From positions 1-39,827 of the forward strand of contig DYSA01000002.1 in the NCBI GenBank assembly GCA_020726425.1: 39,827 bases of DNA, in the 5' to 3' direction. Both the position numbers and the translations under genes were made by a program. Numbering within the stretch: the first letter of the stretch is position 1; the number at the start of each line of letters is the position of its first letter. Source of the DNA: Fibrobacter succinogenes. GTDB lineage: Bacteria; Fibrobacterota; Chitinivibrionia; Chitinivibrionales; Chitinivibrionaceae. Positions 1 through 39,827 of this stretch are shown here, one piece after another. The notes beneath the pieces were generated by a model. That model did not search any database, was not told the DNA's origin, and saw only the letters and a list, made by a program, of their open reading frames with translations.

Positions 1-46
1 ACCCATCATTTTGAGGCTTTGCCCCGTTTTCAGTTACATTCTGCAA

Positions 47-123
47 GCGTTGTTGCTTACATAGGTTAATATAATATCGTGCAATCGTGACTGCATAAGA
101 AAATATTAAAAGTTCCTATTTTT
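47..123 (-). promoter_or_regulatory. Early promoter/leader P1 with operator-like palindrome, directed leftwards across the window end toward the 39801 CDS
   Basis: 77 bp nearly identical (2 mismatches) to 13664..13740. Minus strand: TTATGC-N19-TATATTAACCTATGTAAGCAACAACG; spacer contains TGCAGTCACGATTGCA. Confidence 0.7.
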
Positions 124-361
124 TGATTACAAAATCTCTGCTGTTGATCCATTCGCCATTGCTAAGTTTTATGTATTCACCATTTTCATCAATATCAAGT
201 TGTGAAATAGTGAATTCTTGATCACTGACATAAACGCGGTTAGATTCACGAACTATCTTGTTCACCTTTGATCCTGTAAACTCATTTATGAAATTCTCTT
301 TTAATTTTTCAGCCTGAGAATATAGGCTTTTTATTTCTTCGAGCTGTTCACTGAAATTCAT
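116..361 (-). CDS. Small hypothetical protein (start at MNFSEQ)
   Basis: ORF track; internal ATG at 361 overlaps the end of the upstream ORF, giving compact coupling. Confidence 0.6.
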   Translation of the reverse strand: MNFSEQLEEIKSLYSQAEKLKENFINEFTGSKVNKIVRESNRVYVSDQEFTISQLDIDENGEYIKLSNGEWINSRDFVIKK

Positions 362-600
362 TGTATCTCCTTTGCTTTCTGACAAATCTTGAATGTTATA
401 AAGCAAGAATCATGAGTTGATTCTGTTCGAGTAAGAAGCGTTTCACCAATAAAGTAGTTTGAACCATCGATTTCAATTGAAAGCTTTGGAATCTTGGTTT
501 CAAGTCCACGTCTTGACCGTTGAAGATTCATTGATAAGGCGTTGATAACTTGTTCACTTTGTGAATAGTTCAACGCCAAAACAACAGTTTGTTCAATCAC
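358..600 (-). CDS. Small hypothetical protein
   Basis: 80-aa ORF in a contiguous minus-strand run. Confidence 0.6.
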   Translation of the reverse strand: MIEQTVVLALNYSQSEQVINALSMNLQRSRRGLETKIPKLSIEIDGSNYFIGETLLTRTESTHDSCFITFKICQKAKEIQ

Positions 601-607
601 TCATTCC

Positions 608-823
608 TCACTTGATTTGAGTGAATAAGGTTTCAGGCTTTGCAAGTTCAAACTTGCTTGCCCAAACTTCAACAATATCATCTTTGAAAGGCAATACCAT
701 CAGCGAACAGAATTCAGCCCCGGTGTGCTGTATAGTTTCCAGAACGCTTGAAACATCGATTGAATGCCGAACAAAAACATACTGATCACTGAATAGAGAA
801 AAAGCCTTTTCCATGAAGATCAC
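608..823 (-). CDS. Small hypothetical protein
   Basis: 71-aa ORF overlapping the upstream HNH ORF end. Confidence 0.55.
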   Translation of the reverse strand: MIFMEKAFSLFSDQYVFVRHSIDVSSVLETIQHTGAEFCSLMVLPFKDDIVEVWASKFELAKPETLFTQIK

Positions 824-1082
824 CGATCCTTTTAATTCGTTTCTGAACTAAATCGCGAAGCATTTCTTTGTGTTGCTTACGATCTCCGTATTTATCATGA
901 CAACCGCGGCAAACTGCAATCAGATTTTCGGGATTGTCTTTCAGTTTAGAACCACCCATTCCACGGGCATCAATATGATGAATATCATTTGCCCGGTTCC
1001 CGCATCCTTCAATTTCACACTTCAAATTATGGTGAGGCGGTTCACCGATTGATTCAAAGTAATTTATCATGTATTGCTTCAT
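786..1082 (-). CDS. HNH endonuclease-like protein
   Basis: CEIEGCGNRANDIHHIDARGMGGSKLKDNPENLIAVCRGCHDKYGD: HNH core with paired Cys. Confidence 0.8.
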   Translation of the reverse strand: MKQYMINYFESIGEPPHHNLKCEIEGCGNRANDIHHIDARGMGGSKLKDNPENLIAVCRGCHDKYGDRKQHKEMLRDLVQKRIKRIGDLHGKGFFSIQ

Positions 1083-1315
1083 AGTTCAGCACATTCCGTG
1101 CAAAAGCAACCTTCAGAAGTTAGAACATGGCCGCACGTGCTGCACTCACTGACAACTTCAAGAGAATCGAAGGCCTTCAGAACGGTTCTGAAAATGCTGT
1201 TGCAGCTATGGCAATAAACCGTTTTCACTTTGCCTTCAATCCTGTATAGATGATCCGGGCTTAAACACACATCACAAATCAATTCACGCTGTTTCTGTCT
1301 TGCCATTGCTTTCAC
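1079..1315 (-). CDS. Small zinc-ribbon protein
   Basis: CxxC pairs: CDVCLSP, CHSC, CSTCGH, CFCTEC. Confidence 0.65.
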   Translation of the reverse strand: MKAMARQKQRELICDVCLSPDHLYRIEGKVKTVYCHSCNSIFRTVLKAFDSLEVVSECSTCGHVLTSEGCFCTECAEL

Positions 1316-1448
1316 CCTCTACATTCTCACTTGAAAAACTGCAACAATCACACTCGTATTGATTGCCCTGAACAATTACGTTTCCATTCTCGCAATTTGG
1401 GTAAGGGTAACTTTTATTTCTGTTTTCTGGAATATCATCAAAACTCAT
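1284..1448 (-). CDS. 54-aa Cys-containing small protein, absent from the ORF track
   Basis: Translated by eye: MSFDDIPENRNKSYPYPNCENGNVIVQGNQYECDCCSFSSENVEGESNGKTETA*; ATGA overlap with the upstream stop at 1445. Confidence 0.5.
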   Translation of the reverse strand: MSFDDIPENRNKSYPYPNCENGNVIVQGNQYECDCCSFSSENVEGESNGKTETA

Positions 1449-1780
1449 TTTTTAATCTCCTTTGTTTTTAGTTCCCAACGCTGCAGCAGTTCTGAAGCCG
1501 TTTTAATGTCATATAATACACCGCAAACCCGAAGAGTTTTATCGCCATGCGATTTTGAAATTTTTACTTTCTGCCTGAAGTGGTTCAAATGCCGTTTGTT
1601 TCTCTTCGCCCTGTCGATCAGCTGCAGCGTCATTTTTTCCATGATCGCCTCATTCATTTCATCAAACTTTCTTGAACTAAAGCAAGTTTTGATCTTCAGA
1701 GAAACCATTCTTATTTGGTTGTTTATCTTTGTCTCTGCTGCTTGCTTCGGCGTGATCCATTCACCAAACATTCTATTCAT
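1445..1780 (-). CDS. Hypothetical basic protein, first gene behind promoter P2
   Basis: Start MNRMFGEW directly follows GAAGGAGTTTTT; upstream part of the 131-aa ORF is leader sequence (LTYVSNNEGVF). Confidence 0.65.
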   Translation of the reverse strand: MNRMFGEWITPKQAAETKINNQIRMVSLKIKTCFSSRKFDEMNEAIMEKMTLQLIDRAKRNKRHLNHFRQKVKISKSHGDKTLRVCGVLYDIKTASELLQRWELKTKEIKK

Positions 1781-1791
1781 AAAAACTCCTT

Positions 1792-1850
1792 CGTTGTTGC
1801 TTACATAGGTTAATATAAGAAACAACAAGGCGAAAAGCATAAGAAAATAT
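1792..1850 (-). promoter_or_regulatory. Early promoter/leader P2 (no palindrome in spacer)
   Basis: TTATGC-N19-TATATTAACCTATGTAAGCAACAACG followed by GAAGGAGTTTTTATG; same 19-nt spacing as the other three copies. Confidence 0.7.
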
Positions 1851-1859
1851 AAAAGAAAA

Positions 1860-1879
1860 GGCGTTCCAAAAAGAACGCC
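1860..1879 (-). terminator. Rho-independent terminator just upstream of P2
   Basis: Minus strand GGCGTTC-TTTTTG-GAACGCC followed by TTTTCTTTTAT. Confidence 0.75.
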
Positions 1880-1909
1880 TTACTAAATAACGAAATACGA
1901 AAATAAATT

Positions 1910-2086
1910 TTAGCTTTTCAACGCCCGTTCAACGGTTGCCGTTGCTCTTCCAATGCCGCCATCTTTCAAATCAAAAACAATACTGATCTTCCCGGTTGTC
2001 TTTTCGCTGCAATGGTGAGCAAGCAGCCGCACCACCTCTTCAGAGTAATCTTTTATCGAAGCCTTTTTGTTGTCGTTGTTGCTCAA
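1910..2086 (-). CDS. 58-aa protein with TTG start, absent from the ORF track
   Basis: Translated by eye from TTG at 2086: (M)SNNDNKKASIKDYSEEVVRLLAHHCSEKTTGKISIVFDLKDGGIGRATATVERALKS*; AAAGGAAT upstream; ends before the terminator. Confidence 0.5.
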   Translation of the reverse strand: MSNNDNKKASIKDYSEEVVRLLAHHCSEKTTGKISIVFDLKDGGIGRATATVERALKS

Positions 2087-2089
2087 TTT

Positions 2090-2365
2090 CTATTCCTTTA
2101 CACATAATGTTCTGAAACCAAATTCATCTTCACAAAGTTCAAGCGGCTTGTTTTGGTGAATCGCCTTGTTCGTGAATTCAAGAACTTCTTCATTTGTAAA
2201 ATATGTTTCCGGTTGATCTTCTGCATTGCCTATGAAGTAACCAAGTGAAAAAGATTCTTCTCTTGTAATCGGGTAAGGCGAACCGGGGAACATTGAAAGG
2301 TAAACTTCGCGTGAATGTTCAATGTTTGTCATTTCATCATTCCACGTTTCTTCATCCATTATCAT
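2090..2365 (-). CDS. Acidic hypothetical protein directly downstream of the MuF-HExxH gene
   Basis: 91-aa ORF, strongly acidic, adjacent to 2368. Confidence 0.65.
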   Translation of the reverse strand: MIMDEETWNDEMTNIEHSREVYLSMFPGSPYPITREESFSLGYFIGNAEDQPETYFTNEEVLEFTNKAIHQNKPLELCEDEFGFRTLCVKE

Positions 2366-2367
2366 CT

Positions 2368-4209
2368 TCAGCCTTCTTTCTTTACAATTCCCATTACAAT
2401 TTGACCAAACTCTTTTGCGAATTCACGCGGGTTCGGGTTGTTCATGAACTCTGACCAAGCTTCTGCAATCGCTTCAGTTCTTCCGCCTTTTGAAGCATAG
2501 GCCGAAAGGTTTTCAGCAACTCCGTTTCCTTTATGCTTTACGCCTGAAGCCTTCAACCGATCATGCCAATTTGCAATTTCAGGCCGTGAACGCAAAGCAT
2601 AGAGTGCATCTATCTGGTGCCCTATTTCATGGTCAACAATCGCCTTCATAGTGGAACACTTTTCAGGCCACCAGCCTTTTTTCTCCATAGGAACACCGAT
2701 ATTTTTTTCAAACTGAGCAAAGTTCTTTTTATCCGCATACTTTTCATTAAAGGCAATACCCCAAAATCCTTCATAGCTCTTGTGCATTGAATCTGCCGAT
2801 TCTGCAACAGCGGAAACCTTCGCCGGCTTCATCTTTTTAATGTAATAATCTTCAGCCATCTTTTCAACCTTTTCATCGGAAAGCCTGCCACCATACATCG
2901 CTTTGAAATGTGTCAAATAGCTTTGGTAAATCTTGCTTTGCTTCATTTCTTTCAGCTGCTTTTTAGATAGCAGCCTGTTTCTTTGCTGGCAAGAACCAAT
3001 GAACTGCATTTCACCTTTCAGCCGGGGAATATTCTTTCCATACCATTCAAGATCATCAGCCAAAATCTGGACTAAATCAGGGTGAAGCCCGGTTTCATCG
3101 AAAGTTTGAACCATTCCTGAATTGTAGATTCTTGCAACAGGTGTCAATTGTTCGTTCTTCACTTCTGCTGCAGCTGCAATTTTCTGTTCTGTTTTGATCT
3201 CACTCACAACAACCGCAACGGTTCCGGCTTTTGCCGCAATATGTGCCGCAAACTTTTCAAGGTCTTTGGAAAACTTCCCGCTTGTTTTGGTGAAATCGCC
3301 GCCGTGTTCATCTTCAAAGAATGGTTCAGCCCAACACCGGCACAAAATAGCTTCGCCGGGGTGCCCACCTTCAGGCGGATTCTTCCAGCTGAAAACTACA
3401 CCTTCACGGTTCCAGTGTGAAGGCGTTGCATAGGGATATTTCCCCGCCGGATTCCCGCGAACACGTTCATCAAGAACAGAACGCCAAATATACCGGGTAA
3501 TTCCAAGCTGTTCTTGCCGTGCCCGTGTGATACGTCCGTTTAACTTCCCGATCTGATCACGTGCAATCAGGCGTGCCCGTTTGCCGGCTGTTTCAAATGG
3601 TGCCTTCCCGGAAATACCTGAAACGCCTTGGCTCAATATCCGCTTCCTGATTGATTGATAGCTTTCACCGTTAGCCATACCATCAGAAATTTCACGGCTA
3701 ATGTTTGACTTTAACTGTTGAGATACATTTGTAATCAAATCAGCTGTTTCAGTTCCAAATTGTCGAACGGCCTGTTGAACTGCTGCAGGCTTGTAATCAA
3801 GTGCCCCGGTCGGCTTCCCTGATTTGCCGGCCTGCTGCCGAATCTGTTTCACGCTCCATTGATCAACTTCCCACGCCGTAACGGGTAAGCCTGTTCCACT
3901 TGAAGCAAATTGTGAAGCCTTGTCAAAGCTGCTTTGCATCTCATTCAAGGCGTTGTTCATTTCAGTGTGCCAATCTTCCAACGCATCAGCTCTGCCGGCC
4001 TCACGTAAAGCATCATCACGCCAACGCTGCAACCGTTCCTCTGTAATGGTTGCAGCGGCGATTGAACGCCATTCATTGACCAGATCGTTCACGATTTTGA
4101 CCGCTTTGTTCTCAATCGCCACCGGGTAAAAATTGCGTAATCGCTTCGCCGATCCTGAAACGAAGCCTTCAGCATTTTTCAACCAGCTGAAATCTGGTTT
4201 CTTTTTCAT
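2368..4209 (-). CDS. MuF/SPP1 gp7-like minor head protein with C-terminal HExxH (zincin-like) domain
   Basis: Central ...KRARLIARDQIGKLNGRITRARQEQLGITRYIWRSVLDERVR...H is MuF-like; C-term VDHEIGHQIDAL...EAIAEAWSEF is zincin-like. Confidence 0.8.
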   Translation of the reverse strand: MKKKPDFSWLKNAEGFVSGSAKRLRNFYPVAIENKAVKIVNDLVNEWRSIAAATITEERLQRWRDDALREAGRADALEDWHTEMNNALNEMQSSFDKASQFASSGTGLPVTAWEVDQWSVKQIRQQAGKSGKPTGALDYKPAAVQQAVRQFGTETADLITNVSQQLKSNISREISDGMANGESYQSIRKRILSQGVSGISGKAPFETAGKRARLIARDQIGKLNGRITRARQEQLGITRYIWRSVLDERVRGNPAGKYPYATPSHWNREGVVFSWKNPPEGGHPGEAILCRCWAEPFFEDEHGGDFTKTSGKFSKDLEKFAAHIAAKAGTVAVVVSEIKTEQKIAAAAEVKNEQLTPVARIYNSGMVQTFDETGLHPDLVQILADDLEWYGKNIPRLKGEMQFIGSCQQRNRLLSKKQLKEMKQSKIYQSYLTHFKAMYGGRLSDEKVEKMAEDYYIKKMKPAKVSAVAESADSMHKSYEGFWGIAFNEKYADKKNFAQFEKNIGVPMEKKGWWPEKCSTMKAIVDHEIGHQIDALYALRSRPEIANWHDRLKASGVKHKGNGVAENLSAYASKGGRTEAIAEAWSEFMNNPNPREFAKEFGQIVMGIVKKEG

Positions 4210-5558
4210 TCTTCGCCGCCTGCTGAATCTTCTGGCTCTTCTGGTTCTTCCTGCATATCTTTATCAAGCAGGCGGGCTGCATCAACATCGTCACTGACTG
4301 AAGTTGTGAAAGAATATCCGCCTTTGAAACGGTTCTCTCTGATCTCTTCAGGCGTTAAAACGTTCATAGATGCGTAAATTTGATCTGTTTCAGCTTGTGC
4401 CTTTCTTGCTTCTGATCCTTCCTTATCCGAAGGAAGCGACAACGGCAGCCAATTGATTTCATAATCATCGGCATCTTTCAGGCCGTAAGCTTTACAGGCA
4501 CAACAAACGCCAATCAGCTTCAAAAGTTCATCTTCCATTTCTTCAACTTGATACGCATTCACCTGTTCATGAAAGTTCCGTGTATCGGCATCGTCTTTTG
4601 CACCAAGGCCGGCGGATTGTGTACCAAGAAGAATTTTTGCAGGAACTCCGTTCACCGCTGCAGCATAGTTGCCGAATCGATCAAGCATATCAGCAAGCCC
4701 GGTGATTGCTGCCGTGTGTGTTGTCCATTCCTCTTCTGAATCGATAATCAAGGCATTGATCATGCTGCGTGAAAGTGCCATGATTTCAACACGCTTCTTA
4801 ATTTCTTCCTCTTGCCCGGTTGCAATGGCATTTGCAAGACCGTTCACTTTCATCACGGGTGTGACGAACTGATTCAAGATCCCTTCAGCGGTTGCATAGG
4901 CGGTGCCCAATCCACGCAAAGAAGAACCGGTTGATCTATAGAGGCTATCACCAAAGCCGTTGTTTTGCATTCTTCGTGATTCTGTCACTTCTTCGCCATC
5001 AAAGAAAAGACAGCGGCTTTCATGAATATCTTTGCTGCCACCATTCCAACGCCAACAAGTAAATATTTCAGGTGTTCCGGCCTTCATTCCGCTTTCGTAA
5101 AACTTTTGAACCTGAATATAATCACGTTCAAATACTTCCGTTCCTTCGATAGAAACGCACGTTTTATAGTTAAGTGGAACTTTCATATCTGTGTTTCCAT
5201 CATTGACATACATCACGACAATTGAACCACCACTTGAACGGGCTTTTGTAAGTGCCTTTCTGAAAACTGAAGGTGCTTTCAGCTTTCTTCTTAAAAGTTT
5301 ATCAAGCTTTGAATCTTCATCGCCTGAGAACTGGCACCATTTCCGGGTTGCGTGTTGTGGAAATAGTCTTGCAGCCCGGCGGCCTATCCCATCGTCACAA
5401 AACAGAACATCAACTTCAGCCTGTGAAAGTGCCGTTTGTTCTGAAACATCGATCTTTGTATTCTTGGTTGCACTTCTTTTGCCACCAAGCCCGGTTAAAA
5501 GGTTCATCCATCCATCAACACGCTGCAACGCATCAAGTACACCGCTTTTGATTGTCAT
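4206..5558 (-). CDS. Phage portal protein, DUF1073-type
   Basis: Sequence style and position between terminase and MuF gene; ALTKARSSGGSIVVMYVNDG...GVPAKILLGTQSAGLGAKDDADTRNFHEQV. Confidence 0.85.
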   Translation of the reverse strand: MTIKSGVLDALQRVDGWMNLLTGLGGKRSATKNTKIDVSEQTALSQAEVDVLFCDDGIGRRAARLFPQHATRKWCQFSGDEDSKLDKLLRRKLKAPSVFRKALTKARSSGGSIVVMYVNDGNTDMKVPLNYKTCVSIEGTEVFERDYIQVQKFYESGMKAGTPEIFTCWRWNGGSKDIHESRCLFFDGEEVTESRRMQNNGFGDSLYRSTGSSLRGLGTAYATAEGILNQFVTPVMKVNGLANAIATGQEEEIKKRVEIMALSRSMINALIIDSEEEWTTHTAAITGLADMLDRFGNYAAAVNGVPAKILLGTQSAGLGAKDDADTRNFHEQVNAYQVEEMEDELLKLIGVCCACKAYGLKDADDYEINWLPLSLPSDKEGSEARKAQAETDQIYASMNVLTPEEIRENRFKGGYSFTTSVSDDVDAARLLDKDMQEEPEEPEDSAGGEE

Positions 5559-5570
5559 TCTTCGATCTCC

Positions 5571-6833
5571 TTACAAAATGTTCATTTTCTTAAACTGAAG
5601 GCCGCCATTCAAGCCCCAACGTGTAAGAATGTAATATCTTTGGCTGTCTTGGCAATGGTCTGAATCCTTAATTGGCTTATCTTCACCACGCAAAGCCGCC
5701 TTTTCATCCCATCTATACAAAAAATACTCTTCGATAGTATGAGTGCATTTTTTTATTATCGCATATTCACCACTTACAAGAACAGAAGCTTGTGCCCTGA
5801 TCCCATCAAGAACCGCATTGTTTGCAGGTTTAACCGGTAAACCTCTACGTTTACAAGTTGCAATGAAAGAAGCTGCTGAAGGGTCAATAAATATCGTGTA
5901 AAGCTTTCGCCGTATATCAGGCTTACGGTTTATGAAATCTTCAAGATCATCGGCAAGCTGTTCATCAGTCTTTTGAATACCTGTTTCACGTCCGCTGTAA
6001 TAATATTCATCTTCGCACCAATACCGAGGCTTTCCATGTGAAAAATCTTGCCGGTTCGATTCACCGAAAAGAAGAAACACCGTTGGGTTCTGAATACCAT
6101 AGTCGATACTTATACAATAGCGTGCAGCATCTTCAGGCGGTTCGTTCAGAACAAACGGTTCAGATTCTTCAAAGAATGGATAAATCATACCTTCGGCAGC
6201 TACCCAAAGACCATCAATCATTCTTTGCCGCCAAACACCGTGATACTTCAGTTTAATATCTTCAACGTAATCAGGATCAAGGTTTGGATTGTCATTCAAA
6301 GTGAACTTGTAATAGTTCATTTTGATCTTATCGCGTTTATCGATGAAATCAGTTTTCACATGGTGCCGCGGGTTGTCCGGGTTCGTTCCCGCAAAACCTT
6401 TTGCACCCTTCGCACTTTGCCTGCCTATGAGTTCCATCAGGAAAGTTTTGTTGATCAGCGTCAATTCATCGGCAAGCCAGCCGCCGCCGGTCATTCCGCG
6501 AAGTGCTTTGTGGCATCCTTCATCTTTGGCACCAAATACAATGCAGTCAATGCCGAACATTCTTACTTTCTGCTGTGAAGGCGTGTATTTGATCGCTTCA
6601 CCATAATGTTCTTCCATTGGCTGAATGATATTACGGTAAATCGATTGTGCAGTAACTCCAACGATTGAAAGAATCCCGTCACCCTGCCAATCGTGTTTGT
6701 CCATTCTCATTATGTATTTGATCCACCGGGCATTCAATCCAACGGTTTTGCCTGATCGAATAGCACCATCAAGAAGATTCATTCTTGCATTTGCATCAGC
6801 CAGAACAAACGCTTGTTTATCGGTTAAGTGCAT
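5571..6833 (-). CDS. terL: Terminase large subunit
   Basis: LLDGAIRSGKTVG Walker A, ...MTGGGWLADELTLINKTFLMELIGR, nuclease-like ISIDYGIQNPTVF and FIDPSAASF. Confidence 0.9.
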   Translation of the reverse strand: MHLTDKQAFVLADANARMNLLDGAIRSGKTVGLNARWIKYIMRMDKHDWQGDGILSIVGVTAQSIYRNIIQPMEEHYGEAIKYTPSQQKVRMFGIDCIVFGAKDEGCHKALRGMTGGGWLADELTLINKTFLMELIGRQSAKGAKGFAGTNPDNPRHHVKTDFIDKRDKIKMNYYKFTLNDNPNLDPDYVEDIKLKYHGVWRQRMIDGLWVAAEGMIYPFFEESEPFVLNEPPEDAARYCISIDYGIQNPTVFLLFGESNRQDFSHGKPRYWCEDEYYYSGRETGIQKTDEQLADDLEDFINRKPDIRRKLYTIFIDPSAASFIATCKRRGLPVKPANNAVLDGIRAQASVLVSGEYAIIKKCTHTIEEYFLYRWDEKAALRGEDKPIKDSDHCQDSQRYYILTRWGLNGGLQFKKMNIL

Positions 6834-7444
6834 CAGCTCCCCCCGTCCGCGTGGCTTATTCCGGGGAAATCATCTTTTGTGAATGATCGGCCTCTTTCGT
6901 CTTGCTCTTGCATCCATGCCGCAATCATTCCGTGCCGGGCACCGTCCGAATTCTCTTGTTCGCCGGCTTTGTAGATTGAACGGTAGTTTTCAGAATCAAG
7001 ATTACACAAAGCGAAGATCACCGCGGTTGCATTTGGTGCATACTGCTTTCTTGTTTCTCTCTTGTAAAGTGTCGTTGTTCCGCTGTCAGGAATGATCTTT
7101 CCTGAAGAATCGGTTTTTTGCCCGGTCGTTTTCTTTTCGGTCACAACGTCCACTGTTTCAAATCCTTCAAGCAGCTTTTTCAGGCCGCGGCGTGCTGCTG
7201 CTTTTATGTTTGATTTGCGTGATTCCTTTCCCCTTTTTATTGCTGCCGTTATCTTGTGTGATACTTCGATAAAAGCCGGCGTTGATTTCTTCGTTGGGTA
7301 ACATCTCGCACGAAACGTTTCATACTTGATACCGCATTCATTGGCAATGTCTCTGAGGTTTTCAGAACCATCAGCAACAGCGTTTTCAATATCTGTATAA
7401 ATCTGTTCATCATTCCAGATTTCAGCTTTAGGATTCGCCATCAT
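6833..7444 (-). CDS. Putative terminase small subunit
   Basis: Immediately upstream of terL; N-terminal HTH-like LRDIANECGIKYETFRARCYPTKK. Confidence 0.6.
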   Translation of the reverse strand: MMANPKAEIWNDEQIYTDIENAVADGSENLRDIANECGIKYETFRARCYPTKKSTPAFIEVSHKITAAIKRGKESRKSNIKAAARRGLKKLLEGFETVDVVTEKKTTGQKTDSSGKIIPDSGTTTLYKRETRKQYAPNATAVIFALCNLDSENYRSIYKAGEQENSDGARHGMIAAWMQEQDERGRSFTKDDFPGISHADGGS

Positions 7445-7468
7445 TACAACCAGTTTTTCAGTTCAACG

Positions 7469-8137
7469 TTATCGATTCCGCAATATCTCCATCAGGGATT
7501 CTCCAAGATCGTTTGATACACCTTTCAAAATGTCCAGTGCTTCAAAATAATCACTTTCATCAAGCGTGATTCTCATGATCATGATTTTTCTGGTCGGTTT
7601 CTCTTCATCAAAGAGGCGTTCAGGCGGTAATTGTCCGCTGCTGAAAGTTCGTTCAACCTCTTCGGGCTGTTCTTTCTGAACTTCTGGTTCAATCGCAACC
7701 GGTTCTTCTGGTTGTTCTTGTTCTGGTTCAACTGAAGCCGGCGTTGCTGGCTCAAAATCATCTTCGGTGAATTCGATCTCTGAACAAAAGTTCACGCCCC
7801 AATGTGCAAGCTCTTCAAGATCGCAAATGGTGTTCAGTTCGTTTAAATCCCAATTACCAAAATTCACATTGTCGATTACAAGGAATCGTTCAACCTCTTT
7901 CGGCGTTAAAGAGTCCGTGCAGATCGCCCAGCCTTCAGGGATTTCTTTGTAACCAAGTTCAACAAGTGCCTTGTATCTCTGGTTCCCGCCAATGATGAAA
8001 CCTTCACCGTTGAAGATGATAGGTCGCAATTTCATCATCTTTGGGAATTCAGTAATACTCTTTTTCAAATTCTCGAATTCGCGATCTGAAATAGTGCGTG
8101 CGTTTCCGGGGCTGATCCTTATTTCATCTATATTCAT
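7469..8137 (-). CDS. ParB-like N-terminal domain protein
   Basis: IRISPGNARTISDREFENLKKSITEF...LRPIIFNGEGFIIGGNQRYKALVELGY. Confidence 0.8.
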   Translation of the reverse strand: MNIDEIRISPGNARTISDREFENLKKSITEFPKMMKLRPIIFNGEGFIIGGNQRYKALVELGYKEIPEGWAICTDSLTPKEVERFLVIDNVNFGNWDLNELNTICDLEELAHWGVNFCSEIEFTEDDFEPATPASVEPEQEQPEEPVAIEPEVQKEQPEEVERTFSSGQLPPERLFDEEKPTRKIMIMRITLDESDYFEALDILKGVSNDLGESLMEILRNR

Positions 8138-8138
8138 T

Positions 8139-8462
8139 TCACATTCTCCTTTTGAAATATCGCTCTGCTTTGTCAGGCTTACCACGTAATAGAATCAATT
8201 CAGCAATGTGCTTGCAGCACTCCAAGTGTTTTGAAAATGTTCTTGCGATCCGGTCAAGCTCTTGAACATCTCTTTCCCGCTGAAGCCAAATGATATTTCT
8301 TGGTTTCGTCTTATGGTAATCTCTGTGAAGCGTTGAAGGTAATGCAACGAGGTTTGCAAGTTGGTTGTTCCATCTTCTACCGTCAATATGGTGAACTTGC
8401 CAGCCGGCGGGAATTCTACCGAACCGGCTGGAATACTTCTTTCTGTAACCATAGAAAAACAT
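8139..8462 (-). CDS. HNH endonuclease
   Basis: GRIPAGWQVHHIDGRRWNNQLANLVALPSTLHRDYH; start at MFFYGYRK. Confidence 0.8.
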   Translation of the reverse strand: MFFYGYRKKYSSRFGRIPAGWQVHHIDGRRWNNQLANLVALPSTLHRDYHKTKPRNIIWLQRERDVQELDRIARTFSKHLECCKHIAELILLRGKPDKAERYFKRRM

Positions 8463-8548
8463 GATCGTTCTCTTTCGCTTTAAACTGGAAAAACCGCGTG
8501 CAGATTTTACCTGCACCGGTTTGATATTGTCTTGAACTAAGCAGCTTT

Positions 8549-8770
8549 TCAAAAGCTATGTTCTTTTGTCTTTGCTGCTTCATTCAAAAGAGTCCATTTT
8601 TCTTCACGAACCTTATGAAGATTTGTTTCCAACTCAGCCATCTTCCTGAACAACTCTTTGATAAACACTTCTCTTTGAACATCGTCTTTGATCTTTGAGT
8701 ATTGTTTTTTCAGGTTGCTTGTATATGGTGCATTCGCCTTACTCAACTGAATCAGCCTTTGCCAGTTCAA
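8549..8770 (-). CDS. Hypothetical protein
   Basis: 73-aa ORF in operon. Confidence 0.55.
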   Translation of the reverse strand: MNWQRLIQLSKANAPYTSNLKKQYSKIKDDVQREVFIKELFRKMAELETNLHKVREEKWTLLNEAAKTKEHSF

Positions 8771-8930
8771 GGGGCAAAACGATTTGTGCAGAACACGGCT
8801 TTGAATTCTCTTCAGTAATGCAGCCGCTTATAGTTCCGATCACCGCCCGGCGAGGGCAACCGGTGCCGTTCATATTGCAGATTGTCAAATAGTTGTCATT
8901 GGGCTTCATTTCAATATTTCCCATTTTCAA
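8739..8930 (-). CDS. Small Cys-containing hypothetical protein
   Basis: 63-aa ORF; C-NGTGC...GC...C pattern. Confidence 0.5.
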   Translation of the reverse strand: MKMGNIEMKPNDNYLTICNMNGTGCPRRAVIGTISGCITEENSKPCSAQIVLPLELAKADSVE

Positions 8931-9508
8931 AACTCTCTTCCATGTTTAAAAGGTCTTTTTCTGTTGTATCCCATCTTCTCACGAATCACGCCGTAAAAGT
9001 TCACGCCGATCTTTTCAAAGAACACGCCGCACATGATCACGCCGGCAATCAGTGCGTTCTTATCAATTCCATTTCCTGCAGGGTAATAAGGAATTTCGTT
9101 TTCTTCAAATGCCTTTTCGGTTATTGTTGAAAGGAAACTCAAAAACTTGATCGGCGATTCTGGTATTTCATAGAATCTCAATCTTTGCGATCCCATAGGA
9201 ATATATCCAAGTGAGTGAAGAATATCAAAACAGCGAATACAGTAATCAGCTATTTCAACAATCACGCCTTCAGGCTTTCCGGGCTTATCTTCGTTGAAGT
9301 AAGTAGCTGAAATGTTTACACCGTTGCGAAGCTCTTCAAGTGCTTCACTGAGTTCTGAAAGCAAAAGCAATTTCGATTCTTCAACCGGGCGAATTTCGCC
9401 GGCTGCTCTGAATCCGCTGTTGATTGCCGTTTCACCTGCAGCAATTACCATTTCGGCAATACTTCTGCAATCAAAATCGTAATCAACGAATACAATAGGC
9501 TGTTTCAT
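8927..9508 (-). CDS. MazG-like nucleotide pyrophosphohydrolase-type protein
   Basis: LLLLSELSEALEELRNG...GVIVEIADYCIRCFDIL resembles the MazG helical metal-binding pattern. Confidence 0.6.
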   Translation of the reverse strand: MKQPIVFVDYDFDCRSIAEMVIAAGETAINSGFRAAGEIRPVEESKLLLLSELSEALEELRNGVNISATYFNEDKPGKPEGVIVEIADYCIRCFDILHSLGYIPMGSQRLRFYEIPESPIKFLSFLSTITEKAFEENEIPYYPAGNGIDKNALIAGVIMCGVFFEKIGVNFYGVIREKMGYNRKRPFKHGREF

Positions 9509-9517
9509 CGGTTCTCC

Positions 9518-9908
9518 TTAAATAAAACTTGTTTGGGCACTATCTTCTTTTACTGATTCAGGATCAATCTTCAACAGGCCGGCAGCTGCAAACGCAGCTT
9601 TCAAATATGCCTTCTTGAAAATGTCACCTTTCAGTGATTCAATCTTATCCTTTGAACTGAAAATTCTTTCAGCAGTCTTGATCAGGTCTGAACGGTGTCG
9701 GTAAAAATCAGAACTGCCGTTGATTATCGTGTTCTTTATTCCGAGTGATCGCCCCGCCGATTCGCCACGGCGTTCCGCATCTTTGATTTCTTCCTGAGTA
9801 ATGAACAACTGTTCCCCCTTTCGTTCCTGCTTCGGCCTGTTGTGCAGCAAGTAAGGTTTTGCCACATCTCTTTGCAAATATAGTGATTCTCTCAATCATT
9901 TCAATCAA
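9518..9908 (-). CDS. Hypothetical protein, probably one gene split by a frame change at a G5 run (9814..9818)
   Basis: N-term in the 66-aa ORF (MIEMIERITIFAKRCGKTLLAAQQAEAGTKG) and C-term in the 125-aa ORF (EQLFITQEEIKDAERRGESAGRSLG...). Confidence 0.5.
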
Positions 9909-10536
9909 TCCTTTCTGCTCTTTCCATTTGCCACGGTGTCAAAATCAAATGTGTATACTTCCCGTTCTTGTCTCTCTCATGACTTATCAGAAGATAGTTT
10001 TCACCTTCCTTCACTGATACTTCATAGAGTTTACCAGATTCCATCTTTACATTGCAGCCGGCGGGGAAATTGTCAGTTGGTATAAACACAAGATTGAACG
10101 TGAAACTTCCTCCGCCTTCAAGATTGAACGTGCAAGGCAAAACCGTGTTCACATTGCTTGACTTCGGGAACTCTGCAAGTTCAACGTTCCAGCCTAAAAG
10201 CCCGTAATATCCAACTGCAGCTTCACGGTATTCTCTCTTTGTTATTTCGTCAAATCCACACGCTAAAATGTACTGAAAATAGAGAGTTTGAAACCAGTTT
10301 TCAGAAAGACGAAAGTTTTCAACCATTCGTTGACCTGCAGCAAGTGAAATGCTGCGTGCGTGTTTGTCGGTTGCCTTGAACTGATCCATGATTTTGCGGT
10401 GAACGCCTGATCTATTTGCAAGCAGCTGTTCACCAAGTGCCCAATGAACAAAATCGTTGATTACTGATTGAACGCCTATTGCATCGGCACTTTCTCTGAT
10501 CCGGTTCTTGAAGTGATCAGGTTTAAGAAATCCCAT
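9901..10536 (-). CDS. Hypothetical protein
   Basis: 211-aa ORF, stop/start overlaps with neighbours. Confidence 0.65.
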   Translation of the reverse strand: MGFLKPDHFKNRIRESADAIGVQSVINDFVHWALGEQLLANRSGVHRKIMDQFKATDKHARSISLAAGQRMVENFRLSENWFQTLYFQYILACGFDEITKREYREAAVGYYGLLGWNVELAEFPKSSNVNTVLPCTFNLEGGGSFTFNLVFIPTDNFPAGCNVKMESGKLYEVSVKEGENYLLISHERDKNGKYTHLILTPWQMERAERID

Positions 10537-11258
10537 TATTTCACTTCCTTTGCAGCACGCATTCTTTCACGTTCAGCACGTGCTTCAAGCTCTGATCTAA
10601 TCGCAATGCCGCAACAATTGCCGCCATTGCGTACAATTTTAAAAATCATACGGTGCATTTCAACGTCAATTCTTGCATCGTGCGCTTCTCCTGATTTGAT
10701 ACCTAATCTTTTCGCAATCATCTCTTCAAGAGTATTTGAAGATCGTGAATTTAAAAGAAGAAAGTTTGCAACAGTTAAAAGTTTGAAGTTTGGCAAAAGG
10801 TGACGAGCTGGTAAACAGAACAATGCAGCGTTTCCGCGTGTATCGTAAATATCTGGATATTTCCAAGTTCCAAGGTACTTTTCTCCGTTACGGTCACACA
10901 TTTGACGCAAGAATAAATCATCAAATCCGGCGTTGAATCCGCTCATTAAAGCCTTGTCTGTTTTGTCGTACTTGCTTATGAATTGACCAAGCCAGCCAAA
11001 AAGATTGAAAAGTGCAACCGATTCTGTTGGTGCAGATTCAATTGTTTCTCTGCTAATTTTGCTTATCGAAAGGGCTTCATCAGTTACAATAACGCCTTTA
11101 TTAGGTTTTACGTATGTGTCAAACCTTCCAACTGTTTCACCATTTAAGTCAAGTGCAGCGGCAATCTGAACAACTCCGTGAATTTTGCTGTCAAGTCCGC
11201 CCGTTTCAAGATCGATGTGAAAAACTTTTTCGTCATAATTAAAATTTTCTTGCATCAT
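10536..11258 (-). CDS. DnaQ-like 3'-5' exonuclease (DEDD)
   Basis: FHIDLETGGLD, SGFNAGFDDLFLR, HDARIDVEMHRMIF. Confidence 0.85.
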   Translation of the reverse strand: MMQENFNYDEKVFHIDLETGGLDSKIHGVVQIAAALDLNGETVGRFDTYVKPNKGVIVTDEALSISKISRETIESAPTESVALFNLFGWLGQFISKYDKTDKALMSGFNAGFDDLFLRQMCDRNGEKYLGTWKYPDIYDTRGNAALFCLPARHLLPNFKLLTVANFLLLNSRSSNTLEEMIAKRLGIKSGEAHDARIDVEMHRMIFKIVRNGGNCCGIAIRSELEARAERERMRAAKEVK

Positions 11259-11521
11259 TTAACCTTTGTTTCTTCTTTTATTTCCTGCTTAATGAATTCA
11301 ATTTGCCGCTGATCGCTTGAATCAAGTTCCATCATATTCTTTCCGGGATTCCTCAATTTGAAAATCGAAACCGCTTCAGCGTTTATTGCAGCTCTCTTTG
11401 AAAAATCCCGCCGCTTTGCATTGGGTGCAAGCCACGCCGTGACCTGCACCCGTTCAAGAGGCTGAACAACTGCTTTAATCGTGCTGTCTATACCGAAAAG
11501 CGAAGCTTGTTCAGTTCTCAT
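11255..11521 (-). CDS. Hypothetical protein
   Basis: 88-aa ORF coupled to the exonuclease gene. Confidence 0.6.
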   Translation of the reverse strand: MRTEQASLFGIDSTIKAVVQPLERVQVTAWLAPNAKRRDFSKRAAINAEAVSIFKLRNPGKNMMELDSSDQRQIEFIKQEIKEETKVK

Positions 11522-11523
11522 GA

Positions 11524-12420
11524 TTACCGCTTTGTTCCAACTCTTAAATCTTGACTTGATTCAATAACGATTCCCGGAAATTCTGAAGAACCTTTTGAAG
11601 CCGCTGCAGCTTTGTCAATCATTGAAGTATTGATTTCAAGGTAATGCAGTTGACCAGATTCAAGGCACCAGCGAACAAATTCAGCTTTGTTTTGAACTGC
11701 TGATTTGTACCGCATCACAACTGATTGACCTGCTGCTTTAACAGGTGCAGCAACAAGAACGTTCAGCGGTGCAGCTTCGGCAGCTTGTGCCATCTCTTCA
11801 CGAACTGCAGCAGAGGTTGAAAACTTTTCCGCTGAAACTTCTTTCTTGTCGGCCTGTTTAAGAAGCTTTTCACGCTCTTTTTCGGTTTCGGCCTGTTCAG
11901 CTTCCAATCTCAAGCGTTCCGCCTCTTGCCGCTGCTTCTCTTCCTTCTGGCGTTGAATATCAGCTTGCCGGCGTTGCTCTGCTGCGATCTGATCAGCACG
12001 TTCACGGGCTTTCCGCTCTTCTTCCTTTCGTTTTTCATCTTCGCGGCGTTTATAGTCCAACATTGCACCCTTGAAAGCGTTTTCAACTCTGTTTAATCTT
12101 TCGGTCATTGGCTTGAAGCTTTGGTTGATTCCTGAAACGTAATCATTCAGAGGCTTCACAAGAACCTTTCTTGTATCTTCAGCCATCGAACCAAGGCGTT
12201 TCACGGTTTTGCAAATCTCATTTGAGTTGTGATACTGATCTTCAGTTTCAATGAAAATATCAGCCGGCGAAAGCCCCGGAAGATTTGAAATGAAGTCTTG
12301 AATTGCTGATTCAGCTTCATGAAGTTTCACCGGGAAACTTTCAACTACTAAATCAATTCTTGTTGCCTGTTCTTCAGTTGCCGTTGTTGCTGTTTTATCA
12401 ACTACTGTCATAATATCCAC
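11524..12420 (-). CDS. Coiled-coil phage protein (DUF1351-like), recombination-module neighbour
   Basis: Long charged KRREDEKRKEEERKARERADQIAAEQRRQ coiled coil and C-terminal FVRWCLESGQLHYLEIN... Confidence 0.6.
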   Translation of the reverse strand: MDIMTVVDKTATTATEEQATRIDLVVESFPVKLHEAESAIQDFISNLPGLSPADIFIETEDQYHNSNEICKTVKRLGSMAEDTRKVLVKPLNDYVSGINQSFKPMTERLNRVENAFKGAMLDYKRREDEKRKEEERKARERADQIAAEQRRQADIQRQKEEKQRQEAERLRLEAEQAETEKEREKLLKQADKKEVSAEKFSTSAAVREEMAQAAEAAPLNVLVAAPVKAAGQSVVMRYKSAVQNKAEFVRWCLESGQLHYLEINTSMIDKAAAASKGSSEFPGIVIESSQDLRVGTKR

Positions 12421-12451
12421 CCTTCAAGGTATTGTTTAAAAAGGAAAATGG

Positions 12452-12532
12452 TGAACTGAAAGGAATCGAACCTTTGCGTATCTCTTCAGGAATCGAACCA
12501 CGAAGAACGCTCTACCTCTGAGCTACAATTCA
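12452..12532 (-). tRNA. tRNA-like element with aberrant enlarged anticodon loop
   Basis: Minus strand: acceptor TGAATTG/CAGTTCA, TA, D-arm GCTC-AGAGGTA-GAGC, stem TTCTTC/GAAGAG with 14-nt loop GTGGTTCGATTCCT, T-arm AAAGG-TTCGATT-CCTTT. Confidence 0.6.
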
Positions 12533-12676
12533 CCACTTGAAAAAAACAGTTACGTTGTTGCAGTTTTTTACTAAGAATGTCGCTTTCGATCTTCAATTGT
12601 TCAGCAGTCTTTTTCTTGAACTTCTTGAAATCTCTGATCAAAAGAAACATTCTTATTTTTTTCAAGAACATTCACC

Positions 12677-13633
12677 CTACTTTTTGAAAGTAAAACGCGG
12701 GTAATCTTTGCCCTTTTTCATCACGGTGTTTGAATCAATAATTTCACTCGTTGCACCTGCTGCAAGTGCGACCGATTCCCAATCAGTAGAGGGCTTTTCT
12801 TTCGAGAATACCCAACTAACAGAACCAACAAGTGATTTCACTTTTGAATACCCTGAAGTTTGGCGTAAGATTTCAGCTTTCGCCTGTTCAAAGTCAACTT
12901 CTGCAGTTTTGTAACGTTCATACGCTGAAACTGCAACTTCAAAAAGATCGGCAATTTCACCTTCAAAAGCTGTGTACTCTTCGCCATCTTTTGAAAGTTC
13001 TGCAAGGCGTGCAATTTCGTCTTCGTCCGTTGGCTGTTCAGGTGCAATTCCTTCAATGAATGTTTTGTGGTACCATTCACCAATTGCCATGATCATTTGT
13101 TCTTCTTCGTCCTGTTCGCGGTACATTGTAAACTGCTTGTAAGTGCTGCTTCCAATGAGAACAGCAAAGTGAATTGCAGGGGAATTTCTGAGCCACATAT
13201 ACCAACGGCCTTGCGTTTTGTAGTACGAAGGAATATCAAACTCCCAATCTTCAGCACTGTATTGTGAAGCTGTTTTGATTTCAAGCGTTTCAATCGATTC
13301 AGTTTCATTGCTTGGAGTCATTGAATCAGGGCTGCTGTGTGCCCAATTGTAAAAACCACCTTCATCACCAACACGCTTTTCAACATGGAAAGAAGTTCGA
13401 CCGTTCTTTTCACACCACGCATCAATGATGACCTGTTCTTTTCTCAAGCCCCATTCCATAGCTTCAGTTTGTTCAAAAGGTTCTGAAATGCCTAAATACT
13501 TCGCGTAAACACCCCACGGTGAACTTCCAGCAAACGGCGAAATTCCAAGAATCGGGGCAATGTCAGAACCGCCAATTGTGATCATGTCGCCTTTGCTGTT
13601 TGTTGCAGGCTTCATGTTTTTCAAATCAATCAT
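12677..13633 (-). CDS. YqaJ-like viral recombinase / lambda-exonuclease family nuclease
   Basis: IGGSDIAPILGISPFAG...EWGLRKEQVIIDAW...ETLEIKTA (PD-(D/E)XK). Start MIDLKN with GAAGGAG upstream. Confidence 0.85.
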   Translation of the reverse strand: MIDLKNMKPATNSKGDMITIGGSDIAPILGISPFAGSSPWGVYAKYLGISEPFEQTEAMEWGLRKEQVIIDAWCEKNGRTSFHVEKRVGDEGGFYNWAHSSPDSMTPSNETESIETLEIKTASQYSAEDWEFDIPSYYKTQGRWYMWLRNSPAIHFAVLIGSSTYKQFTMYREQDEEEQMIMAIGEWYHKTFIEGIAPEQPTDEDEIARLAELSKDGEEYTAFEGEIADLFEVAVSAYERYKTAEVDFEQAKAEILRQTSGYSKVKSLVGSVSWVFSKEKPSTDWESVALAAGATSEIIDSNTVMKKGKDYPRFTFKK

Positions 13634-13663
13634 AAACACTCCTTCAGTAATGCCGTTCATTCG

Positions 13664-13740
13664 GCGTTGTTGCTTACATAGGTTAATATAATATCGTGCA
13701 ATCGTGATTGCATAAGAAAATATAAAAAGTTCCTATTTTT
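13664..13740 (-). promoter_or_regulatory. Early promoter/leader P3 with palindromic operator
   Basis: Spacer contains TGCAATC-AC-GATTGCA (perfect 7-bp arms); same TTATGC-N19-TATATTAACCTATGTAAGCAACAACG frame. Confidence 0.75.
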
Positions 13741-13753
13741 GCCATAACCGCAG

Positions 13754-13796
13754 CCGTGGGTGTGATGCATTCTCTTTGGCTCACCACACACCACGG
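13754..13796 (-). other. Imperfect stem-loop between the HTH gene and P3
   Basis: CCGTGGGTGTG ... CACACCACGG (one bulge). Confidence 0.45.
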
Positions 13797-13802
13797 ACGG
13801 CG

Positions 13803-13997
13803 TTATTGTTTTGTTTTCTTTTTCTTCTTTGAAGCCAAAAGAAGCTTTGAAATAGTCGATTCGCTGCCGGCAAAACCGCCGCAAACTAATCTACAAGTAT
13901 TGTAAGGAACACCGGAATTATCTGAAATATCTCTTGCAGTTATTCCGTTCTTTTCCATGCTGGCACGTAGCTTTTTGAGCAATGAAAGCTTCTTCAT
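13803..13997 (-). CDS. Small HTH DNA-binding protein (64 aa)
   Basis: MKKLSLLKKLRASMEKNGITARDISDNSGVPYNTCRLVCGGFAGSESTISKLLLASKKKKKTKQ; HTH pattern with basic tail. Confidence 0.65.
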   Translation of the reverse strand: MKKLSLLKKLRASMEKNGITARDISDNSGVPYNTCRLVCGGFAGSESTISKLLLASKKKKKTKQ

Positions 13998-14013
13998 TTT
14001 TACCTTATTTCTA

Positions 14014-14988
14014 TTAAAACAATGATTGTTGAATACATTCAATATTTGATTCTTCAGGATTAAAAAGAGACTTGAAAATACCTTCGAGAACTTGAACAAC
14101 TATTGAATTGCCTGCCTGTTTGTACAATTGAGAATTACTATTCACCATTTCGGCCCGGAAAAACGAACTATCATCAAATCCCATCAAACGCCAGCACTCA
14201 AGAGGTGTAAGCCTTCTTATTTTTCCATCGTCATATTTTATCAGGCACTCTTTCCCGTCTTTTGCATAACGTGCCAATATTGTGCCGCTAATGTCGTTTA
14301 ACGTTTTCGGTATAGTTGCAAATCCATTTCCTTTTTCATTGTGCCGTTGTGCATGGTTTTTAAGTGTATTTAATGCTTTATTGCTCAAAAAGAATTTTTC
14401 ATCCACATTTTCAACTGCAATATCTGCAATTGTTTTTTGCAATTTTTCGGGTTCAGGGAACGAATAACCTTCAGAATCACCAAGTATTGAAACCATGAAT
14501 ACACGTTCTCTGTTTTGTGGTATTCCAAAACCGGTTGCATTTAATACTTCCCAATAATTTTTATATCCAAGTTCCCAAAGGAAAGATTGCCATTCATTGA
14601 ACTGAGAAAGGAATTTTTCACCAACAAGAGGTTTCACATTTTCCATCAATAAATACTTCGGAAGCTTTGAAGTTTTAAGAAGTCTTTCAACTTCCCAAAG
14701 AAGTCCGGACCGGGTACCGCTTCCGCGTTCCATTCCTTTTTGCTTACCTGCTAAACTAAGATCGGTGCAAGGGAATGAATACGCCCATAGATCAGCATCA
14801 GGAAGATGTTCAACTTTTGTAATGTCTCCAAGATTTAATGTTTCACCGTGAACAGCTTCATAGCTTTTGTGTGCGTATTTATCTAACTCACACACGCACA
14901 CAACTTGGTGATCAATTCCGATGTTTTTCAATGCTTGAGTTTGTGAACCAATACCAGAAAAAAGCTCAATGATTTTAAAAGGTTCCAT
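14014..14988 (-). CDS. C5 cytosine-specific DNA methyltransferase
   Basis: IELFSGIGSQTQAL, SFPCTDLSLAG (PC motif), LLMENVKPL, IPQNRERVFMVSI, RRLTPLECWRLMGF, KQAGNSIVVQV. Confidence 0.95.
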   Translation of the reverse strand: MEPFKIIELFSGIGSQTQALKNIGIDHQVVCVCELDKYAHKSYEAVHGETLNLGDITKVEHLPDADLWAYSFPCTDLSLAGKQKGMERGSGTRSGLLWEVERLLKTSKLPKYLLMENVKPLVGEKFLSQFNEWQSFLWELGYKNYWEVLNATGFGIPQNRERVFMVSILGDSEGYSFPEPEKLQKTIADIAVENVDEKFFLSNKALNTLKNHAQRHNEKGNGFATIPKTLNDISGTILARYAKDGKECLIKYDDGKIRRLTPLECWRLMGFDDSSFFRAEMVNSNSQLYKQAGNSIVVQVLEGIFKSLFNPEESNIECIQQSLF

Positions 14989-14992
14989 TTCA

Positions 14993-15676
14993 TCACGCTT
15001 TCTTTATTCGGTTGTCACGGGCACCGGGAACATCGTAATTCACCTGAATGCCTGCAAGTATTCTGCTGCTGATTTTGTCTTTGTATCTTTCGATTATCTG
15101 AACCGGGGAAAGGTTGCTTGTGATTATCGTTGGCCTTTGTTCTGACCACCGCTGATTCATGATTGCAAAAATCAGTTGATAAACATCAGAACTCATTGCC
15201 TCACTTCCCAAATCATCCAAAAACAAATAGTCACAACGGCTATATTGCAAAGCAATTGTTTCAGCGGTTTCCTTGCTGTCATTGCTGTATGTTCCACGCA
15301 TCGCAATGACCAAGCTGCTTACCTCAACAAATCGCGTTGTTTTCAATGGTGAAACACGCTTAATTCTACGCATCAGCCATGCAGCACTTTCAGTTTTTCC
15401 GGTTCCCGTTATATTCCCATAGATCAAAAGGTTTCCGGCTGACCTATTGTAAGCCTTGATCAGTTCGTGAATATTCGTTTCTGAATAGCTGCTTTCTCTG
15501 AATCGCTTCGGCATTCCGCATCTTTCAAGAACATCTTTGAACGCTTCGGCTTCAGAAATCAACCGTTGCTGCTCTTCCTTTTGTTTCATTTCAAGCTCTT
15601 GTTCTTCAGTAAGCAGAACCATATTACTGAAATTGAGCTGAAAGGTTGCTTTGGGTACTTCCGTTGTTGTTGCCAT
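14993..15676 (-). CDS. DnaC/IstB-like AAA+ ATPase (helicase loader)
   Basis: LLIYGNITGTGKTESAAW Walker A; CDYLFLDDLGSE Walker B; TIITSNLSP. Confidence 0.85.
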   Translation of the reverse strand: MATTTEVPKATFQLNFSNMVLLTEEQELEMKQKEEQQRLISEAEAFKDVLERCGMPKRFRESSYSETNIHELIKAYNRSAGNLLIYGNITGTGKTESAAWLMRRIKRVSPLKTTRFVEVSSLVIAMRGTYSNDSKETAETIALQYSRCDYLFLDDLGSEAMSSDVYQLIFAIMNQRWSEQRPTIITSNLSPVQIIERYKDKISSRILAGIQVNYDVPGARDNRIKKA

Positions 15677-16463
15677 TTTGATTTGTCTCCTTTGCTCTTC
15701 TTGTTCTCATTCTCACACCTTCATCACGCCAATTTGTGAGAAATTGCCGTTGCTTCAGCCAGTTATCAGGCTTGATCAAAAATTCAACCTTGCAGAAAGG
15801 AACATATTCACGCAAAAACGCTTCAAATCCCTGCTTGATCATTTCGATTGAAACTCCCGGTTCTCTTAATGCTATATATGCAGCGTCAATCATTGCCGGC
15901 CTGTTTCCAAGTTGAACCGGGTGCCGTTCTGAAATGAAGTCCGCAACTTCTTCAGCAACCATCCGCAAGCGTTCCTTTTCTATGAATTGCCGATCTTTCG
16001 ACTTATCAAAATCCTGCGTTTCATTTTCTGGTTCATCCTGATCAACTGGTTCTTCTTCAGGTTCCGAAGATTTCTTTGATCTTCTTTCAGCACTTTTCTT
16101 GCCGGCTGCAACTCTCTTTTCACGAATATCGTTCAGCGTTTCCATTCTTCGCATAAGTGAAGGGCTGTAATAATTGCCGTTTTCATCCTTACACAACAGG
16201 CCAACTGAAAGAAGATCGTTCAAGAATTGCTTTCCGCTGATTGCGAGGCCGGGCAATTCCGCCTGCAGTGCGTCTGCAATCCAATCATCGGCGGGGATTG
16301 TGTAACTATCGCTTTCGCGTAGAATCTCAACAACTACCCACCACGCACCATAGGCGGCAATTCCATGTTTCCCGATTATAGCCCGTATCTTTAGATCAGC
16401 ACGGGCACGAATATCATGCGGGAAATAGTAAGCACGTTCGTCTTTTAAAGCCATAATTTTCAA
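15624..16463 (-). CDS. DUF4373-domain replication protein
   Basis: YYFPHDIRARADLKIRAIIGKHGIAAYGAWWVVVEILRESDSYTIP, adjacent to the DnaC-like gene. Confidence 0.75.
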   Translation of the reverse strand: MKIMALKDERAYYFPHDIRARADLKIRAIIGKHGIAAYGAWWVVVEILRESDSYTIPADDWIADALQAELPGLAISGKQFLNDLLSVGLLCKDENGNYYSPSLMRRMETLNDIREKRVAAGKKSAERRSKKSSEPEEEPVDQDEPENETQDFDKSKDRQFIEKERLRMVAEEVADFISERHPVQLGNRPAMIDAAYIALREPGVSIEMIKQGFEAFLREYVPFCKVEFLIKPDNWLKQRQFLTNWRDEGVRMRTRRAKETNQNGNNNGSTQSNLSAQFQ

Positions 16464-16684
16464 CCCCTAACAGGCGGAACTTTGCCCAGTTTTTGCCAGT
16501 AGTGATCTGCAACACATCGTTGCAATCTGTTGCTTGTTTTCCCGTTCAATCGATGTGAAAGCGTCATATATCCTTCACCACAATGTTCAGCAAAAGCCGC
16601 TCTTCCGCCGGGGAATTTATCAATTTCCTGCTTCAGTTCTTCGCGTTCTTTTTGTTCGATGTCTTGGAAAATTGGTAATGCCAT
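16460..16684 (-). CDS. Small HTH-like protein
   Basis: FPGGRAAFAEHCGEGYMTLSHRLNGKTSNRLQR. Confidence 0.45.
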   Translation of the reverse strand: MALPIFQDIEQKEREELKQEIDKFPGGRAAFAEHCGEGYMTLSHRLNGKTSNRLQRCVADHYWQKLGKVPPVRG

Positions 16685-16685
16685 T

Positions 16686-17546
16686 TTAGCCGCCTCTTTT
16701 AACTTTTAAGCGTTTCATTTCATCTCTGATCTTTGGCACATTGTCGTGCCGTAAGCCGTAAATATCAACAAGCCCGAAGTATCGAAGCATTTCAGTAATA
16801 TCAACGCCGCTATCAACGGCCTCTTTTGCAATCGCTTCAGCTTCATCAGGCGAAAGAATCCCTTGAAGCTCTGGTGCTGCGTTAAGATCACCTTCACCCA
16901 TATCCTGAGTGAAAACGCTGCTTGCTGCAGTTGTAAGAAGAACAGCAGCGACAACAGAACGCTTTTGTGCCATCTTCACAACGGTATTGTAAAAATCGGC
17001 GGGATTTGTTGCCGTTTGACCATTCTGATTTATGATCTCTTCATTCTTTTCATCGAACTTTGCACCGCAACCGCCATTGTTTGAGGAACAAAACCAGCCG
17101 CCGCCGTATTCAGCTTTCCCTTTTCTGATCGCTTCGGCTTTACACTTTGGGCAAACAACGTTTGCACGCTTGAACGCATACTTAGTTTCACGTGTGCTGC
17201 AAACTGCTGAACCGTCACCAAGGTAAGTGCCATCAGAGGCGTGAATATCTGTTTTTGAAAAAATTGTCATGTGCCCGGTTTGCTGTTCGATCACTCGTTC
17301 AATTTCGGTATGAGGCCGCAAAGAAAAGAACATCAAAATTTTCTCTGCACCTGATTTCAACAGGCTTGGTTTTGCATTCTTCCCAGTTCCCGGAATGATA
17401 CCAAAATCAATGCCGGGAATCATTACCGTTTTCAGAAGCTTCAAAATATCATTCTTCTGACCAACCATCATATCAACGGCATTGCTATTTGCTGCCATTA
17501 TGCCGGTTCCCGCCGGCTGGAAAACTGGAACATTCTTTTCACTCAT
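16686..17546 (-). CDS. Zinc-ribbon phage protein, possible ssDNA-annealing/recombination factor
   Basis: IPGIDFGIIPGTGKNAKPSLLKSGAEKILMFF plus C4 ribbon CPKC...GGWFCSS...GGCGAKF; start MSEKN after GAAGGAGTTTTT. Confidence 0.5.
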   Translation of the reverse strand: MSEKNVPVFQPAGTGIMAANSNAVDMMVGQKNDILKLLKTVMIPGIDFGIIPGTGKNAKPSLLKSGAEKILMFFSLRPHTEIERVIEQQTGHMTIFSKTDIHASDGTYLGDGSAVCSTRETKYAFKRANVVCPKCKAEAIRKGKAEYGGGWFCSSNNGGCGAKFDEKNEEIINQNGQTATNPADFYNTVVKMAQKRSVVAAVLLTTAASSVFTQDMGEGDLNAAPELQGILSPDEAEAIAKEAVDSGVDITEMLRYFGLVDIYGLRHDNVPKIRDEMKRLKVKRGG

Positions 17547-17557
17547 AAAAACTCCTT

Positions 17558-17616
17558 CGTTGTTGCTTACATAGGTTAATATAGAAAAAGGCAAAGAGAA
17601 AAGCATAAAAAAATAT
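17558..17616 (-). promoter_or_regulatory. Early promoter/leader P4 (no palindrome in spacer)
   Basis: TTATGC-N19-TATATTAACCTATGTAAGCAACAACG-AAGGAGTTTTTATG, leader identical to P2. Confidence 0.7.
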
Positions 17617-17621
17617 AAAAA

Positions 17622-17641
17622 GCCCCGATTTTCACCGAGGC
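17622..17641 (-). terminator. Rho-independent terminator
   Basis: Minus strand GCCTCG-GTGAAAAT-CGGGGC followed by TTTTTATATTTTTTT. Confidence 0.75.
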
Positions 17642-17654
17642 TTTCAAAAAATAG

Positions 17655-17676
17655 GATTGGTTTTTCAGAACCAATC
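17655..17676 (-). terminator. Second tandem terminator at the end of the late operon
   Basis: Perfect 8-bp arms GATTGGTT-CTGAAA-AACCAATC then CTATTTTTT. Confidence 0.7.
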
Positions 17677-18231
17677 AACTCTTCTGCAGGCTTTTTCTGA
17701 CCACCGCTGAATGTCCGCCGGGCTTACACCGTGAACACCGCCCGTTTCCCCTGTTCCGGGAATGGCAATTGAAACGACTTTCAAAAATACTTCTGCAACG
17801 TATTCACTGCAGAAATACGCCTCTTCAGAACCTTTAACATTTCCGAAAACAAAATTTGCATCACCTTTGAAATCGTATTGTTTCGTTTCAAGGCGATCTT
17901 TTGCAATTCCTTTTATACCCTGATCAATCATGTTCTGATCAACTCCTGAGTGCCTGAAAATATCAATTATAAAGTGCCGTTTGTTTTTCCGGTTGTACTC
18001 TTCAAGGCTGTTGATCTGAAGTCCTTCAGGCTTCATTTCTGCAATGTACTTTACACCGTTTGAATCGTAAATGATCCCGGCATGAGTTGAAACGAACTTA
18101 TCAACCTTGCCTTTCCCGGTGAATAATCTGATCAGGAAACCAAGGAAGCCAACGCCGCCACAAATAACAATGTCAAGCGGCTGAAGATTCTCATATTTGA
18201 TCTTTACGTTTTTTTCAAAATTGTTGTTCAC
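17665..18231 (-). CDS. YiiX-like permuted NlpC/P60 (papain-like) hydrolase
   Basis: LQPLDIVICGG...VSTHAGIIYDSNG...YFCSEYVAEVF. Confidence 0.65.
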   Translation of the reverse strand: MNNNFEKNVKIKYENLQPLDIVICGGVGFLGFLIRLFTGKGKVDKFVSTHAGIIYDSNGVKYIAEMKPEGLQINSLEEYNRKNKRHFIIDIFRHSGVDQNMIDQGIKGIAKDRLETKQYDFKGDANFVFGNVKGSEEAYFCSEYVAEVFLKVVSIAIPGTGETGGVHGVSPADIQRWSEKACRRVDWF

Positions 18232-18662
18232 GCTGCAGCCTTTCTTGTATCGGTAATGGTTATGAATACTTTTTTGCCTTTTGCAATTTCTGATTTAACA
18301 AAAGCAGTCATTTCTTTTTCAAGTGATCCTTGTATGATATTCGGTGCAATTGCATTCTTCGCAATCAACAGGCAACCTTTTGAATCAACTGCAGTATTCC
18401 CGCCGTGCATTCTTACACCATCGAAATTTACAACACCAACAAGCAGCGTCATTTTTCTTTTGAATCGTGTTGAATATGTCACGATCACTTCATAGCGTCC
18501 CGCCGGAATCGCGGTTTCACCGGGAACTTTTGCGGATCCGGCAGGCCGCACAACATCTTCAAGAGAATAACCCAAAAAAACGCCGTTCGTTGTCACGATT
18601 CCGCGAGTTGATTCAGTGTTGTAAAGTAATCTTACAAGATCAATTTCAGCTGTATTACTCAT
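18228..18662 (-). CDS. DUF5675-like protein
   Basis: GVFLGYSLEDVVRPAG...IPAGRYEVIVTYSTRFKRKMTLL...GVRMHGGNTAVDSKGCLLI. Confidence 0.7.
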   Translation of the reverse strand: MSNTAEIDLVRLLYNTESTRGIVTTNGVFLGYSLEDVVRPAGSAKVPGETAIPAGRYEVIVTYSTRFKRKMTLLVGVVNFDGVRMHGGNTAVDSKGCLLIAKNAIAPNIIQGSLEKEMTAFVKSEIAKGKKVFITITDTRKAAA

Positions 18663-19509
18663 TTTCTGCAACCTCTCTTCTGTCTCCATAAATTCGGCGT
18701 AATGCCTTTTCATATCGTGTTCTTGCATCGGAAATTTTCTTTCTTTCCGTGTCCTTTGCTCTCATGATTGCACCGATCATTTCCCGGTAATAGGAAATCG
18801 TGAACGATTCCGGTGTTCTCTCAAAATCAGGTTTTCCCATTAAACCAACAGGAAAATTGCTGAACATTTGTTCCCAGATCGCCCGGTGAACATCCTTGTT
18901 TTCATTGATAATACGCTGTTCGAGTTCTGTCGGTGTCATTTCATCATAGCCATTGCGGAAAACGTTTACTTTCGCAACTTCAAGGCCTACTTTGAAAGCA
19001 TCACTCAAAACAGCTTCATACCCTTTCATTTGAGCATTCAAAAAACCATCGGAAAAACAGCAGCTTCCACCATCATCAGGGCACGTGAAATTCAAATGTT
19101 CATGCCTGATCGAATCACGGAATCTCTGAGTAATATCAAATTTTAAAACGCTCATTTTGCCTTCAATAAGGCTTTCACGTGTTGAATGATATTCTTCGCG
19201 TGCCGTGTATCTTTCCTCTTCAAAAACTTCCTTTTCAAGTAAAACAAGATCAGTTTTATTCTTGATCTGATCTTCCATGTTTGCAATTTCAGAAGCGTGA
19301 ATCTTTTTCATTGAATCAAGTTCTTGTTTATGCAATTCAACCTTCCCGGATAAGTCATCAATCGAAGTTTTACGATCCGCCGTATTCCGGTTTCTTTTCC
19401 ATTCATTAAACATTGCATAAACTGCAATAGCTGCACTCGAAATGAACAAACTCAAATCTCCATTCATTGCAACTGGTGCTGCTTTTGTAATTGCTTCAAC
19501 TGGCATCAT
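18655..19509 (-). CDS. Membrane-anchored coiled-coil protein, lysis-region candidate
   Basis: N-terminal hydrophobic LSLFISSAAIAVYAMF followed by long charged coiled coil. Confidence 0.5.
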   Translation of the reverse strand: MMPVEAITKAAPVAMNGDLSLFISSAAIAVYAMFNEWKRNRNTADRKTSIDDLSGKVELHKQELDSMKKIHASEIANMEDQIKNKTDLVLLEKEVFEEERYTAREEYHSTRESLIEGKMSVLKFDITQRFRDSIRHEHLNFTCPDDGGSCCFSDGFLNAQMKGYEAVLSDAFKVGLEVAKVNVFRNGYDEMTPTELEQRIINENKDVHRAIWEQMFSNFPVGLMGKPDFERTPESFTISYYREMIGAIMRAKDTERKKISDARTRYEKALRRIYGDRREVAENE

Positions 19510-20345
19510 TTCGCCTTGATAATGTAGTAAAGTGCAGTATACGGCATTCTGTTTTCATGTAATCCACTTCCGCCGGTTTTCCCTGATCTTCCTGAATGAT
19601 CACCTGAGTTTGAAGCTTGCCCCTCACCTTCGCCAGCCGGGAAAGGGTTCTGCGGGTTGTCGCCTGTTCCGTGATCATGTTCAGGCATTTCAGAAATTTC
19701 AAGCTTATGTTTAGCTGTTCCACCGGCATCACCGAACGCGTAATTGTATGAACCGCTCGAATCTGTATGACCACCAACGCCAATGATCGCTTGCCCTGCA
19801 AACTCTGGCAATTTCGTTGGATCAGTTTTACCAATTGCAATGAAGTGTTCTTTCAGTTTTGGGAATTTGATTGCATCAAATACAGAACCGTCAATGATCA
19901 ACCATGAATCAGTTGAAACGGCAAGAGAAGCCGCATTCCCGTAATATGGAACAACTGTTCCAATTGGAGTGCCAACAAAAGCTTCAACGCTTGTGACACG
20001 GGTATCAAGTGAATCAAGTTCCGCGTCTTGCTCAACGTTTTTCACGCGACCTGCTTCTGCTTGTGCTGCTGCCTGACCTGCAACGTTTGAAACTGCTGTA
20101 AGTTCAGTATCAAGCTGTGAAATCTGATCCGTGTGAACTTGTTCCTGTTGATTGAACCAAGCAGTCCATTTTGAAACTACACGACCAAGCCAGTTGAAAA
20201 ACTGCCGTGACGGGTATTCATCATAAACATACCCTTTTTCACTGTGTGAACTTGTTGGATTCTCAACGTTTGGTTGTCCGCTTGTTGGATCGTTGACAAT
20301 ATCGCCATCAGCCCAACGCGGCAAATCAGTTGGTTTTGTAATCAT
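19506..20345 (-). CDS. Tail-fibre/tail-collar domain protein
   Basis: IGTVVPYYG...WLIIDGSVFD...LPEFAGQAIIGVGGH...HDHGTG...MPYTALYYIIKAK. Confidence 0.8.
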   Translation of the reverse strand: MITKPTDLPRWADGDIVNDPTSGQPNVENPTSSHSEKGYVYDEYPSRQFFNWLGRVVSKWTAWFNQQEQVHTDQISQLDTELTAVSNVAGQAAAQAEAGRVKNVEQDAELDSLDTRVTSVEAFVGTPIGTVVPYYGNAASLAVSTDSWLIIDGSVFDAIKFPKLKEHFIAIGKTDPTKLPEFAGQAIIGVGGHTDSSGSYNYAFGDAGGTAKHKLEISEMPEHDHGTGDNPQNPFPAGEGEGQASNSGDHSGRSGKTGGSGLHENRMPYTALYYIIKAK

Positions 20346-20358
20346 GCTTTACTCTCTT

Positions 20359-20916
20359 TCAAAAAAACGATTCTCCGTAATATCCGCCTGCGTGTAAAAT
20401 AGTTCCGTCCGGCTTCCTTTCGGAATACGGTTTTCCCGGTAATGGATCAACTGAACCTTCTTTTTCCCATGTCAGATACATTTTCCCGGCTTTGACTTCA
20501 CGTGCGTAAATTTTAACGCCGCCGGCTTTGTAGTGCTTTACTCTCTGAACGAAATCGGAAGGAACGCCGGAATTCCCCGCCGGTGTGTTCACGATCAGTT
20601 CAATTGTTGCCGGGAATCGTTCACGAAGTTTCAAAGATACGCCTGAAGGAAGTTCAATTCTTGCAGCCTTCAAAATGCTGTCATTGTCACCGCACGAAAG
20701 CACAAGTTCTGAACGGTATTCAATCGCCTTCCTGTATGAACTATCTGGTCTACCCTTTCGAGGTTCGCCGATCAAGGCACCAATTGAATCAAGCTGCACA
20801 CCGATTGCACCTTTTATGATCGTTGAATAGTTCACGCTTTCAGCGGTTCCACGAAGCAAAAGAATTTCATTTGCGATTGCTCTTATTTTCCCTTTTAAAC
20901 GATCAGCCATTTTCAA
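20359..20916 (-). CDS. DUF2612-like tail protein
   Basis: AIGVQLDSIGALIGEPRKGRPDSSYRKAIEYRSELVLSCGDNDSIL. Confidence 0.75.
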   Translation of the reverse strand: MKMADRLKGKIRAIANEILLLRGTAESVNYSTIIKGAIGVQLDSIGALIGEPRKGRPDSSYRKAIEYRSELVLSCGDNDSILKAARIELPSGVSLKLRERFPATIELIVNTPAGNSGVPSDFVQRVKHYKAGGVKIYAREVKAGKMYLTWEKEGSVDPLPGKPYSERKPDGTILHAGGYYGESFF

Positions 20917-21110
20917 AGCTCCAATTCAAATTTTTGTATAGGATCAATAAATTGCTGAAGAAGAAGTGAAACCGCTGCTTCTGCCGGATTATCAGAAATA
21001 TCAGTTCCGCCGGATCTCAAATATCCTACTGTTGAAATACAAAGAACATCGACAGGGCTGTTTTGCCCTGCCGTTGCAATGTCAACAGCTCTTGCAAGCT
21101 CTGCCGCCAT
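20913..21110 (-). CDS. Small hypothetical tail-region protein
   Basis: 65-aa ORF between tail genes. Confidence 0.5.
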   Translation of the reverse strand: MAAELARAVDIATAGQNSPVDVLCISTVGYLRSGGTDISDNPAEAAVSLLLQQFIDPIQKFELEL

Positions 21111-21120
21111 TATTTACGCC

Positions 21121-23652
21121 TTATGAAAGGGGAAAACGTTCTGTTGTTGTGATCGATACTTTGAAACATTCTGTTGCACCATCGGCCTTGTAGAATGTGA
21201 CAACGTTTCCATCTTTTTTGAATCTTCCACGCAAGCCGGCTGCAACAATTTCAATTGCATCTTCAAGAGTTGTTCCGTCACTGGTTGAAGTGGAAAGCTG
21301 AATATTGCTGATATTCCCGGTTGAAGGAAGCTTTGCAACGATCTTTGCAATTTCAACAGCGTTTGCCTGAACAGCAGAAAGAATTGCAGCACATTCAGCA
21401 TCAACGTTGCTGTTGATAATGTTCACCGCACTATTCAATTCAGTTGTTTTTGCAACTGCTGCAAACTGTGTTCTGATCCAAGCGTCAAGAACTGCAATAT
21501 CTGCATTGGTATCTTCACCGGTTGTTTTGATCAATGCAACGGAAGTGCTGATTGAATTTACAGTTGTTTGAACTGCTGCAACTGAAGTTTCAATATTGCT
21601 TTCAATGCTTCCCGCAACAAGTCCTGCAACTGGAACATAATTTCTGAAACTCTTCGCGATCACTTCACGGTTCGTTGCAGAATCGGCAAGAGTTGCAGCA
21701 CCCGGCGTTTCACTGTAAAGATTCGTTTGCCGCCCGAAATATTTGTCAATTGCGTTTTCTGTATAAATGAAATCGCTTGAAAGAATTGTCGGTGAGTCGG
21801 TACTATCAAGACGGTAATAGAGTTCAAATACACCCGTCAATCCTGAAACTGGTTCAACCTTCATCGATCCTGAATAATTAGGGTGAGCAACTGCAAGAGT
21901 TGTAAGGGCTGCATCTTTGTAAATCTTCCCGTTTTTGCTTGATCCTGCAGCGTCTTTGATCATAAGACCTAAACCGTTGTCGGTTGCTTCCATGTTCCCC
22001 TCACTGTCATAAACATAACAGCGAATTCTTACCGCTCTTGTTCCTGTTGTCGGGATTGTCCCGCTGTCTGGAATTGTTGTCACGAAAGTTGTGTTGTTTC
22101 TGATCGCAAGAACATCATTTTGACTTGCAATCAATCCAACTGTCGGAAGTTTTGCATAAATAGCAGAAACCTTTGCAGCAATAGAATCAGCATCGAAATC
22201 AGCATACCCCGTTGCACCTTTACGTGAACGAATACCTGAACCGGTACCGTTCCCGATCACGTCAATTCCGGCACCGTTCAGAAGTGATTCAAAAATTGCA
22301 CCTGCACCTGATCTGCTTACGGCGTAGAAACCTGCATTTGAAATACTATCCAAGAACAACGCTTCACCGTCACTCTTCACGACAATTCCGGGGTGTTCAA
22401 GTCCTGTGATTTTTACAACTGCAACATCACCTGAACCGGTTTCAGGTGCCGCGGTTGTTATAAGTTCAAGAGCTGCACCCGTATCACTTTGAATTTTAAC
22501 TGCAGATTTTTCTAAACCACGAGTCCAGATATTTACCGCTGTAGAATCTTCAGAGGTAATTCCAACAGTACCATCAAGCATTGCACTATATGCACCATTG
22601 CTTTTTATTCCAATATGACCACTTGCAGCAAATCCGTTTCCAGTAGAAGACGCAGAGTGTGCGGCGATTCCTGCAGCACCAAATAAGCCCGTATCTGTCG
22701 CTTCAGCATAAACACCTGTCATATTTGCAATTGCATGAATACCTGCAAAATTTCCGCTTGCTTTTAATCCAACACCGCCGGTTCCTGATCCTTCACAAAG
22801 AACAGCAGAAGTTTCAACGGCTTTTGCATAAATCGCATGACTGATATTTGTATAACCAGCTGAAGAACTCCCCGCAATAAGCTTCATCGCATCTCCGCCG
22901 TAAGGTGCTGAAGCACCTGTTCCCGATCCTCCAATAGCTTCAATTGCACTTCCGCCGCTTCCGCCTTTTACATAGAAACCTATTCCCTTCGCACTTGTCT
23001 TTTCAATCAAAACAGAAGAAGAGGTTGCAGAATCGAATGTGCTTGTAAATGTCGCGGCTTCTGCACCGGTACTATTCACGGCAAGGCCTTTTCCTGAATT
23101 ACCTTCAATCAGGAATGCAGGAATTGAAGAAAGCGTGTTTTTAACATAAAAAGCAGGTGCAGCAAGCGAACTTGAATTCTCAAATCGTGAACACCCGTCA
23201 ACTTTCAATGCGTAAGTTGTCCCGTCACCGGTCAAGTATAATTGCTTCAGTTTAAGCGTTGCGGTTCCGTTGTCAACAGCTGCACCTTTAATTCCTCTTA
23301 AATCAGCAGGGATTCCAACGCCATCAGCAACGCTTCCAGCAATAAGAGCATTGTAAATATTCGCCGGATAAACGGTGTATTGCTGCCATGCAACAAGGCA
23401 CCCTGTGACTTTCACCGAAATGATGAAAACGCCCGGCGTATTTGTATCTGTTGCGTTCAGAACAACACTATAAAAACCATTACCAAGGTGAACAGGTGCT
23501 GTTGTGCTATTCTTTGCAGAAAACGAACCACCATCTTTCACCAGTTTAATATCTGCAGCGGCAATTGTTGCTGAAGTTGCAAGTGTTTTACCATCTTCAT
23601 TCACTATCGGCCCGATTACAACCGTTGTTGCTGTACTTTGTTTTAAAAACAT
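21121..23652 (-). CDS. Large tail-fibre-like / putative receptor-binding protein
   Basis: 843 aa; fibre-like N-terminus and G/S/A-rich repeats (KGIGFYVKGGSGG, VGLKASGNFAGIHA, FAASGHIGIKSNGAYSAM) suggesting beta-helix. Confidence 0.65.
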   Translation of the reverse strand: MFLKQSTATTVVIGPIVNEDGKTLATSATIAAADIKLVKDGGSFSAKNSTTAPVHLGNGFYSVVLNATDTNTPGVFIISVKVTGCLVAWQQYTVYPANIYNALIAGSVADGVGIPADLRGIKGAAVDNGTATLKLKQLYLTGDGTTYALKVDGCSRFENSSSLAAPAFYVKNTLSSIPAFLIEGNSGKGLAVNSTGAEAATFTSTFDSATSSSVLIEKTSAKGIGFYVKGGSGGSAIEAIGGSGTGASAPYGGDAMKLIAGSSSAGYTNISHAIYAKAVETSAVLCEGSGTGGVGLKASGNFAGIHAIANMTGVYAEATDTGLFGAAGIAAHSASSTGNGFAASGHIGIKSNGAYSAMLDGTVGITSEDSTAVNIWTRGLEKSAVKIQSDTGAALELITTAAPETGSGDVAVVKITGLEHPGIVVKSDGEALFLDSISNAGFYAVSRSGAGAIFESLLNGAGIDVIGNGTGSGIRSRKGATGYADFDADSIAAKVSAIYAKLPTVGLIASQNDVLAIRNNTTFVTTIPDSGTIPTTGTRAVRIRCYVYDSEGNMEATDNGLGLMIKDAAGSSKNGKIYKDAALTTLAVAHPNYSGSMKVEPVSGLTGVFELYYRLDSTDSPTILSSDFIYTENAIDKYFGRQTNLYSETPGAATLADSATNREVIAKSFRNYVPVAGLVAGSIESNIETSVAAVQTTVNSISTSVALIKTTGEDTNADIAVLDAWIRTQFAAVAKTTELNSAVNIINSNVDAECAAILSAVQANAVEIAKIVAKLPSTGNISNIQLSTSTSDGTTLEDAIEIVAAGLRGRFKKDGNVVTFYKADGATECFKVSITTTERFPLS

Positions 23653-23667
23653 AGCCTTACGCTCCTT

Positions 23668-24330
23668 TTACATTCTTGAATTTCTATATTGTCGATCTGT
23701 TCCAACTGAAACATCAGGTGAGTATACTTCCCACGTTATACCAAGCCGCTTAATTTCTGCAAAATAATTATAATACGCCGTGTCCATCGTGAGAACTATT
23801 CCATCCATAGGGGAATCAACTTCATCATACCAATCTTGAAGGAAATTAGGTGAAGCAGGAATAAGATTCATAGAATACGAATTTGCTGCACCAATTGGAG
23901 TTGATACGCTCCCGATAAGATTTGACCAAATAGAATCAATTGGCGGGAAATCGTCAAATTGTGGTGCCCTTGCCCCCCAAGGCGGTTGATTCCATTGATC
24001 ATGATTTCTTCTATTTTGAAGAAAAGCTTTCAGTGTTTTGGTGATACCTGCAATATTGCTTGTTCCCCATTGAATATTTAATCTTACATTTTGAACAGTC
24101 CAGCCGGCACCCCAACGAATTGCAGGATCATCATAAATGTCCGCCGGGTTAAATCTGAAGTATGCTTCAGAACAATACCCAACACCGCCACCACGCTGAA
24201 AGCCTCCCACTCTTGGCGGAATCGTACTACCATAGGAATCAGCAGTTGCATGATTTACAACCGTATAATTGTTGTACTCAAGCCATGTTCCATTATTTGC
24301 CCAAAGACCTGCAGAATATTCAAGTCCCAT
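23668..24330 (-). CDS. Hypothetical structural protein of tail region
   Basis: 220 aa, aromatic-rich, beta-type composition, between fibre and baseplate genes. Confidence 0.55.
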   Translation of the reverse strand: MGLEYSAGLWANNGTWLEYNNYTVVNHATADSYGSTIPPRVGGFQRGGGVGYCSEAYFRFNPADIYDDPAIRWGAGWTVQNVRLNIQWGTSNIAGITKTLKAFLQNRRNHDQWNQPPWGARAPQFDDFPPIDSIWSNLIGSVSTPIGAANSYSMNLIPASPNFLQDWYDEVDSPMDGIVLTMDTAYYNYFAEIKRLGITWEVYSPDVSVGTDRQYRNSRM

Positions 24331-24333
24331 TTT

Positions 24334-25791
24334 TTACCCCGTGATCATGATTCGTGAACTGTCAAACTGCAGCCGTTCAAATGGATCAACAATCAGCAGG
24401 CCGGCAGTATAAACAGGAATTGCACCCTTTCCGATCTCAACCGTTGCCGTTCCGATTCCTGCAACGCTATAAATTGCAGCGTAAAAAGCAGCTGCAGGCA
24501 TATCAACACCCATCGGATAATTTGAACCGATTGCAACCGCTGCAGCCTGAATTTTTTCTTTATAATCAGCCTGCCGGCTCATATCTGGATTGACTTGAAC
24601 AACAATTCTCACGTGTGCCGGGCTGTAAACAGGCCGTGAAAATTTGACTTCCTGTGAATTTCCTGAATTGTCGATCACTGAAACTGAAGTTGAACCAATC
24701 GTTTCAATTCCGCCGGGCTTGCTTGCCCAAATAGCCCCGCCAACTTCTTCATCAATTCCAAGTTCACCATCAGCAACAATTGCTATTGAATGAGGCGGCA
24801 TGATTCCTTTTGATACGCTTGAATCGTTTTCCTGAACAGAACAGAAAGAAACTCCGTTCACATTTCTTACAGAGTTCGCAACCGCGTCAATTGTTCCAGC
24901 CTTCGCACTTGAAAAAGCGTTCAGAACTCGCAATCTCAATTCAGTATCATTTTCAATTCCAGAACCGGGGCGAATATCAAAAATATTCGATACTTCAACA
25001 AGGCCTGAAACCGGTGTTACGATCTGATTTATTGAATATGAACCGCCGTTAAATGTCCCATCTTCCAAGGCCTGAAAGTTTCCAGCCGTTCCGATTTCAT
25101 CAATCACAATCGATGTGAAACTATTCAATTTGAAATCATATTCATCTTGCGAAGGAACAATTTCAAAATCTGAATTGGTTGCTTTGCAAATGAATCTGCT
25201 GTCGGTGCTGATCCTTGCTGAAAGATAGGCCGCAACCGTTTCAGGTGTATCACCATCGATTGCAGTATAAACAGCATCAAAAACGCCGCTTCCATCGATA
25301 TTTGATAATGAAATTCTGAAAACCTGACCAGCTCCCGGCGTGACGGTGATCTTTGCCCGTAGAATAACCAACTGATCAGGCGTGATTGTTTCATGCTGCA
25401 CAAGCTGAAAAACTGGTTCACCTTCAACACTTGGTGCCTTTGCCTTTGTTCCGCTTGGAATCAATACCGTTCCGCCGTATTTGGCGATCAATGCAACGCG
25501 GCTTGTTGCCTTTGTTGCACCTCTTCGATAGATTCCACGGAAGAACGCCACATCTTCAAGATTGGCACCTTCAGAACCGTTTATGCTTTTACCTGCAGCA
25601 ACCATTGAAAGAACTTCCCAAAGATCGGCAATTACCTTTGAAACAACTCCGATTTCTTGCCCTGTTGTGCTGCTTGCACTAACATCAAGATCATCGCCGA
25701 AAGCACCTTTGAAACCTGTCTCAAGGTCTGAAATAATATCGCTGAGTCTCTTTGTAACAAAGCCGGCTGCAGTTACACCGTAATTGCTCAT
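24334..25791 (-). CDS. Baseplate J-like protein
   Basis: YGVTAAGFVTKRLSDIISDLETGFKGAFGDDLDVSASSTTGQEIGVVSKVIADLWE, typical gpJ-like start. Confidence 0.9.
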   Translation of the reverse strand: MSNYGVTAAGFVTKRLSDIISDLETGFKGAFGDDLDVSASSTTGQEIGVVSKVIADLWEVLSMVAAGKSINGSEGANLEDVAFFRGIYRRGATKATSRVALIAKYGGTVLIPSGTKAKAPSVEGEPVFQLVQHETITPDQLVILRAKITVTPGAGQVFRISLSNIDGSGVFDAVYTAIDGDTPETVAAYLSARISTDSRFICKATNSDFEIVPSQDEYDFKLNSFTSIVIDEIGTAGNFQALEDGTFNGGSYSINQIVTPVSGLVEVSNIFDIRPGSGIENDTELRLRVLNAFSSAKAGTIDAVANSVRNVNGVSFCSVQENDSSVSKGIMPPHSIAIVADGELGIDEEVGGAIWASKPGGIETIGSTSVSVIDNSGNSQEVKFSRPVYSPAHVRIVVQVNPDMSRQADYKEKIQAAAVAIGSNYPMGVDMPAAAFYAAIYSVAGIGTATVEIGKGAIPVYTAGLLIVDPFERLQFDSSRIMITG

Positions 25792-26144
25792 ATTGATTCC
25801 TTTCTTCGTATTTCTCCATAAACGGAATCTGCAATGAATTCAACGTAAAGTTTACGCTCTTTTTTATCGAAATTGATCACGAATTTCTTCAATCGTGTAA
25901 TCTCAGGATCGCGTGTAATTGTTCCCCGCATGATTCCTGAAATCAGCTGCAAGTTCGGGTTCTTTTTTCCAAGCATTCCAAAATTAACCGAACCGCCTGA
26001 AGTATCAAGAAACCATTCACCGCAAATGTGACCAAGCTTGATTCTTATTCTTTGCACAAGTGCTTCGGATCCGCTGATTATTCGTTGATCTCTGTTTACT
26101 GTTTCCAAGTCCCACGTATTAGGATCAAGAGCAAAATCTTTCAT
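25788..26144 (-). CDS. Baseplate wedge protein, gp25/DUF2634-like
   Basis: RIKLGHICGEWFLDTSGGSVNF...EITRLKKFVINFDKKERKLYVEF; start MKDFALDP. Confidence 0.75.
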   Translation of the reverse strand: MKDFALDPNTWDLETVNRDQRIISGSEALVQRIRIKLGHICGEWFLDTSGGSVNFGMLGKKNPNLQLISGIMRGTITRDPEITRLKKFVINFDKKERKLYVEFIADSVYGEIRRKESI

Positions 26145-26145
26145 T

Positions 26146-26520
26146 TTACATTCCCCCGGCCTTCGTTTGGCCTGCTGCTGAAATTTTAACGGAACAAACA
26201 CACGGAACAACAGTTTGACCAACTGTGAACGATCCGTTACAAATGCCTGAATCATTTTCGCGTAATGGTTTCAGCTTATCAGTTGAGCATTTCACCGCCG
26301 TTGGTAAAATGGTTGCAACACCTGTTATAAATACGCCACCAGTTAGAACGCAACCAGTAGCCGTGATTGTCATTTGTTCACAATAGACGTTTTTATGATC
26401 AGCAAGCAAACGCGGTGCTTGTGCTGCAACTGGTATCATGCCATCAGGCAAACCGGGAACGGCAGCGGTTTTCTGCTGATATTCAAGTTTGAATCCCGGA
26501 ACTGCAAAAAGATTATTCAC
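26146..26520 (-). CDS. Baseplate/spike-region protein, possibly PAAR-like
   Basis: Position next to gp138-like gene; Gly/Val/Thr-rich. Confidence 0.4.
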   Translation of the reverse strand: MNNLFAVPGFKLEYQQKTAAVPGLPDGMIPVAAQAPRLLADHKNVYCEQMTITATGCVLTGGVFITGVATILPTAVKCSTDKLKPLRENDSGICNGSFTVGQTVVPCVCSVKISAAGQTKAGGM

Positions 26521-27023
26521 GGTTTAATCTCCAAGGCACCATTGTTGAATGAAATTGAACCGCTTTTCTGCATAACAACTTCAGCTTTCCCGAAAATAAT
26601 TCTTGCCGCACCGTCACCCTTTCGGGCAATTCCTTTGCCTGAAGAGAAAAGCCCCGGAATTGCAACAGCATCAGAAATGCTGTGTTTTCTTCCATCGTCA
26701 CTTTCGCCGGCCTGACCTGATTGCTGCCAGCCTTCAATCGATCTTTCACAAAAAATCAGAAGAACTCCGGTTCCAACTTCAACGGGGAAATCTAAACCAA
26801 AATCAGCGGTTCCCGGAAACACCAAAGGAACGTCAGGGATTACAGGAAGATCACCAATTGAACCATCGGAAAGGGGAAGTTTGATCAGTGGCTTTACGTC
26901 AACGGTTCCGGCTGCTGAATCATAGCTTTCAACTGATCCTGGCATTGAAGTGTGAATGCCTGAAATCATTCTTGCACAAACTGTTTCAATTGCTTCCTGA
27001 AGTGCTTCGGCTTCATGTGTCAT
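26517..27023 (-). CDS. Baseplate spike protein, Gp138 N-terminal-domain type
   Basis: SMPGSVESYDSAAGTVDVKPLIK...PVIPDVPLVFPG...GVLLIFCERSIEGW. Confidence 0.8.
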   Translation of the reverse strand: MTHEAEALQEAIETVCARMISGIHTSMPGSVESYDSAAGTVDVKPLIKLPLSDGSIGDLPVIPDVPLVFPGTADFGLDFPVEVGTGVLLIFCERSIEGWQQSGQAGESDDGRKHSISDAVAIPGLFSSGKGIARKGDGAARIIFGKAEVVMQKSGSISFNNGALEIKP

Positions 27024-27853
27024 AAGTCTTTCACCTTTACTGTTGTTCCCCAATTTTGCCCGTGCGTATCACCTTCATGTTTCACTTCAGATACAACGAA
27101 GAATTGCCCCGGTATTTCAGCACTTACAACTTTCACGAATCCAAGAACACGGGCATTGAAAAACAAGAGTGATTTCAATTCCCAGCCCCAAATCTTTTTT
27201 TTGTCTTTCTCTTCAAATGTTCTCAATGGATAACCAAGCAGCCCGGTTGTTGCAGATAAAACCGGTGAATTCAATTCAGGCGTTCCGCCGCCTTTCGGCT
27301 GGATAAATAGAACATTATCAACAACCACCGCTTCAGCGTTCACACGTGCTGCAACTTGCCTGATTCCATCAATCATAGTTCCTGCAAACGCATATCCTGC
27401 CGGGTAAGGTTTATCAACAAGCTGTTCTTTGTTTTTCCATTCAACAGGAAGGCCGCCACGGGAAACAATATCACGCAAAACTTCGGTTGCACTATATCCG
27501 CTTTTGAAAGAGCATGAAAGCCATGCTTTATGAAGTTCTTTTGAACCGCTTCGGCATTCAAAAACGGTATCACTTCCCGTTTCATTTCGTGGAGTTGTAA
27601 AACGTATGATTTCCCCGGAAAAGCAAACGCCGTTGCTGTTCTTATATCCTGCTGTGAGAATAAGAAAATCGCCGCTCTGCAAACTGTCTGAAGTTTGTTT
27701 TGAAAGATTCGTAACCGTAACAGTTGCAGTGCATTCTTTTTCTGTTTTCGTCACTGTAAAAGCAACTCGAAGCCCTTCAATGATAAGGCTTGCACCAAGT
27801 TTCTTTTTGATCTCAACACGGCAAACACGCTGAAAAAGTTCTGTACTCATCAC
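27020..27853 (-). CDS. Baseplate hub-like protein
   Basis: 277 aa; VEIKKKLGASLIIEGLRVAFTVTKT...ATVTVTNLSKQTSDSLQSGDFLILTAGYK. Confidence 0.65.
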   Translation of the reverse strand: MMSTELFQRVCRVEIKKKLGASLIIEGLRVAFTVTKTEKECTATVTVTNLSKQTSDSLQSGDFLILTAGYKNSNGVCFSGEIIRFTTPRNETGSDTVFECRSGSKELHKAWLSCSFKSGYSATEVLRDIVSRGGLPVEWKNKEQLVDKPYPAGYAFAGTMIDGIRQVAARVNAEAVVVDNVLFIQPKGGGTPELNSPVLSATTGLLGYPLRTFEEKDKKKIWGWELKSLLFFNARVLGFVKVVSAEIPGQFFVVSEVKHEGDTHGQNWGTTVKVKDL

Positions 27854-28197
27854 AACACCTCTGCTGCTTCAGCCGATCCAATGTAATAGATTGCAAATCT
27901 TCCCGAAGTAAGATTTTCATAATCGATTGCCAGAAATTCGGCTTGTGCATCGGAATCTTCAGGAATGCAAAAGAAATTCCCTTTCAGTTCTGGAATTCTC
28001 TGAAGTGCTGAAATCGAAATAAGAGGCGAAAACGGCACAACTTGAACGCCTGAAACAATATCAACTCCGTTGCTGCTGCATGAGAAAAGATACTTTTCAA
28101 CCATCGGCAGCCACATCAATGCAACGTTTATGATTACATTTTCAACGGTGATCGTTTGTTCAAAATGCGAAGTATCGAAAATCTGTATTTTTTCCAT
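27850..28197 (-). CDS. Phage tail/baseplate hypothetical protein
   Basis: 115-aa ORF in tail operon with stop/start overlaps. Confidence 0.55.
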   Translation of the reverse strand: MEKIQIFDTSHFEQTITVENVIINVALMWLPMVEKYLFSCSSNGVDIVSGVQVVPFSPLISISALQRIPELKGNFFCIPEDSDAQAEFLAIDYENLTSGRFAIYYIGSAEAAEVL

Positions 28198-28198
28198 C

Positions 28199-28888
28199 TT
28201 AATCTATCCCCGGCATTCCTGCTTTAAGGCCGCCCGTCATATACTCCATGAATCCAATATCACCATCACGCCATTTTGCTGCAAGGCTTTTATTTTGCGT
28301 TGACTGCTTGCCGGCATCAACCTTTTTTTGTCCTTGCTTATTGGCTCCCTGTTTTGCACCAGTTGACTTAACAGCGATATGCGGGGAACTGGTAAGCTGC
28401 AAACTGGCAATTTCGATTTCACGGAATCGCAAGCTGAAAACTGCATAGGTGATTTGATCCGGGTTCCTTGGAACTGAAACCGATTCGATCACCATGTTTT
28501 TATAAAAACCAAGACTATGAACAACAGTAAAAAGTTTTTTCTCTTTTGAATCCATGATCGAACGAAAATCTTCAAAAGCCTGCTGAATTACTCTTTTTTG
28601 AGCATCAATGTTTTCTTGGTGATCAGTTGGGTAAGGGGCATTCACTTGACCAAATTCACCGATCAAATCCGTTTTTGTCCCTGTTATGATCACTGACATT
28701 GAAAACGTCAACGGTTCACGCTTCGAGTGATCGGAAATGTTCTTTCCGTTTTCAACAGGGAAATTTGTATAAGTGTTTTTCAACTCATGGTTTTCTTCTG
28801 CTGTCAAGTTAGCAACCAGAACCGGCGTTGCTTCTGCTCCAAGCGTATCAAATTCGTCTTGATAAAAGAGAAATGAAACTTCACTCAT
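28199..28888 (-). CDS. Phage baseplate-region protein
   Basis: 229-aa ORF between tape measure and hub genes; KREPLTFSMSVIITGTKTDLIGEFG... Confidence 0.6.
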   Translation of the reverse strand: MSEVSFLFYQDEFDTLGAEATPVLVANLTAEENHELKNTYTNFPVENGKNISDHSKREPLTFSMSVIITGTKTDLIGEFGQVNAPYPTDHQENIDAQKRVIQQAFEDFRSIMDSKEKKLFTVVHSLGFYKNMVIESVSVPRNPDQITYAVFSLRFREIEIASLQLTSSPHIAVKSTGAKQGANKQGQKKVDAGKQSTQNKSLAAKWRDGDIGFMEYMTGGLKAGMPGID

Positions 28889-28890
28889 AA

Positions 28891-30411
28891 CTATTTCCTT
28901 TCAACGAAATTGTTCATTCTTGTGACTTGCTTATAGGCATCGATTGAACCGCTTCTTGCTGCGCCTGAAATCTGCATTGGCGTTGCGTTTGATCCTGCAA
29001 CCTGAACAACTACCCCGCCGGCGTTGAACGTATTTCCTGCAGCAGCTCCATAATTCGGCATAAATGCTGAAGCCTGATTTGCAGTGTTGTAATTCCCATT
29101 TGTAGAGGCAACAAGTTCATTTTTAGATTTTCCAGAAAAGAAATCAGTGAAAGCTTTCACCGCAGGGCTGTTCATCAGATCATAAATTTTCTGAACTAAG
29201 TTGTCGATCATTTCAGTTGCAAATTCGTCAATGGTAACAATAGAATCTTTGATCTCTTTAAGTTTGTTCCACATCGGGGCAAATGCTGAATCTCCACCGC
29301 TTGCCCACTTTTCAAAATCATCACTCAAAACACCGATCAGGAAAATTGCACCTAAAAGAATAACGGTAATTTGCAGCAATGGAAGCAAAACGGCTTTTGC
29401 AAGATTTCCAGTAAGTGCAAGAGCTGTATTTATCACAACCATGTTTGCAGAAATTGCCGTTATCGCACTTGAAATTGCGCCAACTCCAATAAGCAGCGTT
29501 CCAACACCAGTGATCAGAACCGGAATCAATGCAACAATTGCAAGAATAATTCCAATCATCATTTTCAACCATCCGGGCATTGCCTTGAACATATCGGCGA
29601 TATTGTGAACAGCTTTCATGAATCCAATCAGGGCTTTTGCTGCTGATTTAAGTTGTGGCAAGAAGCTTTCACCGATTGCAGCAAATGCCATGTGCATTTC
29701 ATCTTTAACCGTTGACCATAAACCGATCAAAGCTTGTGATCCTTTTTCCATTCCCTGAAAGAATCTTCCGCCTTGACTTGTCTCTTTGATAAGTGCCTCT
29801 TTTACCATTTGGGCACTGATCAAACCGTCTTCCATATCTTTCTTTAGTTGTGCAAGGCTTTTACCTGTACTCTGTGAAATCGTTTGAAGCGGATTGAAGC
29901 CGGCGTTGATAAACTGAAGCAAATCTTGTCCCTGCAGCCTTCCCATTGCTTGCATTTGTGAAAATGCGTATGTAAGCCGTGAAAACTTATCCTTGCTTCC
30001 AAGTGCCACATCTCCAAGCTGCTTCATGATTGGCAAGGTATCTTCAAGAGCAACGCCAAAGCCTAAAAGTGTTTCGGTGCTTTGTGCAAGGTCTTTTGTT
30101 TCATACGGCGTTTCTGCTGCCATCTCTGTAAGGTCTTTTTTAAGCTGCAACGCTTTTTCTTGGCTTCCGGTGAGAACTTCAAACTGAGTCACCAGCATTT
30201 CCATATCTGCCGTAGCTTTTACGCTCGCGGTTCCAAGTCCTACGATTGGAACGGTAAGAACAGCACCAAGGGCAACGCCGGCACCCATAAGGGCACCGCC
30301 AATGTTCTGAAGCTTTTCAGCTGCTCCCCTTGCTTGTGCTTCAAGGTTTCTCAATGCTGTATCGTCAACACGCCAATTCAGCAGGGCTACAAATTCATCA
30401 ACAATCTTCAT
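28891..30411 (-). CDS. Tail tape-measure protein
   Basis: TASVKATADMEMLVTQFEVLTGS...TPYETKDLAQSTETLLGFG...QDLLQFINAGFNPLQTIS; hydrophobic segments. Confidence 0.9.
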   Translation of the reverse strand: MKIVDEFVALLNWRVDDTALRNLEAQARGAAEKLQNIGGALMGAGVALGAVLTVPIVGLGTASVKATADMEMLVTQFEVLTGSQEKALQLKKDLTEMAAETPYETKDLAQSTETLLGFGVALEDTLPIMKQLGDVALGSKDKFSRLTYAFSQMQAMGRLQGQDLLQFINAGFNPLQTISQSTGKSLAQLKKDMEDGLISAQMVKEALIKETSQGGRFFQGMEKGSQALIGLWSTVKDEMHMAFAAIGESFLPQLKSAAKALIGFMKAVHNIADMFKAMPGWLKMMIGIILAIVALIPVLITGVGTLLIGVGAISSAITAISANMVVINTALALTGNLAKAVLLPLLQITVILLGAIFLIGVLSDDFEKWASGGDSAFAPMWNKLKEIKDSIVTIDEFATEMIDNLVQKIYDLMNSPAVKAFTDFFSGKSKNELVASTNGNYNTANQASAFMPNYGAAAGNTFNAGGVVVQVAGSNATPMQISGAARSGSIDAYKQVTRMNNFVERK

Positions 30412-30598
30412 TTTCAGATTCTCGCTTTTTTCTGTGAAATTCGCCTATTGCTTTTTCAGTTTCACTCTGATAATTACGATACGCAATCAAGCGTTGAAGA
30501 TCATCGTAATCATATTCAAATTCAAGCTCACGCAAAGAAACAGCCCCAGAAGTAACCGCCGCCCAAATAGCCGCTTCAATTCTGAGGCTGTCATTCAT
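30398..30598 (-). CDS. Second tail-assembly-chaperone-like ORF, possibly reached by frameshift from 31071
   Basis: SLRELEFEYDYDDLQRLIAYRNYQSETEKAIGEF; same frame is open upstream of its ATG. Confidence 0.6.
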   Translation of the reverse strand: MNDSLRIEAAIWAAVTSGAVSLRELEFEYDYDDLQRLIAYRNYQSETEKAIGEFHRKKRESENEDC

Positions 30599-30618
30599 TC
30601 TTTCAGATAATTCAGCCG

Positions 30619-31071
30619 CTATTCTGGCTTCGGCTGTTTCATCTTCAATTGCTTCATAATATTTGCAATGCGTGAGCCTTCCGCGAAAAGGTCAGGAAAG
30701 TTTTCTTTGATCACATTAAATGCCAGTTCGTAAGCTTCACTTACACCAGAATCAAATATATCATCGAACTTTCCCCAACAATCGCCATAGCCTTCTTCTG
30801 AAGTTCCAAGAACACCAGAAAGAAGCTCTTTCAGAAGTGCGTCAAGCTCTTTTTCGTCAAGGCTTGAAGCAATGCCGGCGAAAGCTTTAAGAGCTACGCC
30901 GGAAAGTGCTGCTCTGGTCATTGTTTCGCTGATATTAAAATCAGTTGTTGCAACACCTCTTCCCACCATACGAAGCAAACGAGGCAACAGGTTTGCCGCC
31001 TTTCTTGCGGGCATTGTCGAACCGGTAAAAACACGTGTTCCAATCATAATTTCAAACGTCTTACGAGCCAT
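30619..31071 (-). CDS. Tail assembly chaperone
   Basis: Between tube and tape-measure genes; helical protein. Confidence 0.7.
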   Translation of the reverse strand: MARKTFEIMIGTRVFTGSTMPARKAANLLPRLLRMVGRGVATTDFNISETMTRAALSGVALKAFAGIASSLDEKELDALLKELLSGVLGTSEEGYGDCWGKFDDIFDSGVSEAYELAFNVIKENFPDLFAEGSRIANIMKQLKMKQPKPE

Positions 31072-31085
31072 TTTTTACTATTCCC

Positions 31086-31523
31086 TTAATAAATTGAAGC
31101 TGAAGCGTTGCCACCAACGAAATCTTCAACCTGAGTCATTACAATTTCCCATTCAATCGGTGAAGAAGCTGATTCATATTTTTTGGCGGGTGCCTTTTTG
31201 AACCAACAAACTTTTGCCGCATGAATACTTGTTCCGTTCAAATCTTTACACAAAAGAGGGAAAGCCGCTTTGTTTGTCAATTTGTCCGCTTTGCGAAGTG
31301 CAGAAAGTTCAGCGTTCAGCGGATTGCTACCAAGAAGCGTGAATTTACAAGACCACGTTCCGCCAACAATTTCACTTCTTTCAACTGCACCATCAGCACC
31401 CTTTAGAGTTTCAAAATCATCCTGATCAGGCGTGATTTCGATCATTGATTTTTCGGCATATCCAGAAATAGGAATTACACCAATAATCAAAAGAACTTTT
31501 TTAGGGCTATAACTTCCAGCCAT
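31086..31523 (-). CDS. Tail tube protein (DUF3277-like)
   Basis: SPKKVLLIIGVIPISGYAEKSMIEITPDQDDFETLKGADGAVERS. Confidence 0.75.
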   Translation of the reverse strand: MAGSYSPKKVLLIIGVIPISGYAEKSMIEITPDQDDFETLKGADGAVERSEIVGGTWSCKFTLLGSNPLNAELSALRKADKLTNKAAFPLLCKDLNGTSIHAAKVCWFKKAPAKKYESASSPIEWEIVMTQVEDFVGGNASASIY

Positions 31524-31538
31524 CAGAAAACCTCATTT

Positions 31539-32621
31539 TTAATATGTTATTGTTCCGCGAATTGTTGTTGTGTGGATTGCGCCGGCAAGCCATCCAACGA
31601 ATTTGATCACATCGGCGTGACGTGCTGCTTTGTCATTAAATGGAACATCAGCCGCATCTTTCACCGTAATTGAAAAACCACCTGTTTGATTTCCATCTTC
31701 ATCAAATGATTCTTCTGAAAGTCCGCCAACATCTACGCCATCAGAAAGAACTTTACGAACGCCATTTTCAAGCGTCGCAAATCCTGAATCGGTGAAAGGA
31801 ATTTTCTTCTTTCCGCGTGCCATGATTCCGAAGGTTGTTTCTTGAATTCGTGCTTTGAGCCAATCCGCAAAAACAATCACATCGAACCATTCACCGGCAG
31901 CCATTGCACCACCCTGAAGAACATTCAAGCCACCAACTACGGTATAAACTGAAATCTTTCGGGTTTTTGCGGTTCCTTTTTGTGTATCTGTCAATTTGTC
32001 CGGCGTTAATCCGCCGATCTTCTGCAGATTCATTGTGTATTCACCGGGCTGCATTGTTGCAATTGCACCGAACGCACCAGCATCAGGGAAAGCAGAAGCA
32101 GCCGTTGAATGATACATCACAAATGTTCGATCAAATCCCTTTAAATCGTCAATTAGTGAATCTGTATCGGTTGCATCTATGATTGTCGGATCCGCTGAAG
32201 CGGTAACAAAAACACGTTCCCCGCCGGCTTCAATTTTTGTTGCAGCTGCAACAACATCAGCTTCGATTCTGCTGCAAACGATCAGGCCATACCAGCCAGA
32301 ATTTTCAGAAATACAAGCTGTGATTGAATCGGCAATTGTTGTGTCCCCCGTCCAACGTTGCCCAATCATGACTTTTGAAGGCTTTGGCGATTGTGAGAAA
32401 TAAGCAGTTGCCGCAATCGCTTCAGGTGAAGTTGATATAAAATCAGCTTCAACCGCATCAGTATCGGCGTATTCTCTTACTCTCCAACGTCCAACAGTTG
32501 AAGTTGTGAAAGCCTTTGTGCTTCCAAGTATCAACGCAACACCGAACGCCTTTTGTTCTACCCCTGCCGTTTCCCGGCTGATTAGCACTTCAACTGTGCT
32601 GTCCATGTTTGACATCTTCAA
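31539..32621 (-). CDS. Tail sheath protein (DUF3383-like)
   Basis: FGVALILGSTKAF...ADTDAVEADFISTSPEAIAATAYFSQSPKPSKVMIGQR. Confidence 0.85.
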   Translation of the reverse strand: MKMSNMDSTVEVLISRETAGVEQKAFGVALILGSTKAFTTSTVGRWRVREYADTDAVEADFISTSPEAIAATAYFSQSPKPSKVMIGQRWTGDTTIADSITACISENSGWYGLIVCSRIEADVVAAATKIEAGGERVFVTASADPTIIDATDTDSLIDDLKGFDRTFVMYHSTAASAFPDAGAFGAIATMQPGEYTMNLQKIGGLTPDKLTDTQKGTAKTRKISVYTVVGGLNVLQGGAMAAGEWFDVIVFADWLKARIQETTFGIMARGKKKIPFTDSGFATLENGVRKVLSDGVDVGGLSEESFDEDGNQTGGFSITVKDAADVPFNDKAARHADVIKFVGWLAGAIHTTTIRGTITY

Positions 32622-32626
32622 ACCTC

Positions 32627-33148
32627 CTAAGTAATAATTTCAATTGATTGACCATCTTCACCGTATCGAAGTTCACCGCGAACGGTTGTTGTTTCGATGT
32701 AGTCACGTTGGAATTCTTTTTCATATCCAAAAACAACGCCGAAATTGTACGCCGCTGCAGGAGTGTAATCATTCCCGTTTGGGTGAAGTGCTGTTCTTTC
32801 CTGTGGAGTTCCCGAAGTTGTTATTGCAACGCCGGCAAGATCAAGAATTTCAAAAGACTCACCTCTTACCGCATTGTCAAGTTCACACGCAAGAGCAAAA
32901 GAACCTGAACCGATTATACGAATATCCATTGATCCGGTTCGTTCACCAACTTGGAACGCACTATCTGAATTTCCCTGAACAACAGCATCGTTGTATTCAC
33001 CCGGTTCGCCGGTATAAAATAAAGCTGCATAAGTTCCAGCCGGTGCCGGCGCATTCTGGTTGCCCCAAACAACAGGAACACCCGGAAGAATGCTTGATAT
33101 AAAATCAAGGATCGCTTTTTTTGTTTCATCAATGCTTGCTGATTGCAC
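32627..33148 (-). CDS. Neck/tail terminator protein (LIC_12616-like)
   Basis: Position and VPVVWGNQNAPAPAGTYAAL...GSMDIRIIGSGSFALACELDNAV. Confidence 0.65.
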   Translation of the reverse strand: MQSASIDETKKAILDFISSILPGVPVVWGNQNAPAPAGTYAALFYTGEPGEYNDAVVQGNSDSAFQVGERTGSMDIRIIGSGSFALACELDNAVRGESFEILDLAGVAITTSGTPQERTALHPNGNDYTPAAAYNFGVVFGYEKEFQRDYIETTTVRGELRYGEDGQSIEIIT

Positions 33149-33467
33149 TGAATACCCCTTTGAAGTGAGGAATCACGCCGTTTTGCCACGGTTCGCACTG
33201 GAAACATTCAAACTCATGTGTTCGTATCATGATTTTATCAGGTTGAATTCCCGGTTCACCGCCTGATATGAATTCAAAATCTGAAAAAAGAGCATAAACA
33301 GCACCGTTTCTGCGGTTTTCTGGTAACGCCTGAAGCTTTTCACCTGTCACCGGCTGAATGCTTGCTGAAGCGGCGATCTGCTGCACTGTTCCTGCTTGCC
33401 AAATCCCGTTGACATATCCGCCGCCGGATTCTCTCAAAATTGTAATTGGCTTTCTGAATCCCATCAA
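33129..33467 (-). CDS. Head-closure-like protein
   Basis: 112-aa ORF in the connector cluster. Confidence 0.5.
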   Translation of the reverse strand: MMGFRKPITILRESGGGYVNGIWQAGTVQQIAASASIQPVTGEKLQALPENRRNGAVYALFSDFEFISGGEPGIQPDKIMIRTHEFECFQCEPWQNGVIPHFKGVFSAISKH

Positions 33468-33931
33468 TCGACCTTATACGTTACTGAATTCAACATTTGC
33501 CCGGTATCAATCAACGGTTTTGTTGATCCTTTTCGTTTGGCTGTCGCTGCCTGAATAGGCTTGTGCGGATTGTCTCGAATGTATTTCTTCACAACTGCTG
33601 CACCAGCTTCGCCAACAATAGCCGCACCAGCTTCAGCGGTTATTGATTTCTCGAATACTTTTCTTGCAGCTTGCAAGTATGCTGCTGAAATTCTCTTTTT
33701 ACCTTGGATCACTGCAGGATTCAAGAAAGGCCGTGAAGAATCGTTTACAAGTGCAATGCTGGCAACTTCTGCCATATCCTTGAAAGGTTCGTGACCGCTT
33801 CCAGTTGAAGAAGCTGTTGCAATTGGCTTTCCAGCTGGAAAGCCAATTTTCACCGTCAATTGTTCAAGAAGCTTCACTTCTGCAATTGCTGAACGATACG
33901 CACCGGGCGTTCTGTAAAGTCTAAAGCTCAT
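33464..33931 (-). CDS. Neck/tail completion protein
   Basis: KIGFPAGKP...FLNPAVIQGKKRISAAYLQAARKVF...PHKPIQAATAKRKGSTKPLIDTGQMLNSV. Confidence 0.65.
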   Translation of the reverse strand: MSFRLYRTPGAYRSAIAEVKLLEQLTVKIGFPAGKPIATASSTGSGHEPFKDMAEVASIALVNDSSRPFLNPAVIQGKKRISAAYLQAARKVFEKSITAEAGAAIVGEAGAAVVKKYIRDNPHKPIQAATAKRKGSTKPLIDTGQMLNSVTYKVD

Positions 33932-34293
33932 AAACCGTTTGCAACGCTGCAGTGCGGAACTGCTTTGATCATCGATTCAAGTTCAAGACCAAAGAGAGTG
34001 CTTTCAAGATTTTTAATTCCGCCAACTGAAGAAGCTGCCGAACCGTAATTTCTTGAAAGTTCACCTTCCTTTTCACCAGTGATTGCACCAGTGATTGCAC
34101 CAACAGGCAAACCGCCTGCAAGTGCTTCACAAGTCAACCAGTGCAATACTAAAAGGCCGCAAGCCATACCGTATTTTTCACCAAAAGCAGGCTGAAAAAG
34201 ATTCAATTCAGCAAGAGGCAACAATTGCGGAACTCTTGCCGATCCTGAATATTCTGGAACTCTTGCCGCTATGTATTGCTCTGCTGTCAACAT
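33928..34293 (-). CDS. DUF4054-like head completion protein
   Basis: LLPLAELNLFQPAFGEKYGMACGLLVLHWLTC...GEKEGELSRNYG. Confidence 0.75.
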   Translation of the reverse strand: MLTAEQYIAARVPEYSGSARVPQLLPLAELNLFQPAFGEKYGMACGLLVLHWLTCEALAGGLPVGAITGAITGEKEGELSRNYGSAASSVGGIKNLESTLFGLELESMIKAVPHCSVANGL

Positions 34294-34670
34294 TACTTGT
34301 TCGCTGCTTCAATTTCAGCCTGTCGAACCTTGATTGCATTGGCAATCAGTCCTTTTGCTGTCTTGCTTGCCGATTCTGATTCTGCTCTTTCTGCAAGTTC
34401 CTGAAGTTCAACAAGGCTTGCAGTTTCGCAAAGACGTTTCACATTTTCAGCTGTAAGTTTCGCAAGTGTTCCATCTTCTTCTTCAGAAATCATGCTGATT
34501 TCAACTTTCCCATTCACTTCATTCTCTGAACGGAACTGAAAATCATCATCGGCTTCGATTCCTTTGAATTGATCTGCAGTAAGTTCATAGAAATGTGTTC
34601 CCGGTTTAACAGTTACACAACCGAGAAAGATAGTTGCACGGGGCATATTGTTCGTAATAATAACACGCAT
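34293..34670 (-). CDS. Hypothetical virion-module protein
   Basis: 125-aa ORF between capsid and connector genes. Confidence 0.6.
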   Translation of the reverse strand: MRVIITNNMPRATIFLGCVTVKPGTHFYELTADQFKGIEADDDFQFRSENEVNGKVEISMISEEEDGTLAKLTAENVKRLCETASLVELQELAERAESESASKTAKGLIANAIKVRQAEIEAANK

Positions 34671-34686
34671 TTTTAATCTCCAAAAT

Positions 34687-34706
34687 GCGGGAAAAAACTT
34701 TCCCGC
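34687..34706 (-). terminator. Hairpin after the capsid gene, probable partial terminator
   Basis: GCGGGAAA-(4 nt)-TTTCCCGC, perfect 8-bp arms, then ATTTT on the minus strand. Confidence 0.6.
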
Positions 34707-34721
34707 GTTGCTGTTGCTGGT

Positions 34722-35684
34722 TTAAATACCTTCCCAAATTGCAATGGAAAGAGGGTAATACACAATCGAAGCTGCAGTGCGAGCAAGGCAAACAACGATA
34801 TATTCAAGTCCTCTTGTTTCAACTGGCATTTGCTCGAATGGCATTGCAAGTTCAAGAGTGAGTTTATCAGAATCATTCCGGTAAGCCATCATGATATTTG
34901 CCGAACCGCCCTGACCTGAAGGGCGTGGAGTTACGTCTTTCATTTCAACCATTGGAACAACCTTTTTTACATAAGGGCTGTTTGCAAGGAAGTAAGAAAG
35001 AATAGTTGTATCGCTGTTTGCACTTCGTGGAGTGCTTGAAATCTTCGCATATTTTGCGTGAGGAATCGCGATTGTGTCCGGTGATTCAATACCGCCGGTC
35101 AAATCAATAATTCCCGTTACAATCCCGTTAAGGTCTGCAAGGATTTCATCAGGCGTTTTGTTGTCCCAGCTTCGCGAAGTTGCAGCGGCGTTGTTTGGTG
35201 CCTGTGCAATTGTTACGTTTGGCTGATACAAAATTCCTGTAAGCTTTGAATCAACTGAAGGTCGGGCTTTGAAGAAAAGACGGTTCAGTTCACGCATGAT
35301 TGCATCTTTCGCCGCGTTCGATTTACGAACATTCAGCGGCGTTCCTGCTGCAACAAGTTGTGCTTCCTGAATGTTATATCCATAAGCATCAGCAACCGGG
35401 CGAATAGGCACGGTGATTTCATCAGCTACAACGTCAACACGCGGCAAATCATCAGCATAGTTTGCAATGATTTTTGCAACGCCTTTTACATCAAATGACT
35501 GAACAATGATGTTTTCTGCGAGCTTGCCGGCTTCGGTGCTGATCGGGAAATTCCCGCTGAAAGCTGCAAGGTCAGGATAACGGCGATCATACGTTTTCGA
35601 TTTGACCTTTGACAGTTCACGAATAAACGTTGTTGTTTCGTTTGTATCCATGTGAACGGTCGTAAAACTGGTATCTGGTTTCAT
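34722..35684 (-). CDS. Major capsid protein (DUF2184-like)
   Basis: 320 aa; SKTYDRRYPDLAAFSGNFPISTEAGKLAENIIVQSFDVKGVAKIIANYADDLPRVDV. Confidence 0.85.
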   Translation of the reverse strand: MKPDTSFTTVHMDTNETTTFIRELSKVKSKTYDRRYPDLAAFSGNFPISTEAGKLAENIIVQSFDVKGVAKIIANYADDLPRVDVVADEITVPIRPVADAYGYNIQEAQLVAAGTPLNVRKSNAAKDAIMRELNRLFFKARPSVDSKLTGILYQPNVTIAQAPNNAAATSRSWDNKTPDEILADLNGIVTGIIDLTGGIESPDTIAIPHAKYAKISSTPRSANSDTTILSYFLANSPYVKKVVPMVEMKDVTPRPSGQGGSANIMMAYRNDSDKLTLELAMPFEQMPVETRGLEYIVVCLARTAASIVYYPLSIAIWEGI

Positions 35685-35696
35685 TTTTTCCCCTTA

Positions 35697-36140
35697 TTAT
35701 GGAAGGTTGATTTCTACGATTGCAACACCGTTTGCCGCTGCAGCAGAACGGAAAGTTCCACCAGTTACAAGGTTGCTTGTCGATGTTTTGCACCACTTGC
35801 CCGGATTTGCTACATTTGCATAAGCAGCATCGTCAATTGCAACTGCTTCTGTGACAGTAACAAAAACGCGGCCTTTACGCTGGCAGCTAACAGGGCGACC
35901 GATTTCGATTCCCTGACCAGTAACAAGGTTCTGTTCTTTCAGGGCAATACCTCTGAATTTTCCTGCTGCAGAGTTCGCCGGAATAACTGCACCGGGCGTT
36001 GATCCTGCAATGATTGCATCACCAAAATTGATTGCAGCTTCAGCGGTTGCCGTTTCAACTGAATCAAATGAAATAGAAGCTTTTGCACCGGGAACGCCAA
36101 CATCAGGCGTGTCACCGTAATTACTTGTAAACAAAGCCAT
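35697..36140 (-). CDS. Capsid decoration/structural protein
   Basis: A/G/V-rich 147 aa between protease and capsid genes. Confidence 0.65.
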   Translation of the reverse strand: MALFTSNYGDTPDVGVPGAKASISFDSVETATAEAAINFGDAIIAGSTPGAVIPANSAAGKFRGIALKEQNLVTGQGIEIGRPVSCQRKGRVFVTVTEAVAIDDAAYANVANPGKWCKTSTSNLVTGGTFRSAAAANGVAIVEINLP

Positions 36141-36154
36141 TTGAAAGCCTTCCT

Positions 36155-37300
36155 TTACGCTTTAGGTTTAAAAGAATCGAGTTGTCTCTGATACGCAGAA
36201 GCGTGATCTTCATCGTTGTTCTGTTCAGGCTTGCGAGCCTGTGAACTGTCAGCATTGAAAGTTGACTGTGAATCAGTTGGATTTGCCGGCTGATCATCTT
36301 CAACAATGCTGTCGTGACGTGCTTTGATATAGTCAAGGCTTTTGCCGTCGGCATTGAAGCCGGGGCGTGCTTTGGCGATTACTGCAACCATGATTTCACG
36401 ATCAGGTTTATCAGCGATCAACTTGTATTCATCAGCGTTCATGCGTTTTGAAGCAGAAACAAGAAGTTCAGCACGTGATTTTGCAAGTGCAACAATTTTA
36501 TCTTCACTGTCAGAATTTGCCGCATTTGCTGCAACTTTTTCTTCTGATTTCTGAAGCTTGTCGTTTGCTTCATCAAGTTCAGCTTGCATTTTTTCGCTCT
36601 TCGCCTTCGTGCCGCACGCATCTTTTTCAGCGGCATCAGCCCGGTTGTTGATTGCTGCAATGTGTGATCCAACCAGATCATTCACTTCAACTTCAACACC
36701 GTTGATCATTACTTTCATAGAACCTCCGTCCATGTTTTTATTTTCAGGAAACATTTCATATTCAACTGCAATTGCATCTTGTGAATCGATCCGCAAACTT
36801 GCAACGCTTCCAGCCCTTGCAGCATCGACCAATGCAAGATGGTTGTATCTGATCTTTCGTTGAATCGCATCATAGTTTTGCCCGTTGTAAACTCCGGGCG
36901 TTGGCTCAAGCTCCAAATTGTAACCAAGCGACAATTGCCGCCGGCCTGCATCGATTGAATCAATACCTTGCTTGTGAGTTACGGTGATCGGAATATTCAA
37001 CAACTGATCATCACGGCTTGCATTTTCCCCGGTTGCACCAATTGAAAGAACGTGTGCATTGTCGGAATTCACAAACTGCATAGGGTGAAGATTTGTTACT
37101 GGAATCATTTTCAGAGTTTCGATTGATTCCGGGGCAAACACTTCTTCAGGCAATCTCAATTCACGGCGAATAGTACCATCAGCATTTCTGTATTCAAAAA
37201 TGCCGGTTCTTGTTACTGTCACATTGCCGCGGTAAAAGCCTTCAGGCGTTTTTTCCATCTTCCCGGTAATGAAACTTGTATCGAAACGTGAAATATTCAT
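36155..37300 (-). CDS. DUF2213-like prohead protease/scaffold
   Basis: SFITGKMEKTPEGFYRGNVTVTRTGIFEYRNADGTIRRELRLPEEVF, C-terminal coiled coil; start MNISRFD. Confidence 0.85.
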   Translation of the reverse strand: MNISRFDTSFITGKMEKTPEGFYRGNVTVTRTGIFEYRNADGTIRRELRLPEEVFAPESIETLKMIPVTNLHPMQFVNSDNAHVLSIGATGENASRDDQLLNIPITVTHKQGIDSIDAGRRQLSLGYNLELEPTPGVYNGQNYDAIQRKIRYNHLALVDAARAGSVASLRIDSQDAIAVEYEMFPENKNMDGGSMKVMINGVEVEVNDLVGSHIAAINNRADAAEKDACGTKAKSEKMQAELDEANDKLQKSEEKVAANAANSDSEDKIVALAKSRAELLVSASKRMNADEYKLIADKPDREIMVAVIAKARPGFNADGKSLDYIKARHDSIVEDDQPANPTDSQSTFNADSSQARKPEQNNDEDHASAYQRQLDSFKPKA

Positions 37301-37321
37301 GAAAACCTCTGAAATAGAAAA

Positions 37322-37381
37322 AGGGCTGAAGTGCATTGATTGCCGGGCAACAACTACCGACAACCAACACGCAACAGCCCT
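37322..37381 (-). promoter_or_regulatory. Structured leader with terminator-like arms upstream of the protease gene
   Basis: Minus strand AGGGCTGTTGC ... GCACTTCAGCCCT followed by TTTTTCTATTTC. Confidence 0.45.
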
Positions 37382-37467
37382 CTAAACGTCATTAAGACAC
37401 CCTTGAAGGGTAGGTGTTGAATAGAATTTAAATTTAAATTGCACTTTTTGCAACACAAAGTTTTAAA

Positions 37468-37588
37468 GTTCACAAAATACGCAATGAAAAGTTCAACAAA
37501 CATTCAGCAAAGTTTGAACACTTGCTGAACAAGTGTTCAACAAATTCTGAACAGATGTTCAACAAATGGTCAGCAAAGATTGAAATAT
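37468..37588. repeat. 11-bp phased degenerate repeat array, cluster 1
   Basis: Consecutive 11-mers: gttcaacaaac attcagcaaag tttgaacactt gctgaacaagt gttcaacaaat tctgaacagat gttcaacaaat ggtcagcaaag attgaaatatg. Confidence 0.8.
37514..37540. repeat. Inverted repeat, 11-bp perfect arms
   Basis: TTGAACACTTG-CTGAA-CAAGTGTTCAA. Confidence 0.85.
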
Positions 37589-37870
37589 GTTGAGCATATA
37601 TATAACTTCTCTTTACTTATCTTTTGTTTTCTTGTTTTTGTTCTGGTTTTCTTCGCGTGCGTGCGTGTGACCACGGCGAAAACTTTTTTACGCTGCAGAT
37701 CGAAAGCTTTGTTTTTGATTTTTAGTGTTCAACGGCTTCGAGAATCGAAGAAAACGTGTTCAAAGGTAACTTTACTTTCTGAAATCAAATTGCAGGTGTT
37801 CAAAGCCCTTGTTTTTGATTCGAGGCAAAAACGATTCGATCAACCGTTGTTTTCATTCACTTTTAACAAT

Positions 37871-37936
37871 TGTTCAACACTTGTTTAGTTTTGTTGAACA
37901 CTTGCTGAACACTTGTTCAGCAAGTGTTCAATTTTG
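37871..37936. repeat. 11-bp phased repeat array, cluster 2
   Basis: tgttcaacact tgtttagtttt gttgaacactt gctgaacactt gttcagcaagt gttcaattttg. Confidence 0.75.
37894..37931. repeat. Perfect inverted repeat, 17-bp arms and 4-nt loop
   Basis: TTGAACACTTGCTGAAC-ACTT-GTTCAGCAAGTGTTCAA. Confidence 0.9.
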
Positions 37937-37985
37937 CTATAACAAAAAAAGGCATTTGCTCAATTATGTTCAAGCAAACAAAAAA

Positions 37986-38009
37986 GGCGGCTTCATTTCT
38001 GAAACCGCC
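37986..38009 (-). terminator. Rho-independent terminator
   Basis: Minus strand GGCGGTTTC-AGAAAT-GAAGCCGCC-TTTTTTG. Confidence 0.85.
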
Positions 38010-38019
38010 CTTGAAAAAC

Positions 38020-38601
38020 TCAAAAAAGAAACTTTTTACAGTCCGCCGACCTGAGTATTTGTCTGTGTCGCTGAACCTGTGTCGTTGTTCCCAGATTAAC
38101 GATTCCCTGATTCGTATGCTGAATCTGAGCCGAAAGAATCGCATTCTGCCGAAGAACTTCATTCAACGTTGCCTGAGTTTGTGCCTGCATTTGAGCCTGA
38201 GCCTGAACCTGATTCACATTGGTTGTGATATTAAATTCTGAAGCCTGTGAACGGCGTGTTGCACGCTCTTCGCAAAGTTCATCACGAAGCTGGTTGTTTT
38301 CAGAAGTAAGAATCTGAGTTGAAAGGCGATTTTCAGAAGCAAGAATTGCCGCCTGAGTAGCTGCAAACTGAGCTGCTGTTGAAGCCTCAAGGCCGCAAAG
38401 CTGCTGAGTGATTGCACGTGCATTATTATCAGAGTTCTGAAGGGTTGCAATCAAAGCATTCTGAGTTGCATCTTTTCCAGAAGCAATAACGCTGCTCAAT
38501 CCGACAGTCTGTTCAAGAATTGCGGTTCCAAGCTTCATACCAATTGGCTTACCATCAAAGCCTTCAAGTTCCTTGGATAGATCAAGCTCAACAAGTGCCA
38601 T
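38020..38601 (-). CDS. Gln/Ala-rich coiled-coil protein of unknown function
   Basis: 193 aa; NVNQVQAQAQMQAQTQATLNEVLRQNAILSAQIQ; terminator downstream. Confidence 0.7.
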   Translation of the reverse strand: MALVELDLSKELEGFDGKPIGMKLGTAILEQTVGLSSVIASGKDATQNALIATLQNSDNNARAITQQLCGLEASTAAQFAATQAAILASENRLSTQILTSENNQLRDELCEERATRRSQASEFNITTNVNQVQAQAQMQAQTQATLNEVLRQNAILSAQIQHTNQGIVNLGTTTQVQRHRQILRSADCKKFLF

Positions 38602-38673
38602 TCATGCCCCTTTGTTAGATTTTAAACGTTGTATCGTAACAAACACAATAAATGCAAGTGCGTTAAAAACAAA

Positions 38674-38704
38674 GGGAATGCAAATATTTTACGTTTGCAT
38701 CCCC
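38674..38704 (-). terminator. Terminator-like hairpin
   Basis: Minus strand GGGGATGCAAA-CGTAAAATA-TTTGCATTCCC then TTTGTTTTT. Confidence 0.7.
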
Positions 38705-38713
38705 TGATATAAG

Positions 38714-38732
38714 CAGCATTTTTGTAATGCTG
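38714..38732 (-). terminator. Second hairpin in tandem
   Basis: CAGCATT-5 nt-AATGCTG. Confidence 0.45.
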
Positions 38733-38758
38733 ATCACAAATTCATAGTTTAAGTTATT

Positions 38759-39016
38759 TCACGGGCAAATCTTATCGTCAAGAAGAATTGAAACATCAAT
38801 TTTATTTATCAGATCAGAAATAATGTTTTTTATTCTCAACTGACCTTCATTGAATATCGACTCTGTCACTTCCCTTGAAACATTTTCACCCTGATCATCG
38901 AAGCGCCATTTGCCGGAGATCATTTCAAAGCCTTCGGATTGAAGATATAAACAAAGCTCTTTACCTTCAATCTGATTATCAACGATCTGTTGAAGCTGGT
39001 CACGAATATTTAGCAT
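38759..39016 (-). CDS. Hypothetical protein
   Basis: ORF from MLNIRDQ, overlapping the upstream ORF end. Confidence 0.55.
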   Translation of the reverse strand: MLNIRDQLQQIVDNQIEGKELCLYLQSEGFEMISGKWRFDDQGENVSREVTESIFNEGQLRIKNIISDLINKIDVSILLDDKICP

Positions 39017-39264
39017 ATAAACAACCTTGAAAAGATTATTCCTGCAGCGATTCCACAAAGGAAGATTGCCACATATCGAAAAAGGCCGTGCTTTTGCACA
39101 ACCTTATTTGTTCCAACGCCGGCTGTAATGAAGCGAATCGATTCAATGATTCTCTTCCTGAACATACGGTTCGTTTCAAAGAACTTCTTTTCAACTCCGT
39201 ATGCTTTGCCTTGAAACTGCAGCCTTTCGCAATCAACACGCCAACTGATAAACTTCTTGATCAT
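39010..39264 (-). CDS. Small protein with C-terminal transmembrane segment
   Basis: YVAIFLCGIAAGIIFSRLFIC at the C-terminus. Confidence 0.55.
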   Translation of the reverse strand: MIKKFISWRVDCERLQFQGKAYGVEKKFFETNRMFRKRIIESIRFITAGVGTNKVVQKHGLFRYVAIFLCGIAAGIIFSRLFIC

Positions 39265-39347
39265 TTTTTCACTTCATGAGTTGTTGCGTTCAGAAGTGTT
39301 TCCGTTTTTGCTACTCCGTTGATTCTTACAAATGCAAATACTACCAT
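39261..39347 (-). CDS. 28-aa small ORF, absent from the ORF track
   Basis: MVVFAFVRINGVAKTETLLNATTHEVKK*; GAAGGGGTG upstream; ATGA overlap with next ORF. Confidence 0.4.
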   Translation of the reverse strand: MVVFAFVRINGVAKTETLLNATTHEVKK

Positions 39348-39366
39348 GATTCACCCCTTCAAGAGT

Positions 39367-39386
39367 GCCGGGGAAAACACCCCGGC
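39367..39386. terminator. Perfect GC-rich hairpin
   Basis: GCCGGGG-AAAACA-CCCCGGC; T-tract (CTTTTAG) is on the plus-strand side only. Confidence 0.55.
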
Positions 39387-39399
39387 TTTTAGTTAGTTG

Positions 39400-39801
39400 T
39401 TACGCTTCTGAGTTCTGCTGTTCTTCTTCTGGTGCTTTAGGTGCTTCAACAGTTTCAACCTGATCATCTTCAACAACCGCTTCAGGTTCTTCAGAATAAG
39501 CGTTGATTGCCCCGGTTTCTGGATCAACGTTTATATCAGAGTCAAAAAGCCCGGTTCTCGAACGAATCATTCCCCAGAATGTATCTCTGAGAATATCCGA
39601 TTTACGATCAGCAACTTCAAGTGCTTTGGCTGCTGCGTGATATTCATCAATCGATTCACACATATCTTTGTAAGCCTTTTGCTCTTCTGCAGTCATTACG
39701 CCAATGGCGATTTTGTTACGCGTTTCTTTTTCTTCCTGTTTTGCACACATTTCCTCCACTGCTGCAGCTGCCAAAACATCAAGCAAATTCTTTTTAGACA
39801 T
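39400..39801 (-). CDS. Acidic hypothetical protein, expressed from P1 if the genome is circular
   Basis: 133 aa, acidic C-terminus EEPEAVVEDDQVETVEAPKAPEEEQQ. Confidence 0.65.
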   Translation of the reverse strand: MSKKNLLDVLAAAAVEEMCAKQEEKETRNKIAIGVMTAEEQKAYKDMCESIDEYHAAAKALEVADRKSDILRDTFWGMIRSRTGLFDSDINVDPETGAINAYSEEPEAVVEDDQVETVEAPKAPEEEQQNSEA

Positions 39802-39827
39802 AAAACACCCATCATTTTGATGCTTTG

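What the first reader, a model, noticed from the sequence alone, without database searches (positions are those of the whole stretch)
37381..38010. Large non-coding island with two helically phased 11-bp repeat arrays and a perfect 17-bp-arm inverted repeat
In an otherwise tightly packed genome, about 600 bp between the Gln-rich gene terminator and the protease gene has no convincing CDS. Cluster 1 reads as consecutive 11-mers around GTTCAACAAAT / GCTGAACAAGT; cluster 2 (37871-37936) keeps the same 11-nt register. GTGTTCAA occurs at 37533, 37725, 37756, 37796 and 37924. The 11-nt period is close to one helical turn, so one protein could load repeatedly on one DNA face. Candidate roles: replication origin iterons, a partition or ParB-like binding site, a packaging site, or a late-operon control region. 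Function is inferred; the repeats are directly visible.
Basis: partly seen in the sequence, partly recalled or inferred. Interest (0 to 1): 0.85.

Follow-up and report, generated by a model that had tools for sequence, protein, structure and literature searches.

The report
Phage replication origin with 11-bp iterons
A 720-base gap in an uncultured bacterial virus carries two clusters of a repeated 9-letter palindrome set one DNA turn apart; the best reading is that this is the virus's DNA replication start site, read by its own initiator protein, whose relatives usually carry such repeats inside their own gene.

Summary
Window 37301-38019 is the only large non-coding gap in a 39.8-kb, probably circular myophage genome. 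It has two 11-nt-phased arrays (37490-37596 and 37862-37931) and a perfect inverted repeat with 18-bp arms. The unit is a 9-bp palindrome, TGYTSARCA, plus a 2-bp spacer.

A genome-wide pattern scan first pointed to function: arrays of the same unit turned up inside or just after genes of Lin1244_N (PF14297, formerly DUF4373) phage initiators. Two PF14297 samples gave 38 non-redundant initiator genes not found through the pattern. Of these, 17 carry 11/21/22-nt-phased arrays, mostly in the linker behind the DNA-binding domain, against 5 of 38 at control lags and 1 of 29 genes of this phage. The window phage encodes a Lin1244_N protein (15624-16454) followed by a DnaC-like helicase loader. Its initiator gene has no array; the island does.

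Best explanation: an iteron-type replication origin, displaced about 21 kb from its initiator gene to just upstream of the head-protease gene. Binding and origin activity are inferred. No close relative of the phage could be examined, because every viral-contig scan failed. Late-operon control is the main rival.

The parts
37301..38019 (.). non-coding island, proposed replication origin
   Evidence: largest inter-gene gap (719 bp; next 172 bp)
37490..37575 (.). iteron cluster 1: eight 9-bp palindromic units at 11-nt steps
37588..37596 (.). extra perfect unit TGTTGAGCA, out of register (21 nt after the last unit of cluster 1)
37595..37654 (-). purine-rich (78% on the - strand), A+T-rich tract with TATATATAT beside cluster 1; candidate DNA unwinding element (a promoter -10 is an alternative)
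   Evidence: only 0.08% of 60-nt windows of the contig are as purine-rich
37726..37805 (.). three single, unphased units (37726, 37757, 37797)
37862..37931 (.). iteron cluster 2: about six units, 11-nt steps with one 21-nt step
37894..37931 (.). perfect inverted repeat, 18-bp arms, 2-nt centre, made of the palindromic units
37983..38012 (-). terminator of the Gln-rich gene
   Evidence: z=-5.5
37314..37381 (-). long hairpin followed by a U-run, about 14 nt before the protease start: terminator- or attenuator-like
   Evidence: -36.4 kcal/mol, z=-7.2
15624..16454 (-). Lin1244_N (PF14297) replication initiator, proposed to bind the iterons
   Evidence: E=1.8e-8; PHROG 2562 replication initiation protein
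14993..15676 (-). DnaC-like helicase loader
   Evidence: PHROG 50, E=2.4e-33
36155..37300 (-). head maturation protease (first gene after the island)
   Evidence: PHROG 530, E=1e-90
38020..38601 (-). Gln-rich protein gene before the island
   Evidence: no relatives found

Best explanation
The island is an iteron-type replication origin. The phage's Lin1244_N initiator (15624-16454) binds the 9-bp palindromes TGYTSARCA, which sit one helical turn apart, so successive copies load on one face of the DNA in two clusters. The complex opens the A+T-rich, purine-biased tract at 37595-37654 and recruits the DnaC-like loader and the host helicase. Relatives of this initiator often carry such iterons in the linker of their own gene; here they lie about 21 kb away, at the front of the head-gene operon. 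Shown: the arrays, the statistics, the initiator and loader genes, the association of phased arrays with this initiator family, and the lack of an array in this phage's own initiator gene. Inferred: binding, melting, helicase loading and origin activity.
For: Arrays are real. A scan of 85,488 genomes for three tandem units gave 17 loci. In two related prophages the array starts within a few bases of the stop of a Lin1244_N gene (L039, L047). In L042 it lies inside a gene with a sub-threshold Lin1244_N match. In L048-L050 it is 73-76% identical over about 90 nt to the linker of a Lin1244_N gene of two of the same three assemblies (L054/L055). Of 38 non-redundant PF14297 genes not found through the pattern, 17 hold 11/21/22-nt-phased arrays (p<0.05; 15 at p<=0.01), against 5 (1) at six control lags and 1 of 29 genes of this phage. 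First sample: 8/21 against 15/131 control ORFs, Fisher p=0.005; second sample 11/22. The strongest window-like tandem units outside the window (scores above 15) are in L054, L056, L057, L094 and L101, all with initiators among the closer ones to the window's (>=50 bits); L094 and L101 were not found through the pattern. The window's own initiator gene has no array (p=0.38; island 0/500) and 12.4-17.7 kb has no other. A purine/A-rich tract lies beside cluster 1. Published parallel: RepA_N plasmids such as pSK41 keep ori in the linker of rep and tolerate its separation (PMC5703833); the RepA_N element PLE has its iterons in non-coding DNA (PMC7145576).
Against: No binding or replication data. 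More than half of the Lin1244_N genes tested show no phased array in the gene. About 10 of the 17 pattern hits lie in unrelated places (e.g. Bifidobacterium, Halomonas), so the motif alone is not diagnostic. The 21-nt arrays of the more distant subfamily have other sequences. No homologous island was available: all viral-contig scans failed. GC-skew gives no clean origin signal. The predicted initiator structure is of low overall confidence (mean pLDDT 56) with no significant PDB fold match. The island also carries terminators and lies at the head operon, which fits a control region too.
Confidence: 0.74

Rival explanations
1. Late-operon control region: a phage repressor or activator coats the two arrays, which flank a promoter (TATATATAT near 37600), and switches the head-gene operon. 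The hairpin with a U-run before the protease is a terminator to be overcome by antitermination.
For: Terminator-like hairpins on both sides on the transcribed strand. The downstream structural operon has no copy of the promoter-like repeat seen four times elsewhere in this phage.
Against: The sigma-70 scan finds no promoter inside the island and no excess in the region scanned. Tandem units occur nowhere else in the contig, not even at the four promoter-like repeats. The same kind of array accompanies initiator genes elsewhere.
Confidence: 0.15
2. Centromere-like stability site, as in plasmid R388 (two sets of five 9-bp repeats spaced by 2 bp, bound by StbA) or R1 parC.
For: Near-identical layout: two clusters of 9-bp units with 2-bp spacers (PMC3098194).
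Against: No ParM-, ParR-, ParA- or StbA-like protein among the proteins scanned. No integrase or plasmid-prophage trait was seen, so there is little need for partition.
Confidence: 0.05
3. DNA packaging (pac) or terminase recognition site.
For: It lies next to head genes.
Against: The terminase genes are at 5571-7444, about 8-9 kb away round the circle; nothing found here links small terminases to such arrays.
Confidence: 0.03

Closest known systems
RepA_N replicons (plasmid pSK41; satellite PLE of Vibrio cholerae)
   Same: Initiator with an N-terminal DNA-binding domain; ori of repeated sites in the linker of the initiator gene (pSK41; a common place in Lin1244_N genes) or in non-coding DNA (PLE, and here)
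   Different: Initiator family is PF14297, not RepA_N PF06970; units are 11 bp apart here; origin about 21 kb from the initiator gene
Bacteriophage lambda ori (in gene O)
   Same: Phage iterons bound by a phage initiator, working with a helicase loader
   Different: Lambda ori lies within gene O (PMC6022878); its iteron size and AT-rich stretch are recalled, not tested here; here the origin lies far from the initiator gene
Plasmid R388 stbDRs / R1 parC
   Same: Two clusters of 9-bp sites with 2-bp spacers (R388, PMC3098194)
   Different: Different sequence; no partner protein of those systems seen; R388 has further copies at other promoters, this phage does not

Membership tests
Iteron-type replication origin | several phased copies of an initiator-size site | tested here: met
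Iteron-type replication origin | A+T-rich unwinding element next to the sites | tested here: inconclusive
   purine-rich, A+T-rich tract 37595-37654 is present; melting not testable
Iteron-type replication origin | replicon encodes an initiator and a loader | tested here: met
   Lin1244_N protein, DnaC-like loader
Iteron-type replication origin | initiator binds the sites | not testable with these tools
   only the family association
Iteron-type replication origin | replication starts here | not testable with these tools
   no read depth or replicon assay; skew inconclusive
RepA_N replicon | PF06970 RepA_N domain | tested here: not met
   Pfam gives only Lin1244_N PF14297 for 15624-16463
RepA_N replicon | ori in the linker of the initiator gene | tested here: not met
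   no array in the window initiator gene, p=0.38
R388 stb / R1 par | StbA or ParM/ParR encoded | tested here: inconclusive
   none among the proteins scanned; some small ORFs not scanned

The most novel reading that the evidence does not exclude
Lin1244_N proteins are a large, unstudied class of phage replication initiators that normally carry their own 11- or 21-bp iterons in their gene. The origin can be moved or copied away from the initiator gene into the head-gene region: here to the front of the head-protease gene, and in an unrelated phage as an extra array inside the head-protease gene (L048/L049).
Probability: 0.45. Interest if true: 0.68.

Novelty: new variant of a known kind. Interest (0 to 1): 0.55.

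Why it matters
A search of the held paper library found no paper naming Lin1244 and only two mentioning DUF4373, both on iron biology by title and abstract. If right, this gives a predicted DNA target and origin for an initiator family found in prophages of Bacteroidales and other bacteria, and a simple rule (phased arrays in the linker) for finding its origins. It also shows an origin separated from its initiator gene and placed at the head operon.

Tried and rejected
Every viral-contig scan was lost to machine errors (cap reached at 56), so no close relatives. Genome-contig search with the protease found none. DNA search of the island in phage and plasmid records: none. Distant protease relatives (31-37% identity) were fetched; no similar 11-nt array was found in them, though some other-period repeats occur, and in L026 the gap before the protease is under 300 bp with no such array. 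Pattern match in a same-order genome (L018): chance. Rfam: only a tRNA. GC skew at third positions changes sign around the island but on few genes; not used. Structure of the initiator: low confidence, no fold match. Arrays elsewhere in the contigs of three initiators without a phased array in the gene: nothing clear. A structured-RNA reading of the island was set aside: the strong folding follows from the palindromic repeats and two terminator-like hairpins.

Full report
What the window is. The window is a whole contig (C426) of a 3.4-Mb genome bin. It is a contractile-tailed phage: terminase, portal, head maturation protease, major head protein, sheath, tape measure, baseplate genes, DnaC-like loader, RecE-like exonuclease, methyltransferase. 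All genes are on the - strand. Its ends share a near-identical 22-nt stretch, and a promoter-like repeat at the left end sits in the right place in front of the gene at the right end, so the genome is probably circularly permuted. No integrase was seen.

The observation. The gap 37301-38019 is 719 bp; the next largest is 172 bp. Lag-11 autocorrelation is z=5.1 over the region, 6.8 in cluster 1 and 5.4 in cluster 2. The unit is a 9-bp palindrome TGYTSARCA plus 2 bp. Cluster 1 has eight units at exact 11-nt steps (37490-37575) and an extra perfect unit at 37588. Cluster 2 has units at 37860 (weak), 37871, 37892, 37903, 37914 and 37925. Because each unit is a palindrome, the perfect 18-bp-arm inverted repeat follows from the array. 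Eight of the eleven perfect 9-mers of the contig are in the island.

Flanks. A terminator of the Gln-rich gene is at 37983-38012 on the - strand (z=-5.5). A second long hairpin followed by a U-run lies at 37314-37381, about 14 nt before the protease start (z=-7.2). Beside cluster 1 lies a purine-rich, A+T-rich tract, 37595-37654.

Finding the partner. DNA similarity searches of the island found nothing. A degenerate pattern for three tandem units was scanned over one genome for each of 85,488 species and gave 17 loci. About ten of them lie in unrelated intergenic or other sequence. The rest point to one protein family. In L039 and L047 the array begins within a few bases of the stop codon of a Lin1244_N gene. 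In L042 it is inside a gene with a weak Lin1244_N match (E=0.003, below cut-off). In L048-L050 (one phage lineage in three assemblies) it lies in a head-protease gene and is 73-76% identical over about 90 nt to the linker of a Lin1244_N gene found in two of those assemblies. L038 lies in a gene that looks like another initiator type, not confirmed by a profile. The window phage encodes a Lin1244_N protein, E=1.8e-8, which PHROGs calls a replication initiation protein.

Systematic test. PF14297 genes were collected from 199 genomes of one order, 169 genomes of the window's own phylum and 201 genomes of another class. For each gene the best match at lags 11, 21 or 22 was compared with local codon shuffles. 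First sample: 8 of 21 genes at p<0.05, against 2 of 21 at control lags and 15 of 131 control ORFs (Fisher p=0.005). Second sample (own phylum plus the other class): 11 of 22 against 3 of 22 (one of the 11, L091, is from the L054 lineage found through the pattern). Non-redundant and without the pattern-derived lineages: 17 of 38, against 5 of 38 at control lags, and 1 of 29 genes of this phage. In the first sample the arrays start mostly at nt 384-521 of the gene, just behind the DNA-binding domain. An A-rich stretch often follows; it produces further peaks at lags 10, 15, 20 and 30. The control genome searches find PF14297 in only 1 of 14 well-known genomes.

Sequence of the units. Scored with a matrix from the window's units, the best tandem triplets outside the window are in L054, L056, L057, L094 and L101, all with initiators at 50 or more bits to the window's. 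L094 and L101 were not found through the pattern. Several other 11-nt arrays (L072, L095, L098, L100) share a GAACA or GGACA core. The 21-nt arrays found inside genes belong mostly to initiators distant from the window's. The window's own initiator gene has no array (p=0.38), while the island has (0 of 500 shuffles).

Reading. The simplest account is that the island holds the iterons of the phage's Lin1244_N initiator and is the replication origin. Shown: arrays, initiator, loader, and the family association. Inferred: binding, opening, loading and initiation. The organisation matches RepA_N plasmids, in which the origin is in the linker of the rep gene and proteins lacking the linker can act on an origin supplied elsewhere (PMC5703833), and the satellite PLE, whose iterons lie in non-coding DNA (PMC7145576). 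The initiator itself is not a RepA_N member by Pfam.

Rivals. Late-operon control is the main one, because of the terminators and the position before the head genes. It does not explain why such arrays accompany initiator genes elsewhere, and tandem units occur at no other site of the phage. The layout resembles R388 stbDRs closely (PMC3098194), but no partition protein was found among those scanned.

Limits. No close relative of the phage was examined, because all viral-contig scans failed. There are no binding data. The predicted structure of the initiator is poor. Fewer than half of the family's genes tested show an in-gene array, so the rule is not universal, or other members keep their origin elsewhere; a search around three such genes found nothing clear.

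Noticed in passing
window 50-69, 1794-1813, 13667-13686, 17560-17579 (- strand): TTAACCTATGTAAGCAACAA occurs four times without mismatch, inside a longer conserved stretch (TTTTATATTTTYTTATGC ... TATATTAACCTATGTAAGCAACAACG), at the start of gene groups; 0.02 expected. Probably a phage-specific promoter or leader.
   Followed up: partly
window 1-22 and 39805-39827: Near-identical 22-nt ends (one mismatch) and a promoter-like repeat correctly placed across the join suggest a circularly permuted complete genome.
   Followed up: partly
window 37314-37381 (-): Strong hairpin with a U-run about 14 nt before the head-protease start codon: a terminator or attenuator at the entrance of the structural operon.
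   Followed up: no
L048 and L049 (L049 about 5360-5500): In another phage lineage an iteron-like array with A-rich tract lies in frame inside the head-protease gene and is 73-76% identical to the linker of a Lin1244_N initiator gene in the same assemblies.
   Followed up: partly
L050 5359-6342: An ORF that starts as head protease and ends as replication initiator, joined at the array: recombination product or assembly chimera.
   Followed up: no
window 12451-12532 (-): A tRNA gene in the phage genome (Rfam RF00005, 43.7 bits).
   Followed up: no
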